Assembly (NCBI RefSeq): GCF_003002825.1
Contig: NZ_PVTE01000012.1
Span: 124,001-188,000 of the forward strand
Origin: Spirosoma oryzae
GTDB lineage: Bacteria > Bacteroidota > Bacteroidia > Cytophagales > Spirosomataceae
Length of the DNA stretch: 64,000 nt
Direction: 5' to 3'
Every line of letters starts with the position of its first letter. Position 1 is the first letter of the stretch. The position numbers and the translations under genes were made by a program. Shown here one piece after another: positions 1 through 64,000 of this stretch. The notes beneath the pieces are model-generated. The model was not told the origin of the DNA. It did no database searches and saw nothing but the letters and a program-made list of their open reading frames with translations.

Positions 1-3000
1 AACCGCTACCGTAGCGCTACCGTTGTTACCGCCGTTGCCACTTACATTGGTCTGGCTGCTGCCCTTGCCGTCGGCTGCCAGCGCATCGGGCTGAGTGATA
101 ATGAAACTCTGAGTTGTCTGACAGGAATTAGCATCGGTGACAGTCACTGTATAGGTGCCTGCTACTAAGCCTGTAGCCGTGGCAGTCGTACCGCCTGAAG
201 GCGACCAACTGTAGCTGTAGCTACCCGTTCCTCCGCTAACCGACACCGTGGCGCTACCGTTGTTACCGCCATTACCACTCACGTTAGTCTGCCCACCAGT
301 ACCCGCTACTAGCGCGGCTGACTGGTCAACTGTAATCATACGTGTAGCCATACACCCGTTGGCCGCCGTCACCGTTACCGAATAAGTACCAGCCGTGCTG
401 ACACTGGCCGTATTGCCGTTCGCAATCTGATTTGCACCCGTAGAGAAGCGATAGCTGCTTCCACCCGAAGCCGTCAGGAGTACACTGGCCTTGTTACAGC
501 TCAACAGGCCATCGCCTGTCAGCGTAATTACTGGGACCTGCTGATCGTCGACAACCGTGTTGTACGCTATTGCGGTACAGCCATTGGCGGCTGTTACTGT
601 CACACTGTAGGTACCTGCCGTGGCCACCGTCGCCGTGTTGCCATTCGCAACCTGATCGGCACCCTGACTAAAGCGGTAACTTCCCTTGCCTGTGGCAGTC
701 AGTGTGACAACGTTGTTAGCGCAGGTTATCGGACCACTATTACTCAGTTCAGCCGTTGGTACTGTCTGGTCACCGATTACAGTAGTGGTAGCGACAGCGG
801 TACAGCCGTTGACAGCCGTGACGGTTACCGAATAGATTCCGGCCTCCTGAACCGTAGCGGTATTCTCACCCAGTGCGGTAGTTCCTGTGCTGAACTGATA
901 CGTTTTACCTCCGCTGGCGGTGAGTAACACCGTTGGCCGATCACAGGTCAACGGCCCGTTGTCGGTCAGCCCGGCTGTTGGTGCTGTCTGGTCGCCGGTC
1001 ACAACGACTTGTTGGGTCGCCGTGCAGCCGTTTGCCGCTTTTGCTTTTACTGAATAGGTACCCGGTTTCGTTACGATAGCGGTATTATCCTGCTGTGCAT
1101 CTACTCCGCCGTCGAATTGATACGAAACGCCACCCGTAGCCGTCAACGTAACGCTGGTCTTCATACAACTCAGCGATCCATCACTCGTCAGCACGACAGT
1201 GGTCACCTCCTGATCTACTTCGACTTTGGTTTCTGCCGTAGCTTTACAGCCGTAATCGTCGGTGAGCGTCACCGAATAAACACCCGCAGCGTTGACAGTA
1301 GTAGTACCAAACGACGCATTCGAATCGACCAGACCGGGGCCACTGTATGCGTAGCTGATCTTTCCGCAGTACGTTTCAGAAACCATTGGGCTGGCTGTCA
1401 GCGTAACCGCTGAGTTAGCGCAGGTAAGTGGCCCGTCGTTGGTTAGCGTTACCTGCGGAGTTGAGGTGAAGGCTAAAACCGTTACCTTATCCGTTGCCAC
1501 GCAGCCGTCGGCCGTCGTTACCGTCACAGTGTACTCACCTTCTTTATTGACGGTAAATTCCCCGGTTTTACTTGTCTGTCCATCACTCAGTGCGTAGCTG
1601 GCACCGCCCGTTGCCGTCAGTGTTACGGTTGGTTCTTTACAGCTAATAGACCCGCTGGCAGACAGTGTAGCATCCGCAATTGTCAGCGTACCATCGATGT
1701 ACTTAATTGCGTAGTTGTCGCTTTCAGCATCTGTAACAGTGATTGGATAGTTACCCGCTTGTGATTCCGCCGTAGCCGTCGTTGTAACAGTCGGCCGTTT
1801 TAGCAGATTCAACGCTGTCTCATCCTTCACAAACCCAGTGTAGGTCAATGTCAGCTTTGGCAGATCACTACCGCTCTTACACTGATTGTCGGCCTGAATC
1901 GTCAGCGGGGCGGGTTTAACAACCAGGGTTTGTTTGACGCTGGTAGCAGCGGCATAACTACCGTTGCCTTGCTGAGCCGCCGTAAACTCGACCGTACCAG
2001 CCTTGATGATCTGGACATTACCAGCGGCATCGACCGTCGCTACCGCCGGATTACCCGACTCGTAGCTAATCGACAATCCCGACGAAGCAATAGCACCGAG
2101 ATTGAACGCTGCGTCTCCGTAAATCTTCGCTGAAATCGCATTGAACGTAATCGTTTGACCACCCTGATTACGGGTAACTGTCAGCGTATACGTTTTAGTG
2201 GTTCCGTCCTGAGCAGTCACCTCGATCGTAATCGTATTACTGCCTATCGTTAACGGCACATTGACTGTTGACTGATTCGTTACGGACTTGCCGTTAATTT
2301 TCACCGTAGCGTTAATATCGACGGTCGGCGTCAGAACAATGCTCTCCGTAGCATACTCAACGCTTGCCGAATACATCAGCGTACCTGATGCAAATGCAGG
2401 CGTCAGCGAACCTCCGCTAACAACCAGGTTACTCATGCTATTGTCACTGGAAGCAGCAGGCTGCGTCAGCGTATAGGTCAGTGTTTTCTCGCACTTGTTG
2501 TTGTCAGTTACGGTCACCGTGTACGTACCCGCCGACAAGCCGGTCGCCGTTGCCCCGGTCCCGCCCGACGACCACAGGTAAGTATACGGTGCAGTTCCGC
2601 CACTGACCGATGCCGTTGCCGAGCCATTGGCCAGGCCATAGGCTGATGGGTTAGTTTGTGAATCCGTTATGACGAGCGCGTCAGGCTGGGTGATTGTGAA
2701 GTTATGTGTAGCTAGGCAGCCGTTCCCGTCAGTTACTGTGACGCTATATTTCCCGGCCAACAAGCCAGTAACGGTTTCGCCTTTTCCAACCGACGGTGAC
2801 CAACCGTAGCTGTAGCTACCTGTTCCACCATTGACCGATACTGTTGCACTACCGTTGCTACCGCCGAAACAACTTACCTCGGTCTGTGTTGCAGCGGTAA
2901 TCGCTACGGCCGTTGCAGGCTGATTAATAATAAAGTCGCTCGCAATAGCGCAGCCATTTGCATCGGTGATCGTTACTGAGTACTTGCCTGCCGTTAATCC

Positions 3001-4164
3001 TGACCGGTCTTCGGTAGTAGCGTCATCGCTCCAGCTGAACGTATAAGGTGCGGTACCGCCACTAGGTGTCAGATCAATCGAGCCATTACTGCCCCCCAAA
3101 CAGCTAACATCTGTCGTCGTACCAGTAGCGCCAACAGCTTCAGTTGGCTGCAAAATGGTATAATCTTGTGTAGCCTTGCAACCTTGAGCATCGGTTACGG
3201 TGAGTGAGTAAGTGCCCGGTTTTAAGCTGCTAATGGAATTTACATCGCCAGCATTTGTCGACCATGCATACTTGTAAGGTGCGATGCCACTCCTGACACT
3301 TGCGGAAGCCGATCCATTGCTACCCCCAAAGCAGCTGACGTCTGTTTGTGACGGTGTGATAATGGGCGAATAGTTACCCAGTTTTCCAGTAAACTTGTTT
3401 GGGCCATAATCCTTCAGCTCGTCCATACAGTTAATACCCGCATCAATCGGATAGTACGCATGTATTCCAGCCGCAGTTGGCGATATGGGCGCATTCATAT
3501 TATTCTGAATTTCCTGCTGCGTCCGCTCGACATTCCAGACTCGTAGTTCATCGAAGGCTCCCTTGAATAGTTCTAGCTCGAAAAGTGGATGCCCCTCGTC
3601 TTCAGCTGTACCAATCTTGAAGTCCAGATTTTCTACGCTAGTATTAATCGCATTATTAGTGAATCCTATTGAATTACCGTCGATGAAAATTTCAGTATTG
3701 GTTTCACCCATCACAAAAGCTACGTGATACCAAGTACCAGTAACAAAATTAAAAGGCAGCGTATTGTAACCGTACCCATTGTACAACCCAATGGCTCTTA
3801 GGTTGTTATTGATGTGGAAACTGTACCGCGTAGTTGTCGCTCCACCAACAATTCGCGCTGCGACAATGCAAGGGTTGGCTCTTCGAGTACCAGCCCCCCA
3901 GTCAGGGCGTAACCACAATTCGATTGTACCAGTACTAAAGTCCATACCCTGCTTGAAGGGTACTCGAGCATACTGATTTGTCCCGTTGAACACCAACGGA
4001 TTAATTGGGAGTCCTATTGGTCCATTAATTCCTCTGTTACTCGACAACCCTGCGTATCGGGCAGGAGTTGAATGAACGGATGGTCTTGGCTTGGCCAGTA
4101 CGCTAACTGATACCAGCAACATCCACCACAGGAGGTAATAACTCCGTTTGTAGACAAACAGCAT
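1..4164 (-). CDS. Giant LamG/SprB-repeat surface adhesin, 3' end outside window
   Basis: This open frame has no stop from its ATG at 4164 to the left edge, so at least 1388 residues are present and the C-terminus is missing. Residues 1-25 look like a signal peptide. Residues about 59-240 form a LamG/concanavalin-like domain ending in the typical DELRVWN segment. SprB-type repeats (core VSCFGGSNGSA) cover about 275-569. A cadherin-like domain (570-670), a bacterial Ig-like domain (671-748), an MBG-like domain (749-827) and a run of Ig/PKD-like repeats with the motif LTATGG follow, then SprB repeats resume from about 1285. SprB repeats are known from type IX-secreted gliding adhesins, so I infer a surface-exposed adhesin. 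The expected C-terminal sorting domain would lie off the window. Domain boundaries are by eye. Confidence 0.85.
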   Translation of the reverse strand, partial: MLFVYKRSYYLLWWMLLVSVSVLAKPRPSVHSTPARYAGLSSNRGINGPIGLPINPLVFNGTNQYARVPFKQGMDFSTGTIELWLRPDWGAGTRRANPCIVAARIVGGATTTRYSFHINNNLRAIGLYNGYGYNTLPFNFVTGTWYHVAFVMGETNTEIFIDGNSIGFTNNAINTSVENLDFKIGTAEDEGHPLFELELFKGAFDELRVWNVERTQQEIQNNMNAPISPTAAGIHAYYPIDAGINCMDELKDYGPNKFTGKLGNYSPIITPSQTDVSCFGGSNGSASASVRSGIAPYKYAWSTNAGDVNSISSLKPGTYSLTVTDAQGCKATQDYTILQPTEAVGATGTTTDVSCLGGSNGSIDLTPSGGTAPYTFSWSDDATTEDRSGLTAGKYSVTITDANGCAIASDFIINQPATAVAITAATQTEVSCFGGSNGSATVSVNGGTGSYSYGWSPSVGKGETVTGLLAGKYSVTVTDGNGCLATHNFTITQPDALVITDSQTNPSAYGLANGSATASVSGGTAPYTYLWSSGGTGATATGLSAGTYTVTVTDNNKCEKTLTYTLTQPAASSDNSMSNLVVSGGSLTPAFASGTLMYSASVEYATESIVLTPTVDINATVKINGKSVTNQSTVNVPLTIGSNTITIEVTAQDGTTKTYTLTVTRNQGGQTITFNAISAKIYGDAAFNLGAIASSGLSISYESGNPAVATVDAAGNVQIIKAGTVEFTAAQQGNGSYAAATSVKQTLVVKPAPLTIQADNQCKSGSDLPKLTLTYTGFVKDETALNLLKRPTVTTTATAESQAGNYPITVTDAESDNYAIKYIDGTLTIADATLSASGSISCKEPTVTLTATGGASYALSDGQTSKTGEFTVNKEGEYTVTVTTADGCVATDKVTVLAFTSTPQVTLTNDGPLTCANSAVTLTASPMVSETYCGKISYAYSGPGLVDSNASFGTTTVNAAGVYSVTLTDDYGCKATAETKVEVDQEVTTVVLTSDGSLSCMKTSVTLTATGGVSYQFDGGVDAQQDNTAIVTKPGTYSVKAKAANGCTATQQVVVTGDQTAPTAGLTDNGPLTCDRPTVLLTASGGKTYQFSTGTTALGENTATVQEAGIYSVTVTAVNGCTAVATTTVIGDQTVPTAELSNSGPITCANNVVTLTATGKGSYRFSQGADQVANGNTATVATAGTYSVTVTAANGCTAIAYNTVVDDQQVPVITLTGDGLLSCNKASVLLTASGGSSYRFSTGANQIANGNTASVSTAGTYSVTVTAANGCMATRMITVDQSAALVAGTGGQTNVSGNGGNNGSATVSVSGGTGSYSYSWSPSGGTTATATGLVAGTYTVTVTDANSCQTTQSFIITQPDALAADGKGSSQTNVSGNGGNNGSATVAV

Positions 4165-4548
4165 AAGGGAGATGATAAGTGGAAAAATGAGTAGACTCAG
4201 TAACTAGTACTGTATCTGGATACGCATCGTAACAGAAGAGAAAACCATACTTACCATTACGTGTACAAATCCACACTAGCTACTTTTCAGTATACAATTA
4301 CCCAATAAGTGTGCCCCTTGTGTTTATTTATATTACTTAATAGTAACTTTTAAAATAACAATACTTACTTAATTCAATATATTAATCTATCAGACAGTGA
4401 GTTATAAGCAATTTTGTATACCATCACTGGCACATAAATATATATTATTTTCACTAATCCGACTTTTTTGGCACATCGATTTAACCCGGTGACGTACCCT
4501 TGTATAATCAGTCGTAATAGTAGCTAACCCGCCTTGACTGACTGCCTT
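4165..4548. other. AT-rich intergenic region, divergent promoters expected
   Basis: No gene is supported here. The stretch is clearly more AT-rich than the neighbouring genes, with many runs of T and A between about 4300 and 4470. It separates the minus-strand adhesin from the plus-strand gene starting at 4549, so both promoters should lie in it. I could not assign a convincing Bacteroidota -33/-7 pair. Confidence 0.5.
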
Positions 4549-5004
4549 ATGTACTCGCTGATCGTTACGCCACTTGGTATTGACTTAGCCACCGATATGC
4601 TGATTGCCGAAATTCGCCGGTCGTTGCCCGACAGCCGGTCGACGGTTCGCTGGTCAGACGTTAATCAGTGGATCAGTGCATTCGCTTATCAGCAGCAGGC
4701 AGACGGTGTAAGCGGATACCGGCTGGTCAGTGCCTGTCAGCAGCAGGCTACCGATTTTATGGCAACGCTCCCGCTGGCATCACTCAACAATCCGCTCTCT
4801 GTGGGCTGGCTTTCCTGTCAGGTCGTGCGCTCGCTGCTACTGGCGAGTGGCGGTTATGAACTGGATTCTGTCGAGCGCGACTGGCACGGGGCTTATTATC
4901 GGCCACTGCTGGCTTATCTGCAACGCTATGACCGAGCCGTTACCCGTTCGGCAACCAAATCAGTGTCGCTGCCCATGCCCTTCCTGATCTGGTCAGACAA
5001 TTAG
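4549..5004 (+). CDS. Hypothetical protein, 151 aa
   Basis: I do not recognise this protein. The frame could begin at a TTG at 4534, but the ATG at 4549 (MYSLIVTPLG) is preferred. It has no signal peptide or clear membrane helix. Its middle is rich in Q, S and A, and it has a conserved-looking aromatic segment near the end (DWHGAYYRPLLAYLQRYD). Codon use matches the neighbouring genes, which supports a real gene. It is followed by a short hairpin at 5060-5077 and then fadD in the same direction. Confidence 0.55.
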   Translation: MYSLIVTPLGIDLATDMLIAEIRRSLPDSRSTVRWSDVNQWISAFAYQQQADGVSGYRLVSACQQQATDFMATLPLASLNNPLSVGWLSCQVVRSLLLASGGYELDSVERDWHGAYYRPLLAYLQRYDRAVTRSATKSVSLPMPFLIWSDN

Positions 5005-5059
5005 GACTGATTATCAATCCATTCAGAGAACTATCTATTCTATAACCGATTGATCGCAG

Positions 5060-5077
5060 GTCAGGCAATAGCCTGAC
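5060..5077 (+). terminator. Small hairpin after the 151-aa gene
   Basis: GTCAGGC and GCCTGAC form a perfect 7-bp stem with an AATA loop, followed by TTGTTTCGTT. It lies between the stop at 5004 and fadD. The trailing T run is interrupted, so termination is only likely. Confidence 0.45.
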
Positions 5078-5175
5078 TTGTTTCGTTATAGGTATTAATC
5101 GGTATATTGACGCGGGAAAAAGCAGTTTTTTCTTTTTTTCGTTTTATTTTTGTTATATATCATTCTGATGCGCGT

Positions 5176-6879
5176 ATGGAAACGCCCGTAACTGTCCCGA
5201 CTCGCCCCTGGCTCCGTTTTTACCCCAAAGGCGTACCGCACGAGATCGACGCTGATCAGTATACGTCGCTGGCTACCTTGATGGAAGACGGCTTTCAGCG
5301 GTTCGCCGACCGGCCCGCGTATGCCTGTATGGGTAAGCAGATTACGTTCAGCGAGTTGGACATGCTCTCAAAGCAGTTCGCGTCCTTTCTGCAAAACGAT
5401 CTGAAACTGCTCCGGGGCGATCGCATCGCTATTCAGATGCCGAACACGCTTCAGTATCCAATTGCCATGTTCGGGGCGCTGCGGGCCGGAATGGTCGTGG
5501 TCAATACAAACCCGCTGTATACGCCCCGCGAGATGCAGCATCAGTTCAAAGATTCGGGGGCAAAGGCCATCGTTATCCTGGCCAATTTTGCGGCTAACCT
5601 GGAGAAAATTATCGACCGTACCGACATCAAGCACGTAATCGTTACCGAACTGGGCGATCTGCTCGGCTTTCCTAAAAAGCAGTTGGTCAACGCGGTTGTG
5701 AGATACGTGAAGAAGTTGGTTCCGTCGTATTACCTGCCCGACGCGGTCTCGTTCAACTCCGCCCTTGACCGGGGCAAGCGGCAACCGTTCAAGTCGGTCG
5801 ACGTTCGAAACAATGAACTCGCGTTTATCCAGTATACCGGCGGTACGACGGGCGTTTCGAAAGGAGCCATGCTGACGCACCGGAACATCCTGTCGAACGT
5901 TGCCTGTCAATACGAGTGGATGAAACCGGCCGGTGTCCCCGACGGTACGGGGCTAATGGTTGCTGCGCTGCCACTCTACCACGTGTATGCCCTGACGACC
6001 AACGCACTGGGTGCGCTGCGAAGCGGCTCGATGAATCTGCTCATCACCAATCCGCGCGACATGAACGCCTTTGTCGATGAGTTGAAGAAGTATACAATTA
6101 CGGGCTTTACGGGTGTCAACACCTTGTACAATGGCCTGCTAAATCACCCCCGTATCGCTGAGGTCGACTTCAGCGCGCTGCGCATTACCTCGGCGGGGGG
6201 CATGGCGCTGCAAACCGCAGTGGCTGAACGCTGGACCAAGCTGACGGGAAATACGCCCTGCGAAGGATACGGCTTGACGGAAACCTCGCCCGTTCTTTCT
6301 TCCAACCCTGTCGACGGGTCGGTACGGGTTGGTACGATCGGTATACCCTGGCCCAGCACCGACATGAAAGTGATTCTGGACGATGGTACCGATGCGCCGG
6401 TAGGCGAACCAGGTGAAATCGTTGCCAAAGGGCCGCAGGTGTTCATCGGCTATTACAAGCGCCCGGACGAAACCGAGAAAGCCATGGTCGACGGCTGGTT
6501 CAAAACCGGCGACATTGCCACGATGGATAACGACGGCTTTTTCCGCATCGTTGACCGCAAGAAAGATATGATTCTGGTATCGGGCTTCAACGTATACCCC
6601 AATGAGATCGAAGACGTTGTCGCGATGTGCCCCGGTGTAGGTGAGGTTGCCTGCATTGGCGTCCCGAATCAGCATTCCAACGAGGTAGTCAAGGTGTTCA
6701 TCGTCAAAAAGGACGAGAGTCTGACCGAAGATGCCGTCAAAGCATACTGCCGCGAAAACCTGACGGCTTATAAAGTCCCCAAGCAGATCGAGTTCCGGGC
6801 GGAACTCCCTAAAACCAACGTCGGCAAAATCCTGCGCCGATCGCTGCGCGAGGAAGAACTAGCGAAGCAGAGCAAATAG
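5176..6879 (+). CDS. fadD: Long-chain fatty acid-CoA ligase
   Basis: This ANL-superfamily adenylating enzyme activates fatty acids to acyl-CoA for degradation or lipid synthesis. From the ATG at 5176 it has 567 residues, the usual length for FadD. The frame extends 23 codons upstream to a TTG at 5107, but that extension (FSFFRFIFVIYH) looks like untranslated leader. The phosphate-binding motif YTGGTTGVSKG is at about 220-230, GYGLTE at about 364, the TGD motif near 444, and the catalytic lysine in NVGKILRR at about 551. All core motifs are intact. It is followed by a long hairpin and a convergent oxidoreductase gene. Confidence 0.92.
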   Translation: METPVTVPTRPWLRFYPKGVPHEIDADQYTSLATLMEDGFQRFADRPAYACMGKQITFSELDMLSKQFASFLQNDLKLLRGDRIAIQMPNTLQYPIAMFGALRAGMVVVNTNPLYTPREMQHQFKDSGAKAIVILANFAANLEKIIDRTDIKHVIVTELGDLLGFPKKQLVNAVVRYVKKLVPSYYLPDAVSFNSALDRGKRQPFKSVDVRNNELAFIQYTGGTTGVSKGAMLTHRNILSNVACQYEWMKPAGVPDGTGLMVAALPLYHVYALTTNALGALRSGSMNLLITNPRDMNAFVDELKKYTITGFTGVNTLYNGLLNHPRIAEVDFSALRITSAGGMALQTAVAERWTKLTGNTPCEGYGLTETSPVLSSNPVDGSVRVGTIGIPWPSTDMKVILDDGTDAPVGEPGEIVAKGPQVFIGYYKRPDETEKAMVDGWFKTGDIATMDNDGFFRIVDRKKDMILVSGFNVYPNEIEDVVAMCPGVGEVACIGVPNQHSNEVVKVFIVKKDESLTEDAVKAYCRENLTAYKVPKQIEFRAELPKTNVGKILRRSLREEELAKQSK

Positions 6880-6888
6880 AATTTAAGA

Positions 6889-6960
6889 AGAAAGAGAAAA
6901 GACGTGTGAAGAAAGACTGGATTGCGCCAGCCTCTTTCTTCTTACGTCTTTTCTCTTTCT
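6889..6960. terminator. Long purine/pyrimidine inverted repeat between convergent genes
   Basis: A perfect 17-bp inverted repeat (6889-6905 with 6944-6960) lies 10 bp after the fadD stop and 22 bp before the stop of the convergent oxidoreductase gene. The inner part also pairs imperfectly (GAAGAAAGA with TCTTTCTTC). The arms are built from stuttered GAAAGA-like words. It probably acts as a bidirectional terminator. Confidence 0.6.
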
Positions 6961-6982
6961 GCTATCCTCTTTCCTCCCCTTC

Positions 6983-8575
6983 CTACTTTCCCAACTCCGC
7001 CTTCCAGTCTACTCCCTGCCGAATCGTTTCGACGGATGGTAGTTTGTCGGCCTGCATTAGCTCGCGAATGGCGATAATCTCTTTGTCGCGTTTTAGACCA
7101 GCGACAGCTTTGACGTTCCCGTCCTGCACGTAAAAAGCCAGGAAACTGTCGTCCTGCTCCGGATTACCATCAAAAATGACGTCATCAATTTTCTCGGCGT
7201 GACCGATGTAATTGATGCGCTTCCCCTGCTGATTCGACCAGAAAAACGGAACCTCGTTATAGACAACCCCATTGCCAGCCATGTTCATACCGGCGGTGTA
7301 GCCCTGCTGTCCGGCGACTTTCCAGTGTTCGATACGTTGTGTACCATCGGCTGTCGGGTAGGTAGCAATATCGCCGGCAACGAACAGACCGTCAGCGATC
7401 TGTAGCGTTTCGTCAGCGCGTAGGCTCCCGTCCTTCTCCCGATCGATACCTTTCACAAAGTCGGTATTGGGTTTTACGCCCAGGCCCAGCAGGACAGCAT
7501 CGGCAGCCAGCCGTTCGCCGTTATCGAGCACGACGGCCTCAACAGTATCGCTACCTTCCAGTGCCTTTACGTTCCGGCCGAGGTGAAAGGTGATGCCTTC
7601 TTTCTCGTGCCAGCCCTGAATGACCTTGCCCACGCGCTCGCCCAGAATTTTTTCGAACGGCACTGCCTCCATCCCGACAACGTCGACGCTGCTACCCAGT
7701 TTGCGTAAACTCATGGCGGCTTCTAGCCCGATAAATGAGCTACCGATAATGACGATGCGCTTGCCTTCTTTGCCCAGTTCGCGCAGTTGCTGACTATCGG
7801 TCAGACTACGCAACACCTGAACGCCTTTCAGGTCGACGCCGGGTACGGGTAGTTTGTTGGGTTTTCCCCCCGAACAGATCAGGGCTTTGTCGTAAGCAAT
7901 CCGCTCAGTTGCCTGCCCCTCGCCCCCGCTGACTTCAATTTCTTTCGTCTGCGGGTCAAGGCTTGTTACCCGCTGCCCCGTCCGAATGTCAATACCGTAG
8001 TCGGCGTAGAAGTCGGGCGAGCGAAGCGGCATCCACTCGTCGGGGGCTTTGTCCTGCAAGTAATCTTTTGAGCAGTTGGGTCGGTCGTACGGCGCGTGGT
8101 CACTACTCGTCAGCATCAGGATATTCCCCGTAAAGCCACCCTCGCGCATCGCTTCGGCCGCGAACGCACCGGCTCCCCCCGCCCCGATGATGACGCAGGT
8201 AGTTGTATTAGCCGGGTCGGGCGTAGCCATCGGGTTTTCCATACTTTCCTTGTCGGTCGTGAGCCGCACCATGACCTGATCGCCTTCGATACGGACTTCG
8301 TGCGTCGGTAACCCGTTCAGCGCGGGCGCTTCCAGCCGATGCCCATTGCGTACGTCGAAACAGGCATTGTGCCAGGGACAAACCAGCCGATTACCATGTA
8401 GCATGCCTTTCGAAAGTGGTGCCTGATAATGCGTGCATTTAGGATAGAGCGCGTAGTATTGCCCATCGACGCGGGCCAGGAGAACATCCGTATCGCCCAC
8501 CCGAACGTCTTTCAACTCGCCGTCTTTCAGATCGTCGACCTTGCATACGGCTTCTTCTGTGTAATCGGTCAGCAT
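6983..8575 (-). CDS. Rieske [2Fe-2S] plus FAD/NAD(P) pyridine nucleotide-disulfide oxidoreductase
   Basis: This 530-residue fusion has an N-terminal Rieske domain (C47, H49, C66, H69 in CTH and CPWH) followed by an FAD-dependent reductase. The FAD motif GAGGAG is at 131-136, and the NAD(P) motif around 274-285 reads IVIIGSSFIGLEA. The layout is that of AIFM3/ferredoxin-reductase-like proteins, which pass electrons from NAD(P)H to a redox partner. The natural partner is not visible here. No signal peptide is present, so it is probably cytoplasmic. A perfect hairpin sits 5 bases before the ATG, which may limit translation. Family assignment is firm; substrate is unknown. Confidence 0.88.
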   Translation of the reverse strand: MLTDYTEEAVCKVDDLKDGELKDVRVGDTDVLLARVDGQYYALYPKCTHYQAPLSKGMLHGNRLVCPWHNACFDVRNGHRLEAPALNGLPTHEVRIEGDQVMVRLTTDKESMENPMATPDPANTTTCVIIGAGGAGAFAAEAMREGGFTGNILMLTSSDHAPYDRPNCSKDYLQDKAPDEWMPLRSPDFYADYGIDIRTGQRVTSLDPQTKEIEVSGGEGQATERIAYDKALICSGGKPNKLPVPGVDLKGVQVLRSLTDSQQLRELGKEGKRIVIIGSSFIGLEAAMSLRKLGSSVDVVGMEAVPFEKILGERVGKVIQGWHEKEGITFHLGRNVKALEGSDTVEAVVLDNGERLAADAVLLGLGVKPNTDFVKGIDREKDGSLRADETLQIADGLFVAGDIATYPTADGTQRIEHWKVAGQQGYTAGMNMAGNGVVYNEVPFFWSNQQGKRINYIGHAEKIDDVIFDGNPEQDDSFLAFYVQDGNVKAVAGLKRDKEIIAIRELMQADKLPSVETIRQGVDWKAELGK

Positions 8576-8580
8576 AATTT

Positions 8581-8607
8581 CTACAGGTTTCCCCTATAAA
8601 CCTGTAG
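8581..8607 (-). promoter_or_regulatory. Perfect 10-bp hairpin just upstream of the oxidoreductase start
   Basis: CTACAGGTTT (8581-8590) and AAACCTGTAG (8598-8607) form a perfect stem with a 7-base loop. It ends 5 bases before the ATG at 8575 and would occupy the ribosome landing zone of the mRNA. It could also be a dyad operator. The rest of the gap to 8939 shows no gene. Confidence 0.45.
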
Positions 8608-8939
8608 TCACCGTAGATTGATTAGCCCTCGACCTGATTCGTACCTTTTCTGAACGTAATTCGTTCTTTACAAGCAATTTGCCATAAAAAAAGTAAACGG
8701 TCGTTGACCCGCAACGGCTTTGCTGCCAGTGCTGACCGATCTTTAGCTGAGCGACCCTATTCCAAACACGGTATTGCGCAGGCTGGGCTTCAGCGGTCAC
8801 ACGAACAACCATAAACCCGCAAAAGCTTCGCAACATCGTCGGGAGTAGTTCTAGCGAATACTATTGACGACCGGAAAGCGGTCGACTACCACTTTTTTTC
8901 GTACTATCGTTCTCCACTTTACTGACGTACGATTAGTCG
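8608..8939. other. Divergent intergenic region without a gene
   Basis: About 330 bp separate the oxidoreductase (minus) from the beta-lactamase-like gene (plus). The short frames here have no recognisable protein features. The region must hold both promoters. Confidence 0.45.
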
Positions 8940-10226
8940 ATGCGAACCGTTCTTTGCCTTTTTCTATTTTTCCTGCCAAGTCTACTACGTGCACAACCGC
9001 GCACCGACGCCGTTCTGGCGAAGCTGCTGGCAACGAATGCGCACCCGGTCGTTCAGGAAGTCATTCAGCATCCCGACCGGTATAGGCTCCAGATCATTTA
9101 CACGCAGATTGATCGCGATCGGACCAACAAGCCTACGTTCACGAATTACTATTTCCACGTCGACAGTACAACTTATTTCAACCCGGCTTCAACGGTAAAG
9201 CTACCGCTGGCACTCCTGTCACTGGAAAAGCTGAACGCGCTGAAGAACCCACAGCTGACCCGCGAAACGGCGATGCAGTTCGATAGCGCCTACAGTGGTC
9301 AAACCAGGGAGTGGACCGATCCGACTGCGCAGAGCGGCTACCCGTCGATTGCGCACCTGATCCGGAAAACGATGCTGGTTAGTGAGAATGACCCCTACAG
9401 CCGGATGTACGAGTTTGTCGGCCAGCAGGCAATCAACCGGTCGCTGCACGCGAAGGGGTATGTCGACACCCGGATTACACACCGCTTCGTCCGCCTGACA
9501 CCAGAACAAAACCGGCACACCAACCCAGTCCGATTTATTCGCCCCGACGGCACAACGATCTACGCACAGCCAGCCGCCTATAACCCTGATCCATTCGACA
9601 CCCGACGGACCGATACGCTGGGCACCGGCTACTACGTGGGCGACAGTCTGGTTCGCCAGCCATTCGACTTTACGGGTCGTAATAAACTCCCGCTCGAATC
9701 GCTACAACATATCCTACGATCGGTCCTGTTTCCGCAGTCGGTCCCGGCCAGACAGCGGTTTGGCCTGACTCCCGACGATTACCGCTTTATGAAGCAGTAC
9801 CTGTCGCAGTTTCCGGGTGAGACGAACTATCCGAAGTACGATTCCGCGCAGTATTACGACAGTTACGTCAAGTATTTTTTCATGGACAGTCTACATCGCA
9901 AATTACCCGCTGGCGTACGGGTATTCAACAAAGTAGGCTGGGCGTACGGCTTTCTGACCGACGCATCTTACGTCGCGGACTTTAGGCACAACATCGAATA
10001 CATGCTGTCGGCCACGATCTATGTCAATAAAGACGGTATTCTGAACGACGACAAATACGACTATGCCAGCATCGGTACGCCCTTCCTCTATCAGTTAGGG
10101 CAGACAATTTACCAGCACGAGTTAGCGCGTAAACGCAAAAACGCGCCCGATCTGAGCGCGTTCCGCATTGATTATGAAAAGCGACGACCCGACAACCGCC
10201 CGACCGTCAAAGACGTAGCGAACTGA
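8940..10226 (+). CDS. Class A beta-lactamase-like serine hydrolase, secreted
   Basis: The 428-residue protein begins with a signal peptide (MRTVLCLFLFFLPSLLRAQ). Its active-site motif S84-T-V-K87 is the S-x-x-K of serine beta-lactamases and penicillin-binding proteins. SEND at 148-151 corresponds to the S-D-N loop, and K331-V-G to the K-T-G triad. The length exceeds that of a classical class A beta-lactamase (about 290), with an insertion after residue 180. It is therefore probably a periplasmic relative whose substrate could be a peptide or cell-wall fragment rather than an antibiotic. The gene stands alone and ends in an elaborate repeat region. Confidence 0.78.
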   Translation: MRTVLCLFLFFLPSLLRAQPRTDAVLAKLLATNAHPVVQEVIQHPDRYRLQIIYTQIDRDRTNKPTFTNYYFHVDSTTYFNPASTVKLPLALLSLEKLNALKNPQLTRETAMQFDSAYSGQTREWTDPTAQSGYPSIAHLIRKTMLVSENDPYSRMYEFVGQQAINRSLHAKGYVDTRITHRFVRLTPEQNRHTNPVRFIRPDGTTIYAQPAAYNPDPFDTRRTDTLGTGYYVGDSLVRQPFDFTGRNKLPLESLQHILRSVLFPQSVPARQRFGLTPDDYRFMKQYLSQFPGETNYPKYDSAQYYDSYVKYFFMDSLHRKLPAGVRVFNKVGWAYGFLTDASYVADFRHNIEYMLSATIYVNKDGILNDDKYDYASIGTPFLYQLGQTIYQHELARKRKNAPDLSAFRIDYEKRRPDNRPTVKDVAN

Positions 10227-10228
10227 TT

Positions 10229-10254
10229 GTAGAGACGCAATCCTTTGCGTCTCA
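10229..10254 (+). repeat. Palindromic REP-like element, left copy
   Basis: This 26-base element is an exact reverse complement of 10456-10481. It contains its own hairpin: GAGACGCAA, a TCCT loop, then TTGCGTCTC. It begins 2 bases after the upstream stop codon. Elements with the GAGACGCAA core recur in many bacterial genomes as far as I recall; copy number here is unknown. Confidence 0.8.
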
Positions 10255-10294
10255 TATGCGTCAGCAACACTATACACAAGTTCTTAACCACCTT

Positions 10295-10456
10295 CCGGCG
10301 GTAGCCCTCCGGCGGTAGCCCTCCGGCGGTAGCCCTCCGGCGGTAGCCCTCCGGCGGTAGCCCTCCGGCGGTAGCCCTCCGGCGGTAGCCCTCCGGCGGT
10401 AGCCCTCCGGCGGTAGCCCTCCGGCGGTAGCCCTCCGGCGGTAGCCCTCCGGCGGT
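10295..10456. repeat. 14-bp tandem repeat array, about 11.5 copies
   Basis: The unit CCGGCGGTAGCCCT repeats without visible error from 10295; the last, partial copy begins at 10449. Twelve CCGGCGGT cores are present. Each unit can form a tiny GGC/GCC hairpin. Because 14 is not a multiple of three, a minus-strand reading gives a 14-residue repeat through all frames (AGGLPPEGYRRRAT), but I do not think it is translated. The array lies inside the two inverted REP-like elements. Confidence 0.92.
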
Positions 10457-10481
10457 GAGACGCAAAGGATTGCGTCTCTAC
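10456..10481 (-). repeat. Palindromic REP-like element, right copy
   Basis: This is the exact inverted partner of 10229-10254, with the inner hairpin GAGACGCAA, AGGA loop, TTGCGTCTC. It ends 5 bases before the nadC stop. The two copies could pair across the whole array to form one large stem. Confidence 0.8.
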
Positions 10482-10485
10482 ATAG

Positions 10486-11334
10486 TTAATACGCTTTCAG
10501 ACTCAGGTCGAGGCTTTTAACCTGGTGGGTCAGAGCACCTGATGAGATGAAGTCGACACCTGTTTCGGCGTAAGCCCGCAGGTTCGTCTCGTCGATACCA
10601 CCCGACGCTTCGGTAATGTACCGACCGTTGATTAGCCGGACCATGTCGCGAATACCATCGGGGGCAAAGTTGTCGAGCAGAATGATATCGACGTTTCCAA
10701 CGCGCAGTACTTCTTCGACTTCGGCGCGATTCCGCGTTTCGATTTCGATGCGCAGCTTCCGGCCGGTTTCGTTCAGGTAAGCAACGGCTTTCGTAATGGC
10801 CGCTTCGATACCACCCGCGTAATCGACGTGATTGTCTTTAATAAGGATCATGTCGAATAGACCAAACCGGTGGTTGACAGCTCCGCCAATCTTCGTAGCC
10901 AGTTTTTCGCAGATGCGGAAGTTGGGGGTCGTCTTGCGGGTGTCGAGCAGTTGGGCACGCGTCCCTTCGAGCAGGTCGACCAGTTGACGGGTATGGGTCG
11001 CAATCCCGCTCATCCGTTGCATACAGTTCAACACCAGTCGCTCTGCGGTCAGAATATTCCGGGCGTTCCCCGATACCGTCAACACCACATCGCCGGGCTT
11101 GATCGCAGCGCCATCCTGTAGCAGTACGTCGACCTGTAATTGCGGGTCGACTTGCGCGAAGACAGCCAGGGCTACGTCGACGCCCGCCAGTACGCCCGCT
11201 TCTTTCACCAGCAACCGAGCCCGCTTGGTGGCATCGGCCGGAATCGTCGACAATGAAGTATGATCGCCATCGCCGACATCTTCAGCGAGCGCCAATCTGA
11301 TAAATTCGTGTAAATCCATACCGGGTAAATCCAT
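10486..11334 (-). CDS. nadC: Nicotinate-nucleotide pyrophosphorylase (quinolinate phosphoribosyltransferase)
   Basis: It converts quinolinate and PRPP to nicotinate mononucleotide, the last step of the de novo pathway begun by NadB and NadA, both encoded later in this window (46862-50043). The 282-residue length is normal. Family motifs are present: the N-terminal EDVGDGDHTS, LNCMQRMSGIAT near the middle, LDTRKTTP, and the C-terminal EASGGI segment. A second ATG a few codons downstream (MDLHEFIR) is an alternative start. It is transcribed away from 11526 and ends at the tandem-repeat region. Confidence 0.93.
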   Translation of the reverse strand: MDLPGMDLHEFIRLALAEDVGDGDHTSLSTIPADATKRARLLVKEAGVLAGVDVALAVFAQVDPQLQVDVLLQDGAAIKPGDVVLTVSGNARNILTAERLVLNCMQRMSGIATHTRQLVDLLEGTRAQLLDTRKTTPNFRICEKLATKIGGAVNHRFGLFDMILIKDNHVDYAGGIEAAITKAVAYLNETGRKLRIEIETRNRAEVEEVLRVGNVDIILLDNFAPDGIRDMVRLINGRYITEASGGIDETNLRAYAETGVDFISSGALTHQVKSLDLSLKAY

Positions 11335-11359
11335 ACAGACAAAGTACGGAATTTGTAGC

Positions 11360-11465
11360 GACAGGATTACAGGATGAGCAGTATTTACGGTATGGCTGAA
11401 ACGTCCCGAATAACGCCGTACCGAGTCTTACAGCCAGAAAATCCTGTTTATCCTGTAATCCTGTC
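11360..11465. repeat. Inverted repeat of a stuttered ACAGGAT word
   Basis: A 16-bp perfect inverted repeat (11360-11375 with 11450-11465) has arms made of near-repeats of ACAGGAT/ATCCTGT. The right side carries an extra copy (ATCCTGTTT). It lies in the divergent gap between nadC and the gene at 11526. Confidence 0.65.
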
Positions 11466-11525
11466 AATAATTCTATTGCATAAGTCTGAAAACGGTGCCA
11501 AATTTGTAATCCTCTTGTTGGAACA

Positions 11526-11909
11526 ATGAAGCAACCCCGTCTTATACAACGCGTCTCAAGCCTTTCGCTGGCGGTGATCCTACTGATCACGGCGATGTGG
11601 GGTCCGGCTGCGTTCGTTACCAAGCGGGACAGTGCTCAGAAAGTCGTTTCAGGTCTGGCCAAGACAGAGAAGGCGGGTAAACCTGAGAAAGCGACGGCAC
11701 AACTAAGCGCCAAATCGCTCGAAGCCGTCGTCGCGCCGGCCGTTCAGCTGGGCGACTCCGGGCAGACCGCGTTTCTGCTCCCCGCTCCGACGCTTATCAT
11801 TCTCTTATTGCTAAGCGTTCCGCTCCTGCGGCATTTTACCCTACCGCATTTTTATTTTTCCTTCTTCCAGCACGTTTTCGGGCATCACATAGCCACAAAC
11901 GCGCCCTAG
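11526..11909 (+). CDS. Small membrane protein of unknown function, 127 aa
   Basis: I do not recognise this protein. It has a hydrophobic N-terminal segment (about residues 12-30, possibly a signal anchor), a charged and alanine-rich middle, and a second strong membrane helix (about 84-103, APTLIILLLLSVPLLRHF). A histidine- and phenylalanine-rich tail follows. It precedes secDF in the same direction with a gap of about 140 bp. Codon use fits the genome. Confidence 0.6.
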   Translation: MKQPRLIQRVSSLSLAVILLITAMWGPAAFVTKRDSAQKVVSGLAKTEKAGKPEKATAQLSAKSLEAVVAPAVQLGDSGQTAFLLPAPTLIILLLLSVPLLRHFTLPHFYFSFFQHVFGHHIATNAP

Positions 11910-12052
11910 TCTATTCCATTGCTGAACGTCTGTGTTCAGTCCGTATCGCTTTGCTGGTTTGATAACGCCGTCTACTGCACCGCGTAACCAGTCGTTTCTT
12001 TCAATTCCTATCTATTTTTTTCATCCAACACAGACTTGTGTCTGTGCGCATT

Positions 12053-15000
12053 ATGCAAAACAGAACCGGCATACTCATTCTGACGGGGATCATTTCGGCG
12101 ATATGCCTATACTTCCTGTCGTTTACGTTTGTCTCGCGCAACATCAAAACCGATGCCGAGGCTTACGCCACCAATAAGCAAGGGCAGGTCGATCCTGACA
12201 AAAAACAGCATTACCTCGATTCGCTCTGGAAAGAGCCCGTTTACCTGGGCAGCACGCTTCAGGAAGTAACCGAGCGCGAACTGGGTCTGGGTCTTGACCT
12301 ACAGGGAGGTATGCACGTTGTGCTGGAAGTGTCGCCCGCCGACATTCTGCGCAGCCTGTCGGGCAACAACCGCGATCCTAAGTTCGCGCAGGCCCTGAAA
12401 GAAACGCTGGAAGATCAGAAAACAAGCAACAGTAACTTCGTCGATCTGTTCGCCAGTAACTTCAAGAAAGTATCGCCCGATACGAAACTGGCCAGTGTTT
12501 TCGCGACGAGTGCCAACCGGAACAAAATCAACTACCAGTCGTCGGACACCGAAGTTAAAAAGGTGCTGAACGATGAAGTTAATGGCGCTATCGCCCGCGC
12601 TTTCCAGATCATTCAGGCACGGGTCGACAAATTTGGGGTAGCCAACCCAAACATTCAGCGGCTGCCGGGTTCGGGTCGTATCCAGATCGAGCTGCCCGGT
12701 GTTGATAATCCAGAGCGTATCCGTCGCCTGCTGACTGGCGCGGCCAAACTGGAGTTCACTGAAGTTTACAAACTGAACGAACTGGCCCCAGCCATCGAAG
12801 GCATGGGTGCTTACCTGCTCCGCGAAGAAACCGCCCGTAAAGCTGCCCTGAAAGCTGGTGCTCCGAGCACGCCCGCAGCCGGAACGACCGCGCAGAACAA
12901 CAGCCTGGAATCGCAGCTGGCACAGGGTGGCAAGAAAGATTCGACGGCAACGGCCAAAACTGACACGGCGGCTGCCGCTGCACAGGGCTCGGCCCTGACC
13001 CAACTGTTCCTGCCGATCGGTCCAGATCAACTGGGTGTATACCTGAAAGATACCGCCCGTGCCGATGCCGTACTGAACGCGCCGGAAGTACGGGGTCTGT
13101 TCCCGGCTGACGCGGTGTTCGCCTGGGGTCGGAAGTCGGAAAAGACCAACGACAACAAAGAGATTCTGCCCCTGTATTTCGTGAAGAAGCCAGGCGGTCG
13201 CGCACCAATGGAAGGCGACGTTATCACCGATGCCTCGAACGATTACGACGATCGGGGTCGTCCGGAAGTGACGATGAACATGAACGCCGAAGGTGCCCGC
13301 AAGTGGCGTAACCTGACGGCTGCCAACATCAATCGTCCGGTTGCCATTCTGCTCGATGGCCTGGTATACACCGCGCCGAACGTACAGAACGAGATTCCGA
13401 ACGGTCGTTCGAGCATCTCGGGTAACTTCACCGTAGAAGAAACGAAAGACCTTGCCAACGTCCTGAAAGCCGGTAAACTACCTGCACCAACCAACATCGT
13501 TGAAGAAAGCATCGTTGGCGCAACGCTTGGTTCGGAAGCCGTTCAGGCGGGTGTTCTGTCGTCGCTCATCGGTATTCTGCTGGTACTGGGCTTCGTCGTA
13601 TTCTATTACAACCGCGCCGGTCTGATTGCTGACGTTGCCCTGCTGGTTAACCTGTTCTTCCTGCTGGGCGTTATGGCCTCGCTGGGTGCAGTTCTGACTA
13701 TGCCGGGTATTGCCGGTATCGTACTGTCGATTGGTATGGCCGTCGACGCCAACGTACTGATTTTCGAACGGATCAAAGAAGAACTGGCGGAAGGCAAGCC
13801 ATTCAAAACCGCCGTTCACGACGGGTTCCAGAACTCGCTGTCGTCGATCATCGACTCGAACGTAACGACCTTCCTAACGGGTGTCGTCCTGTTTATCTTC
13901 GGTACGGGGCTGATCCTGGGCTTTGCTACGACGCTGATTATCGGTATCCTGACGTCGCTGTTCGCGGCTATCTTCATCACACGACTGCTGCTCGATTCGT
14001 ATATCCGCAACGGCAAAACGCTGACGTTCTCGTCGTCGCTGGCGAAAAACCTGTTCGCTGACTCGAACTTCGATTTCGTCTCGCGTCGGAAGCTGTACTA
14101 TACGATTTCGTCGGTCATCATCGCGCTGGGTATCATCTCGGCACTGGTGAAAGGCTTTGGCCTGGGCGTCGACTTCAAAGGTGGTCGGTCGTACGTAGTT
14201 CGCTTTGAGAAACCCGTTAGCACCGACGACGTACGGAACGCACTGGAAGGTGTGCTGGGTGGATCGCCGGAAGTAAAAACCTACGGTGGTGCTTCGGTTG
14301 GCGACAACAATCAGATGAAGATCACGACGCCTTACCTGATCGATGACAACTCACAGGGGGCTGACAAGCAGGCTGAAGCGACTGTCTACAAAGGACTAAG
14401 CAGCATTCAGGGTAACCCGGCGAAAATTGAAAGCTCGCAGAAAGTAGGGCCGACGATCGCTTACGACATCCTGACCTCGGCACTGTGGTCGATTCTGCTA
14501 GCGGTAGCGGTCGTGTTTATTTACATCCTGATCCGGTTTAAGAAGCTGGCATTCGGGTACGGCGCGGTCGTTGCCATGTTCCACGACGTACTGATTATCC
14601 TGGCTATCTTCACCATCTTCAACGGCCTGCTGCCCTTCAACCTCGACGTCGATCAGGCGTTTGTCGGTGCGCTGCTGACGATCATGGGTTATTCGATGAA
14701 CGATACCGTCGTTGTCTTCGACCGGATTCGGGAATACCTGAGTGAGAATAAGGGGAAGAAAGAAAGTATCCCGGTTATCATCAACAACGCCCTGAACAGC
14801 ACACTTAGCCGTACGGCCGTTACCGGTTTCTCAACGATTCTGGTACTGCTCGTCCTGTTCATCTTCGGTGGTGAAACCATCCGTGGTTTCTCGTTCGCCA
14901 TGCTGATCGGTGTTATCGTCGGTACGTACTCGTCGCTGTTCGTTGCCACGCCAATCGTAGTTGATGCCCTGAGCAGTGAGCAGGCCAGCGACGATAGCAA

Positions 15001-15142
15001 GGTGACCGTAGTAGAGAAGAAAACGGGCTTCGACGCCGTTCCTGCCGACTTCACGACGAATGAAGCCGAAACGCCCGACGAGTTCGCAGCGAAAAAAGAG
15101 AAGAAAGACAAGAAGCCGCTGATCCGGCCTTCACAATCGTAG
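12053..15142 (+). CDS. secDF: Protein translocase subunit SecDF (fusion)
   Basis: SecD and SecF use the proton gradient to help pull exported proteins across the inner membrane. Here they are one polypeptide of 1029 residues, as is usual in Bacteroidota. The SecD half starts with one membrane helix and shows GLDLQGGMHV, a large periplasmic region with an alanine/threonine-rich insertion, and the helix motif VDANVLIFERIKEE. The SecF half begins around GVDFKGGRSYVV and carries YSMNDTVVVFDRIRE. A GTG five codons upstream (12038) is possible, but the ATG at 12053 is preferred. The charged lysine-rich tail is normal. Confidence 0.95.
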   Translation: MQNRTGILILTGIISAICLYFLSFTFVSRNIKTDAEAYATNKQGQVDPDKKQHYLDSLWKEPVYLGSTLQEVTERELGLGLDLQGGMHVVLEVSPADILRSLSGNNRDPKFAQALKETLEDQKTSNSNFVDLFASNFKKVSPDTKLASVFATSANRNKINYQSSDTEVKKVLNDEVNGAIARAFQIIQARVDKFGVANPNIQRLPGSGRIQIELPGVDNPERIRRLLTGAAKLEFTEVYKLNELAPAIEGMGAYLLREETARKAALKAGAPSTPAAGTTAQNNSLESQLAQGGKKDSTATAKTDTAAAAAQGSALTQLFLPIGPDQLGVYLKDTARADAVLNAPEVRGLFPADAVFAWGRKSEKTNDNKEILPLYFVKKPGGRAPMEGDVITDASNDYDDRGRPEVTMNMNAEGARKWRNLTAANINRPVAILLDGLVYTAPNVQNEIPNGRSSISGNFTVEETKDLANVLKAGKLPAPTNIVEESIVGATLGSEAVQAGVLSSLIGILLVLGFVVFYYNRAGLIADVALLVNLFFLLGVMASLGAVLTMPGIAGIVLSIGMAVDANVLIFERIKEELAEGKPFKTAVHDGFQNSLSSIIDSNVTTFLTGVVLFIFGTGLILGFATTLIIGILTSLFAAIFITRLLLDSYIRNGKTLTFSSSLAKNLFADSNFDFVSRRKLYYTISSVIIALGIISALVKGFGLGVDFKGGRSYVVRFEKPVSTDDVRNALEGVLGGSPEVKTYGGASVGDNNQMKITTPYLIDDNSQGADKQAEATVYKGLSSIQGNPAKIESSQKVGPTIAYDILTSALWSILLAVAVVFIYILIRFKKLAFGYGAVVAMFHDVLIILAIFTIFNGLLPFNLDVDQAFVGALLTIMGYSMNDTVVVFDRIREYLSENKGKKESIPVIINNALNSTLSRTAVTGFSTILVLLVLFIFGGETIRGFSFAMLIGVIVGTYSSLFVATPIVVDALSSEQASDDSKVTVVEKKTGFDAVPADFTTNEAETPDEFAAKKEKKDKKPLIRPSQS

Positions 15143-15153
15143 TAGGAAGAGCG

Positions 15154-15229
15154 AAAGAGCGAAAGAATGAAAGAGTGCGGGTAGCTGCTACTTTAACCGC
15201 TCTTTCACTCTTTCATTCTTTCGCTCTTT
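15154..15229 (+). terminator. 24-bp perfect inverted repeat with stuttered arms
   Basis: Arms 15154-15177 and 15206-15229 are exact reverse complements, composed of GAAAGAGC/GAAAGAAT/GAAAGAGT-like words, followed by TTTTATTT. It begins 12 bp after the secDF stop and very likely terminates its transcript. Confidence 0.7.
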
Positions 15230-15306
15230 TATTTGCGTATATTTATCGCACTTGACCGAAATATTATTTTCCCACTTAACTAAATCACCAAACTGAATTT
15301 GCCTGC

Positions 15307-16809
15307 ATGGAAACAAGAATGAAACCTAGTGACACCACCAGCGTCTGGCGCCGAAAACCCATGTACCTGTACGAGCAGGACATGCAAAAAAGCGAATTGA
15401 AGCGCGTACTGGGTAAATGGAGTCTGACGGCGATTGGTATTGGTGCGATCATCGGTGGTGGCATATTCGTGCTAACGGGCACGGCTGCTCACTACCATGC
15501 CGGGCCTGCGCTGGCTCTGTCATTCGTCATCGCCGGTATCGGCTGCATCTTTGCCGCCCTCTGCTATGCTGAGTTTGCGGCTATGCTCCCTGTCGAAGGT
15601 TCCGCCTATGCCTATGCATATGGAACTATTGGCGAATTATTTGCCTGGGTCATTGGCTGGGGGCTGATCCTCGAATATGCCATGGGTGCCATGACCGTTG
15701 CCGTCAGCTGGTCCGGTTATTTTAACAAACTGGTGCATCTGTTTGGCATCGATATACCCTACTGGCTACGCAATGACCCGGTTTCAGCGGCTAATTTCGC
15801 CCGCGACAATGGGCTGGCCGAACCCGGTTTCGCCGTCAATTTACCCGCTTTCCTGATCGTCTGGCTTGTTACAGCCATTCTGGTACGCGGCATCAAAGAA
15901 GCAGCCGGTGCCAACAACCTGATCGTTATTCTGAAAGTAGCAGCGGTAATCTTCGTTATTCTGGTCGGCATATTCTACGTAAACATCGAGAACTGGAAGC
16001 CTTTTATTCCAGAAGCTCGCACCATTACCGGCGACAACGGATCACCCCATCAGGCGTATGGCTGGAGTGGTGTCATCTCCGGTGCATCGGCCATTTTCTT
16101 TGCTTATATCGGCTTCGACGCCGTTTCGACGCAGGCGGGGGAAGCCATCAACCCCCGCAAGGATATTCCTTTCGCCATCGTAACATCATTACTGGTTTGC
16201 ACCGTTCTATACATCCTGGTATCGCTGGTACTGACAGGCATGATTAATTACAACGATATCGTCGGCGACGCCCTGAAAGCACCGGTTGCTGCGGCCTTCG
16301 ACAGCGTCGGTCAGAACTGGGCCGTGTTTATCATCACGGCAGCGGCAACGGCGGGTCTGATTTCAGTTATGCTGGTAATGATGCTTGGCCAAACCCGTAT
16401 CTTCCTGGGTATGGCTAAAGACGGTCTGCTGCCGGGCTTCTTCCGGGTTATTCACCCGGTCCTGAAAACGCCTTATAAAAGCACCGTACTGGTCGGGCTA
16501 TTGGTATCGATTGTAGCCGCATTTACCCCGATAAGCATTCTGGGTGATATGTGCTCGTTCGGTACACTGTTCGCTTTTGCCATGGTATGTTTGGCCGTAC
16601 TGATCCTGCGTCGGCGCGATCCGAACCGGGAGCGCCCGTTCAAGGCACCGGTACTCAACATCATTGCGCCACTGGGCATTTTCACCAACTTCTATCTGAT
16701 TATCAACCTGAGCGAACTAGCACAATTGCTGGCCCTGGGCTGGTTATTGGTTGGTCTGGCCGTTTACTTCATTTACGGTCGTCGTAACAGTAAGCTGAAC
16801 AATCTGTAA
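15307..16809 (+). CDS. APC-family amino acid permease
   Basis: This 500-residue inner-membrane protein has about 12-13 membrane helices. The first helix carries IGIGAIIGGGIFVLTG, the unwound glycine-rich substrate site typical of the amino acid-polyamine-organocation family. FAYIGFDAVSTQAGEAINPRKDIP in helix 6 to 7 is characteristic of the CAT/YfnA branch, which moves cationic or neutral amino acids. The start could be 15307 or the second ATG at 15322. The exact substrate cannot be read from sequence. Confidence 0.9.
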   Translation: METRMKPSDTTSVWRRKPMYLYEQDMQKSELKRVLGKWSLTAIGIGAIIGGGIFVLTGTAAHYHAGPALALSFVIAGIGCIFAALCYAEFAAMLPVEGSAYAYAYGTIGELFAWVIGWGLILEYAMGAMTVAVSWSGYFNKLVHLFGIDIPYWLRNDPVSAANFARDNGLAEPGFAVNLPAFLIVWLVTAILVRGIKEAAGANNLIVILKVAAVIFVILVGIFYVNIENWKPFIPEARTITGDNGSPHQAYGWSGVISGASAIFFAYIGFDAVSTQAGEAINPRKDIPFAIVTSLLVCTVLYILVSLVLTGMINYNDIVGDALKAPVAAAFDSVGQNWAVFIITAAATAGLISVMLVMMLGQTRIFLGMAKDGLLPGFFRVIHPVLKTPYKSTVLVGLLVSIVAAFTPISILGDMCSFGTLFAFAMVCLAVLILRRRDPNRERPFKAPVLNIIAPLGIFTNFYLIINLSELAQLLALGWLLVGLAVYFIYGRRNSKLNNL

Positions 16810-16835
16810 GATCACCTACGCTTTTTCGAGCCTGT

Positions 16836-16868
16836 AAACGGCCTCCGGCAACCTGCCGGGGGCCGTTT
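16836..16868 (+). terminator. Stem-loop between permease and Crp-type regulator
   Basis: AAACGGCCTCCGGC (16836-16849) pairs with GCCGGGGGCCGTTT (16855-16868) with one G-T wobble and a 5-base loop. It lies 27 bp after the permease stop and 13 bp before the next ATG. No T run follows beyond GTTT, so it may terminate or act in the leader of the regulator gene. Confidence 0.55.
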
Positions 16869-16881
16869 GCGTTAGGCTACC

Positions 16882-17523
16882 ATGCTACCTTCATCCAACC
16901 TATTGCCCGCTTCACTTACAACACTGTTCTCACCGGCACTGCTGTCGGAGATTAAAGCCGTGGCCCGGCCACACCAGTTTCGGCAGGGCGACGTATTGAT
17001 CGAACCGGGGCAGCCGATGGCGTACATCCCCATTGTTTTGTCGGGCTCTATCAAAATTCTGCGTCCCGACGGCGACAGCGAGGTATTGCTTTATTACTTA
17101 CGGGCTACCGATGCCTGTGCCTTGTCAGTCAGTAGCTTGTTGACAAACGAGCAACGGTCCATTCGGGCCATCGCCGACGAGCCAACTCAGGTACTGATGA
17201 TTCCGGCCCGGCAGGCGCAGGAATGGCTGGGCCAATTTGCCGACTGGCGGCAGTTTATCTTTCAGACCTACCAAAAACGATTCGACGACCTGCTCGACAC
17301 GTTCGATTCAGTCGCCTTTTCACAACTCGACGAGCGGCTGGTTGCTTACCTGAACCGGAAAGCAGCGCTGGTCGGTGGCCGACATCTGTACCTGACACAC
17401 GACGAAATTGCCCGGGATCTGAACACATCACGCGAAGGCATCTCCCGCTTACTCAAGCAACTGGAACGACGGGGACAGGTTTTACTGGCCCGCAACAAGA
17501 TCAGCCTGCTGACGCCTGTGTGA
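16882..17523 (+). CDS. Crp/Fnr-family transcriptional regulator
   Basis: The 213-residue protein has a cyclic-nucleotide-binding-like beta barrel (about 15-130, with LIEPGQPMAYIPIVLSGSIKI) and a C-terminal helix-turn-helix (LTHDEIARDLNTSREGISRLLKQLE, about 170-195). It lacks an N-terminal cysteine cluster for an Fnr iron-sulfur centre. It is the first gene of the sulfur cluster, 48 bp before the TauE/SafE gene. I infer it controls this cluster, perhaps in response to sulfide or persulfide, by analogy with Crp/Fnr regulators placed beside persulfide dioxygenases. Confidence 0.85.
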   Translation: MLPSSNLLPASLTTLFSPALLSEIKAVARPHQFRQGDVLIEPGQPMAYIPIVLSGSIKILRPDGDSEVLLYYLRATDACALSVSSLLTNEQRSIRAIADEPTQVLMIPARQAQEWLGQFADWRQFIFQTYQKRFDDLLDTFDSVAFSQLDERLVAYLNRKAALVGGRHLYLTHDEIARDLNTSREGISRLLKQLERRGQVLLARNKISLLTPV

Positions 17524-17571
17524 CAGATAGCACAGAAAGTCGCCTGAAAGCCTGCTAGTTTTGTACCCATT

Positions 17572-18375
17572 ATGACAGGACAGGAACTTGCTGGTTATAC
17601 CTCGGCTTTGCTGGTCGGCCTGGTGATCGGGCTGGCCGGTGGCGGTGGATCGATTCTGACCGTCCCGATTTTCGTGTACGTGTTTCGGGTACCCGCCGTG
17701 CTGGCTACCACATACTCGCTGTTTGTTGTCGGGGCGACATCGTTTATCGGTTCGGCAAACCACATCTGGCACAAGCGAATCAACCTGCCCGTTGCCGTTG
17801 CTTTTGCGCTACCCTCGTTCCTCTCTGTATACGTCAGCCGGCGGTTTATCGTCCCGGCCATCCCCGATCCACTGCTTCAGATAGGCTCTGTTTACCTGGC
17901 CAAGAGTGATGCTATCCTGTACTTTTTCGTCATTGTGATGGTGTTGGCAGCGCGGGCGATGATTCGTAACGACCGGCCCGACCGGGGGGAAGCGGCCGAC
18001 GGTCGACCACGCTACGGGGCACTGGCCCGCGACGGATTAGCCGTCGGGATGCTCACCGGAACGATTGGTGCCGGAGGTGGCTTTCTTATTGTGCCCATGC
18101 TAATTCTGCTGGCGGGCCTACCCATTCAGCAGGCGGTGGCCACGTCGGTGTTGATTATTGCCATCAATTCATTCGTGGGTTTTCTGGGCGACATCGGGCA
18201 CACGGCCATGAACTGGAATTTTCTGTTGCCGTTTACCGGTTTATCTATAATCGGCATTTTCATTGGCATGGCGCTCGCCCATTTTGTAGCGCCACAGCGA
18301 TTGAAGAAAGGACTGGGCTGGTTTATTCTGGCTGTCGCCACCTACATGTTTATTCAGGAAGTCAGTAAGCTGTAA
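17572..18375 (+). CDS. TauE/SafE-family sulfite/anion exporter
   Basis: This 267-residue membrane protein has eight or so helices and the duplicated family motif: GLVIGLAGGGGSILTVP at the N-terminus and GMLTGTIGAGGGFLIVPMLILLAGLPIQQAVATS in the middle. The family exports sulfite, sulfoacetate or related sulfur anions. Next to a persulfide dioxygenase, which makes sulfite, it most likely exports that sulfite or a product. It is 31 bp upstream of the dioxygenase gene. Confidence 0.88.
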   Translation: MTGQELAGYTSALLVGLVIGLAGGGGSILTVPIFVYVFRVPAVLATTYSLFVVGATSFIGSANHIWHKRINLPVAVAFALPSFLSVYVSRRFIVPAIPDPLLQIGSVYLAKSDAILYFFVIVMVLAARAMIRNDRPDRGEAADGRPRYGALARDGLAVGMLTGTIGAGGGFLIVPMLILLAGLPIQQAVATSVLIIAINSFVGFLGDIGHTAMNWNFLLPFTGLSIIGIFIGMALAHFVAPQRLKKGLGWFILAVATYMFIQEVSKL

Positions 18376-18406
18376 CCATACTGTCACAAACTAGCTGTTT
18401 CGTATC

Positions 18407-19810
18407 ATGATCGTTGAACAACTTTACACGGGTTGCCTCGCACAAGGTGCCTATTACATCGAGAGCGCTGGTGAAGTCGCTATTATTGATCCGTTGCGTG
18501 AGACGACGCCCTACGTTCGCAAAGCCGAAAGCGCCGGGGCAACGATCAAATACATCTTTGAAACCCACTTCCACGCCGACTTCGTATCGGGGCATCTCGA
18601 TCTGGCCAAACAGACCGGCGCACCGATCGTTTACGGACCGAATGCTAACACAGCCTTCGACGCTTACCACGCTGCTGATGGCGAAACGTTTGCACTTGGT
18701 AACGTAACGATCAAGGTACTACACACGCCCGGCCACACACCCGAATCGACAACGTATCTGTTGCTGGACGAAACGGGCCGACCACATGCTATCTTCACCG
18801 GCGACACGCTGTTCATCGGCGACGTAGGCCGTCCTGACCTCGCGATCAAGGGTAATCTGACCGAGCACGATCTGGCGGGTATGCTCTACGACAGCCTGCA
18901 CAGTAAGATCATTCCACTACCCGACGACGTGATCGTGTATCCGGCGCACGGAGCGGGTTCGGCCTGTGGTAAAAACATGAGTCGCGAAACCACCGACCGA
19001 CTCGGTAATCAGAAGCGATTCAACTACGCCCTCCGCGCTACCTCGAAGGAGTCGTTTATCGAACAGGTTCTCGACGGCCTGACGAAAGCGCCGGCTTATT
19101 TCGCACAAAATGCCCGGCTTAACAAGGAAGGGTACGAATCGATCGATCAGGTGATGCAACGGGGGAGTCAGGCGCTGTCGCCCGACGCGTTTGAAGCCGC
19201 CGTCAATGAAACAGGTGCCCTGATTCTCGACGTACGTACCGCCACTGAATTTACGCGGGGCTTTATTCCGAACGCGATCAACATCGGGCTTGATGGGCAA
19301 TTTGCTCCCTGGGTCGGTGCGCTGATTCCGGACCTGACCCAGCCGATTGCGCTATTAACGCCCGCTGGACAGGAAGAAGAGACCGTTCGTCGGCTGGCGC
19401 GGGTTGGCTACGATCAGTGCATCGGTTATCTGGCAGGTGGCTTCGACGCCTGGCGGGAAGCCGGTCGGGAAGTCGACGCGATCGAGTCGATCTCGGCCGA
19501 TGAATTTGCACAACGCCTGACGCAGAACCCAGCGTTGTCGGTGGTCGACGTACGGAAACCAGGTGAATTTGCAGCCGAACACGTAGCCAACGCAGAAAAC
19601 CGGCCACTGGATACACTCAATGACCACATGGCCGCTTTCAGTCACGATGAGCCAATCTACGTCCACTGCGCGGGTGGTTATCGGTCGATGGTTGCCAACT
19701 CCATTTTAAAAGCGCGCAGTTTCGACAACGTCGTCAATGTAGAAGGTGGTATAGGTGCTATCCGCAAGACCAGTGTGCCGGTTGTAGCAGATCAATCGGT
19801 TGCCCATTAG
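18407..19810 (+). CDS. Persulfide dioxygenase-like MBL-fold protein with two rhodanese domains
   Basis: Residues 1-240 form an ETHE1-type metallo-beta-lactamase fold with the metal site T53-H-F-H-A-D58-x4-H63. ETHE1 enzymes oxidise glutathione persulfide to sulfite. Two rhodanese domains follow. The second keeps the catalytic cysteine (C421 in HCAGGYRS), so it can transfer sulfane sulfur. The first (about 262-350) has PAGQEEE where the active loop should be and no cysteine, so it is probably structural. The 467-residue length is typical of these fusions. Substrate supply and product removal are plausibly handled by the flanking YeeE-type and TauE-type transporters. Confidence 0.9.
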   Translation: MIVEQLYTGCLAQGAYYIESAGEVAIIDPLRETTPYVRKAESAGATIKYIFETHFHADFVSGHLDLAKQTGAPIVYGPNANTAFDAYHAADGETFALGNVTIKVLHTPGHTPESTTYLLLDETGRPHAIFTGDTLFIGDVGRPDLAIKGNLTEHDLAGMLYDSLHSKIIPLPDDVIVYPAHGAGSACGKNMSRETTDRLGNQKRFNYALRATSKESFIEQVLDGLTKAPAYFAQNARLNKEGYESIDQVMQRGSQALSPDAFEAAVNETGALILDVRTATEFTRGFIPNAINIGLDGQFAPWVGALIPDLTQPIALLTPAGQEEETVRRLARVGYDQCIGYLAGGFDAWREAGREVDAIESISADEFAQRLTQNPALSVVDVRKPGEFAAEHVANAENRPLDTLNDHMAAFSHDEPIYVHCAGGYRSMVANSILKARSFDNVVNVEGGIGAIRKTSVPVVADQSVAH

Positions 19811-19824
19811 TCGTGTGTTCGCCT

Positions 19825-19857
19825 AGACCTAAAAGGTTTTATAAACCTTTTAGGTCT
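19825..19857. terminator. 15-bp perfect hairpin after the dioxygenase gene
   Basis: AGACCTAAAAGGTTT (19825-19839) and its exact complement (19843-19857) enclose a TAT loop, 14 bp after the stop codon. A very similar palindrome recurs between genes in Bacteroidota as far as I remember. It may terminate transcription or be a dispersed repeat. Confidence 0.65.
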
Positions 19858-19925
19858 GGTTCTGTCAATCAGCCACCTACCCCGGATAATACCAATCAAG
19901 TCAACGATTAACCAACTATTCGGAT

Positions 19926-20501
19926 ATGATTCAAGTTCTGTCACAGCCGTGGCCTTGGTACGTTGCCGGGCCACTCATTGGGCTGACCGTACCGACGCTG
20001 TTGCTACTGGGCAACAAAGCCTTTGGTATTTCGTCGTCACTACGGCATATCTGCGCAGCCTGCGTACCAGCCAACATCGACTTCTTCCGATACGACTGGC
20101 GGAAAGAAAGCTGGAATCTGTGGTTTGTCGGCGGAATCGCCATAGGCGGCTTAATCGGCAACCAATTACTGACCAATCCGGCGGCTCTGACCATCGCACC
20201 AGCGACGCAGGAAGCCTTGCAACAGCTGGGAGTACACGATTTCAGTAGTGGCCTGTTACCGCTCGACCTGTTTGGATGGGCCAGTATGACGGTCGGCAAG
20301 GCGCTTGTTTTTCTGGTACTCGGCGGCTTTCTGGTCGGCTTCGGTACGCGCTATGCGGGCGGCTGTACGTCGGGTCATGCAATCATGGGACTGTCGAACC
20401 TGCAATGGCCATCGCTGATCGCTACTGTATGCTTTATGATCGGCGGATTTGCCATGACTCACCTGGGGCTCCCCTTCCTGATGCGACTAGCGGGTTTGTA
20501 A
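19926..20501 (+). CDS. YeeE/YedE-family transporter, N-terminal half protein
   Basis: This 191-residue membrane protein has the family signature GFGTRYAGGCTSGHAIMGL, with the conserved cysteine that in YeeE/TsuA-type proteins passes thiosulfate through the membrane. Helices are visible at about 13-32, 68-85, 120-140 and 155-180. The usual YeeE protein is twice as long; here the second half is encoded by the following gene 35 bp downstream. I infer the two act together to import thiosulfate or another small sulfur compound for the rhodanese/dioxygenase. Confidence 0.87.
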   Translation: MIQVLSQPWPWYVAGPLIGLTVPTLLLLGNKAFGISSSLRHICAACVPANIDFFRYDWRKESWNLWFVGGIAIGGLIGNQLLTNPAALTIAPATQEALQQLGVHDFSSGLLPLDLFGWASMTVGKALVFLVLGGFLVGFGTRYAGGCTSGHAIMGLSNLQWPSLIATVCFMIGGFAMTHLGLPFLMRLAGL

Positions 20502-20508
20502 CACAAGG

Positions 20509-20537
20509 TTATTCACTTATTCACAAACTTATCCACA
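20509..20537 (+). promoter_or_regulatory. Three DnaA-box-like nonamers in the gap between the two YeeE genes
   Basis: TTATTCACT (20509), TTATTCACA (20517) and TTATCCACA (20529) follow one another, the last a perfect consensus DnaA box that overlaps the next start codon. They may bind DnaA or may be chance stutter of an ATTCAC word. No other origin feature is seen. Confidence 0.3.
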
Positions 20538-20995
20538 TGGTTAGCGAGCAAACTACCCAAAAACCACCGATACAGCAGCGTTCAAAGCCAAACTGGGTAT
20601 TTGGTCTGGTCGGCGTCGTGTTCGGTATCGTCTTTGTCAAGGCCGAAATTATCTCCTGGTTTCGCATCCAGGAAATGTTCCGGCTCGACGCGTTCCACAT
20701 GTATGGCGTTATCGGTTCAGCCGTACTCATCGGCCTACTATCGGTTCAGCTCATTCGCCGATTCAACATTCGTACGCTACAGGGCGACCCGATCAGCATT
20801 GCGCCCAAGCAATTTACTCAGGGCCAGATCTGGGGTGGACTTCTGTTCGGTTTTGGCTGGGCGATAACGGGGGCCTGTCCCGGTCCACTCTTCGCGCAGA
20901 TTGGCGCGGGTTATACCGCCGTTGGCATTACCTTACTGAGCGCCCTGGCCGGCACCTGGGTTTACGGTGCCATTCGTAAACACCTCCCCCACTAA
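20537..20995 (+). CDS. DUF6691/YeeE-like transporter, C-terminal half protein
   Basis: From the ATG at 20537 (MVSEQTTQK) the protein has 152 residues and about four helices. WAITGACPGPLFAQIGAGY carries the second conserved cysteine of the YeeE fold. This small family accompanies the YeeE half gene in sulfur clusters. It completes the transporter encoded at 19926-20501. The longer open frame that starts inside the upstream gene is not the coding start. The gene ends one base before the stop of the convergent gene at 20997, without a terminator in between. Confidence 0.82.
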   Translation: MVSEQTTQKPPIQQRSKPNWVFGLVGVVFGIVFVKAEIISWFRIQEMFRLDAFHMYGVIGSAVLIGLLSVQLIRRFNIRTLQGDPISIAPKQFTQGQIWGGLLFGFGWAITGACPGPLFAQIGAGYTAVGITLLSALAGTWVYGAIRKHLPH

Positions 20996-20996
20996 A

Positions 20997-21350
20997 TTAC
21001 AGCGCCGGATTTTCGTCGATACCCAGTCGGGGTAATACCGGGTTCAGCACGCGCGGCATAATGCGAATGCGAAATACCCGCATTCCTTTCAGGTCGTAGT
21101 CGCAGGCGTAAAAACCCCGCTCGCGAATGCCCCGGTACACGGCGGTATAATTCACTTTAATTGGCCAACTATTGATGGCCAGTTCACCCACGACGGCGTC
21201 GACCGCTTTGCGCAGGTTCGTAAAAAACGTTACGACCGGCTCGCGCTGCCGAACGGTGTTCAGCGATCCGGTATAGGAAATCGTCACTTCGTATAAAGGA
21301 CGACCCGCCGAACGTATTCGTGGCCCTTTTTCGGATGATTTTTCCGACAT
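20997..21350 (-). CDS. Hypothetical protein, 117 aa
   Basis: I do not recognise this protein. It is basic, with no signal peptide or membrane helix. It begins with a charged tail (MSEKSSEKGPRIRSAGR) and then a compact region predicted to alternate strands and helices (LYEVTISYTG, AVDAVVGELAINSWPIKVNY, DLKGMRVFRIRIMPRV). Codon use fits the genome. It is convergent with the YeeE-like gene and transcribed from the gap before the pyruvate dehydrogenase gene. Confidence 0.6.
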   Translation of the reverse strand: MSEKSSEKGPRIRSAGRPLYEVTISYTGSLNTVRQREPVVTFFTNLRKAVDAVVGELAINSWPIKVNYTAVYRGIRERGFYACDYDLKGMRVFRIRIMPRVLNPVLPRLGIDENPAL

Positions 21351-21449
21351 GACTGAATCTGAGAATAAAACTGAAAAATAATGCCGCTATTTTTCAAACC
21401 ATAAACTAAACCGCAGCGAAGGGCGTTTTACTATCAACTACGCAGGAAA

Positions 21450-21482
21450 CGCCGGACGAACCCTTTCGCCCGGCGCTTTTTT
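21450..21482 (+). terminator. Intrinsic terminator on the plus strand
   Basis: CGCCGG (21450-21455) pairs with CCGGCG (21470-21475), with an inner CGAA/TTCG extension, followed by six T residues. On the plus strand it lies beyond the convergent minus gene, so it would stop transcripts from the sulfur cluster after they have crossed 20997-21350. Confidence 0.6.
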
Positions 21483-21491
21483 GTGCCCATG

Positions 21492-21522
21492 AAAAAAGCA
21501 CCCCGATTGCTCGTGGGTGCTT
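21492..21522 (-). terminator. Intrinsic terminator of the pyruvate dehydrogenase beta gene
   Basis: AAGCACCC (21496-21503) pairs with GGGTGCTT (21515-21522). On the minus strand the stem is followed by a run of six T. It sits 33 bp after the stop codon at 21555. Confidence 0.75.
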
Positions 21523-21554
21523 CTTCGTACCTGCCTGCTTCTGATTAGCAGACC

Positions 21555-22535
21555 TTATTTTTTGTACAGCACAGCGTCTACAGCTTCCAGCGTACGCTTC
21601 ACGCTGGGCAGAATAGCCTCGATCAGCGTTGGCGCGTAGGGCAGCGGCAGGTCCATGCTGTTGACCCGAATAACCGGTGCATCCAGGTAGTCGAACGCAT
21701 TGCGCTGAATGTTGTACGCCAGTTCCGACGAGATAGCCGCCAGTGGCCACGCTTCTTCAACGACAACGCAACGGTTGGTTTTCTTTACCGAGTTGATCAC
21801 CGTTGGGTAATCGATCGGGCGAACCGAGCGCAGGTCGATTACTTCGGCCGATACGCCATTTTTCGCCAGTTCGTCGGCAGCGGCAAGGGCCACTTTCATA
21901 ATCTTGCCAAACGACACGATCGTTACGTCGTTACCTTCCCGGACGACGTTAGCCTGTCCGATCGGAATGAGATACTCTTCTTCCGGCACCTGCCCTTTAT
22001 CGCCGTACATCAGCTCCGACTCCATGAAAATAACGGGATCGTTATCGCGGATACAGCTTTTCAGCAGGCCTTTGGCATCGTACGGGTTCGACGGTACGAC
22101 GACTTTCAGGCCGGGCGTGTTGGCAAACCAGTTCTCGAAGTTCTGCGAGTGCTGGCTCGACAGCATACCGGCGTTCCCCGTAGGTCCACGGAATACGATC
22201 GGACATGTATATTGCCCGCCTGACATCGACATAATTTTAGCCGCTGAGTTGATCACCTGATCGATGGCAACGAGCGAAAAATTGAACGTCATGAACTCGA
22301 TGATGGGCCGCAGACCGTTGATGGCTGAACCGACCCCGATGCCGGCAAAACCCAGCTCAGCGATGGGCGTATCGATTACCCGTTCTGCACCGAACTCATC
22401 GAGCATTCCCTGGCTAACTTTATAGGCACCATTATACTCAGCGACTTCTTCGCCCATCAGGTACACGCTGGCATCCCGGCGCATTTCTTCCGACATAGCC
22501 TCGCGCAGGGCTTCACGGAACTGTATTTCTCTCAT
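21555..22535 (-). CDS. pdhB: Pyruvate dehydrogenase E1 component, beta subunit
   Basis: The 326-residue protein is the thiamine-diphosphate-enzyme beta subunit of an alpha2beta2 E1. It shows the family segments MGEEVAEYNGAYKVSQGM, the FGAERVIDTPIAE loop with the glutamate that activates the cofactor, GGQYTCPIVFRGPTG, and the C-terminal transketolase domain (IDLRSVRPIDYPT). It decarboxylates pyruvate to feed acetyl-CoA. The alpha subunit and the E2 gene are not adjacent, which is common in Bacteroidota. A branched-chain or acetoin dehydrogenase beta subunit is less likely. Confidence 0.9.
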   Translation of the reverse strand: MREIQFREALREAMSEEMRRDASVYLMGEEVAEYNGAYKVSQGMLDEFGAERVIDTPIAELGFAGIGVGSAINGLRPIIEFMTFNFSLVAIDQVINSAAKIMSMSGGQYTCPIVFRGPTGNAGMLSSQHSQNFENWFANTPGLKVVVPSNPYDAKGLLKSCIRDNDPVIFMESELMYGDKGQVPEEEYLIPIGQANVVREGNDVTIVSFGKIMKVALAAADELAKNGVSAEVIDLRSVRPIDYPTVINSVKKTNRCVVVEEAWPLAAISSELAYNIQRNAFDYLDAPVIRVNSMDLPLPYAPTLIEAILPSVKRTLEAVDAVLYKK

Positions 22536-23071
22536 AATGAGTTTGTTCGTTTCGGTTCAGAACGGAATTAGCCCGCCTTCTGTCTCGCTGGTCGATGCGA
22601 TATGCAGTTGCCGACAATACCGTGTCAAAAGTAGCAAAAAGGGGGCTACGGGTCAAATTTGACCGTCAGTTAGCCAACAGGCCTGACGAAACGACAAGCC
22701 CGCTTCGCTAACACACATTACCGGACTTCACGCTGTCTTCTGGCTATACATTAAAAAGTTTCACCTGTAACAATCTGATTTACAATACACCACGAACATT
22801 TATTAAAAATTTTCAAATTATCCGGTTATATCTTTACACTCTATTGACTTTATATGGTTGCGGGCAGCGATTGCCTGTCTCACTCAACGTTAAGATTTTT
22901 ATTGCCATGACCAATTGACCCTGCCGGCCGCTCTGGCCCATTGCGTAGCGTTGGCCTGACCAGCGCTTTTTGTCCCCTTCGCTTTTCCGGATAGCAACAT
23001 TTCATCTCCTGGTAGATGCCGGAATCGTATTGCCTTACCGGGCTAGCGTAGAATTACTTATCCTCAATTTT
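22536..23071. other. Long divergent intergenic region before susC
   Basis: About 535 bp without a supported gene lie between pdhB (minus) and the SusC-type gene (plus). The part from about 22740 to 22860 is AT-rich and probably carries the susC promoter. The open frame continues upstream of the susC ATG from 22970, but that part does not look coding. Confidence 0.5.
22651..22664. promoter_or_regulatory. Perfect 14-bp palindrome, possible operator
   Basis: GGTCAAATTTGACC is a perfect palindrome 116 bp upstream of the pdhB start. Its size and symmetry suit a dimeric regulator. Which gene it would control is unknown. Confidence 0.35.
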
Positions 23072-26000
23072 ATGAAAAATAACTATTGGAAGCCCGGCTT
23101 TCTGTCGGGTACCGTAGGCGTATCGGTAGCCCACATCTGGGCAGCCTGGGCTTTGGCCGGTACGACGCTTGCTGGTCCGGGGGAGCTGCCCGCCGGACTG
23201 ACCCCTTCCTCAACAACCACGATTAGTGCGCCGACACTACCCACACACAACGGTCCTGCCGAACGTGTAGCTGTTACCGTTACCGGACAGATCACCGACG
23301 AAACAGGCTCGGGGCTGCCGGGTGCCAGTGTCGTCATCAAGGGAACCACCAACGGTACGACCACCGATGCCAACGGCTCCTACTCGCTCTCACTACCGAC
23401 GGGCAATGAAACACTGGTTATCTCGTACATCGGGTACCTGTCGCAGGAGATTCCGGCAAGTGGTCGGTCGCGTATCGATGTCAAACTGGTGTCCGACAGT
23501 AAGGCGCTGAATGAAGTCGTCGTCGTCGGGTACGGTACGCAGAAACGGTCTGACCTGACGGGCTCGGTAGGCAGCGTCAAGAGCGCCGAACTCCTCGACC
23601 GGCCAGCAATCAACGTCGAGCAGTCGTTGCAGGGGCGCATTGCCGGGGTGAACGTCGCCATCAACTCGGGACGGCCGGGTGGCAATTCCAACATCCGTAT
23701 TCGGGGCTACAGCTCGATCAATGCGACGAATAATCCGCTGTATGTGGTCGACGGTATTATCTGGGCGGCTGGCATCGATGCCCTGAATCCCGCCGACATC
23801 GAAAACATCGACGTCCTGAAAGACGCGTCGGCAACGGCGATCTACGGGACACGCGGGGCCAACGGGGTTATTCTGGTCACGACCAAACGGGGCCGGAAAG
23901 GTGGTACGATCAGCTACGACACATACGTGAGTTCGGCTACGCTGGCTCGTAAGCGTGACGTGCTGAACGCCCGTGAGTTCCTGGCGCTGGAAGATCAGGC
24001 GTATCAGAACGTCGCCAAATTCGACCCGGCGGGCTGGGCATCCGGCAAATACGCCAGCAAAGACCCACGCATCAAACGCACAGCCCTGATTGGCAAGCTG
24101 TTCGACGCAAACCTGAATCCGCTCTACGACGTCGACTGGCAGAACGAGATTACCCGCAATGCCATCAGTCAGAACCACAACCTGAGCTTTACGGGTGGTG
24201 GCGACCAAACCACGTTCGGCTTGTTTCTGAACTACAACGACAATCAGGGTATCATCCGCAATACCTACCTGAAACGCTACACGGGCCGACTCGTCATGGA
24301 CAGTCAGCTGAAGCCGTGGGTGAAAGTTGGGGCAACGCTGAACTACAGCAATTCCGACGAACGCCGGGGTGATGAAGGGGTTGGTGGCAACAACATTCCC
24401 CGGATGATGATCGAGATGGTTCCGATCGTACCGATTCGCTATCCGGATGGCAGCTACGGCCGCCGGCAGGATTATCCCGACATGGAAAGTGGCGACAACC
24501 CGGTAGCGCTCAGCAACGAAGACAAGCGGATGTACAAGAAGCAGGTCTTCGGGGCCAATGCCTACGCCGACTTCACGCTGATGCCGGGCCTGAATTTTCG
24601 CACGACGCTGGGTGCCAACCTGGCCAGTCAGTACAATCCGTTCTCGGAAACCAATCTGGTACAGCTGACACGGCCATTCCGGGGGTATGCCGAAATCTGG
24701 AGCTATGATACCAAGTTCTTGCAGTGGCAGAACTACCTGACCTATAACAAGCAGATCAACGCCAACAACTCGCTGAACGTGGTGGCCGGGGTCGAATTGC
24801 AGAAGTACAACTATTTGCAATGGTTCTCGGGGGTCGAGAGTCTGCCCGACAACTACTACGAATACTACAATCTGGGCGTGAGTGGCAACCCGCTGCCGCC
24901 GTCGTCGTCGTACAACGCCTATCAGATGGCTTCGTATTTTGCACGGGCGAACTACAACTACCGCGACAAAATTCTGCTGACAGCAACGGGACGTTTCGAT
25001 GGATCGAGCCGGTTCGGGGCAAACAACAAATTCGCGTTCTTCCCTTCGGCGGCCGTCGCCTGGCGTCTGTCGCAGGAGGAATTCCTGAAGGGCAGCACGG
25101 TTATTTCGGATCTGAAAGTGCGGGCCAGCTATGGTCTGACGGGTAATTCCGAAATCAACTCGTATCAATCGCAGGCCAACCTATCGACCAACGTATCGGT
25201 CATTGGCGGCACGCGGGCACCGGGTACGGTAATCGGTACACTGGCGAACCCCAACCTGCGCTGGGAGAAAACGGCGCAGTATGACCTGGGTGTATCGATG
25301 TCGTTGCTGAAAGGCCGGATTGGTATCGATGCTGATGTGTACCTGAAGCAAACCCGCGACCTGCTGTTGTCGGCCCCTGTTCCACTGTCGAGTGGCTACG
25401 CCAGCATCTACAAGAACATCGGCAGCATGGAAAACCGGGGGCTGGAACTGTCGCTGAACACGGTCAACATTGACAATCAGACGATAAGCTGGTCGACGAA
25501 CTTTAATATCTCGTTCCTGCGCAACCGTGTGACGGCCCTGGGCGACGCCAACGACGATATTTTCCCAAACCCGTATTTCCTCAATAACACCAACATTCTG
25601 CGGGTAGGTGAGTCAGTCGGTTCGTTCTACGGTCTGGTCCGGACAGGTACCTGGGGATCGGCAGAAGCGGATGAAGCCGCTCGCTACGGCCGCCGGCCAG
25701 GTGATCTGAAGTTTCAGGATTTGAACAACGACGGCCAGATCAACGACCAGGACCGGGCGATTACGGGTAAAGGTATCCCGACGGGTTACGGTACGCTCAG
25801 CAACACCGTTCGCGTGAAAGGCTTCGACCTGACGCTCGACCTACAGTATTCGTACGGCAACGACATTCTGAACCTGACGCATCACTCGGCGCTCGACCGG
25901 ACCGGTCAGGCCAACAGCTACGGCGAAGTACTGAACGGCTGGACACCCGAAAATCAGAATACGATGATCGCGCAGGCGCGTCCTTCATATGTGTACTACG

Positions 26001-26275
26001 ATTCGAAGATCGACTCGTATAAGGTAGAAGACGGATCGTTCCTGCGGGGCCGTAACCTGGTGCTGGGCTATACCCTGCCGTCTGAACTGGTGCAGCGGTG
26101 GAAGCTAAGCCGGCTCCGGGCCTATGTGTCGGCGCAGAACTTCTTCGTGCTGACCAAATACAGCGGGTACGACCCTGAAGTATCGACCTACGGTGATGCC
26201 TTCGCGCAGGGGATTCAATTCTTCGATTACCCCAAATCGCGCGTGTTTACGGCAGGTCTGAACATTTCGCTCTAA
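23072..26275 (+). CDS. SusC/RagA-family TonB-dependent outer membrane transporter
   Basis: From the ATG at 23072 it has 1067 residues. After an N-terminal export sequence comes a CarboxypepD_reg-like domain (VTGQITDETGSGLPGASVVIKGT), then the SusC signature around LNEVVVVGYGTQ, the plug domain (IRIRGYSSINATNNPLYVVDG, DVLKDASATAIYGTRGANGVILVTTK), and a 22-strand barrel ending in a strand with a terminal hydrophobic residue (TAGLNISL). SusC proteins import oligosaccharides or peptides held by SusD, powered by TonB-ExbBD. No glycoside hydrolase, peptidase or regulator is adjacent, so the substrate cannot be named. Confidence 0.95.
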   Translation: MKNNYWKPGFLSGTVGVSVAHIWAAWALAGTTLAGPGELPAGLTPSSTTTISAPTLPTHNGPAERVAVTVTGQITDETGSGLPGASVVIKGTTNGTTTDANGSYSLSLPTGNETLVISYIGYLSQEIPASGRSRIDVKLVSDSKALNEVVVVGYGTQKRSDLTGSVGSVKSAELLDRPAINVEQSLQGRIAGVNVAINSGRPGGNSNIRIRGYSSINATNNPLYVVDGIIWAAGIDALNPADIENIDVLKDASATAIYGTRGANGVILVTTKRGRKGGTISYDTYVSSATLARKRDVLNAREFLALEDQAYQNVAKFDPAGWASGKYASKDPRIKRTALIGKLFDANLNPLYDVDWQNEITRNAISQNHNLSFTGGGDQTTFGLFLNYNDNQGIIRNTYLKRYTGRLVMDSQLKPWVKVGATLNYSNSDERRGDEGVGGNNIPRMMIEMVPIVPIRYPDGSYGRRQDYPDMESGDNPVALSNEDKRMYKKQVFGANAYADFTLMPGLNFRTTLGANLASQYNPFSETNLVQLTRPFRGYAEIWSYDTKFLQWQNYLTYNKQINANNSLNVVAGVELQKYNYLQWFSGVESLPDNYYEYYNLGVSGNPLPPSSSYNAYQMASYFARANYNYRDKILLTATGRFDGSSRFGANNKFAFFPSAAVAWRLSQEEFLKGSTVISDLKVRASYGLTGNSEINSYQSQANLSTNVSVIGGTRAPGTVIGTLANPNLRWEKTAQYDLGVSMSLLKGRIGIDADVYLKQTRDLLLSAPVPLSSGYASIYKNIGSMENRGLELSLNTVNIDNQTISWSTNFNISFLRNRVTALGDANDDIFPNPYFLNNTNILRVGESVGSFYGLVRTGTWGSAEADEAARYGRRPGDLKFQDLNNDGQINDQDRAITGKGIPTGYGTLSNTVRVKGFDLTLDLQYSYGNDILNLTHHSALDRTGQANSYGEVLNGWTPENQNTMIAQARPSYVYYDSKIDSYKVEDGSFLRGRNLVLGYTLPSELVQRWKLSRLRAYVSAQNFFVLTKYSGYDPEVSTYGDAFAQGIQFFDYPKSRVFTAGLNISL

Positions 26276-26299
26276 CCGACAATCTCAACGGATAATCTC

Positions 26300-27802
26300 A
26301 TGAACCGATTCTTTAAGCCACTGTACGGCCTGTTGCTGGGTGGCACGTTACTGGGCAGCTACGGCTGTACCAACTACCTCGACGAGGTAAACCGATCGAA
26401 CTTTTCTCAAAATAGCTATTTCACCTCGGCCAGTCAGGCACAGTCGGCCGTTGATGGGCTATATGCGTCGCTGCGTATGTTCACGGCCGACAATGGCTAC
26501 GGCGAACGACCCTGGGTTACGCTGGAGCTGATCAACGGGCACGCCACGACGCTGGGGCAAAGCTTTTTCAACAGCCAGTTCATCAACCAGACGGCCGATG
26601 CGGCTAACCCACCCTTCCGCACGATCTGGCAGAGCAGCTACAACGCCATCGGCAGTGCGAATCTCGCCATTCAGCGCATTCCGGCCATTTCGATGGACGA
26701 AGCGCTGAAGAAAAATCTGCTGGGTCAGGCGTATTTCATGCGGGCGTTTTTTTACTACCACCTGGTCCGGCTGTACGGCGATGTGCCGCTTATTCTCGAC
26801 CCGATCGACGCGTCGAGTACGCAGTTATACCCGACCCGGTCGCCCCAGGCCGACGTGTACGCATTGATCGTCAATGATCTGAAACAAGCCGAACAGGCGG
26901 GTCTTCCGACTACCGATCAGACGGGACGGGTCTCGACCGGCGCGGTTAAATCGCTGCTGTCGAGCGTTTATCTGACGATGGCCGGCTACCCGCTGCAAAA
27001 GACGGAGAATTACGCGCTGGCGGCTGCGAAAGCCAAGGAAGTAATCGACCTGAACGTGTATCCGCTCTTTACATCGTATGACTACCTGCACGACAATGCG
27101 CACAAGAATCAGGGTGAACTGATCTTGCAGGCCCAGTATTCAAGCGCCATTGCGACCAACTCCATCAGCGCGCAGATCATTCCGTATTTCGCCCGCGTGT
27201 CGGTCTATGGCGATGAATATGGCTCCCTGATTCCAACGGAAGGCTTTTACAAGACCTACGAATCGGGCGATCTACGGGCACAGGAACGACAGTTTTACTT
27301 CACGTCCTATCCATCAATCACCGACACGACCCGGACGGTTCAGTTTGGCGTACATGCGTTGTATAAGTATTTTCATAAGGAAAGCGCGCTGAACCGGAAC
27401 GTCAACTCCGACCAGAACTGGACGCTGCTGCGCATGCCGGAAGTAATGCTGATCTACGCAGAGGCCTCGAACGAAGCGAACGGTCCGACGGCAGCAGCGT
27501 ACGCACAGATCAACGCAATTCGCAGCCGCGCCAAGCTACCAGCACTGACCGGCCTGACGAAAGATCAGTTCCGCGAAGCCATCTGGAAAGAGCGGTACCA
27601 CGAACTGGCCTACGAAAACAAGGCGTACTTCGATACGCAGCGCACACGCAAGGTCTACGATGTTCGCAACAACCGGATGGTCGATGCGATCGGCTTCACC
27701 AACGAAAGCGGCACGACCTTCACCGAGAAGTATCTCCTGTGGGGTCTCCCACAGTACGAGATCAACAACAACCGGGCGCTCACCCAGAATACCGGCTGGT
27801 AA
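26300..27802 (+). CDS. SusD/RagB-family nutrient-binding outer membrane lipoprotein
   Basis: The 500-residue protein starts with a lipoprotein signal (LLGGTLLGSYGC, lipid-attached cysteine about residue 23). Tetratricopeptide-like helices follow, with RAFFYYHLVRLYGDVPLI, a SusD hallmark, in the N-terminal half and the C-terminal segment REAIWKERYHELAYENKAYFDTQR. It lies 24 bp after the SusC gene, so the two form an operon and a SusCD complex. The gene ends with a clear terminator at 27827-27859. Confidence 0.94.
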   Translation: MNRFFKPLYGLLLGGTLLGSYGCTNYLDEVNRSNFSQNSYFTSASQAQSAVDGLYASLRMFTADNGYGERPWVTLELINGHATTLGQSFFNSQFINQTADAANPPFRTIWQSSYNAIGSANLAIQRIPAISMDEALKKNLLGQAYFMRAFFYYHLVRLYGDVPLILDPIDASSTQLYPTRSPQADVYALIVNDLKQAEQAGLPTTDQTGRVSTGAVKSLLSSVYLTMAGYPLQKTENYALAAAKAKEVIDLNVYPLFTSYDYLHDNAHKNQGELILQAQYSSAIATNSISAQIIPYFARVSVYGDEYGSLIPTEGFYKTYESGDLRAQERQFYFTSYPSITDTTRTVQFGVHALYKYFHKESALNRNVNSDQNWTLLRMPEVMLIYAEASNEANGPTAAAYAQINAIRSRAKLPALTGLTKDQFREAIWKERYHELAYENKAYFDTQRTRKVYDVRNNRMVDAIGFTNESGTTFTEKYLLWGLPQYEINNNRALTQNTGW

Positions 27803-27826
27803 TAAACAAAATGCATTAGAAACAGA

Positions 27827-27859
27827 AGGCAGCGTCTCGATGAAACGCTGCCTTTTTTT
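27827..27859 (+). terminator. Intrinsic terminator of the susCD operon
   Basis: AGGCAGCGT (27827-27835) and ACGCTGCCT (27845-27853) form a perfect 9-bp stem followed by seven T, 25 bp after the SusD stop codon. Confidence 0.85.
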
Positions 27860-27975
27860 GTAGCCCAGACGTCCACGTCTGGTAGGCACGAAGTGACCAA
27901 AAATTACCGTCTGCAAGAGTTAGCCTTGCGCCCACCAGACGCGGACGTCTGGGCTACACAACGTCTGGGCTACAC
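27859..27975. repeat. REP-like inverted repeat family, GTAGCCCAGACG type
   Basis: The 25-base arms at 27859-27883 and 27934-27958 are inverted copies with a single mismatch. Each arm holds its own palindrome (CAGACGT/ACGTCTG). A third partial copy (ACGTCTGGGCTACAC) follows at 27961-27975 and runs up to the stop codon of the next gene. The opening GTAGCCCAGAC also begins the repeat at 50152. Confidence 0.7.
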
Positions 27976-28958
27976 TACACAAACGCCTTCCGTGCGTCGG
28001 TCAATAGCTGTGCTTTCTGATCGAGTGAAAGGGGAAGGGGAAGCGGAGCCAGCCCGATGAGTCGGCGCATGATTTCGACGGCACTAAATTGCTGGCAAAG
28101 CTTCTCATCGAACGAGGCTGTTTCGCGGTACACCGTCAACACTCGTTTCCTCGTCGATTCCGGCTGATTGGCTAGTTGCAGATGAGCCACAAACACCCCC
28201 AGGTCGTATTCGGGTGGTCCGTAGAAACAGCATTCAGGATCGATGATTTTAGGGCCGGCATCGGTACGCAGCCAGCTACCGGGATAATAATCACCGTGGA
28301 GTAGGGTCGGTCCGTCGGCCAGATACACGTCCCCCAGCCGTTGAATAGCAGTCTTCAATGCACTATCCGTTTTGTAGGACATGGCCAGTTCCTGCAAACC
28401 CGGCTGTACGGTGTCCAGATCGAACCTATTGTCGATCTGGAAGGGATAAACAAACAGGTGTTCGTGATTCAGTGCCCGCATAGCCTTGTTACGAAGAACA
28501 GGCGTGGGCGTAACTACCGCAAAGTGATGATGCAGATTAGCCAGATACTCCGTTAGCACCACCTGCTCGTCATCCCCCAGCAGTTGTCCGGGCTGGTACA
28601 GGTTCGTGTAATCCCGCGCTCGTCCCAGATCCTCCAGTACCAGTATATTGTTTTCAGGGTCGAGGCCCAGCAGGTGCGGCATCTGCTCCGCCAGCATCGG
28701 CACGTCCTGGACTGCTTCGTAGAAATGCCCTTCGATGATAGCCCGCTCCGCTGGTGCCACTATGGTCGGGTACTTCTCAACGTACCCCCGCGCCTGCTTG
28801 ACGATCAGCGATCGAATAGGTGTACTGATCCGCAGTATATAATTCATGTTGCCCTCACCGGGCTTTTCCAGCGTCGTGATCGATTCTGATTCATCGATCC
28901 AGCCGCGCCGGACGAGATAATCCCGAAGTAGCTGGGGTTCCTGAGCGTTCAGCAGCAT
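27975..28958 (-). CDS. APH/methylthioribose-kinase-like phosphotransferase
   Basis: The 327-residue protein has the aminoglycoside-phosphotransferase/choline-kinase fold. The catalytic loop reads HGDYYPGSWL and the metal-binding motif IDPE. N-terminal segments GEGNMNYILRIST and LIVKQARGYVEKYP carry the glycine loop and ATP lysine. The YPGSW and IDPECCFYGPPEYDLG segments recall 5-methylthioribose kinase more than antibiotic kinases, so it may phosphorylate a small sugar-like metabolite. No methionine-salvage gene is nearby, so the substrate stays open. Confidence 0.78.
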   Translation of the reverse strand: MLLNAQEPQLLRDYLVRRGWIDESESITTLEKPGEGNMNYILRISTPIRSLIVKQARGYVEKYPTIVAPAERAIIEGHFYEAVQDVPMLAEQMPHLLGLDPENNILVLEDLGRARDYTNLYQPGQLLGDDEQVVLTEYLANLHHHFAVVTPTPVLRNKAMRALNHEHLFVYPFQIDNRFDLDTVQPGLQELAMSYKTDSALKTAIQRLGDVYLADGPTLLHGDYYPGSWLRTDAGPKIIDPECCFYGPPEYDLGVFVAHLQLANQPESTRKRVLTVYRETASFDEKLCQQFSAVEIMRRLIGLAPLPLPLSLDQKAQLLTDARKAFV

Positions 28959-29003
28959 ACAAAAGGTTGACTATATGGTAACAAATTAGAAGTCAGCACT
29001 TAA

Positions 29004-31253
29004 CTACCGCACCACCGCCAGCTTTCCAGCCACACCCTCCGTACCGGTGGCCGTTACAACTACAACTAGGTAAACACCCGTTTGCACGGAGCGGCCCCGG
29101 TAGTCGAGCAGATTCCAGGCGGCCGTACCTCCCTGTGAGCGGGTTTCGTAGACGAGCTGTCCGCCCGCATCCAGAATTTTCACCGTTGCGTTGTCTGTGA
29201 GCCCTGTTATGCCCACCGAGCCGGTAAAGTCGGGCCGGACGGGATTGGGGAAGATGGTCGGACTACCCAGTGCATCGGCGGGGTCAGTTGCTGTAGTCTG
29301 GTACGAAACAAGGCCATTGGTCGTCTGGATAAACAGGCGGCCCGACTGCGGTTCAACGGCTAGCGCCGAAATTGACCGTAGCGGCAGCGGACTGGTATCA
29401 TCGGTCAAGGTTTCGAGCAGTTGCGATCCGTCGGGCGACACGCGGTACACGCCCGTCCGGGTCGACAGCCATTTCCGGTTTCCCCCATCAACGACGATAG
29501 CCGTTATCAGCTCGTTGATCAGTAATCGAATCCGGTTACTATACGGTGGCCGTGCATTGATTGCCCTGACGAACGGATCGCTCAGGTTATCGAAAACGGT
29601 GGGTCCCAAATCGGTCCCGACCCAGATCGCGCCCAGTCTGTCTTTCGCCAGTGTCCGAACGCTATTCGTCAATAAGCCCCCACCGTTGATGACGGTCGTC
29701 AACGGGCGCAACCGGTTGGTTTGCGGATCGAATACCAGCAAGCCACTACCGACCGATAACCGCATCCAGATGTAGCCGCCGTCGTCGGGCACGAGTTGCT
29801 GAATATCCTGCGTCGTTACGGCCGGAAACGACGTGAACGTGCCGTCGGGTCGTCGTACGTGCAGCGTGGCCGTACGCGCCAGCGAACCTCCGGTGGCGAT
29901 CCATAAATTTCCCAGTGCATCAGCCGCCAGACTGGTGATGTATTCGCCAACGGCGACGGGCAGCGGTATATTGACGAGTGTCGGCTGATCGGCCGTTTGC
30001 TGCCAGAGTCCGGTTCCGAAGCCACCCAGGTAGAGCGTTTGCGTAGCCGACAAATAGGCCGCAGCACTAAAGCCCTGCCCTACCCCCTGCGCGCTTAATG
30101 ACTGCCACTGATTCGCCGACACCTGTAACTGACTTGCCGGCGTCTGACTTGCCGACAGCGCCGTCGCATTCTGCGGCCCGTTAGGCAATGCGACGAGCCG
30201 ATCGGCATAAGCGTATAACGTGCTGAACGTATCACGGTCGGGTCCGGCCGGCGCAAGCGCGCGCACGGCACCGCCCGACACCAGTAGCAGGCCACTCTGC
30301 CCGTCGGCGATCCAAAGGCTGGTTCCGTCCAGGACGACCTCACGTGGGTCAGCAAGCAACGGGCTACTGACGGTGCCGATAGTCGATGCCGTAACGGATT
30401 GCCCGGTGACAACGATCGTACCCGCATCGGCGCTGCTGGTACTCGAAAACTGCCGGACCAGCGTCGTTGATGCCGATTGCGTCAGTATCCACCCGCCCCC
30501 CGACCGGTCGTAAATACCCTGCCCGTTTACCGTGGTCGATACACGTCCCTGCCGGGTAACGAGTGTATTGGGTGAGCCCGGCGGGTTGCCGATGATGCGC
30601 CAGTTGGCGGGGTCAGCCAGGTTGGTACCCGACGCAAGCCGTACCGCCCGGATGGCCTGAGGTACTGTTGCCGTCGCCGATACCGGTGCCGTCAGCGCGT
30701 ACAGACTATCACCGACGACGGCTGTCTGATAGATGGGTAGCTGAGCCCCGTTACTGCGCCGGCTGAAGTACGTATCCCGGATGTCGTTGGTGGTCAGATT
30801 CAGCACGACCAGGCCGAAGTCGGTGCTCAGGTACGCCAGATTATCGACCCGGTTGATGAAGTTTATCCCCCGTGCATCAGGCAGACTGGTTGCCGTAGCA
30901 ATGGTCGAAATGGTTTGTATGCTACCCGGCTCCCCCGTGGTAGTCAAACTTAGCAGATCGATCGTGCCGGTCCGGTACGCAATCAGGAGCCGCGACTGAT
31001 CGGGCAGGTACAGCAGACGGCTGACACCCACGTCCGACAGGCCGTCCTGCCGCGTCAGCGTTATGGTCTCACCCGTCGTTTTATCGTAGGCAAACAGCCC
31101 GTTAGCCGTAGCGGCATAGACGTACTGCCCCGCCAGCGCGACCGACTGCGCCGACCGGTAGCTGACATGCGAGCGCCAGTTACCAATCTGCGCGTACACG
31201 CCCGCCGACAGCAGCAGCCACAGCCAGCCAAGCAGCAACAGTCGCTTACACAT
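29004..31253 (-). CDS. porZ: Type IX secretion component PorZ-like beta-propeller protein
   Basis: From the ATG at 31253 the protein has 749 residues: a signal peptide ([22 protein letters not shown]), then [20 protein letters not shown], the typical PorZ opening. Two beta-propeller domains with two-component-propeller repeats such as [12 protein letters not shown] follow, and a C-terminal type A sorting domain (IFPNPVRPD to YLVVV) of about 85 residues. PorZ is a surface protein of the attachment complex that finishes and anchors type IX cargo. Its start overlaps the end of tdk by 8 bp (ATGTGTAA), so translation is probably coupled. Confidence 0.87.
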
Positions 31254-31869
31254 GCTCTGGTTCATAGACCCACTCCCGGCGACCAGCATCGGCCCCCAGA
31301 TTGAAACAACGGCGACACCGGGCTTCGTAACTATCGGTTTCGCCCAGTAATACCCGTTCCTGCGACGGCACCAGCCGGTACGAATGCTGGGCAATGTCGC
31401 CACAGACGACGCAGATGGCGTGCACCTTCGTAACGTATTCGGCAATGGCCATCAACTGCGGCATACAGCCGAACGGTTTTCCCGCAAAATCCATGTCCAG
31501 CCCGGCCACCACAACCCGCTTACCCTGGTTCGCCAGCGTCTGACACACAGTCGTGATGTCGCTATCGAAAAACTGGGCCTCGTCGATACCCACTACTTCG
31601 GCATCGCCCGCCAGGGCAAGAATATCAGTTGCTTTCTGCACTGGCACCGACTCGATGGTTTGCGCCGAATGCGACACGATGTTTTCGTCGTCGTACCGGG
31701 TGTCGATAGCCGGTTTGGCGATCCGAACACTCAGTTTGGCAATGCGGGCGCGATTCAGCCGCCGGATCAGTTCCTCGGTTTTTCCCGAAAACATCGACCC
31801 ACAGATTACTTCGATCCAGCCAGTTCGGAGGTGAGGTGGTTCGCGTCGGCGGGACGGTTCGATAAACAT
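31246..31869 (-). CDS. tdk: Thymidine kinase
   Basis: It phosphorylates thymidine to dTMP in the salvage pathway. From the ATG at 31869 ([10 protein letters not shown]) it has 207 residues, the normal size for the type II enzyme. The P-loop [10 protein letters not shown], the lid DEAQFF, and the zinc site C-x2-C (CVVCGD) with C-x2-C (CRRCFN) are intact. The open frame extends further upstream, but that part is not conserved-looking. It is the first gene of an operon with porZ. Confidence 0.93.
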
Positions 31870-32146
31870 AACGGAGTCGATTACGGATGATTGGTGTCGC
31901 GTCCGGCGATCGGCGCAATAGACAAAAATAGGTTTCGAAACCGTATGGCCCGATACAAACTGGCAACTATTGTCAACGCCCGCCCTCCGTTGGCCCAAAA
32001 CCGCGCTGCGCCCCGGTCTGCTGGGTAGGTTCGGGGGAAAGGCGCTTTTTTTTGAAGCCAACAATTGGCAAGTTTGTTGTTAAATGGGAACCGGTATGGT
32101 CTCCATCGACTCACACGCGGCAATTCATCTACAACGGTCTCTACTG

Positions 32147-33538
32147 ATGTCCAATAAGTTCAATGCGAACGCCCTCAATGACTACAGCCGTTCGTATGCC
32201 CGGCGCATTGCCGCCGATTTCTACCAACAGCATACAACGATCTCCGGCAGTCAGATTCTGTCCCTGACACCCATCAACCAGATCAACCTGCTCGTCATCG
32301 GCACGCTGTCGACCAAGTGGCAGGCCGACGCCGAGAAGTTTCGCAGTCCGTACTTCGATTTCACCCATGCCGACGTAGAGGAAGCGTTACAGCATTTCAT
32401 GAACGTGGTCTCGCAGCATATCTCGGTTCGGCGCGAACACCTCGAACCGCTACTGTCCGATGCTGTTCGCCGGACCATTATCCTGATTTTCGACCCGCGC
32501 GCTTATTTCGATGAGCTACTCCGTAACCAGCCCGAGTTTACGCTGACGGCCGACTCGCTGAGACAGATCAGCCGATTCACGAAGATCAACCAGTTTATCT
32601 CGGCCCACCTGACGCAGCGCATGAACGGCAAACCGTTTATCTACGTCAATCAGGCGATTGGGTATCTCGACGAAGCCTTTGCCCAGAAGGCACACGAAAT
32701 TGAGCATTACGATAAGTTCGTCAGTATTTTCTCCGAGAAAGTACCGATGGATGTTTCGGCCCTGCTCCGCAGTCACGTTCCCGACAGTATTCCGCCGGGA
32801 CCATCCCGCTCGTTTTTCGACATGGCTACCGAGTCCGCCGTGCCCCCTGCTCCACTCGTTGCGCCGGGCGCCGATGCGTCGGGCGTCGATACGTCGAACA
32901 CCGAGCCGGCGCAGTCGGCCGTATCACCCGTTCCTACCGAGCCAGCCAATGCACCTGCTCCATCTGAATCCGCTACGGTAATGCCAGAAACGCCGAAAGA
33001 GCAACCTCTTTCGGCGGCTGATACTACAGCCGCTACCACGTCGGCCGCTACCACGTCGGCAGATTCGGCGTCGGGCGGGCCTATGTTTCTGGGTGGGGAT
33101 TCCGGCCCGGAACCGGTAGCGCCCATTAGTCAGCCGTCGCAGCTATCAACAGGGGGCATCAGTCAACCGAGCGTTAGCCAGACCAACGACACGCTCAACG
33201 TAGGTGGCACCGATGATGATGAGCTGATCACGCTCAACGACATTCTGCGCGGTAAGACGCCGGCTACGACGGAAAGTGTTGCCGAAACCTTCACGCATGC
33301 GCCGATCGAAACCGTTGGCCGTAGCATTTCGCTAAACCAGAAGTTCCGCTTTATCAATCAGCTGTTCAATGGGAACACAGCCGCCTATAACCAGGCTGTT
33401 GCCGAACTCGACACACTGAACAACTACGGACAGGCACTGGATCTGATTCAATACCGCTACGCGTCGCAGTATTCCTGGGATATGAATAGCGACGAGGTGA
33501 ATGAACTGATCGATATTCTAAAGCGCCGGTTCGCCTAG
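32147..33538 (+). CDS. Conserved-looking cytoplasmic protein of unknown function, 463 aa
   Basis: I cannot name a function. From the ATG at 32147 (MSNKFNANALNDYS) three parts are visible. Residues 1-220 are a helical domain with no signal peptide. Residues about 230-370 are a low-complexity linker rich in P, A, T and S. Residues about 385-463 form a compact end domain (SISLNQKFRFINQLFNGN, DLIQYRYASQYSWDMNSDEV). The end domain resembles, from memory, tails of uncharacterised Bacteroidota proteins. An alternative start at 32084 adds 21 unlikely residues. A hairpin terminator follows. Confidence 0.75.
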   Translation: MSNKFNANALNDYSRSYARRIAADFYQQHTTISGSQILSLTPINQINLLVIGTLSTKWQADAEKFRSPYFDFTHADVEEALQHFMNVVSQHISVRREHLEPLLSDAVRRTIILIFDPRAYFDELLRNQPEFTLTADSLRQISRFTKINQFISAHLTQRMNGKPFIYVNQAIGYLDEAFAQKAHEIEHYDKFVSIFSEKVPMDVSALLRSHVPDSIPPGPSRSFFDMATESAVPPAPLVAPGADASGVDTSNTEPAQSAVSPVPTEPANAPAPSESATVMPETPKEQPLSAADTTAATTSAATTSADSASGGPMFLGGDSGPEPVAPISQPSQLSTGGISQPSVSQTNDTLNVGGTDDDELITLNDILRGKTPATTESVAETFTHAPIETVGRSISLNQKFRFINQLFNGNTAAYNQAVAELDTLNNYGQALDLIQYRYASQYSWDMNSDEVNELIDILKRRFA

Positions 33539-33556
33539 CCGGGTCCGTTTGTCGAC

Positions 33557-33595
33557 ACGCCGGGCTGTTCACTTTTTTGCCGAGCAGTCCGGCGT
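33557..33595 (+). terminator. Stem-loop terminator after the 463-aa gene
   Basis: A 14-bp stem with two G-T wobbles (33557-33570 with 33582-33595) encloses an 11-base loop and is followed by TTTCG. It lies 18 bp after the stop codon. The rest of the gap to 33766 shows no gene. Confidence 0.6.
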
Positions 33596-33766
33596 TTTCG
33601 TTACTTCTGCCAATAGCACCGGTCCTAGTGCCATTCAGATTCGTGTAGCGCTAACCGCACGGTACACGCGCCATACTCACTCCTGCCCAACGTTCGACTG
33701 CTTTTCATTTCAGGCCATTCCGTGCGCCGTTAACAGCATGGACATCCACACCTGACTTGATTTACT

Positions 33767-35866
33767 GTGCGAACGATCTGGCTACTACTTGCCGGTTGCT
33801 GCTTATCAACCCTGGCGCTGGCGCAAAGCGATCAGCCTTTCCGGCGTATCGCCGATCGGCGCATCGACGCGATTGGCCGATATTTGCAGGATCTTTTCCC
33901 GGCCCAAACAGAAGGCATTGACTATGAAGCCGTGTACGACGCGCTCACGCAGTTGTATGCGAATCCGCTCGATCTTAACAACGCTACCCGCGACGAACTG
34001 GCAGCAACGTATCTGCTATCGGAATCGCAACTGAGCAGCCTACTTGACTACCGACAAGGGCAGGGTGCATTACTGTCGATCTACGAGCTACAGGCAATTC
34101 CTGGTTTTGACGTGCCCACGATTCGCCGGATGCTGCCGTTCGTTACCGTAGCTGGTAGTCAGGATTTATTTGGCGGCTTACCCAACCCCACCGACCATTA
34201 CCTGATTACGCGGTACGAGCGTATCCTGGAAGAACAGAAAGGCTTTTCGGAGGCCGTCGCCGACAAGAAAGGAAACGTTCCGACGCGTTATCTTGGCGAT
34301 CCGCAGCAATGGTTCGTTCGCTATCGCTACAGCCGACCACATACGTTCAGCGTGGGACTGACAATGGAGAAAGATGCGGGTGAACGGCTGCAATGGCAAC
34401 CGGGTCAGTACCGGTACGGCTTCGATTACGTGTCGGTCCACGCACAGTTGCAGAACCGGGGGCGCTGGCGGAACATCGTGCTGGGTGATTATCAGCTACA
34501 GATTGGGCAGGGACTGGTCCTATCGGCCGGTTTTGTGCTGGGGAAAAGCGCCGAAACTGTACAGACCGTCCGTCGGCCGACACTGGGCATTCGACCCTAC
34601 ACATCGCTGACCGAGTACGGCTTCTTTCGGGGCGGGGCTGCTACCTACGCGCTTCGTCCTAACCTCGACCTGACGCTACTCGCATCACACGTCCGGCGCG
34701 ACGCCAACACCATCGCATCCGACAGTACGCTCGCGGACCTGACGGCGACGTCCCTGCAAACGTCGGGGCTACACCGTACGCTGGCCGAACAAGCCGATCA
34801 GAGCAGCTTACCTGAAACGAACCTGGGGATGCATCTGCTGTACCGTAACCGGCAACAGCTTCAACTGGGGCTGACCCTATTGCATACGCAGTTCGGCGTT
34901 ACCCTCAAAAAGCGCGATCAGCCGTACAATGAGTTTGAGTTCACAGGTACGCAGAACCGGGTTATCGGGGTGCACGGCGGCTATGTCCGGCACAACTGGA
35001 ATCTGTTCGGCGAAGTGGCCTACAGCGCGGGATCGCAAACGAACAGCGGGGGTGTCGGTGCAGTGGCGGGTACCCTTGTCAGTCTGAACCGGAAGCTTGA
35101 TCTGGCGCTGCTTTTCCGGCACTACGACCGGAATTTCCACTCCTTTTATGCCAACGGATTCGGAGAAGGCAGCCGAACAATTAACGAAACGGGGGCTTAT
35201 GCCGGGTTGAAATACACCGTTTACCGTCGATTAACCATCAGCGGCTTTGTCGATTACTTTCGGTTTCCGTGGCTACGGTACCTGGTCGATGCACGGTCGC
35301 AGGGGGTCGATTATTTGGTGCAGGGGCGCTATACGCCCAATCGCCAAACGGCGTTCTACCTGATTTTTCACGATGAGTACAAGGAAAAGAATCTGCCGGG
35401 GGATAAGGCGCGCCGGGTTGTTGGAACAGTTCGTCGGAGCCTGGCTATTAACGCTGAATACCGGCCGCTGCCGGGACTGACGATGCGTTCACGGGTGCAG
35501 GGGGGTATTTTTCGGTATGCCGGTCGGCAAGCGTCGCTGGGGTTTGCGCTGATTCAGGATGCTTCCTTCGACTGGCGACGGCTTAGCGTGTCGGGGCGGG
35601 TAGCGCTGTTTGGCACCGACGATTATGATTCCCGTCAATACGTCTACGAGCGCGACGTACTTTACGCTTTTTCATTTCCCGCTTATACCAATCAGGGCAT
35701 ACGGCATTACGTACTGGCTCAGTACAGTATCAGCCGTCACCTGGACGTGTGGGCACGCTGGGCTCGTTCCGACTTCTTCGACCAGAAAACCGTTGGTTCC
35801 GATCTCGATCAGATCAACGCCCCACACCGGTCGGAGATCAAGCTACAGGCTCGCTGGCGCTTCTGA
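33767..35866 (+). CDS. Helix-hairpin-helix outer membrane beta-barrel protein
   Basis: The 699-residue protein starts at a GTG and has a signal peptide (MRTIWLLLAGCCLSTLALAQ). Residues about 65-125 hold ComEA-type helix-hairpin-helix motifs (NPLDLNNATRDELAATYLLSE, LLSIYELQAIPGFD). The rest is a chain of amphipathic strands, ending in KLQARWRF with a terminal aromatic residue, so an outer-membrane barrel is likely. Such HhH-barrel fusions are common and uncharacterised in Bacteroidota. The gene is convergent with the ABC ATPase gene, one base apart. Confidence 0.8.
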   Translation: MRTIWLLLAGCCLSTLALAQSDQPFRRIADRRIDAIGRYLQDLFPAQTEGIDYEAVYDALTQLYANPLDLNNATRDELAATYLLSESQLSSLLDYRQGQGALLSIYELQAIPGFDVPTIRRMLPFVTVAGSQDLFGGLPNPTDHYLITRYERILEEQKGFSEAVADKKGNVPTRYLGDPQQWFVRYRYSRPHTFSVGLTMEKDAGERLQWQPGQYRYGFDYVSVHAQLQNRGRWRNIVLGDYQLQIGQGLVLSAGFVLGKSAETVQTVRRPTLGIRPYTSLTEYGFFRGGAATYALRPNLDLTLLASHVRRDANTIASDSTLADLTATSLQTSGLHRTLAEQADQSSLPETNLGMHLLYRNRQQLQLGLTLLHTQFGVTLKKRDQPYNEFEFTGTQNRVIGVHGGYVRHNWNLFGEVAYSAGSQTNSGGVGAVAGTLVSLNRKLDLALLFRHYDRNFHSFYANGFGEGSRTINETGAYAGLKYTVYRRLTISGFVDYFRFPWLRYLVDARSQGVDYLVQGRYTPNRQTAFYLIFHDEYKEKNLPGDKARRVVGTVRRSLAINAEYRPLPGLTMRSRVQGGIFRYAGRQASLGFALIQDASFDWRRLSVSGRVALFGTDDYDSRQYVYERDVLYAFSFPAYTNQGIRHYVLAQYSISRHLDVWARWARSDFFDQKTVGSDLDQINAPHRSEIKLQARWRF

Positions 35867-35867
35867 G

Positions 35868-36614
35868 TTAGCGCTCCATTTCGCGAATCAGCTTGTTGGC
35901 GTTGATGAACTCATTCAGCTCATCGACGTTCGAGTGCGTCAGTGTATCGCTGTTGCCTTCCCAAAGCTTGTTACCCTCGTAGAGAAACATGATTTTCTCA
36001 CCGATTTCCATCATCGAGTTCATGTCGTGCGTAATGATGACCGTCGTGACTTTGTACTCGTCCGTAATCTCTTTGATAAGCTGATCAATTTTGATCGACG
36101 TCAGCGGATCAAGGCCGGAGTTGGGTTCGTCGCAGAACAGGTATTTGGGATTCAGCACGATAGCCCGGGCAATACCGACCCTTTTTTTCATACCACCGCT
36201 AATTTCCGACGGCATCCGATCGCCCGCGTTCTCCAACCCGACGCGCTTCAGGCACTCCTGCGCCCGGTCGAGTTTTTCTTCTTCCGACTGATCGGTCAGC
36301 ATGTCGAGGGGAAAACGTACATTGTCGAGCACCGTTTTAGAATCGAACAGCGCCGATCCCTGAAACAGAACGCCCATCTCGCGTCGGATTTCCTTTTGCA
36401 GGTCTTTATCGCCCGATAGGAAATCACGTCCGTCGTAAATTACTTCCCCAGCATCCGGTTTTACCAGCCCAATCATGCACTTGAGCAGTACGCTTTTACC
36501 GGTACCACTACCGCCAATGATAAGACTCGTCTGACCGGGTTCGAAACAGCCATCAATGCCCTTGAGCACCTGCCGGTCGCCAAACGTCTTGGCAATATTT
36601 TTTATGTCAATCAT
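35868..36614 (-). CDS. mlaF: Mla/MCE-type lipid ABC transporter, ATP-binding protein
   Basis: The 248-residue ATPase has Walker A GGSGTGKS (34-41), the signature SGGMKKRVGIARAI and Walker B YLFCDEPNSGLDP, with H in the switch (IITHDM). The GGMKKR form and the MIDIKNI opening are typical of the MlaF/Ttg2A branch, which drives phospholipid transport between membranes. Its permease gene lies 109 bp upstream, separated by a long inverted repeat. No MCE-domain (MlaD) gene is present nearby. Confidence 0.87.
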   Translation of the reverse strand: MIDIKNIAKTFGDRQVLKGIDGCFEPGQTSLIIGGSGTGKSVLLKCMIGLVKPDAGEVIYDGRDFLSGDKDLQKEIRREMGVLFQGSALFDSKTVLDNVRFPLDMLTDQSEEEKLDRAQECLKRVGLENAGDRMPSEISGGMKKRVGIARAIVLNPKYLFCDEPNSGLDPLTSIKIDQLIKEITDEYKVTTVIITHDMNSMMEIGEKIMFLYEGNKLWEGNSDTLTHSNVDELNEFINANKLIREMER

Positions 36615-36620
36615 AGTTCA

Positions 36621-36721
36621 ATGAGTGATTGAGCGAATGAGTGATTGAGCGAATAGCTGGCTATATGTCAGCCTTATTCACCGCGACAGCGGACCGCTCA
36701 TTCGCTCAATCACTCATTCGC
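36621..36721. repeat. Tandem and inverted repeat between lipid permease and ATPase genes
   Basis: A 16-base word (GAGTGATTGAGCGAAT) is exactly duplicated at 36623-36638 and 36639-36654. A 22-base arm, 36633-36654, is the exact reverse complement of 36700-36721, which ends 2 bases before the permease stop. The structure therefore sits inside an operon and could cut back transcription or protect the upstream mRNA end. Confidence 0.8.
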
Positions 36722-36723
36722 AA

Positions 36724-37458
36724 TTAGGTCAGCAGCACCTGCGTCAGGACGAAGTCGGCGGCTACGATGGCGATACAACTGTTGGTTACGGCGGAGGTCG
36801 ATGCAGTACCCACTTCCAGGGCCCCACCCTTTACATTGTAGCCCTGATAGGCCGAGATTGTCGAGACCAGAAAGGCGAAGACGACGGTTTTGATCAGCGC
36901 AAACGTGACGCCGAATGGCTTGTATTCGAAACGCAGGCCCGACACGTATTCTTCGGGAGAGATGACCCCCGCCAGCGTACCGGCAATGTACCCCCCCAGA
37001 ATCGACAGGAAGGCGGCCATGATAACCAATAGCGGGAACATCAGGACCGACGCTACAACCTTTGGCAAGATCAGATACGAACTGGAATTGATCCCCATCA
37101 CCTCCAGCGCATCAATCTGTTCGCTGATACGCATCGTCCCCAGTTCGCCGGCAATGTTCGACCCCACTTTACCCGCCAGTACGATGCACGACAGCGTAGG
37201 CGCCAGTTCCAGGATCGAACTGTCGCGTACGATCAGCGCAATAATATTTTTCGGAACAAACGGGTTGGTCAGGTTGTAGGCCGTCTGTACGCAGGTAACG
37301 GCCCCGATAAACGTATTGACCAGAGCGACGATGAAGATGGAGCCAACCCCAATCGACATGCATTCATCAATGATCAGCCGCAGGTAAACGCCCATTTTTT
37401 CGCGATTGCGAAACAGCGTACCCAGAAAGATAAAATAGTCACCAATTCGTGTGAGCAT
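36724..37458 (-). CDS. mlaE: Mla/MCE-type lipid ABC transporter permease
   Basis: The 244-residue membrane protein has five or six helices and the MlaE family segments GAVTCVQTAYNL, ELAPTLSCIVLAGKVGSNIAGELGTMRISEQIDALEVMGI and a glutamate-rich cytoplasmic loop. It partners with the ATPase at 35868-36614 to move lipids across the inner membrane. It is divergent from the SDR gene, with about 125 bp between their starts. Confidence 0.9.
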   Translation of the reverse strand: MLTRIGDYFIFLGTLFRNREKMGVYLRLIIDECMSIGVGSIFIVALVNTFIGAVTCVQTAYNLTNPFVPKNIIALIVRDSSILELAPTLSCIVLAGKVGSNIAGELGTMRISEQIDALEVMGINSSSYLILPKVVASVLMFPLLVIMAAFLSILGGYIAGTLAGVISPEEYVSGLRFEYKPFGVTFALIKTVVFAFLVSTISAYQGYNVKGGALEVGTASTSAVTNSCIAIVAADFVLTQVLLT

Positions 37459-37582
37459 GATTCAGGTCGACAGCGAGCGTGTCAGTGTAGTGGCGGACAA
37501 GGTCCTACCCTGAAACTCCATCAACTGACGAATGGTTTCTACCGTAACTTGCGCGTTCGTCAGCCACTGTGTTTTTCTCGCT

Positions 37583-38257
37583 ATGAAGTCATTAGCCGTT
37601 GTTACGGGGGGTACCAAAGGAATCGGTCGGGCCATTACCGACAAACTTATTTCTGAACAGTTTGACGTTGTCGTCTGCGCCCGCTCCGTCGACGGAATGA
37701 GTGGAGCGGGTTACCTGCCATTTGCCGCCGACCTCGGCACCCGCGCCGGCGTCGACGCCCTGCTCGACTATGTTCGTTCGCTTGGTCGCCCCGTCGATAT
37801 ACTGGTCAACAATACGGGGGTCTTTTTGCCGGGGCAGATTCAGAACGAGGCCGAGGGTACGTTCGAGCAATTGATGAACACCAACGTCGCCAGCGCCTAC
37901 CACATCACGCGTGGCCTTGTTGGCAGCATGGTATCCCGTCGGAAGGGGCATATTTTCATGATGTGCTCGACGGCCAGCATTACGCCGTATACCAATGGGG
38001 GTTCGTACTGTATTTCCAAATTTGCCTTGCTGGGTATGAGCCGGGTATTGCGCGAAGAATTGAAGCCGACAGGCGTTAAAGTTACGGCACTGCTGCCCGG
38101 TGCTACCCTCACCGATAGCTGGGTAGGCACTGACTTACCAGCCGATCGATTTATCGCAGCCGCCGACGTTGCCAACAGTTTATGGGCCGCGTATACCCTA
38201 TCGCCGTCGGCCGTCATCGAAGAAATTTTGCTACGTCCACAACTGGGTGACCTGTAA
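37583..38257 (+). CDS. Short-chain dehydrogenase/reductase
   Basis: From the ATG at 37583 it has 224 residues. The cofactor motif T-G-G-T-K-G-I-G is at 8-15, NNTG-type motif at about 74-77, catalytic serine in MCSTAS near 129, and Y142-x3-K146. It is a classical SDR using NAD(P)H. The closest resemblance is to 3-oxoacyl-ACP reductase-like or sepiapterin reductase-like enzymes, but the substrate is not determined. The frame upstream to 37532 is unlikely to be translated. Confidence 0.86.
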   Translation: MKSLAVVTGGTKGIGRAITDKLISEQFDVVVCARSVDGMSGAGYLPFAADLGTRAGVDALLDYVRSLGRPVDILVNNTGVFLPGQIQNEAEGTFEQLMNTNVASAYHITRGLVGSMVSRRKGHIFMMCSTASITPYTNGGSYCISKFALLGMSRVLREELKPTGVKVTALLPGATLTDSWVGTDLPADRFIAAADVANSLWAAYTLSPSAVIEEILLRPQLGDL

Positions 38258-38374
38258 GTGGGACAGGTCGATGTAGCGGGTATATAAAGGAGTCGAGCGG
38301 TTTTTGCTAACTTGCGGCCCATCGCTTTCGAGCGGGCAACTTAGTTTAACCGAAAAAAACGGCAAATACAGGAA

Positions 38375-39289
38375 ATGGCTTCTGTTGAGTATCTGGGTAT
38401 AGACGTTGGCGGTACGAACGTCAAAATGGGTATCGTTGATGCGAGTACCGGCAAAATTTCAAACTTTTATAGCCACGATACGGGCAGCTGGCGGCAGTCG
38501 GGTCATTTTATTGATCGCTTTGGCGACGCGGTTGCGCTGCAACTACTGGCCAACAAAGACGTAAAACACGTTGGTATCGGTCTGCCCGGCATGCTCAATC
38601 GCGAACGGACCGTTCCGCTCGAAATCACGGCAATTCCAGAAATCGACGGCGTACCAATGGTCGATATTCTGTCGAAACGCTTCCCGGGTATTCAGTTTTT
38701 TCTCGAAAACGACGCCAACGCAGCGGCTCTGGGTGAATATTATTTCGCCGAAGAAAAGATCAACGAAAATTACATTTTCATCACGCTGGGTACGGGTGTC
38801 GGCGGTGCCGCCATCATCAACAAGAAAATCTTTACCGGGGGTGATGGCAACGCGATGGAGCCGGGCCACATTCCTTCCCGTAACGGTCGCGTGCTTGAAC
38901 GCAACATCGGCAAGGTTGAACTGTTGCAACTGGCCAACCTGCGCCGGTCGGAGTTTAGTGGAGACACACAACTTCCCGACGATGGTAATATTTCTACGAC
39001 GGGTCTGGTAGCCGCTGCCGCCGAAGGTGACAAGCTCGCCATGCAGATCTGGGAAGAAGTAGGCGAAATGCTAGGTGAGGGACTATCTGCCCTGATCAAA
39101 ATTCTGGATATCAAGTACGTACTGATCGGTGGTGGTTTGTCGGCTTCGTTCGACTACATCCTGCCTGCCGTCAATCGTACGCTCGATTACTGGCTGAATC
39201 CTTATTACAAAAACGGGCTGGCCATCAAACGGGCAACGCTGGGTAATGACGCTGGCCTGCTGGGTGCGGCATCGCTTTGCTTCGAATAA
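38375..39289 (+). CDS. ROK-family sugar kinase (glucokinase-like)
   Basis: The 304-residue protein has the ATP motif DVGGTNVKMG (9-18), the sugar site ENDANAAALGE with the catalytic aspartate, GTGVGGAAII, and the EPGH motif. The usual ROK zinc-binding C-x-C-G-x2-G-C cluster after GH is absent (SRNGRVLERN instead). This is seen in polyphosphate/ATP glucokinase-type members. It probably phosphorylates glucose or another hexose. It stands 117 bp after the SDR and ends at a hairpin shared with murB. Confidence 0.85.
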   Translation: MASVEYLGIDVGGTNVKMGIVDASTGKISNFYSHDTGSWRQSGHFIDRFGDAVALQLLANKDVKHVGIGLPGMLNRERTVPLEITAIPEIDGVPMVDILSKRFPGIQFFLENDANAAALGEYYFAEEKINENYIFITLGTGVGGAAIINKKIFTGGDGNAMEPGHIPSRNGRVLERNIGKVELLQLANLRRSEFSGDTQLPDDGNISTTGLVAAAAEGDKLAMQIWEEVGEMLGEGLSALIKILDIKYVLIGGGLSASFDYILPAVNRTLDYWLNPYYKNGLAIKRATLGNDAGLLGAASLCFE

Positions 39290-39305
39290 GCTACACATTC
39301 CATGA

Positions 39306-39340
39306 AGAAGGGGACGCAGCCGATGGTTGCGCCCCCTTTC
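39306..39340. terminator. Bidirectional hairpin between ROK kinase and murB
   Basis: AGGGG-CGC and GCG-CCCCT segments pair around an 8-12-base loop, flanked by A-rich and T-rich ends. It lies between the convergent stops at 39289 and 39354. Confidence 0.6.
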
Positions 39341-39353
39341 TGTTGACCGTTAG

Positions 39354-40379
39354 CTAAATTACATTCACCTCCGGCTGAATGCAAACGCCGTACTTTTCAT
39401 ATACCGATGCCTGAACCTGTTGAGCCAAGGCAATCAGTTCATCGCCCGTTGCTCCGCCATAGTTGACCAGCACCAGCGCCTGTTTAGCGTGTACGCCCGC
39501 ATCATCTTTGCGATACCCTTTCCAGCCCGCCCGCTCAATCAGCCAGCCGGCGGGTAGTTTTACACCGCCGTCGGCTAACGGGTAGCCCGGCATGTCGGGA
39601 TAGGTTTCCTTTAGCTGGGTGAACTGCTCAGCGGAAATTTCCGGGTTCTTAAAAAAGCTCCCGGCATTACCGATCTGCGCCGGATCGGGCAACTTACTCC
39701 GCCGTATGTGAATTACAGCGTCGCTGATTGCCTGAATCGACAGCTTATCTTCAGATACACCCATCGCATCGAGCGTTTCCTGGATAGCTCCGTATCGCGT
39801 GTGAAACGTCGGGACTTTATCAAGCCGAAACGTAACGCGGGTAATGATATACTGTCCTTTCAGTTCGTGCTTAAATACGCTTTCCCGATAGCCAAACGCA
39901 CAATCGGCATGCGTAAACGTGCGGTATTCGCCCGTTGGAATGTGTACGGCCGTCAGCGACTCGAAGATCTGTTCGATTTCAACACCATACGCACCGATGT
40001 TCTGCATAGGGGCCGCCCCGACCGTACCCGGAATCAGCGACAGATTCTCCATACCGGCATACCCATGCGCGACGCAGTAGGCAACCAGTTGGTGCCAGTT
40101 CACGCCTGCTCCTACGCTGAGATAGATGTGGCTTTCATCTTCCCGAACGACTTCTATACCCTGAATCGCCATTTTCACGACCAATCCGTCAAAGTCCCGG
40201 CGGAGCAGAACGTTACTGCCCCCACCCAGAATAAGTTTTGGTACGTCTACGAAGTCATGTAGTAAGAGAAGGGCAGGCAGGTCGTTTTCGTGCGAAATCT
40301 CAACCAGATAGCGTGCCTGAGCCTCGATACCAAATGTATTGTAGGGCTTGAGCGACACGTTACTTTGTATAGTCAACAT
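39354..40379 (-). CDS. murB: UDP-N-acetylmuramate dehydrogenase
   Basis: It reduces UDP-GlcNAc-enolpyruvate to UDP-MurNAc with NADPH and FAD in peptidoglycan synthesis. The 341-residue protein begins with NVSLKPYNTFGIEA, carries the FAD segment ILGGGSNVLL, GTVGAAPMQNIGAYG, the arginine segment FGYRESVFK, and the catalytic serine in NAGSFFKNP. These are features of the type I (E. coli-like) enzyme. It is transcribed alone and divergently from the SPOR lipoprotein. Confidence 0.95.
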   Translation of the reverse strand: MLTIQSNVSLKPYNTFGIEAQARYLVEISHENDLPALLLLHDFVDVPKLILGGGSNVLLRRDFDGLVVKMAIQGIEVVREDESHIYLSVGAGVNWHQLVAYCVAHGYAGMENLSLIPGTVGAAPMQNIGAYGVEIEQIFESLTAVHIPTGEYRTFTHADCAFGYRESVFKHELKGQYIITRVTFRLDKVPTFHTRYGAIQETLDAMGVSEDKLSIQAISDAVIHIRRSKLPDPAQIGNAGSFFKNPEISAEQFTQLKETYPDMPGYPLADGGVKLPAGWLIERAGWKGYRKDDAGVHAKQALVLVNYGGATGDELIALAQQVQASVYEKYGVCIQPEVNVI

Positions 40380-40501
40380 AAACCGGGGAGGTTATCCAAC
40401 AAAAGTAACCAAAATCTATGAGGGTCGCGCACCATTGTCAACGGTCTGTTAACTCGGCGTTGAAAATTGTATTTTTGCCTTCGCACAGTCGAATCGGTAG
40501 T

Positions 40502-41119
40502 ATGAATATCGGATCAAGCCTTGTTGGCGTAGGATTTATAGCCTTGTTAATGGGATGCGCCACGAGCCGCCCGGTAAGTAGTAGTAGTAGTGGTCGTGCG
40601 GCTACCAACTATGGTGCTTACAGCGAGGATTTAGCGACCGTACGGCCTACTTATGGTTCGCCAGCGTCGGGCACGCGTCCAGCGACAAATCGCCCCACGA
40701 ACTCAGGTGAGCCCGCTCCCAAGCCCGCTACACCGTCGACAACACCCCGCAGAACAGAACCACGCCGTTCTACGCCCGCCCCGGTCGCTACGATGAGCGT
40801 AAACCGGCAACTCGACGCCGTACTCGATACCCTGGCCGAACAGAACCGGTCGGTTCGGTATGCCCCCGGCTTTCGCATTCAGGTATACGTCGGTACACAG
40901 CGTCAGGAGGTCGACGCGATAAAGGCATTGATCGCGCAGAACTTTCCTGAACTGAATCCCTACCTAAGCTACAACCAGCCAACGTACAGGCTAAAAGTGG
41001 GCGATTTCATGCGACGCATTGACGCCGAACGCTACTATGCGTCTATAAAACAGCAGGTTCGTTCAGCACTGCTGCAAGGCGACAAAGTAGACGTACGCAG
41101 AGCCCTGTTAATAAAATAA
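40502..41119 (+). CDS. SPOR-domain lipoprotein
   Basis: From the ATG at 40502 the protein has 205 residues. The signal ends in a lipobox (LLMGC, cysteine about residue 19). A serine-, threonine- and proline-rich linker covers about 22-100. Residues about 120-205 form a SPOR domain (FRIQVYVGTQRQEVDAIKA, YRLKVGDFMRRIDAERYY), which binds denuded glycan strands at division sites. It is probably an outer-membrane lipoprotein involved in cell-wall or septum work. Gmd follows 78 bp later. Confidence 0.85.
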   Translation: MNIGSSLVGVGFIALLMGCATSRPVSSSSSGRAATNYGAYSEDLATVRPTYGSPASGTRPATNRPTNSGEPAPKPATPSTTPRRTEPRRSTPAPVATMSVNRQLDAVLDTLAEQNRSVRYAPGFRIQVYVGTQRQEVDAIKALIAQNFPELNPYLSYNQPTYRLKVGDFMRRIDAERYYASIKQQVRSALLQGDKVDVRRALLIK

Positions 41120-41197
41120 TGCAATTCGTTGCGCGAATACCTGTAAATTTGATTCGTTTTGTACAACTGGATGCAATCGACTTATCAGTAATAATAT

Positions 41198-42310
41198 ATG
41201 AAAAAAGCGCTAATCACAGGTGTAACGGGTCAGGACGGCGCGTATCTGACCGAACTGCTGCTCTCGAAAGGCTACGAAGTCCACGGGATCAAACGGCGGA
41301 GTTCGCTCTTTAATACGCAGCGTATCGACCACGTCTACGAAGATCCCCACCAGGACAACGTACGTTTCAAACTACATTACGGTGATCTGTCGGATTCAAC
41401 CAACATCATCCGGATCATCCAAGAAGTTCAGCCCGACGAGATCTATAACCTGGGCGCAATGTCGCACGTACAGGTAAGTTTCGAAGAGCCCGAATACGCG
41501 GCTCAGGTCGATGGTATCGGTACGCTGCGTATTCTTGAAGCCGTTCGCCTGCTGGGCCTAACGGGCAAGACTAAAATCTATCAGGCATCGACATCGGAGC
41601 TTTACGGTGGCGTACAAGGTCACGCGCAGTCGGAAACGACGCCCTTCTACCCCCGTTCGCCGTATGCCGTAGCGAAACAATACGCGTACTGGATTACGGT
41701 CAACTACCGCGAGGCTTACAACATGTATGCCTGCAACGGTATCCTGTTCAACCACGAATCACCACTACGGGGCGAAACGTTCGTTACGCGTAAAATCACC
41801 CGCGCGGTGTCGCGCATTGGTCTGGGCCTACAGGAGAAAGTATACCTTGGCAACCTCGACGCCCAGCGCGACTGGGGTCATGCAAAGGATTACGTCGAAG
41901 CGATGTACCTGATTCTTCAGCAGGAAACGCCGGAAGATTTCGTTATCGCAACGGGTGTAACGACCCGAATCCGGGATTTCGTCCGGATGTCGTTTGCTGA
42001 AATCGGCGTTGAACTGGAATTCTCAGGCGAAGGCGCTAGTGAGACTGCGAAGGTCGTTCGGGCGAACAACCCAGACTTCCCGGTACCTGTCGGTCAGGAA
42101 GTTGTTTGCGTCGACCCACGCTACTTCCGGCCAACCGAAGTAGATCTGTTGCTCGGTGATCCGACAAAGGCGATGACGAAGCTGAACTGGACACCTAAAT
42201 ACGATCTGCCGGCACTGGTAAAAGACATGATGACAGCGGACATCGATCTGTTCCGGCGCGATCAGCTGCTGGCGCAGAGCGGTCACCAGATTCTGAATTA
42301 CTTCGAATAG
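41198..42310 (+). CDS. gmd: GDP-mannose 4,6-dehydratase
   Basis: It converts GDP-mannose to GDP-4-keto-6-deoxymannose for fucose or rhamnose sugars of surface polysaccharides. The 370-residue SDR has the cofactor motif [12 protein letters not shown] (7-18), HYGDLSDS, the catalytic T/S-x-Y-x3-K set ([20 protein letters not shown]), and the family motif [17 protein letters not shown]. The GDP-fucose synthase that usually follows is not here; the gene ends with a strong terminator opposite degP. Confidence 0.95.
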
Positions 42311-42315
42311 GTCAA

Positions 42316-42405
42316 TTTAAGGTTTAACGTCCAAGGTTTGAGGTTAGCTGGCGGGAGTAACACTGGCAGTAGCCAACTTTTAAATATTGAACCACAAACC
42401 TTAAG
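42316..42405. repeat. Imperfect stuttered inverted repeat after gmd
   Basis: TTAAGGTTT words repeat on the left (TTTAAGGTTTAACG, CCAAGGTTTGAGG), and the complement AAACCTTAA appears at the right end near 42395-42403. It precedes the long terminator hairpin at 42411. Confidence 0.45.
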
Positions 42406-42410
42406 CCGCG

Positions 42411-42474
42411 CTACTTCAAGCACTAAAAAAGCCCGTTAGCGTTTGCTAGCGGGCTTTTTTAGTGCTTGAAGTAG
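42411..42474. terminator. 30-bp bidirectional terminator between gmd and degP
   Basis: Arms 42411-42440 and 42445-42474 are reverse complements with one G-T wobble around a GTTT loop. A GC-rich inner stem (GCCCG/CGGGC) is bordered by A6 and T6, so it works on both strands. It ends 3 bp before the degP stop. Confidence 0.9.
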
Positions 42475-42477
42475 TGA

Positions 42478-44001
42478 TTAAACCGGTACGGCGTAGTAGT
42501 ACATCCGCGAGCTGTTTGGGTACATCCCGATCAGCATCAGTCCTTCGCCTTCTTTCACAGAACCCAGAATCATCTGGAGGTCTTTCGTCGTTTTCACGTT
42601 CCGACCGTTCGCCTTCACGATGATGAATCCTTCTTCAATGTCCGTTTCGGCCAGCTTACCATCTTTGATTTGCTTTACCCGAACGCCACCGCTGACACCT
42701 AATTGTTTGGCTTCCTGACCGCTCAACTCTTCAAAGTCGGCACCCAGGGCTCCAAGCGAAGCAGTCGAGGCTGTAACGTCGGCTTTCCGGATTACATCAC
42801 GCCCACCGTTCCGGTTACGCAGTTCAACTTTGTACTCTTTTTCGGTACCGTTCCGATTGACCGTCACGTTGACAATATCACCTGGGCGACGACGGCCGAT
42901 GATTTCACGCATTTGCGCATCTGAATCCAGCGGCTGACCTTCCATTTTCACGATTACATCACCTTTCTGCAATCCAGCCTGTTTGGCAGCGCCATCTTCG
43001 ACGGCCTCGTCAACGTAGATACCACGATTCACTTTGACATTTTTTTCCTTAGCCATCTTGCTGTTCAGCTCGATCGGATGAATTCCGATATAACCGCGCT
43101 GTACGTTACCGTATTTCAGCAGATCAGCCGAGACTTTTTTCACCAATGACACCGGTACTGCGAAGCCATAACCGCTGTAGTAACCCGTTGCTGATGCAAT
43201 CGCCGAGTTGATGCCAACCAGTTCTCCACGTAGGTTTACCAATGCACCACCTGAGTTACCGGGGTTGATAGCAGCATCGGTTTGAATGAACGACTCAACT
43301 GGCGTGTCGGGCTTTTTGTCGTTCCGGTCGATGTTCTGGTCCAGGATACCGATTTTCCGGCCTTTTGCACTAACGATACCAGCAGTTACCGTCGATTCCA
43401 GATCAAGCGGGTAACCAACAGCCAGTACCCATTCACCCAGTTTAAGACCGTCGGAATCGCCTAATGTAATGGCGGGCAAATTGGTAGCTTCAACTTTAAT
43501 AACGGCCAGATCAGTCAGGGGATCAGTACCAATTACTTTGGCTTTGAAACTGCGCTTATCCGTCATGATTACCTCAACTTCGTCGGCGTCCTGTACGACG
43601 TGATTATTCGTAACAATGTAGCCGTCTTTGCTGATGATTACACCCGAACCCGATGCCTGCCCCTGCTGACGGCGAGGCTGTCGCTGCTGACCACCAAACT
43701 CGTCACCGAAAAATTCACGGAAGATGTCAGGTACCTGCTGCTGACGAACCGTGCGGGTCATCGTTGTGCGAATGTGAACAACCGTAGGCGTTACGGCTTC
43801 AGCGGCCGTCGAGAAATCACCGGGTGCGGCCGAGGGGCTATCACCCGTCAGAGCTGCCAGGCGGCTTGTAATGGTTGGGGTCGGCGACGATTCATTAAAG
43901 ACTACGTCACGGTTATTGAATCCCAACAGGTTGTAAGCGGCTAACGTCACGACGCTCGACAGAATCGCCATCAACGCTAAAAGTTTCCAGTTGCTTTTCA
44001 T
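42478..44001 (-). CDS. degP: Do-family periplasmic serine protease/chaperone
   Basis: The 507-residue HtrA-type protease has one N-terminal membrane or signal segment (about 7-24). Its catalytic triad is H134 (NNHVV), D164 (DPLTDLAV) and S250 (GNSGGAL), followed by two PDZ domains (GYIGIHP region and the C-terminal LGVSGGVRVKQI region). A glutamine-rich insert at 101-117 precedes the protease core. It degrades or refolds damaged periplasmic and outer-membrane proteins. The gene is transcribed alone. Confidence 0.94.
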   Translation of the reverse strand: MKSNWKLLALMAILSSVVTLAAYNLLGFNNRDVVFNESSPTPTITSRLAALTGDSPSAAPGDFSTAAEAVTPTVVHIRTTMTRTVRQQQVPDIFREFFGDEFGGQQRQPRRQQGQASGSGVIISKDGYIVTNNHVVQDADEVEVIMTDKRSFKAKVIGTDPLTDLAVIKVEATNLPAITLGDSDGLKLGEWVLAVGYPLDLESTVTAGIVSAKGRKIGILDQNIDRNDKKPDTPVESFIQTDAAINPGNSGGALVNLRGELVGINSAIASATGYYSGYGFAVPVSLVKKVSADLLKYGNVQRGYIGIHPIELNSKMAKEKNVKVNRGIYVDEAVEDGAAKQAGLQKGDVIVKMEGQPLDSDAQMREIIGRRRPGDIVNVTVNRNGTEKEYKVELRNRNGGRDVIRKADVTASTASLGALGADFEELSGQEAKQLGVSGGVRVKQIKDGKLAETDIEEGFIIVKANGRNVKTTKDLQMILGSVKEGEGLMLIGMYPNSSRMYYYAVPV

Positions 44002-44283
44002 GGTTAATTGGGAAAATTGAGAATTGCTCTTTTGTGTAAACTATCGTTTCCGATGTACTGATATAACGGAAAGAGGTTGGGAAAAATCCGGGGTGGGTCT
44101 GTCCTTAACAAAATTTAACAGGGCTTTGTTGAGGGCCGCGAACCAGCCAATTCAAACTGTCTCAGCGGCTAATTTTCACCCACCAATTCCAGATTTTGAC
44201 TCACTGAATCAAATCCCATACCAGGGCCCGGTAGCGTGTTATAAACGTCAAGTTGACAGTCAATCTACTGCATAAAACAACGA
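44002..44283. other. Upstream region of degP, no gene
   Basis: The gap to rnc (44358) has only short frames without recognisable features. It holds the degP promoter and the rnc terminator. ATCGGAAACGAT near 44044-44055 on the minus strand is a small dyad of unknown relevance. Confidence 0.4.
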
Positions 44284-44328
44284 AAACCGGCCAAAACAGC
44301 TACTGAATACTAGCCGATGTGCCGGTTT
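44284..44328 (-). terminator. Probable terminator of the acpP-fabF-rnc operon
   Basis: AAACCGGC (44284-44291) and GCCGGTTT (44321-44328) form an 8-bp stem. On the minus strand it lies 29 bp after the rnc stop and is followed by a T-rich stretch. The loop is long (29 bases), so confidence is moderate. Confidence 0.45.
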
Positions 44329-44357
44329 GACAGAATTATGTACGTAAGGGTGAGTTG

Positions 44358-45122
44358 TCAGCTATCGATCTGCGCCAGTGCCTTTTCCGCAGCGGCCTGC
44401 TCAGCTTTCTTTTTCGAATAGCCGCTACCCGTGGCAAATGGCTCTTCGTCGACAACGACCTGAGCGATAAACTCCCGAAAATGACTACTGCCTTTTTCGG
44501 AAATAATATCGAAGCGGATCTCTTTACCCGACCGTTGCGCCCATTCGATCAGGCGGCTTTTAAAGTTGATATTGTTCTGAACGACCAGATCGAGGTCGTA
44601 ATGGGAAAGCAGTTCTTTTAAGATGAACTGACGGGAAAAGCGGAATCCTTTATCCAGATACACCGCGCCCACCAGGGCCTCCAGCGCATCGCCGTACATG
44701 GAACTCCGGCTCGGTACGCTCTTCGTACGCTGCCCATCGTATTCGATTAGCCTGTCGAGACCAATTTTCCGGGCAATACCGTTCAGGGTCTCACGATTGA
44801 CAATCCGTGACCGGATCTCGGTCAGGAAGCCTTCGTCCTTGTAGGGATATTTTTTAAACAAAAACTCGGCAATCACCATGCCGAGCACAGCGTCGCCGAG
44901 ATATTCGAGTCGTTCGTTCGACTCGCGAAAGCCTTCTATTGCCGTTGCCTTCGATGCCGATGTGTGCCTCAGCGCCAGCTGGTATAAACCCAGATTTGAC
45001 GGCCGTTCACCAATGATGTGCGCGATCGACCGGCGTAGGTTCTTACGAGGATCGCCGTTACCCGATCGGGATCGGAACCAGTCGAGTGGGTTGAACAGAC
45101 TTCGTGGCAGCGTGAGTTGCAA
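44358..45122 (-). CDS. rnc: Ribonuclease III
   Basis: It cuts double-stranded RNA in rRNA maturation and mRNA turnover. The 254-residue protein has the signature ERLEYLGDAVL at 70-80 (E73, D77), the second acidic pair (GDALEALVGAVYLD), and a C-terminal double-stranded RNA-binding domain (GSGYSKKKAEQAAAEKAL). The start lies 4 bp after the fabF stop, so it is the third gene of acpP-fabF-rnc, an order common in bacteria. Confidence 0.95.
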   Translation of the reverse strand: MQLTLPRSLFNPLDWFRSRSGNGDPRKNLRRSIAHIIGERPSNLGLYQLALRHTSASKATAIEGFRESNERLEYLGDAVLGMVIAEFLFKKYPYKDEGFLTEIRSRIVNRETLNGIARKIGLDRLIEYDGQRTKSVPSRSSMYGDALEALVGAVYLDKGFRFSRQFILKELLSHYDLDLVVQNNINFKSRLIEWAQRSGKEIRFDIISEKGSSHFREFIAQVVVDEEPFATGSGYSKKKAEQAAAEKALAQIDS

Positions 45123-45126
45123 GGGC

Positions 45127-46377
45127 TCAGCTTGGTTTACGGAAAATTACAATGGCATTGTGTCCACCAAATCCGAAGGCATTGCTCATAACCGTGGTCA
45201 GTTCCCGCTCCTGCGCTTTGTTTGGCGTCAGGTTGAAGCGCGAATCGACTTCCGGGTCGGGCGTGATCAGGTTGATCGTTGGCGGTACCAGTTGGTGTTG
45301 GAGCGCCATTACACTGGCAATGGCCTCAACCGCACCAGCAGCCCCCAGCAAGTGCCCCGTCATTGACTTGGTCGAGCTAATGTTCAGCTTGAACGCATGA
45401 TCACCAAACAACTTGTAGATTGCTTTCAGTTCCTGCGGGTCGCCGACGGGTGTCGACGTGCCGTGGGTGTTAATGTAGTCAATCTCAGTTGGTTCGATAC
45501 CGGCATCATTCAACGCATCCTGCATCGCCAGGTAAGCCCCCAACCCTTCGGGGTGTGGCGACGTGATATGGTACGCATCCGATGACATGCCGCCACCGAT
45601 TAACTCGGCGTAAATTTTGGCACCACGGGCTTTAGCACGGTCGTACTCTTCGAGGATCAGCGCGCCAGCACCTTCACCCATGACAAAACCATCGCGGTCT
45701 TTATCGTACGGGCGCGAAGCTGTTTCCGGCGAATCATTGCGCTCCGACAACGCCCGGTTGGCGTTGAATCCACCAATACCGGCTCTGGTAACAGCCGCTT
45801 CCGACCCACCAACCACACAAACGTTTAACCGACCCAACCGGATGTAGTTAAAAGCGTCGATGATGGCGTTGTTCGTCGACGCGCAGGCCGACACGGTAAC
45901 GTAGTTTGTACCCCGAAATCCGTACCGCATCGAGATCTGCCCGGAAGCACTGTCGGCGATCATGCGTACGATAAAGAACGGATTGATGCGGGGGGTACCA
46001 TCGCCTTTGGCGTAGTCGATCATTTCGTCCTCGAACGACTTGAGCCCGCCAATACCCGAGCCCCAGATAACACCAATCTTGTTAAGATCGTCGTTTTCCA
46101 GATCAAGGCCCGAATCCTTGACGGCTTCGTCGGTGGCAATCAGCGCGTAATGGGTGAAGGCATCCATTTTACGCGCTTCCTGCCGGGGAATGAACTGCGT
46201 GACATCGAGATTCTTTACTTCACAGGCGAATCGCGTGCGAAACTTGGAAGCATCGAACTTCGTGATCGGGCCGGCACCGCTTACGCCGGCTGATAAGTTG
46301 TTCCAGAAAGTAGGTACATCGTTACCAATCGGCGTAAGTGCGCCAAGACCCGTTACGACTACTCGTTTTAACGTCAT
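45127..46377 (-). CDS. fabF: 3-oxoacyl-ACP synthase II
   Basis: This condensing enzyme elongates acyl-ACP with malonyl-ACP. Among its 416 residues, C165 (VSACAST), H305 (NTHGTSTP), K337 and H342 (STKSMTGHLLGA) form the complete active site, and GFGGHN near the end is typical. It lies 54 bp downstream of acpP and is co-transcribed with it. Confidence 0.96.
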   Translation of the reverse strand: MTLKRVVVTGLGALTPIGNDVPTFWNNLSAGVSGAGPITKFDASKFRTRFACEVKNLDVTQFIPRQEARKMDAFTHYALIATDEAVKDSGLDLENDDLNKIGVIWGSGIGGLKSFEDEMIDYAKGDGTPRINPFFIVRMIADSASGQISMRYGFRGTNYVTVSACASTNNAIIDAFNYIRLGRLNVCVVGGSEAAVTRAGIGGFNANRALSERNDSPETASRPYDKDRDGFVMGEGAGALILEEYDRAKARGAKIYAELIGGGMSSDAYHITSPHPEGLGAYLAMQDALNDAGIEPTEIDYINTHGTSTPVGDPQELKAIYKLFGDHAFKLNISSTKSMTGHLLGAAGAVEAIASVMALQHQLVPPTINLITPDPEVDSRFNLTPNKAQERELTTVMSNAFGFGGHNAIVIFRKPS

Positions 46378-46431
46378 ACAGTTAAACTGCGAGGTAATGA
46401 AAGAAGGAAGCGTGGTACTCGATTCAGTAGC

Positions 46432-46671
46432 TTATTTACCAGCGTTTTCTTCGAGGTAAGTGACAGCCTGACCAACCGTGCCGATGTTCTCAGCCTGATC
46501 GTCGGGGATAGAAATATTGAATTCTTTTTCGAATTCCATAATCAGCTCAACGGTGTCGAGCGAGTCGGCGCCAAGATCGTTGGTGAAGCTAGCCTCAGGC
46601 GTAACTTCCGATGCCTCAACCCCTAACTTTTCAACAATAATGTTTTTGACTTTCTCTGCAATTTCCGACAT
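46432..46671 (-). CDS. acpP: Acyl carrier protein
   Basis: The 79-residue acidic protein carries the phosphopantetheine site S37 in [13 protein letters not shown] and helix [26 protein letters not shown]. It shuttles acyl chains for fatty acid synthesis and is the first gene of the acpP-fabF-rnc operon. Confidence 0.97.
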
Positions 46672-46702
46672 TTTGGTAGTCTGTTCTAGTTAAAAAACTG
46701 CG

Positions 46703-46734
46703 CAAATAAACGGATTAACCATTGGATTGCCAAA
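46703..46734 (-). promoter_or_regulatory. Possible acpP promoter of Bacteroidota type
   Basis: On the minus strand TTTG (46731-46734) is followed after 20 bases by TTTATTTG (46703-46710), seven of eight matches to the TAnnTTTG -7 box. It is about 32 bp upstream of the acpP start. The spacing is one base longer than the usual 19. Confidence 0.4.
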
Positions 46735-46861
46735 CTATTTTTTGACGTATAGTCAGTAGCACAACCCACACTTTTTTATAACAACTATCTGTTTATCAAA
46801 CAGATATTAACCAAAACTTTTTGCCGTTTGCTGATACAATCAATCCGTCCTCGGTCTTATA

Positions 46862-48451
46862 TCACGGTTTGACGTTGTCGATGTTATAATGCAGTCCCCT
46901 GTTCTCACGCCGGGCCACCGCCATCTTGATAACCAGGTAGGCGACTTCGATCATATTCCGTAGTTCGCAGATATGTACCGATACTTTCGACTGTCGGTAC
47001 AGTTCTTCGTGCTCGATGTACAACAACTCCAGCCGGTCGAGGGCCCGCTTCAGCCGACGGTTCGAGCGAACGATGCCGACGTAGTTCGACATAATCGACT
47101 CCAGTTCCTTACGGATTTCCGTTACCAGTACGAGTTCCTCCGGATGCGTGGTCCCTGCGTCGTTCCAGGCCGGGATATTCTCCGGTACGGTAGCTGTACC
47201 TACCAGTTCGATCGTTTTCTCGTATGCCCGGTGCCCGAATACGACCGCTTCGAGCAGTGAATTGCTGGCCAGTCGGTTAGCCCCGTGAAGGCCCGTGCAG
47301 GAACATTCCCCAACAGCATAGAGGTATTGAATGTTGGTTTGTCCCCACTCGTTTACGCGTACGCCACCGCACAGGTAGTGCTGCGCCGGTACCACCGGGA
47401 TGTAATCTTTTCGCAGATCAAGCCCGAGGTGATCGCGACAGTAAGCCGTTATCGTCGGAAAATGCTCGACAAACTTGTCGTAGTCGCAGTGCGTCACGTC
47501 GAGGTAAACGAACGAGTCTCCCGCCTTCTTCATCTCCGAGTCGATAGCGCGGGCAACGATGTCGCGGGGGGCCAGCGACAGGCGGGCGTCATACTGCTCC
47601 ATGAACGTTTCACCCGACCGCGTCCGCAGAATACCGCCAAAGCCGCGCACCGCTTCCGAAATCAGGAAGTTGGGCTTCTTGCCGGGTTCGTACAGTGCCG
47701 TCGGATGAAACTGAATAAACTCCATATCCTTACAGACACCCTTCGCCCGGTACGCCATCGCGATACCGTCGCCGGTTGCAATGTTGGGGTTTGTCGTGTT
47801 CTGATATATGTTTCCGATGCCGCCCGTTGCCAGCAACGTGGTCTTCGCCAGGAACCGCTCGACCTGACCGGTTTGGGTATTCAGCACGTACGCGCCGTAG
47901 CAGTGATTGTCGTTGTCATATCGATGCACCGTTTCGCCGAGGTGGTGCTTCGTAATCAGTTCGACGGCGTAGAAGTGCGTAAAGATTTCGATGCTGGGTA
48001 GTGAAGCCGCTTTTTCCAGCAGTGCCCGTTCGATTTCAGCGCCGGTAATGTCCTTAAAATGCAGGATACGAAAGTCGGAGTGCCCGCCTTCCCGAGCCAG
48101 ATCGTAGTCAGTACCGGTATGCTCCTTGTCGAAGCGAGTACCGTAATCAATCAGCTCGCGAATACGCGCCGGCCCTTCGTTTACGACGATCTCGACGATG
48201 TGCCGATCGCTGAGAAAGTCGCCGGCGACCATTGTATCCTCGATATGCTTTTCAAACGAGTCGTCGGCCGCCCACACGGCAGCGATCCCTCCCTGCGCGT
48301 ATTTCGTATTGGTCTCCTCGGCCTGCACTTTGGTAATGACGCCGATGCGCACGGATTCGTTGAGCCGCTCAAAGTGCATAGCCAGCTTTGTCGCGTAACT
48401 CAGGCCCGCGATACCGGAGCCGATAACCAGAAAATCGAATTGGTGAGGCAT
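46862..48451 (-). CDS. nadB: L-aspartate oxidase
   Basis: It oxidises aspartate to iminoaspartate, the first step to quinolinate. From the ATG at 48451 (MPHQFDFLVIGSGIAG) it has 529 residues. The FAD motif is at 8-16, TKYAQGGIAAVW and EGGHSDFRILHFKD mark the active region, and ECSCTGLHGANRLASNSLLEAVVFG closes the FAD site. The longer frame to 48571 reads through the upstream broken toxin-like gene and is rejected. Its ATG lies 1 base after the toxin frame's stop. Confidence 0.93.
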   Translation of the reverse strand: MPHQFDFLVIGSGIAGLSYATKLAMHFERLNESVRIGVITKVQAEETNTKYAQGGIAAVWAADDSFEKHIEDTMVAGDFLSDRHIVEIVVNEGPARIRELIDYGTRFDKEHTGTDYDLAREGGHSDFRILHFKDITGAEIERALLEKAASLPSIEIFTHFYAVELITKHHLGETVHRYDNDNHCYGAYVLNTQTGQVERFLAKTTLLATGGIGNIYQNTTNPNIATGDGIAMAYRAKGVCKDMEFIQFHPTALYEPGKKPNFLISEAVRGFGGILRTRSGETFMEQYDARLSLAPRDIVARAIDSEMKKAGDSFVYLDVTHCDYDKFVEHFPTITAYCRDHLGLDLRKDYIPVVPAQHYLCGGVRVNEWGQTNIQYLYAVGECSCTGLHGANRLASNSLLEAVVFGHRAYEKTIELVGTATVPENIPAWNDAGTTHPEELVLVTEIRKELESIMSNYVGIVRSNRRLKRALDRLELLYIEHEELYRQSKVSVHICELRNMIEVAYLVIKMAVARRENRGLHYNIDNVKP

Positions 48452-48452
48452 G

Positions 48453-48796
48453 TCAGTTTGATTGTGCAGGGCGGATTCGCAGCTGATCATTGCTGAGAAC
48501 CGCGAAACTGTAGAAAAGGTCGTGCTGAAAATTATTGATAACCTGACAGACACGGACGCACTTCTCAGCACTGGTAATTTTCAGCAGTCGAACCAGTAAA
48601 ATACCACAATGCGGCATACGGAGCCGGTGTACGAGTTCACCGAAATCTTTATCTTCGGTGAGCAGAATTGCCTTTCGGTCGGTTGCAATTTGTAAAACCT
48701 GTGGATCTGAAATACTGGGAAATGACTCAGCGCTTTGACGACACTATAATCAAAATTTTCATCTGCCACGAATACTAATTCATCCGGCCTGTGCAT
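48453..48796 (-). pseudogene. DUF5615 PIN-like toxin-type gene, frameshifted
   Basis: The first 24 codons read MHRPDELVFVADENFDYSVV and KALS, the DUF5615 opening with its acidic catalytic motif. The family continuation (SISDPQVLQIATDRKAILL, then TEDKDFGELVHRL and GILLVRL, to the stop at 48453) is in another frame from about 48725. The usual dozen or so residues between KAL and the SISD segment (GHDVLSI-like) are missing. This points to an out-of-frame deletion rather than a single-base error. It overlaps the DUF433 gene by 17 bp, as expected for a coupled pair. The protein is probably inactive. Confidence 0.75.
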
Positions 48797-49010
48797 ACAC
48801 GACTTCGTTTTTCACCACATCTGAAGCAAACAGCAAACAGGCCATCAGGTCTGCTTCCGTAGCCCGTGGGTAGGCATCCAGCAACTGGGCAACCGATTCA
48901 CCGTTGCCCAATTTCTCCAAAACAAGATCGACTGGAATGCGTGTACCTCGGATGACCGGCTTACCAAACATAACAGTAGGGTCCGACGTGATATGGCTCT
49001 GCCAGTTCAT
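48780..49010 (-). CDS. DUF433 antitoxin-like protein
   Basis: The 76-residue protein (start ATG at 49010, MNWQSHITSDP) has the DUF433 hallmarks: ITSDPTVMFGKPVIRGTRIPVDLVLEKL, a helix-turn-helix-like tail and EADLMACLLFASD. DUF433 proteins are commonly paired with DUF5615 PIN-like proteins and regarded as a VapBC-type module. Its partner directly downstream is frameshifted. A TTG at 49049 would add 13 residues and is less likely. It lies 44 bp after nadA. Confidence 0.87.
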   Translation of the reverse strand: MNWQSHITSDPTVMFGKPVIRGTRIPVDLVLEKLGNGESVAQLLDAYPRATEADLMACLLFASDVVKNEVVYAQAG

Positions 49011-49053
49011 AACCTTTGTATGTTTAATTGAAATCTGTCTTGCAGCCAAGACG

Positions 49054-50043
49054 CTATTTACTCATTTCCAGCATGCGGATGACCGACGCTTCGGCTTTGA
49101 CGCGGACATCTTCCGGTACGAAGATTTCGGGTTGTTCGTACAACAGGCAATTATACAGTTTTTCGAGCGTGTTCATCTTCATGTACGGACATTCCGAGCA
49201 GGCACAGGTGTTATTCTGACTAGCCGGTGCCGGAATGATTTTCTTGTGCGGTACGGCCTGCCGCATTTTGTGCAGAATACCCGCTTCCGTTCCGACGATG
49301 AACGTCTGATTTGGGCTATCGACCACGTACTTCAGCAGCGCCGTCGTCGATCCTACGTAGTCGGCCTGACTCAGAATGTGCTCCTGGCACTCCGGGTGGG
49401 CGATGAACTCGGCGTTGGGGTTTTCGGTCCGCAGCCGTTGCAGCTTTTCGAGCGAAATATCGATATGCACGATACAGGCACCATCCCACAACACCATATC
49501 ACGGCCGGTCTTGTTCATGACGAAGCGGCCCAAGTTAGCGTCGGGCGCGAAGATGATCTTCTGATCTCTCGGCAGGCTCTCAACGATCTTGAGCGCGTTA
49601 GACGACGTGACGATGATATCCGACAGAGCCTTGATCTCCGCCGAACAGTTGATGTACGACAGCACCAGGTGGTCGGGGTATTGTGCTTTGAAAGCCGCAA
49701 ACTTATCGGCGGGTGCCGAATCGGCCAGTGAACAGCCCGCGTTCAGGTCGGGAATCACGACTTTCTTGTGGGGCGACAGAATCTTGGCCGTCTCGCCCAT
49801 GAAATGTACGCCACAGAACACAATCATGTCGGCTTCCGTGCTGGCAGCCTGCTGACTCAGACCAAGGCTGTCACCGATGTAATCAGCCAGATCCTGAATC
49901 TCGCCGTCGACATAGTAATGCGCCAGAATAACCGCGTTTTTTTCGCGTTTGAGCCGGTTGATTTCGGCGATTAAATCCACATCGCTGGCGACGGGTTTGT
50001 TGACGTAACCGACGCGCTGTACTTCTTCCAGCAGTGCTTCCAT
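49054..50043 (-). CDS. nadA: Quinolinate synthase
   Basis: It condenses iminoaspartate with dihydroxyacetone phosphate to quinolinate using a [4Fe-4S] cluster. From the ATG at 50043 ([14 protein letters not shown]) it has 329 residues; earlier starts at 50076 (ATG) and 50097 (GTG) are possible. [34 protein letters not shown] and the [12 protein letters not shown] segment give the conserved cysteines. It is followed by DUF433, the broken DUF5615 and nadB in one direction. NadC is encoded about 38 kb away. Confidence 0.93.
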
Positions 50044-50151
50044 ACTTTGATTCAGGTATCGTTTCCTGTTAAACATAAAAGGAGTCACAAATGTCACTCC
50101 AGTACTAAGTGGGCAAGGACCGGCCGCTAGCCTGCACTGAACAGCTGAGAC

Positions 50152-50299
50152 GTAGCCCAGACCCGCTTCGGCGGCCCGGTCCAGGTCTGATGGGCGCGGT
50201 AGCGACCAGGAGAGGTGTCGCCTGCATAAGTCGGCCTAACGGCCACCTGGACCTGGAGCTGCTCCGGCGGCCACCGTGGCGCGGCCCGGTCCAGGCTAC
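50152..50299. repeat. GC-rich REP-like repeat cluster between udk and nadA
   Basis: GTAGCCCAGACC at 50152 and GGTCCAGGCTAC at 50288 face each other as imperfect inverted ends. Between them CGGCCCGGTCCAGG occurs twice as a direct repeat (about 50172 and 50282), and TGGACC/GGTCCA pairs inside the right half. The opening matches the repeat at 27859. No gene is seen in this stretch. Confidence 0.6.
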
Positions 50300-50302
50300 A
50301 TC

Positions 50303-50932
50303 CTATTGTCGTTCGGCCACTTTTGATTTCAGGAACGCAATGACAACATCGAGTCCTTTCTGGTAGTGGACGTTATTTGGTATAACAATATCCGCTTCGG
50401 CACGGTACGGCTTGATAAATTGCCGATACGTAGGCTTGACGTGGTATTTCCAGCGATACATGACATCATCGAGATCATAGCCCCGCTCCTCCGCGTCGCG
50501 CTTCACCCGCCGTTCCAGTTTAATACTGTTCTTAGCGTCGATGAAGATTTTCAAATCCATCTGATCGGCCAGTTCGCGGAAGTGAAATACGAAAATGCCT
50601 TCCACCACAATGATGGGAGCCGGACTAAATGTCAACAGACGCGGTACGACGGTTGGGTTGTTGAACGTGTATTCCTTCTGCTGAACAGACTGGCCCGCAC
50701 TAAGCTGCTCGATATGCTGCGCGTACAGATGGTGATCGATGGTTTCCGGCAGATCGAAATTGTGAATACCCTGATCGTCGACCTGAATCTGATCGAGCGA
50801 GCGGTAGTAGTTATCCTGCGAAATCAGGCAGATTTCATCCTCGGCAAACGCACTGAGTACACCCCGCAAAAAGCTCGTTTTGCCGGATGCGCTGCCGCCG
50901 GTAATACCGACGATAAACGGTTTGGTAAGCAT
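50303..50932 (-). CDS. udk: Uridine kinase
   Basis: It phosphorylates uridine and cytidine in pyrimidine salvage. The 209-residue protein has the P-loop GGSASGKTS at 12-20, SQDNYYRSL, the DLPETIDH segment, VVEGIFVFHF, and RRVKRDAEERGYDLDDV in the lid. All are typical of uridine kinase rather than phosphoribulokinase. The aquaglyceroporin gene ends 22 bp upstream in the same direction. Confidence 0.92.
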   Translation of the reverse strand: MLTKPFIVGITGGSASGKTSFLRGVLSAFAEDEICLISQDNYYRSLDQIQVDDQGIHNFDLPETIDHHLYAQHIEQLSAGQSVQQKEYTFNNPTVVPRLLTFSPAPIIVVEGIFVFHFRELADQMDLKIFIDAKNSIKLERRVKRDAEERGYDLDDVMYRWKYHVKPTYRQFIKPYRAEADIVIPNNVHYQKGLDVVIAFLKSKVAERQ

Positions 50933-50953
50933 GTAGCAAAGATACGGCAGAAA

Positions 50954-51679
50954 TCAGAGCGCGTACCACCGAATCAGCAGTCCACCCACCACGGCTCCAA
51001 TGACAGGGCCCAGCACCGGCACCCAGGCGTAATCCCAGTTCGAGCTGCCTTTGTTGGGGATGGGCAGGAACGTGTGCGCCAGTCGTGGTCCCAGGTCACG
51101 CGCCGGATTGATGGCATAGCCCGTCGGGCCACCCAGCGACAGCCCGATACTCCAGACCAGTATGCCGACTAGGTACGGTCCGACACCGATAGCCAGTTCG
51201 CCCAAGTGTTTCGACGAGATACCGGCCAACCCCAGAATCAGCACGAGCGTTGCCAGGGCTTCACTCGTCAGGTTTGCCCCTACGCTACGGATCGCGGGTT
51301 CGGTGGAGAAAGCCGCCAGCTTGGCCCCTGAATCGTTGGTAACCGCCCAGTGGGGGCCGTGGTGCAGCCAGACGAGCGTTGCTCCGATGACCGACCCGAT
51401 CAACTGCGCGGTTATGTACGGAACAACATGACTGTAATCGTCGGTAGCAACGGCAAAGGCAATGGTAACGGCCGGATTCAGGTGGGCGTCGACGCTACCG
51501 AAGGCTTTGGCCACAAAAACGCCGATTGTAACGGCGAAAGCCCAGCCGGCGGTAATCACAATCCAGCCCCCATTGTTGCCCTTGGTCTGATTCAGCACGA
51601 CGTTGGCAACGACGCCGTTACCCAACAGAATCAATACGACGGTACCAATCAATTCACCCAGAAACGGAGTTGTCTGCAC
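50954..51679 (-). CDS. glpF: Aquaglyceroporin (MIP family, GlpF-like)
   Basis: The inner-membrane channel has six helices and the two pore loops HLNPAVTIAF and YAINPARDLGPR. The aspartate after the second N-P-A-R marks the glycerol-conducting branch, so glycerol or small polyols are the likely substrates. No ATG is available near the conserved start; GTG codons at 51679 (VQTTPFLGELIGT) or 51709 are the candidates, and I chose the shorter, 241-residue form. No glycerol kinase is nearby. Confidence 0.88.
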   Translation of the reverse strand: MQTTPFLGELIGTVVLILLGNGVVANVVLNQTKGNNGGWIVITAGWAFAVTIGVFVAKAFGSVDAHLNPAVTIAFAVATDDYSHVVPYITAQLIGSVIGATLVWLHHGPHWAVTNDSGAKLAAFSTEPAIRSVGANLTSEALATLVLILGLAGISSKHLGELAIGVGPYLVGILVWSIGLSLGGPTGYAINPARDLGPRLAHTFLPIPNKGSSNWDYAWVPVLGPVIGAVVGGLLIRWYAL

Positions 51680-51751
51680 AGGAATAGGTTTAGAAATGGT
51701 TGTGCGCACTAAACCATATTCTTGAGTTCGTCTACTTATCACCCCCAGCAA

Positions 51752-52723
51752 ATGAAAGCCATCCAATTTGACCGATTCGGTCAGCCAGCCGATATTCTGA
51801 AGTCCGTCGAGGTAGCGATGCCCGAACCAGCCGCCGGCCATGTACGCGTACGCGTGCTCGCCAGCCCGATCAATCCGTCCGATCTCATGTTTGTCCAGAA
51901 CCGGTATGGCATCCGCCCCCAGCTCCCGTCACCGGCGGGTTTCGAGGGCATGGGTGTCATCGACGCGGTTGGCGAAGGGGCCAATTTACCCATCGGTATC
52001 CGGGTCAGTTTCACCGGGCTTGGCAGTTGGGGCGAATACGTTGTCGTACATCACAAAGCCGTCATCCCGGTACCCGACGCCATGACCGACGCTATTGCCG
52101 CTCAGCTATTCGTCAATCCGTTCACGGCTTACGCCATGGTGCAGGATTCGGGCGTACCGGAAGGGGGCTGGCTGATGCTGACGGCAGCGGGTTCGGCCTT
52201 TGGTAAGCTGGTCATTCAGCTGTGCGTCAAGCGCGGGATAAAAACCATCGGCACGGTCCGACGGAACGATCTCAACGACGAACTGACCAAACTGGGCCTA
52301 ACCGAAATCATCAATACGGAAACCGATGATATGGCTGCGCGCGTCCGGGAAATTACCGGTGGAACTGGTGTTCAATGCGTGCTGGATGCCGTAGGTGGCC
52401 AAACGGCCACGGATGCTGTTGCATGCCTTGGTAAAGGCGGCACCATGCTGGTCTATGGGTTGCTGAGTGCGGAGAATCCGTCGCTGAACGTAGGATTGAT
52501 GATCTTCCGGGAACTGACGATAAAAGGGTTCTGGCTCTCCGACTGGATGCGTCGGGTGGATACGCAGGTCCGGCAGGAGGTGTCTAAAAACGTAATCGAC
52601 TGGCTGACCACTGGTGAGGCCCAGCTACCCATTGAGGGCCGCTATACGCTCGATCAGATTGCGGAAGCCGTCGACCACGCGGATCGGCCCGGCCGGTGGG
52701 GTAAAATTCTGATTACGCCCTGA
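51752..52723 (+). CDS. Zinc-type alcohol dehydrogenase/quinone oxidoreductase family protein
   Basis: From the ATG at 51752 (MKAIQFDRFGQPADIL) the 323-residue medium-chain dehydrogenase has a GroES-like domain and a Rossmann domain (LTAAGSAFGKLVIQLCVKRGIKTIGTVRR). No structural zinc cysteines are visible. The sequence resembles enoyl-reductase/quinone-reductase members (MECR or QOR-like) that use NADPH. The catalytic tyrosine-like NRYG segment near residue 50 supports the trans-2-enoyl reductase side. Substrate unproven. Confidence 0.83.
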   Translation: MKAIQFDRFGQPADILKSVEVAMPEPAAGHVRVRVLASPINPSDLMFVQNRYGIRPQLPSPAGFEGMGVIDAVGEGANLPIGIRVSFTGLGSWGEYVVVHHKAVIPVPDAMTDAIAAQLFVNPFTAYAMVQDSGVPEGGWLMLTAAGSAFGKLVIQLCVKRGIKTIGTVRRNDLNDELTKLGLTEIINTETDDMAARVREITGGTGVQCVLDAVGGQTATDAVACLGKGGTMLVYGLLSAENPSLNVGLMIFRELTIKGFWLSDWMRRVDTQVRQEVSKNVIDWLTTGEAQLPIEGRYTLDQIAEAVDHADRPGRWGKILITP

Positions 52724-52850
52724 TCTACCGAACTATACCGTTGATTTCGCGGGCTTGCTTATCTTTGGCAACAATAACCGGCAACGGGGCGCGTTTGTGC
52801 TATATTGACCGCCGGTCAACCTTTCTTTTTCATCATCCCGATTCGTCTGT

Positions 52851-53561
52851 ATGCTCCTGCTTCAGGTTCCGGCCGTTGATTCCACGGCATCACTATCGGC
52901 CACGACGGCGGCTACTCAACCCCAACAGCTACAACTACTCGATCTGGTTGCCAAAGGGGGCTGGGTCATGATTCCCATCGCGATTCTGTTTTTCTCCGCC
53001 CTCTACCTCATTTTCGAGCGTTTCTTCGTGATCCGGGCCCAGACAAAAGCCGACGACAACTTCGTCGACAATATCCGCGACATGGTTGCTCAGGGAAACA
53101 TCAAATCGGCAGAGTCGTTCGCCAAAAACCAGCGTACGGCGATGGGCCGGGTGTTCGAAAAAGCCATTGGCCGTATCGGGTCGCCCATTCGCGAAATAGA
53201 GAGTACCATCGAAACCGTTGGTCAGATCGAACTGTCGCGGCTGGAGCGCAACATGGGCTACCTGGGGGTCATCGCCGGTATCGCGCCGATGCTCGGCTTT
53301 ATCGGTACCATCTCGGGGATCATCCGCATCTTCTACGACATCTCGCTGACCGACAACATTAGCGTGGGTATCATCGCTGGTGGTCTGTATGAGAAGATGA
53401 TTACGTCGGGAGCCGGTCTGATCGTCGGGGTTATCGCCTACTCGGGCTATCACCTACTGAATATGATGATCGAGCGCTTCACGCTGGCGCTGGAAATCAA
53501 CGCCTTCTCGTTTATCGAAGTCCTCCAGAAGCCTACCTCAGAACCGGCACGTGTGCGCTAA
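52851..53561 (+). CDS. exbB: MotA/TolQ/ExbB proton channel protein
   Basis: The 236-residue protein has three helices: one near residues 38-57, and two in the conserved C-terminal block (YLGVIAGIAPMLGFIGTISGIIRIF and GLYEKMITSGAGLIVGVIAYSGY). The block is the proton-channel signature. With the ExbD gene 116 bp downstream it energises TonB-dependent uptake such as the SusCD system in this window. Confidence 0.92.
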   Translation: MLLLQVPAVDSTASLSATTAATQPQQLQLLDLVAKGGWVMIPIAILFFSALYLIFERFFVIRAQTKADDNFVDNIRDMVAQGNIKSAESFAKNQRTAMGRVFEKAIGRIGSPIREIESTIETVGQIELSRLERNMGYLGVIAGIAPMLGFIGTISGIIRIFYDISLTDNISVGIIAGGLYEKMITSGAGLIVGVIAYSGYHLLNMMIERFTLALEINAFSFIEVLQKPTSEPARVR

Positions 53562-53576
53562 AGCGCAGTTAACAGT

Positions 53577-53675
53577 ATTCAGTTTACAGTTTTCGGTGGC
53601 TGCTGCGTGGCGCATTGACTGCTCATGGCTGGTAACCCGTAACCCGTAAACCGTAAACCTAAAACCGTAAACCGA
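53577..53675. repeat. Stuttered CCGTAAA repeat between exbB and exbD
   Basis: The right side repeats CCGTAAAC-like words six times up to 3 bp before the exbD ATG. Its complement appears imperfectly on the left (GTTTACAGTTTTCGG against GTTTACGGTTTACGG, 13 of 15). It lies inside the operon and would form a hairpin in the mRNA. Confidence 0.6.
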
Positions 53676-53677
53676 CC

Positions 53678-54070
53678 ATGAAACTCCGCCGGAAAAACAA
53701 GTTTGCCGCCGAGGTAGCGACCTCATCGCTGAACGACATCATGTTCTTCCTGCTGTTGTTCTTCCTCATCATCTCGACGGTTACCAACCCCAACGTCATC
53801 AAGCTGATGCTGCCCAAAGCGTCGTCGTCGCAGCAGCTCAGCAAGAAGCAGGTGACGCTGTCTGTCGACAACAACAAGCAGTATTTTATCGATAAGAAAC
53901 CCGTCGATCCGGCGAATCTGGAGTTGGAGCTGAAGACGATTATGGCGGGTATCGCCGAACCTACCGTTGTGGTACGTTTCGACAAAAGCCTGACCGTTCA
54001 GGATTTAGTCGATGTGTTACAGACGGGAGCCAAGCTAAACATCCGAATGGTAATGGCTACGTCGAAGTAG
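53678..54070 (+). CDS. exbD: ExbD/TolR biopolymer transport protein
   Basis: The 130-residue protein has a basic start, one membrane helix (about 17-37) with SSLNDIMFFLLLFFLIIST carrying the functional aspartate, and a periplasmic ExbD domain (VVRFDKSLTVQDLVDVLQTG). It completes the proton-driven motor with ExbB. Confidence 0.92.
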   Translation: MKLRRKNKFAAEVATSSLNDIMFFLLLFFLIISTVTNPNVIKLMLPKASSSQQLSKKQVTLSVDNNKQYFIDKKPVDPANLELELKTIMAGIAEPTVVVRFDKSLTVQDLVDVLQTGAKLNIRMVMATSK

Positions 54071-54094
54071 CCCTGCCAGGCGTTTTAGACTTTT

Positions 54095-54180
54095 TTTGTC
54101 CTCCCGACGCAGGAGGGATCTTCGCGAATAGCCAGGAAATTGCCTGCTACCGAAGATCCCTCCTGCGTCGGGAGGACAAA
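54095..54180. repeat. 30-bp perfect inverted repeat between convergent genes
   Basis: Arms 54095-54124 and 54151-54180 are exact reverse complements separated by 26 bases. Each arm contains its own hairpin (CCTCC, CGACGCA, GGAGG). A T7 run precedes the left arm. It lies between exbD and the sugar isomerase-like gene and probably terminates both, but its shape also fits a dispersed palindromic element. Confidence 0.85.
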
Positions 54181-54222
54181 TTTTAGCCATTACAGGCTGC
54201 GGTAGACAAACGACCGATTCAC

Positions 54223-55152
54223 CTACACAGAAGCAATGAGCCGATTCATTTTGGCGAAGGCCGTTTTGGCGACGCTTTGCGCATCCTGCGCGTAGTATGA
54301 CTTGTTGAACACTTCCAGCGATAAGACGATTGTCCGGCCGGACGATTTAATAGCGGTCAGCGCTTCCTTGATGGGGGCTACACCGTCGCCCGGAAAGATC
54401 CGATCGGCATCAACAATCGTTTCGCGGGGCATGCTGGCCGGGTAATCGTTGACGTGGAAGATCTCGATAGCCGGCTTCCCCACGAACGGCAGCATCGAAA
54501 TACCCGATCCGCCTTTGTACAGGTGGTAGATATCGAGCAGCACCCGGGCTGCCGGGTGCCCGCTTTCAATCGCCACATACATCACATCGCTCAGTCGATT
54601 GAGGTTGCGGGCGAATCCCCACAGTTCCAGTTGCGGTACAACACCGAGTTGCACGCCCATGTCCAGAATAGCCCGATAGCGCTCGGCGATGAGCAGCAGT
54701 GACATGGTGGGAGCATCAGGCGTATGCGCACCGATGGGGGGCGTAGCGATACGCTTACAGCCAATTTCCGCGAGCTGCGCCATCTCCCGCTTGAGTTGAT
54801 CGACACCTTTATTACGGGCCGTTGGCTCGTCAACGATCCAGGGCGCAAAGCCAATCGCGTTTTCTACCCGCAGGCCAAGGTCACTGATGCGCCGGCGCGT
54901 TTCAGCCGTGCTGTTTGTCTTCAGATAGTCCTGAAACGAGTCGATCCAGATTTCGACCGATCGGAAGCCTGCCTTTGCCGCTGTTTCCAACTCACCGACA
55001 AACCCTAATTTGTGCCCCCGGATGGTGCTCATGTTCAGGCAGGGCACGAACGCGGGCGGGGCTGCAGCGGGCAAGGCGTGAAGCGAAGTAGAAGGTGTTG
55101 TCAGGAGACCGCCGGCAGCAGCCAGCGTAGTTAGGGCATCACGGCGAATCAT
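54223..55152 (-). CDS. Sugar phosphate isomerase/epimerase-like TIM-barrel protein with Tat-type signal
   Basis: The 309-residue protein opens with a twin-arginine-like signal (MIRRDALTTLAAAGG) and so is probably exported folded. The rest is an AP-endonuclease-2-like TIM barrel: GFRSVEIWIDSF, the metal ligands E (PQLELWGFA), D-H (LLDIYHLYKGG), H (IFHVND) and E (LSLEVFN). Such enzymes isomerise or epimerise sugars; the substrate is unknown. It follows the two membrane genes at 55214-58122 in the same direction, 61 bp apart, and its start codon lies in a hairpin stem. Confidence 0.83.
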   Translation of the reverse strand: MIRRDALTTLAAAGGLLTTPSTSLHALPAAAPPAFVPCLNMSTIRGHKLGFVGELETAAKAGFRSVEIWIDSFQDYLKTNSTAETRRRISDLGLRVENAIGFAPWIVDEPTARNKGVDQLKREMAQLAEIGCKRIATPPIGAHTPDAPTMSLLLIAERYRAILDMGVQLGVVPQLELWGFARNLNRLSDVMYVAIESGHPAARVLLDIYHLYKGGSGISMLPFVGKPAIEIFHVNDYPASMPRETIVDADRIFPGDGVAPIKEALTAIKSSGRTIVLSLEVFNKSYYAQDAQSVAKTAFAKMNRLIASV

Positions 55153-55192
55153 TCTGTGCTGACGACGGGACGATGGTCGTCAGCACAGAATG
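55150..55192 (-). promoter_or_regulatory. 17-bp perfect hairpin that includes the start codon of the TIM-barrel gene
   Basis: Arms 55150-55166 and 55176-55192 are exact reverse complements with a 9-base loop. On the mRNA the ATG at 55152 is the last base triplet of the 3' arm, so the start would be sealed in the stem. It may control translation or end the upstream transcript. Confidence 0.65.
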
Positions 55193-55213
55193 CCGGACAG
55201 CTCGGGTTTCTAC

Positions 55214-56857
55214 TCACATCAGCGGTTCTTCGACATCGGTGTCGAATACGCCTGTCAGCACCTTGCCCTGCCGTTTAACCTGTACCCAGATACGATATCG
55301 GCCCGCTTTGGGGAAGGAATACGGGAAGGAAACCATGTTGTTGATTTTCATCTCGTGCGAAGGCATAGCCGCAGCCAACACCTTGTTTCGCTCCGTTTCG
55401 GGCAACGTCTTCAAATAGGCAACGTACCGGTCGATACTATCCCGGAAAACATCAGCCTTGATGGACGGGGCGTAACGGGCCGTGTCGGCGATGCGTTTGA
55501 CCAGCGACCCTTCGGCCGCCATCGAATATGTTCCGACGGGGTGCAGGTGAATATACACCGAGCCGTCGTTGTGCAGAATAACGCCGTGACCGCTCATACC
55601 CAGGTAAGGCTCGATGGGCGTGGCCGTACCGTTGGCATCGGCTAGTGCGAACTTAAGCACGTACGGTTTTCCCGTTTCGAGCACCGCACCCGGCTTATCC
55701 ATCCAGAGCATACTCGATCCATCGGCCAGCGGCACCCGGTCGCCCGGTTTACCACAAACGATCATCGAATTATCGAGCCGGGCCATGGCGGGTTTGGCAG
55801 GCTTCGTACTAATCGCGTTGGTTACCAGCCAGCTGTCGTCGGGGTCGGTAACGGCTTTTACCGTCGTAATGGGCGTTTTTATGTCGACGGTATCGGTCAG
55901 CGTTTCGCTAAAACCACTTCTGTACACGACATCGGCAAAGAGCAGATACTTACCCGCCGGCAAACTGGGGAGCTGACTGTTGAACTGTAGCGAGTCTTGC
56001 CGAGTGGGGTGCAGATGGGCAAACGCATCGAGGCCCGGTACCCGCACCAGGAACGTGTGCATCAGCTTACCGTGGTCAGGAATCAGGAAATTCAGTTGCC
56101 GCCGGGTCGGGCTGTTGGGCATACTGAATCCAGTCGTATCGAGTCGTATCGCCAGTTCGGGACTTGCTGCGGACCCCGTAATCGTTGTCGTCAAGGTCGG
56201 CTTCTGGTACAGTTGCTCAGTCCGGTATACATCAGACGTGTGGCTCCACCAGCTACGCCAGCCGGTCAGCAACAGTGTGACGACGACCAGACCGACACCC
56301 ATACCCGCCAGTCGCCGACGCCGAAGTTTGGCGGGCGTAACCTGACCGGCAGTAAACACACCGTCGGCGTTACTGGCCCCAACGATCGTAACCAGCATGA
56401 CAACCAGCAACAGGCCCATCGCAGCCAGACCGATACCCGTCCCTGTCGGCATTTCGCGCAGAGCCGTCGCCACCGATACCACCGGTACAATCACCTGCTG
56501 ATGTCCGTCGGGACCATCGATCGTCAGCTCGATACTTGACGAGCCTGACTCCATGAGCCAGATATCACCCTGATACGGTCCGTCGGCCGATTGCGTCAGG
56601 ATGTCGTGCGTCGGTGCTCCTTTGTCTCCGGCAAAAAAGTAGATGGGCCGCGCCCCGATCGACGTCACCCGCCCCTGCTGCACAAAAACCGATATGTTGG
56701 CAACGCCCGGCACCACGTCAGGCGGTTGCACGCTAATCAGCAGTCCGTATTTACCAACCTGCTTTTCGACAACGATACCGGCACTACCGATGTGCGCCCA
56801 GGCCGAACCGATCGACAGCAGGATGCAGACAAACGAAAGAATTGTAATCCGCTTCAT
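55214..56857 (-). CDS. Two-helix membrane protein with duplicated H-L-H-P modules, possible copper binder
   Basis: I cannot name this 547-residue protein. It has a signal peptide ending in S-A-W-A, so the mature protein would begin with H22. A beta-rich periplasmic domain runs to about 135, then two membrane helices (about 140-160 and 184-200), then a large C-terminal region. That region carries two similar modules: H267 with H281-L-H-P (DAFAHLHP), and H424 with H437-L-H-P (SVYIHLHP). Such HxH-rich beta modules occur in uncharacterised copper-related proteins. The order soluble domain, two helices, soluble domain is that of PmoB, but the PmoB H-x-H copper site is not seen in the N-terminal domain. 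Its start is 23 bp from the upstream membrane gene's stop, so they form an operon. Confidence 0.7.
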   Translation of the reverse strand: MKRITILSFVCILLSIGSAWAHIGSAGIVVEKQVGKYGLLISVQPPDVVPGVANISVFVQQGRVTSIGARPIYFFAGDKGAPTHDILTQSADGPYQGDIWLMESGSSSIELTIDGPDGHQQVIVPVVSVATALREMPTGTGIGLAAMGLLLVVMLVTIVGASNADGVFTAGQVTPAKLRRRRLAGMGVGLVVVTLLLTGWRSWWSHTSDVYRTEQLYQKPTLTTTITGSAASPELAIRLDTTGFSMPNSPTRRQLNFLIPDHGKLMHTFLVRVPGLDAFAHLHPTRQDSLQFNSQLPSLPAGKYLLFADVVYRSGFSETLTDTVDIKTPITTVKAVTDPDDSWLVTNAISTKPAKPAMARLDNSMIVCGKPGDRVPLADGSSMLWMDKPGAVLETGKPYVLKFALADANGTATPIEPYLGMSGHGVILHNDGSVYIHLHPVGTYSMAAEGSLVKRIADTARYAPSIKADVFRDSIDRYVAYLKTLPETERNKVLAAAMPSHEMKINNMVSFPYSFPKAGRYRIWVQVKRQGKVLTGVFDTDVEEPLM

Positions 56858-56880
56858 TATAAATACCATCAGTCAGTTCC

Positions 56881-58122
56881 TTACCGGACAATTCGCTTCA
56901 TCCAGTTTCCCCATAGCAGGCCGATCCGTCCCGATAGCGTCGCGTACAGCAATGCCCAGGCGATGTTCGTCCAGAATACACTGGCCGACTGCATCCAGCG
57001 CGGATTGAAGGCGAAGCGGTATTGGTAGGTGGGATCGGCATCGTAGGGCCACATATACGACAGAAAAAATCCGTTCCGCGCGTAGGGCGACGTAGCCAGG
57101 AAGCCCCCAAACGGCCACTGTACGGCCAGGAATACCAGCAGAAACGCACCACCGTAGATCAGCGCCCGTTTCCAGTCGGCGAAGCGGCCCAGCGCATCCG
57201 GTAATTCAAAGCGATGCATCAGCCAGTCGACAGCCAGTGCCGGTACGATCAGCAGCAGCGGAAACATAAACGGCTGGTAGGTCGTAATCGGATTCAGCAC
57301 CGGCCCTAACCGGGGTGTTGCCGGAAAGAACTGAAGCACCCAGCTTGGCACCACCAACACCAGCATATAAAGACCGGCAACCGTCGTAACCGGCCAGCGT
57401 AGTTTCAGCGCCCGCCCAATAGCCAGCAGAAACAACGGAAAAATGATTGCCGCCGTGCTGTAGTAAGTCGACCGGTGCGATGCCAGCCGCCCCAACGATT
57501 CCGATGCCAGCGTGTAGACGATAGTCAGCAACAGTCCTGAAGCGAGCGCGACCAACCATTTCAGCCGGGTTAGCTGCACCGGATTGACAGCAGCCCCCTC
57601 GGCCAACCAGCGGTTTTGCAAGGCCAGTAAGCTAACCACAGCGCCAAACTGAAGCGTCATGATACCAATCGCCAGCACCGTGTGCGGGGGCGTCAGAATC
57701 TGCACATCCAGTCCGTAGGTATTATGCCACCAATCGTCGAACGGTGCCGAGGTAAGCATAGTCAGCGCGCCCCACACGCAGAACATCGCCCCCAGCGGGC
57801 CGTAGAAAACACCCCAGAACGGCACGGCAGTGGCCCGACCCGGATGCTTCTTCGAGAATGTCATGCTCAGAATCTGGTAGGCCGAGAACAACCCGGCAAT
57901 CACGGCCCCTACATAGATGACCAGGTGCGGGGGAGCCAGCAGACCGTCGCGGCCGATGCTCATGTGCCACATAATGTCCCAGAGCAGCCCAACGACAATA
58001 CAAAAGGACGCAAATACAACAGCGTATAGGTAGAGCGGAATGGTTAGCTGAGCCTGCTCTGTGGCAGGACGCGCTACCGGCTGACGAACCGCTACAATGG
58101 GAGAGGGAATGGCCGATTGCAT
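56881..58122 (-). CDS. Polytopic membrane protein with duplicated D-x3-H-x(12-13)-H hairpin
   Basis: This 413-residue protein of unknown function has about ten membrane helices (near 27-48, 67-87, 101-124, 148-169, 185-205, 218-238, 245-266, 283-303, 320-338, 380-398). Between helices 1 and 2 lies D49-x3-H53-x12-H66 (WDIMWH to APPH, with R58-D59 between). Between helices 3 and 4 lies a second copy, D129-x3-H133-x13-H147 (DDWWH to TPPH). The duplication suggests two metal sites at the same face. The first spacing equals that of the PmoC/AmoC metal site. It is the first gene of the cluster 58122-54223, divergent from the lipoprotein gene. Confidence 0.72.
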   Translation of the reverse strand: MQSAIPSPIVAVRQPVARPATEQAQLTIPLYLYAVVFASFCIVVGLLWDIMWHMSIGRDGLLAPPHLVIYVGAVIAGLFSAYQILSMTFSKKHPGRATAVPFWGVFYGPLGAMFCVWGALTMLTSAPFDDWWHNTYGLDVQILTPPHTVLAIGIMTLQFGAVVSLLALQNRWLAEGAAVNPVQLTRLKWLVALASGLLLTIVYTLASESLGRLASHRSTYYSTAAIIFPLFLLAIGRALKLRWPVTTVAGLYMLVLVVPSWVLQFFPATPRLGPVLNPITTYQPFMFPLLLIVPALAVDWLMHRFELPDALGRFADWKRALIYGGAFLLVFLAVQWPFGGFLATSPYARNGFFLSYMWPYDADPTYQYRFAFNPRWMQSASVFWTNIAWALLYATLSGRIGLLWGNWMKRIVR

Positions 58123-58375
58123 GATTGGGTGTGTTTAAAATCGGTTTTAGCAGAAAGTTACGAAGAGTAACGCAAGGTTAGCCGTTTTTTTGATAAGTGG
58201 TTGACTGTCCGAGTCGTACAGCCTTGGTTATATCAAATTCCCGATATGATCTCTCCCGGGTCCGCTGGCTAATTTTGACAAGATATTCAACACCAATCAG
58301 CCGAGGATGTCGACCGAACAAAATATGGTTTCGCTGATTTATGGCGTTATTTGTCTGACCAACTACGCTTCTTCG

Positions 58376-58999
58376 ATGATTCTTCGGCAAATCGGCCTTT
58401 CTCCCGCTACCCGTCACTGGCTGGCAACGACATTACTGCTGGGTATGAGCGTACTGCTAAACAGCTGCGTACCTGATTTTCTGCTGGCTGATCCGGACTG
58501 GGTAACCATCGAAGCGGGGGATCACGAACCGTTTCCCAAGCGTAAAACGGGCGTACTCGTTAGCCCCAGCGAAATTTCAGCGACCGTTACGTTCGACAGT
58601 ACCTGCATCTATGATCTCAATTCGGTCGATAACCAGGACTGGAATAAAGTAATCGGACTGGGCTTCGTTGGGTCGAAAGATCAGGATTTGGGCGAAGCAC
58701 CCCACCAGGTCGACGGAGCACGGGTGGGCTGGCGCTGGAGCCCGCAACGACAACGCATCGAACTCGGCGCGTATGTGTATGTGGGTGGTCAACGAACCAT
58801 GTTCAAAGTGGCCGAAACCGCCATCAATCAACCAACGAAACTGACGATCAAAATCGACTACGACCGCAAGGTGTATCAGGTACTGGGCGGTACGGCAATT
58901 CCCTTCACGCACGATAAAACATTTGCTTATAAAACAGGCTTGTACTTCGGCGGCACATACCCGGCTCCCCATAAAATCCGGGTCAAGATCGTCGACTAG
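58376..58999 (+). CDS. Lipoprotein of unknown function, 207 aa
   Basis: From the ATG at 58376 (MILRQIGLSP) the protein has a hydrophobic signal and a lipobox (SVLLNSC, cysteine about residue 30). The rest is a beta-rich domain with many aromatic residues (GWRWSPQRQRIELGAYVYVGG, YQVLGGTAIPF, KTGLYFGGTYPAPHKIRVKI). The fold could be concanavalin-like, but I see no firm match. The longer frame from 58307 is less likely. Its stop is 3 bp before endonuclease V, so the two are co-transcribed. Confidence 0.72.
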   Translation: MILRQIGLSPATRHWLATTLLLGMSVLLNSCVPDFLLADPDWVTIEAGDHEPFPKRKTGVLVSPSEISATVTFDSTCIYDLNSVDNQDWNKVIGLGFVGSKDQDLGEAPHQVDGARVGWRWSPQRQRIELGAYVYVGGQRTMFKVAETAINQPTKLTIKIDYDRKVYQVLGGTAIPFTHDKTFAYKTGLYFGGTYPAPHKIRVKIVD

Positions 59000-59002
59000 C
59001 CT

Positions 59003-59683
59003 ATGGCTGAGTACATCCCATTGCATAACTGGAATCTGTCGGCGACGGAAGCGGTAGCCCTACAGCAGCAACTCCGCCATCAGATCCGCATCGAACCCCT
59101 GACCAGCCAACCCAAAACCATTGCCGGCTGCGACATATCCTTTAATAAGTTCGAAGAAACCGTGTATGCGGGCATCGTTGTGTTACGGCTCGACACGCTG
59201 GAAACCATCGATCAATCGGGCGTCATCAGCAAAGCGACGTTTCCGTACATACCGGGTCTGTTATCGTTCCGGGAAATTCCCGCTCTGCTCGACGCGTGGC
59301 AGCAATTGCAGACTGTGCCAGATGTGGTGATGTTCGACGGTCACGGTACAGCCCACCCCCGCCGGATCGGTATTGCGTCGCATGGTGGGCTGTTTCTAAA
59401 TCGTCCGACGTTTGGCTGTGGTAAATCAGTATTGGTTGGCAAGTACGATGAACCGGCCCCCGAACGTGGTTCATGGTCGCCGATGCGCCATCATAACGAC
59501 ATCATCGGAGCAGCACTTCGGACAAAAAATAAAGTAAACCCCGTCTACGTATCGCCCGGCCATCTGATCGACCTCGATACGGCAATCGACCTGACCCTGC
59601 GTTGTGACGGCGGCTACCGTATTCCGGAACCCACCCGCCGGGCGCATAACCTGGTCAATGCACTGCGCCGGGGTGAAGCCTGA
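59003..59683 (+). CDS. nfi: Endonuclease V
   Basis: It nicks DNA near deoxyinosine for repair of deaminated adenine. The 226-residue protein has D44 (AGCDISF), the wedge and catalytic segment PYIPGLLSFRE (Y82, E91), D112 in FDGHGTAHPRRIGIASHGG, and the C-terminal H/D region YVSPGHLIDLDTA. All core motifs are present. It is 3 bp downstream of the lipoprotein gene. Confidence 0.94.
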   Translation: MAEYIPLHNWNLSATEAVALQQQLRHQIRIEPLTSQPKTIAGCDISFNKFEETVYAGIVVLRLDTLETIDQSGVISKATFPYIPGLLSFREIPALLDAWQQLQTVPDVVMFDGHGTAHPRRIGIASHGGLFLNRPTFGCGKSVLVGKYDEPAPERGSWSPMRHHNDIIGAALRTKNKVNPVYVSPGHLIDLDTAIDLTLRCDGGYRIPEPTRRAHNLVNALRRGEA

Positions 59684-59786
59684 GACCAGACCGTCTCAGA
59701 CAGCTGGAAGCTATGGCGGTCGTAGGCCAACTACAGTTTACCGCAGGTCCGGTAGAATCCCACTTGCGCTCGCTTCTGACCGTACT

Positions 59787-60611
59787 ATGAACATATTACT
59801 TCGCTTTCTGCTGATCGGTGGCCTGCTCGTCGGCACTCGTCAACATACCTTGGCCGGACGAGTCGATACAGTACTGGTCAACAGTGCTGCCATGCAGAAG
59901 TCGTTGAAATGCGTAGTCATTACGCCCGATCAGTACAGCAGTGCGACAGCCAAGCACTACCCGGTCGTCTACGTCCTGCACGGACATGGCGGCAACTATA
60001 ATAGCTGGATTAGTAAAGTCCCTGCATTGGCTAGTCTGTCCGACCGGTATCAGCAGATCATCGTGTGCCCGGACGGGGCTAATAGCTGGTATTTTGACAG
60101 CCCACTAAATCCGGCACTGCGTTACGAAACCTTCGTCGGCACCGAATTACCCGCTTATATCGACGCGACTTACCGCAGTATGCCCGACCGACAGCATCGG
60201 GCAATTACCGGCCTGTCGATGGGCGGACACGGCGCGCTATACCTGGCGATTCGCCACCGGGATACGTTCGGGCAAGCGGGTAGTCTCAGCGGGGGTGTCG
60301 ACATTCGGCCGTTTCCCAACAACTGGAACATTAAGGATGCACTTGGTGAGGAAGCTACCAATGCGGCCAACTGGGAGCGCAACACGGTTATCAACGTAGC
60401 TGACAGTCTGCGCAACGGCGAGCTACGATTGCTGATCGAATGCGGCATCAGTGACTTCTTTATCGATGTGAACCGGGCGCTGCACCAAAAGCTTATGCAG
60501 CAGAAAATCGACCATGATTACGCCGAGCGGCCCGGTGCCCACACCTGGACCTACTGGGGCGGAAACATCGAAAATCACCTGCTGTTTTTTCAGAAAGGAT
60601 TTGCGCAGTAG
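59787..60611 (+). CDS. Secreted esterase, alpha/beta hydrolase (esterase D/antigen 85 type)
   Basis: From the ATG at 59787 (MNILLRFLLIGGLLVG) it has 274 residues with a signal peptide. The oxyanion segment VVYVLHGHGGNYNSW and the nucleophile elbow GLSMGGHGA are clear. The acid and final histidine probably lie in ECGISDFF and GAHTWTYWGGNIENH. The family includes feruloyl and acetyl-xylan esterases and S-formylglutathione hydrolase relatives; the substrate is unknown. The longer frame from 59604 overlaps endonuclease V and is rejected. Confidence 0.87.
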   Translation: MNILLRFLLIGGLLVGTRQHTLAGRVDTVLVNSAAMQKSLKCVVITPDQYSSATAKHYPVVYVLHGHGGNYNSWISKVPALASLSDRYQQIIVCPDGANSWYFDSPLNPALRYETFVGTELPAYIDATYRSMPDRQHRAITGLSMGGHGALYLAIRHRDTFGQAGSLSGGVDIRPFPNNWNIKDALGEEATNAANWERNTVINVADSLRNGELRLLIECGISDFFIDVNRALHQKLMQQKIDHDYAERPGAHTWTYWGGNIENHLLFFQKGFAQ

Positions 60612-60765
60612 CAGACATGAAAGAACATAAGTTAATTAGATGCATCGCTGACATTGAGAATCGCCAATACAAGACATTTCGCAGCCCAGCCTATGGTTGA
60701 TTCTTTTATCAAAAAATTACCTTACGTTACAAGTAGCTGTTGCAAAAAAAACCTAAACTACATAG

Positions 60766-61260
60766 ATGATCTCGGAGAGAAGTAGCAGAAACTATAGCTA
60801 CGTGCATGTATTAATCAGAATACTAATTGCTTGTTTCGTAAATCAAAAGGCAATTGCGCAACTTCAAAAAAGGGCAGAGATGAGCCTAGTTGATGCTGAG
60901 TTAATACTATCAAACAACAAGCCGTACTGTGATAGTATTTTAATAAAAAAAGGCTACTACATAGCTAGTAATGAAAGCATTGCCATAAAAAATAGTCTAA
61001 AAATACACACATTTAAAAATGAGAAAGATTTTATAATTAAAGTCACAATTAAAGATGACTCATTAAAAATGATCATCTGGGATGAGCCTATCGGTACGAT
61101 ACATCTTCTTTTCAAAGAAGCTGAAATATTAGAATACAAACCTTCTGAAACCAATCCGGACATACTAGACAATAAATACAGAAAGAATATTCTTATAGTC
61201 GTGCCGCAAGTAAACAGGATAAAAGGTACTAGTGCGATATGTCTGGCAAAGAAAAAGTAA
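60766..61260 (+). CDS. AT-rich orphan gene, 164 aa
   Basis: I do not recognise this protein. The composition is strikingly AT-rich compared with all neighbours, with lysine- and isoleucine-rich codons (AAA, ATA, AAT), which suggests recent transfer. An N-terminal hydrophobic stretch (about 14-32, VLIRILIACFVNQKAIAQ) resembles a signal peptide. The rest alternates strands (FIIKVTIKDDSLKMIIWDEPIG). Its last codons (SAICLAKKK) lie inside an inverted repeat. Confidence 0.55.
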   Translation: MISERSSRNYSYVHVLIRILIACFVNQKAIAQLQKRAEMSLVDAELILSNNKPYCDSILIKKGYYIASNESIAIKNSLKIHTFKNEKDFIIKVTIKDDSLKMIIWDEPIGTIHLLFKEAEILEYKPSETNPDILDNKYRKNILIVVPQVNRIKGTSAICLAKKK

Positions 61261-61307
61261 GATATGCCTGATCAAATGATCCTTAGGTTTTCTTTGCCAG
61301 ACATATC
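61236..61307. terminator. 20-bp perfect inverted repeat overlapping the end of the AT-rich gene
   Basis: Arms 61236-61255 and 61288-61307 are exact reverse complements; the left arm is inside the coding end of the 164-aa gene. The loop is 32 bases. It may serve as terminator, or mark the border of inserted DNA. Confidence 0.65.
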
Positions 61308-61344
61308 TCAGATCCGGCCTGACACCGCTGTAAATTATAACAGT

Positions 61345-61638
61345 CTATCGCTCGTAGAACCGAAGCCGGTTTTGCATTGTCAGTAACTGGCTTTGCAGCG
61401 ACTCCATCCGGTCGAGCAGGTCGGAGACGATATCCAGATCGTCGGTATGAATGTGCAGGTCGCGGTGGAGCCGGACGAACTTTTCCAGTTGGGTCAGCTG
61501 CGCTGGCTCGACGTAGGTCGTCTGCTCAACAATAGTCGTCTGAATCAGACCGTTGTCGGCCAGCGTTTCCACGAACGTCGTTTCGACATGGTGATGAACG
61601 CAGAACTCGCGGATCGAAATTAAGGTGGTTGGTTGCAT
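61345..61638 (-). CDS. cbpM: CbpM-like chaperone modulator
   Basis: The 97-residue protein belongs to the MerR-like CbpM family, which binds and inhibits the DnaJ-like CbpA. It shows ISIREFCVHHHVETTFVETLADNGLI, a winged-helix-like start, and a C-terminal helix LLDRMESLQSQLLTMQNRLRFYER likely to form a coiled coil. It is 12 bp after the CbpA gene in the same operon. Confidence 0.83.
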   Translation of the reverse strand: MQPTTLISIREFCVHHHVETTFVETLADNGLIQTTIVEQTTYVEPAQLTQLEKFVRLHRDLHIHTDDLDIVSDLLDRMESLQSQLLTMQNRLRFYER

Positions 61639-61650
61639 GGGTCAGATCGG

Positions 61651-62565
61651 TTAGAGGGCGGCTAGTTGCTGAAACAGGTCTTTCTGCTGATCGGTCAGGT
61701 TCGTCGGTAGTTTCACTTGCCAGGTGATGTATAAATCGCCGAACGAGCCGTCCTGCCGGTATACCGGAAAACCTTTGCCTTTCAGCCGGACCTTCGTTCC
61801 GTTCTGGGTTTCGGGCTTCACCGTCAGCTTCACTTTCCCGTCCATTGTTTCGACAACCCGTTCACCGCCCAGCACCGCCGTGTACAGATCAATCTCTTCG
61901 TCAACGTACAGGTCATTGCCCATGCGCCGGAATCGGGGATCATCCTCGATAACAAACGTGATATACAGATCACCGTTGGGTCCACCGTTGATACCTGGTG
62001 CGCCGTAGCCCGACAGCTTGATTTTCTGCCCATTTTCTACACCCGCCTGCACCGTGATCCGGATATTCTTACCATCCACGTTCATGGTCTGCTTGTGCGT
62101 CGTGTAGGCATCCCGCAGGCTCAGATGCAGTTCAGCCTGATAATCCTGGCCTTTAAACTGCGTCTGCCGACGACCCCGCCCCCCACCAGCGTCCTGCCCA
62201 AACATCGACGAGAAGAAGTCCGAAAAGTCGGCCCCGCCGAAGCCCCCGGAGAAATCATATTCCCCTGCTCCACCAGCCGACTGACCATAGTTCTGGCGCG
62301 ACTGCTGTTGCTGCCTTCTGGCTTCTTCAAACTGCTCGGCATGTTGCCAGTCTTTTCCGTACTGATCGTACTTCTTCCGCTTCTCGGGGTCGCTCAGTAC
62401 TTCGTTGGCTTCGTTGATCTGCTGAAATTTTTTGTTGGCTTCCTGATCGTTCGGGTTCAGGTCAGGATGGTGCTTGCGGGCCAGTTTCCGATACGCTTTC
62501 TTGATGTCGTCATCAGAAGCATCTTTGGCGATGCCCAGCACGCTATAATAATCGATAAAGTCCAT
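61651..62565 (-). CDS. cbpA: CbpA-type DnaJ co-chaperone
   Basis: The 304-residue protein has an N-terminal J domain with H33-P-D35, a Q/G/F-rich linker (about 75-125), and the C-terminal substrate-binding domains ([25 protein letters not shown]). The cysteine-rich zinc domain of DnaJ is missing, as in CbpA. It stimulates DnaK. CbpM follows immediately. Confidence 0.92.
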
Positions 62566-62717
62566 ATTGTGCGGTGAATAGCTACGTGTCCGGTTCGACT
62601 GATGGGTTGTCTCGTGTAGTAGTTGCTTAACTCAAAACAAGTCGGAAGGTTAGCCGAAGACAGCCTGAGACGATTACGACTTTTTCGGAGTTATCCATCC
62701 AAACACCAGTTTACTAT

Positions 62718-63231
62718 ATGAACACGACAGTTCCTTACACCATTCCCGATCAGACGCGTATCGGGCACGTTCACCTCAAAGTAACCGACCTCGACCGGGC
62801 ACTGTCCTTCTATCGGAATTTACTCGGCTTTTCGCTGGTAACGATGTACGGTACCGATGCCGCTTTTATCTCGGCGTGCGGCTATCACTGGAGCGCCAGC
62901 CCGACATCACATCGGATTGAACACCTGGCATAGCAAAGGAGCGCCACCGGCCCCCGTGCGCAGTGCAGGCTTGTACCATACGGCGATCCTATACCCTACC
63001 CGACGGGACTTAGCCGTTGTGCTCAAACGACTTATCGATGCGAAATATCCGATCATGGGTGCGTCGGACCACGGGGTTTCAGAAGCTATTTACCGCAACG
63101 ATCCCGATCAGAACGGCGTCGAGTTATACTGGGACCGTCCCCGCGAGGAGTGGCCCCTCGACGCCGACAGCAACATTTACCTGATCGCTCGACATACCGG
63201 GGTTGCTGCAAGAACTGTAGATGAAATATAG
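62718..63231 (+). pseudogene. VOC-family (glyoxalase/dioxygenase-like) gene, frameshifted
   Basis: The first part (IGHVHLKVTDLDRALSFYRN, LLGFSLV, AAFISACGYH) is a normal vicinal-oxygen-chelate start. The family continuation HHIGLNTW, then GLYHTAILYPTRRDLA and NDPDQNGVELYWDRPREEW, is present in another frame and runs to the stop at 63231. At the junction (62890-62909) about 19 extra bases replace what should be one histidine codon, a net gain of about 16, which shifts the frame. A metal-ligand region is disrupted, so the product is probably inactive. Confidence 0.75.
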
Positions 63232-63233
63232 AC

Positions 63234-63312
63234 GAAAGAGGAAAGACACAAGAAGAAAGACGCCCACTGTGAACATCGTTCTTCGCATATCTTTCCTCTT
63301 TCCTCTTTCCTC
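63234..63312. terminator. Stuttered GAAAGAGG inverted repeat between convergent ends
   Basis: GAAAGAGGAAAGA (63234-63246) is the reverse complement of 63290-63302. Extra CTCTTTC copies follow and run to the stop codon of the DUF1080 gene. It resembles the hairpins at 6889 and 15154. Confidence 0.6.
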
Positions 63313-63313
63313 T

Positions 63314-63913
63314 TTATAGTGGCTTCAACACTATATCGCGCCAGCGGACTTTAATGCCGCCACCATCGTGAATTTGTAGCGCGATACCACCTTCGCCCGC
63401 GCCGATTTTCTCGTCCTTCAGATCGACCATTTCCTGCCCGTTAAGGTACGTCTGTACGCGATCACCGTTGGCAACGATGCGGAGCGTATTCCACTCCCCA
63501 GGCTTCAGAATGGTCTCCTTCTCGTCGGGGATCTGCACCAGCCAGTTACGGCCGTAGGATTCGTAGATACCACCGGTATCGTGGTTTGGTGGAGCCACTT
63601 CGACCTGCCAGCCTTTTACTTTCGTACCGTCGACCGTCGATCGGAAAAAGACCCCACTGTTGCCGTTGGCCTCCTGCTTGAACTGTAAGCTCAAGTCGAA
63701 ATTTTTGTAAAACTTATCGGTCAGCAGATAGCCGTATTTCTTATCGGGTCCGCTTTCGCAAATCAGTTCACCGTTGTCGACGTACCATTTTTCGGTGCCG
63801 TAGACCTTCCAGCCATCCAGGTTTTTTCCGTTAAACAGTTTTATGGCTTTTTTAGCCGGAGCCGCGACAGCCAGCATGGCCAGAATCGTACAAAGCGCAA
63901 CAGCGTATTTCAT
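63314..63913 (-). CDS. DUF1080 secreted beta-sandwich protein (3-keto-disaccharide hydrolase-like)
   Basis: The 199-residue protein has a signal peptide (MKYAVALCTILAMLAVAAPA) and one concanavalin-like DUF1080 domain: LFNGKNLDGWKVYG, ELICESGPDKKYGYLLTDKFYKNFDL, GNSGVFFRS, GWQVEV, PGEWNTLRI and GGIALQIHDGG. Members of this family hydrolyse 3-keto sugars or bind glycans. The neighbours give no pathway. The 87 bp between its start and the window edge hold no gene. Confidence 0.9.
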   Translation of the reverse strand: MKYAVALCTILAMLAVAAPAKKAIKLFNGKNLDGWKVYGTEKWYVDNGELICESGPDKKYGYLLTDKFYKNFDLSLQFKQEANGNSGVFFRSTVDGTKVKGWQVEVAPPNHDTGGIYESYGRNWLVQIPDEKETILKPGEWNTLRIVANGDRVQTYLNGQEMVDLKDEKIGAGEGGIALQIHDGGGIKVRWRDIVLKPL

Positions 63914-64000
63914 GGGCGTTGATACATTGGGGTTGTTCTGTCGAATGAAGGAAAAGGGGACCGGAATTTACTGTCCCATGATGACGCAAACCGGCGCCGG

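Follow-up and report, generated by a model that had tools for sequence, protein, structure and literature searches.

Which of its copper sites methane monooxygenase uses for its chemistry is a long-standing matter of dispute, and it is unclear how the enzyme originated. The annotated operons of known monooxygenases in our comparison carried their subunit genes in the order C-A-B; one locus (L203) read A-B-C, so the order varies among known relatives. In the available text of PMC12576850, the copper ligands of the CuC site of the PmoC subunit are one aspartate and two histidines, and PmoB consists of two cupredoxin-like barrels linked by two transmembrane helices. The ligands of the CuD site of PmoC are given as Asn227, His231 and His245 in the available text of PMC12576850 and PMC11194816; the latter names CuD as the active site, where methane is hydroxylated, and states that the oxidation state of the copper is strongly affected when one ligand is a carboxylate, as at CuC.

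Here we describe a gene pair, P0001 and P0002, in a 64,000-nucleotide stretch of the Spirosoma oryzae genome (contig NZ_PVTE01000012.1, positions 124,001 to 188,000), referred to below as the window. The two genes are tightly linked as one unit. P0001 is related, at great evolutionary distance, to PmoC and PmoA joined in the order C then A, the A part being assigned from a predicted model. The features of the locus are as follows.

56881..58122 (-): P0001, a membrane protein of 413 aa, with a PmoC-like N-terminal half fused to a putative PmoA-like C-terminal half (open reading frame, predicted model and profile alignment)
57598..58047 (-): PmoC-like domain of P0001, residues 26-175, four helices and two Asp-His-His motifs (hhalign, six ligands in register)
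57925..57978 (-): CuC-like site D49, H53, H66, with W52, R58 and D59 within (invariant in 101/101; hairpin against the PmoC CuC hairpin, P 1.6e-7, z 11.8)
57682..57738 (-): CuD-like site D129, H133, H147, with Asp at the position of PmoC Asn227 (invariant in 101/101; hairpin against the PmoC CuD hairpin, P 0.0028, z 4.6, 0/100 shuffles)
56884..57597 (-): predicted PmoA/AmoA-like domain of P0001, residues 176-413 (VIA-align Z 9.9-14.4; two PmoA chains at a Foldseek probability of 1.00)
55214..56869 (-): P0002, 551 aa, with a signal-peptide-like start, His26 as the likely mature N-terminus (judged by eye), a beta domain, two transmembrane helices and a beta region; it resembles PmoB in architecture and in gene position
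56468..56794 (-): N-terminal beta domain of P0002, residues 26-134, from the invariant His26 (27/27); resembles the actinobacterial C-terminal domain (P 0.004, z 5.1)
56213..56446 (-): two transmembrane helices of P0002, 142-169 and 180-219 in the predicted model
55217..56212 (-): C-terminal His/Met-rich beta region of P0002 (invariant residues in 27/27 sequences)

The P0001 family and its metal motifs

The first-pass annotation had drawn attention to two motifs, D49-x3-H53-x12-H66 and D129-x3-H133-x13-H147, each completed by a P-P-H triplet, and both motifs and the triplets are indeed read in the 413-residue frame. The described placement at helix turns also agrees with the predicted model: its helices span residues 30-55, 64-89, 110-136 and 145-174, so that D49/H53 and D129/H133 would fall close to where helices 1 and 3 end, whereas helices 2 and 4 would start with H66 and H147. 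The model, built with 44 sequences, had a mean pLDDT of 87.7 and a pTM of 0.88, the second helix turn being less sure (pLDDT block means of 67 and 71 over residues 131-150).

Conservation was counted over 119 family proteins, reduced to 101 distinct sequences by the removal of duplicates. The six proposed ligands, whose conservation in a family alignment had been suggested as a check, were present in all 101, and H53, H66, H133 and H147 were the sole invariant histidines. W48, W52, R58, D59, P65, Y70, W131, W132, D139, P145 and P146 were likewise found in 101/101 and D130 in 100/101. The Arg-Asp pair that had been likened to one in PmoC (R58, D59) was thus invariant, and the proline two residues before H66 (P64) fell short of this (90/101). 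The ordered pair of motifs, D-x3-H-x12-H followed by [DN]-x3-H-x13-H, occurred in 88 of 2341 open reading frames of at least 100 aa, every one of them a P0001 family member, and in 0 of the 2253 others; this sample of 1.13 Mb comprised the window and 85 loci chosen for holding the P0001 family.

P0001 gave no Pfam match even at an E-value of 10, and an NCBIfam scan returned nothing above cut-off and one irrelevant sub-threshold match. These results agree with the initial impression of an undescribed family, as does the literature covered: among the open-licence PMC papers listed, none was seen to describe it. The available text of the surveys PMC6215863, PMC9038741 and PMC12533140 does not mention the family, and the string 'bacteroid' is absent from the main text of PMC6215863 and PMC12533140. 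When 44 family members were scanned, 38 Pfam families appeared, among them DUF6338 in 11/44 (best E 2.1e-4). We discounted these matches, DUF6338 included, as probable hydrophobic-helix noise, because they vary between members and P0001 itself has none. None of the best 50 of 152 rows from a viral structure library exceeded a probability of 0.38 against P0001, and a scan of viral contigs did not find P0001 relatives.

Relationship to PmoC and PmoA

Profiles were built from 44 members of the P0001 family and 27 of the P0002 family, and the PmoC set was taken from 10 of 80 loci, 7 of 10 plasmid matches and chain 7ev9_C, against which the comparison PmoC was checked. The CuC ligands of PmoC, which we take to be residues 156, 160 and 173, show the D-x3-H-x12-H spacing in the 7ev9_C sequence, and the same spacing was found in 101/101 P0001 family proteins. 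An unguided hhalign comparison of P0001 residues 26-178 (44 sequences) with 18 PmoC sequences aligned all six ligands in register, with P 3.3e-4 as a value for a single comparison rather than for a database search, as for all hhalign values given here. The score was 32.5, and 100 column shuffles gave a mean of 14.8 and a maximum of 22.3 (0/100 reaching the score; z 6.7); the reversed-PmoC control gave P 0.41. All z-scores may flatter the similarity, because column shuffles destroy helix periodicity.

A tblastn search with P0001 found four relatives on actinobacterial plasmids (E 3e-7 to 4e-4), one of which found four more records. Six of the eight were aligned, leaving out Streptomyces sp. FR1 and the Rubrobacter record, whose reading frame is not open; a match with 6% coverage was ignored. 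The six resembled the Bacteroidota P0001 profile with P 7.7e-16 and, taken alone, aligned to PmoC with the same ligands in register (P 5e-4, z 7.1, 60 shuffles). D-x3-H-x12-H was present in five of them (x14 in L199) and D-x3-H-x13-H in all six. When the Bacteroidota and the six actinobacterial sequences were compared with PmoC plus five archaeal AmoC sequences (from 5 of 24 loci), the similarity reached P 4.7e-6, hhalign probability 86 and z 12.7 (60 shuffles). The archaeal AmoC alone, five sequences that are much alike, matched P0001 weakly (P 0.044 for the N-terminal half and 0.13 for the full length). The rise of z with diversity (6.7, 7.1, 12.7) is what descent predicts and thus favours common descent.

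The likeness extends beyond the ligands. By spacing and hhalign register, PmoC residues pair with P0001 residues as W159/W52, R165/R58, D166/D59, P171/P64, F177/Y70, E228/D130, W229/W131, E237/D139, F240/I142, P243/P145 and F248/L150. All 23 PmoC/AmoC sequences keep D156, H160, R165, D166, H173, N227, E228, H231, E237, F240, P243, H245 and F248; P171 (22), W159 (18), F177 (18, with 5 Tyr) and W229 (15) were less conserved. The CuD histidines correspond to H133 and H147 (101/101, aligned to H231 and H245), and the residue at the CuD asparagine position is Asp in 101/101 P0001 family proteins and Asn in 23/23 PmoC/AmoC.

These comparisons revise the earlier picture of the locus, which had matched P0001 to the CuC site and taken the second hairpin for an extra duplicate of it. 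The distant kinship stands; the second motif, however, has the x3/x13 spacing of CuD (N227-x3-H231-x13-H245), so that both PmoC sites have their counterpart. Of 'distant or convergent', the wording used there, the first term is the one favoured by hhalign with its shuffles. Convergence would mean that unrelated helical hairpins had acquired a common metal motif and that the PmoA likeness described below reflects a common helix arrangement. Helical bundles can indeed score high structurally by chance, and phmmer and hmmsearch found no pMMO match in the PDB from P0001 or its 13-sequence profile. We nevertheless consider convergence unlikely: the two spacings, x12 and then x13, come in the right order, the second shell of R-D, W, E/D and P sits at the same offsets, the signal strengthens with the diversity of the sequences included, the remaining half of the chain matches PmoA, and the gene order fits.

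The two hairpins of the P0001 family were also compared with each other and with those of PmoC, using rows that covered more than 40% of the slice (50/50 and 23/23). Hairpins 1 and 2 (44 + 6 sequences) were strongly similar (P 1.3e-11, z 22.4, 0/100 shuffles), and they are plainly a tandem duplication. The two PmoC hairpins showed no similarity to each other (z -0.2, 57/100 shuffles reaching the score). Hairpin 1 resembled the CuC hairpin (z 11.8, 0/100) and, at a lower score, the CuD hairpin (z 4.1, 0/100); hairpin 2 resembled CuD (z 4.6, 0/100) and CuC (z 4.0, 1/100). At the level of sequence profiles, the P0001 family is thus a bridge between CuC and CuD, whose shared origin can no longer be made out within PmoC itself, and CuC and CuD would therefore be ancient duplicates. 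Tandem copies of the P0001 gene stand head to tail at two loci (L034:6061-8773 and L070:6001-8509); in L034, P0002 follows the second copy.

The earlier description of P0001 as a PmoC-like hairpin pair alone was incomplete, since the C-terminal half has a predicted PmoA/AmoA fold and a PmoB-like partner gene follows at 55214-56869. In a VIA-align comparison of the P0001 model with PDB chains (998 of 1000 covered), ranks 1-13 were all PmoA/AmoA, as judged from molecule names and chain lengths. Twelve of these chains had Z 13.5-14.4 and the thirteenth 9.9, a range to be read knowing that helical bundles can reach Z about 13 through common arrangement; the first unrelated row had Z 8.8. The alignments spanned 170-205 residues, mainly model residues 176-413 against chain residues of about 14-250. 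In Foldseek, two PmoA chains ranked third and fourth by E-value (0.15 and 0.20) with probability 1.00, and the other rows among the best 50 of 262 had probabilities of at most 0.30, all E-values being above 0.1. PmoC chains could not appear in the structure search because one chain per entry was shown. The sequence-profile similarity of the C-terminal half to PmoA was weak (P 0.02, 3/100 shuffles reaching the score) and reached a nominal P of 0.0039 over 138 columns with the actinobacterial sequences added. The C-terminal half of P0001 is accordingly predicted, from its model, to have the fold of a PmoA-type subunit.

The partner gene, its distribution and its neighbours

P0002 begins 11 bases past the P0001 stop codon on the same strand, and lay downstream of P0001 on the same strand at 81 of 85 loci. 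Three of the four exceptions (L036, L045 and L070) stop at a contig end, L036 retaining a fragment of the P0002 start; the fourth, L102, lacks P0002 inside its 6 kb of downstream sequence. Among 200 genomes of the bacterial family, taken as one draw, 123 held both genes, five held one and 72 neither, so that both occurred in 123 of the 128 holding either. P0002 occurred alone in four genomes: as a decayed remnant (G009), as a C-terminal part (G379 and G420) and, in the fragmented genome G466, as a full copy. P0001 occurred alone, as a partial copy, in G469, and G380 was counted as holding both on the basis of short P0002 fragments. The C-terminal part in G379 and G420 lies in a 391-codon frame, and P0001 was not found in either genome.

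P0001 was present in 124 of the 200 family genomes and in 3 of 296 genomes drawn from the phylum, the window's own counted. Of 35 further genomes from the genus, 34 have the gene, at matching places; the sole genome lacking it (G009) keeps a P0002 remnant with in-frame stops (contig C11:681239-681604). The nearest relatives came from a Spirosomataceae MAG (94% identity) and then from Spirosoma species, and the best 80 of 380 relatives belonged mostly to Spirosoma, Larkinella, Dyadobacter, Runella, Fibrella and Mucilaginibacter, with one Flavobacterium.

The P0002 model had a pLDDT of 79.4 and a pTM of 0.74. In all, eight histidines are invariant, and four methionines and Cys372 are invariant in the C-terminal region, where the residues conserved in 27/27 sequences are H266, H271, H285, H287, H428, H441, H443, M270, M425, M450, M502 and C372. 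Profile comparison did not show P0002 to be a sequence homologue of PmoB (whole profile P 0.19; N-terminal domain z -0.9, 82/100 shuffles reaching the score), and PmoB was absent among the structure rows listed for P0002, which were mostly Ig-like, fibronectin and complement proteins. A conserved H-x-H was not found in the N-terminal domain (27 sequences), the H-x-H motifs sitting in the C-terminal region. Several solved PmoB/AmoB chains start with His.

In five of the six aligned actinobacterial relatives, a signal-peptide-like stretch (judged by eye) ending in AHDPGQG precedes a C-terminal domain. This domain resembles the N-terminal domain of P0002 (P 0.004, z 5.1, 0/100 shuffles), so the C-A-B order may exist within one actinobacterial chain; against the PmoB N-terminal domain it gave z 0, with 40/100 shuffles reaching the score.

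Among the 25 neighbour clusters that recurred most often at the 85 loci, neither an alcohol or hydroxylamine dehydrogenase nor a copper gene was recognised by eye. At six of the 85 loci, all from Larkinella (L058, L061, L063, L066, L067 and L069), P0002 is followed on its strand by a gene for a small c-type cytochrome that has a single CxxCH. At 26 of the 85 loci, mostly from Dyadobacter (e.g., L071), an SH3/NlpC-P60-like gene (by eye) lies about 1 kb upstream of P0001 on the same strand.

Seven actinobacterial loci were viewed by annotation, with flanks of 5-6 kb. L199 neighbours CopC and a cytochrome c oxidase assembly gene, L200 two heavy-metal P-type ATPases and a four-helix copper-binding protein, L233 a cupredoxin, an HMA domain and a P-type ATPase, and L234 a multicopper oxidase and a cupredoxin. 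Weaker copper hints were found at L208 (a YHS domain and a BlaI/MecI/CopY-type regulator) and L235 (such a regulator and CcdA), and no copper or heavy-metal gene was annotated at the Rubrobacter locus L198. The match in that locus (L198:6001-7022) is in a frame that does not stay open over its full length, and it begins upstream of the annotated gene start. NlpC/P60-type genes are annotated near L198, L199 (as RipC), L208 and L235. The Mycolicibacterium chubuense NBB4 plasmid NC_018022.1 carries both a canonical C-A-B monooxygenase operon (L205) and a P0001 family member (L235).

Possible roles and comparison with known systems

In the arrangement we propose, P0002 would take the place of PmoB, so that an inner-membrane complex of two chains would correspond to C-A-B. 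Two copper ions would be held at the Asp-His-His helix turns of P0001, at the CuC and CuD positions. The His/Met-rich P0002, perhaps starting at a free histidine, may bind copper and exchange copper or electrons with the P0001 sites.

Two roles have to be weighed for such a complex. It may handle copper (binding, delivery or detoxification) on the outer side of the inner membrane rather than hydroxylate methane or ammonia, and the monooxygenases would then have grown from a protein of this kind; we hold this role tentatively, at somewhat less than even expectation. Four of the seven actinobacterial plasmid loci adjoin clear copper or heavy-metal genes, which argues for it, as do the invariant His, Met and Cys residues of P0002. 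The three remaining loci, with weaker hints or none, tell against it, as do the recurrent Bacteroidota neighbours among which no copper gene was recognised, and islands rich in metal genes on plasmids are a biased sample. A copper-dependent oxygenase or oxidase is nearly as likely: P0001 would be active like pMMO or AMO at its CuD-like site, with P0002 as a docking partner for an electron donor. The phenylalanines F177, F240 and F248 reported around CuD (available text of PMC11194816) pair by spacing with the invariant Y70, I142 and L150, and these retained hydrophobic residues, together with the six Larkinella cytochrome c genes, keep the oxygenase role in consideration. Opposed to it are the Asp that places a charged ligand where the pMMO site is neutral, the further charge of D130 and D139, and the recurrent neighbours, in which no alcohol or hydroxylamine dehydrogenase was seen. 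Our slight lean to copper handling follows from the charged ligands at both sites, the absence of a recurrent dehydrogenase and the actinobacterial copper context. We regard as rather doubtful the fuller proposal of an XmoCAB-superfamily outgroup, widespread among ordinary heterotrophic Bacteroidota and found in Actinomycetota too, its CuC and CuD still tandem duplicates, performing copper-dependent O2 chemistry on an unknown substrate.

As to membership, none of PF04896, PF02461 and PF04744 matched above its curated cut-off in the window's genome, and the positive controls W01 and W02 passed all three. AmoC was the best Pfam match, below threshold, of L200 (E 0.094) and L208 (E 0.044), and L199 had none; a Leifsonia plasmid gave a sub-threshold AmoC match (E 0.0055), and sub-threshold signals also occurred in two control genomes. 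Because P0001/P0002 falls below the Pfam cut-offs, has Asp for the CuD Asn, joins C and A in one chain in place of three separate subunits (the order C-A-B being kept) and lacks the CuB H-x-H, we do not call it a copper membrane monooxygenase; it very probably forms a branch sister to the XmoCAB fold, in which both metal sites are present. Two of these features are absent in some accepted members too: in the available text of PMC9038741, archaeal members are reported with D-sites not observed, so that the CuD Asn may not strictly define the family, and in that of PMC6215863 the CuB site is absent in Verrucomicrobia and so not strictly defining.

The pair may show how the family of methane and ammonia copper monooxygenases arose. 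For the dispute over the active site, a relative outside XmoCAB that has both sites but carries Asp at CuD is well suited as a comparison, and gene removal and copper assays are feasible because the pair occurs in cultured Spirosoma, Dyadobacter and Larkinella. The results also suggest that entire branches near the copper monooxygenase superfamily can escape surveys that use the three Pfam models.

Set beside known systems, the N-terminal domain model of P0002 resembles the small beta-sandwich copper proteins CrdA (Z 10.6) and FetP/P19 (FetP Z 10.2); beta sandwiches are, however, common among protein folds, a carbohydrate-binding module scores the same as CrdA (Z 10.6), and the likeness comes without shown sequence similarity. 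P0002 differs from PmoB/AmoB (PF04744) in that our comparisons found no sequence or fold match, and in having an N-terminal domain without conserved H-x-H and a longer C-terminal part; like PmoB, it has a secreted N-terminal domain apparently starting at His, two transmembrane helices and a C-terminal beta region, and it is the last gene of the C-A-B order. Compared with PmoA/AmoA (PF02461), residues 176-413 of P0001 show 14-19% identity in structural alignments, lie within the C-containing chain and are missed by the Pfam model, whereas the predicted fold matches over nearly the whole subunit at Z about 14. The PmoC-like part has four helices, whereas PmoC has five according to the available text of PMC12576850, and archaeal AmoC lacks two bacterial ones according to that of PMC10030591. 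Relative to PmoC/AmoC/HmoC (PF04896), P0001 has replaced the CuD Asn with Asp, is fused to an A-like half and lies below Pfam detection, but it shares D-x3-H-x12-H followed by [N/D]-x3-H-x13-H in the same order, with the ligands at predicted helix turns and the second-shell Arg-Asp, Trp, acidic and Pro positions at the same offsets.
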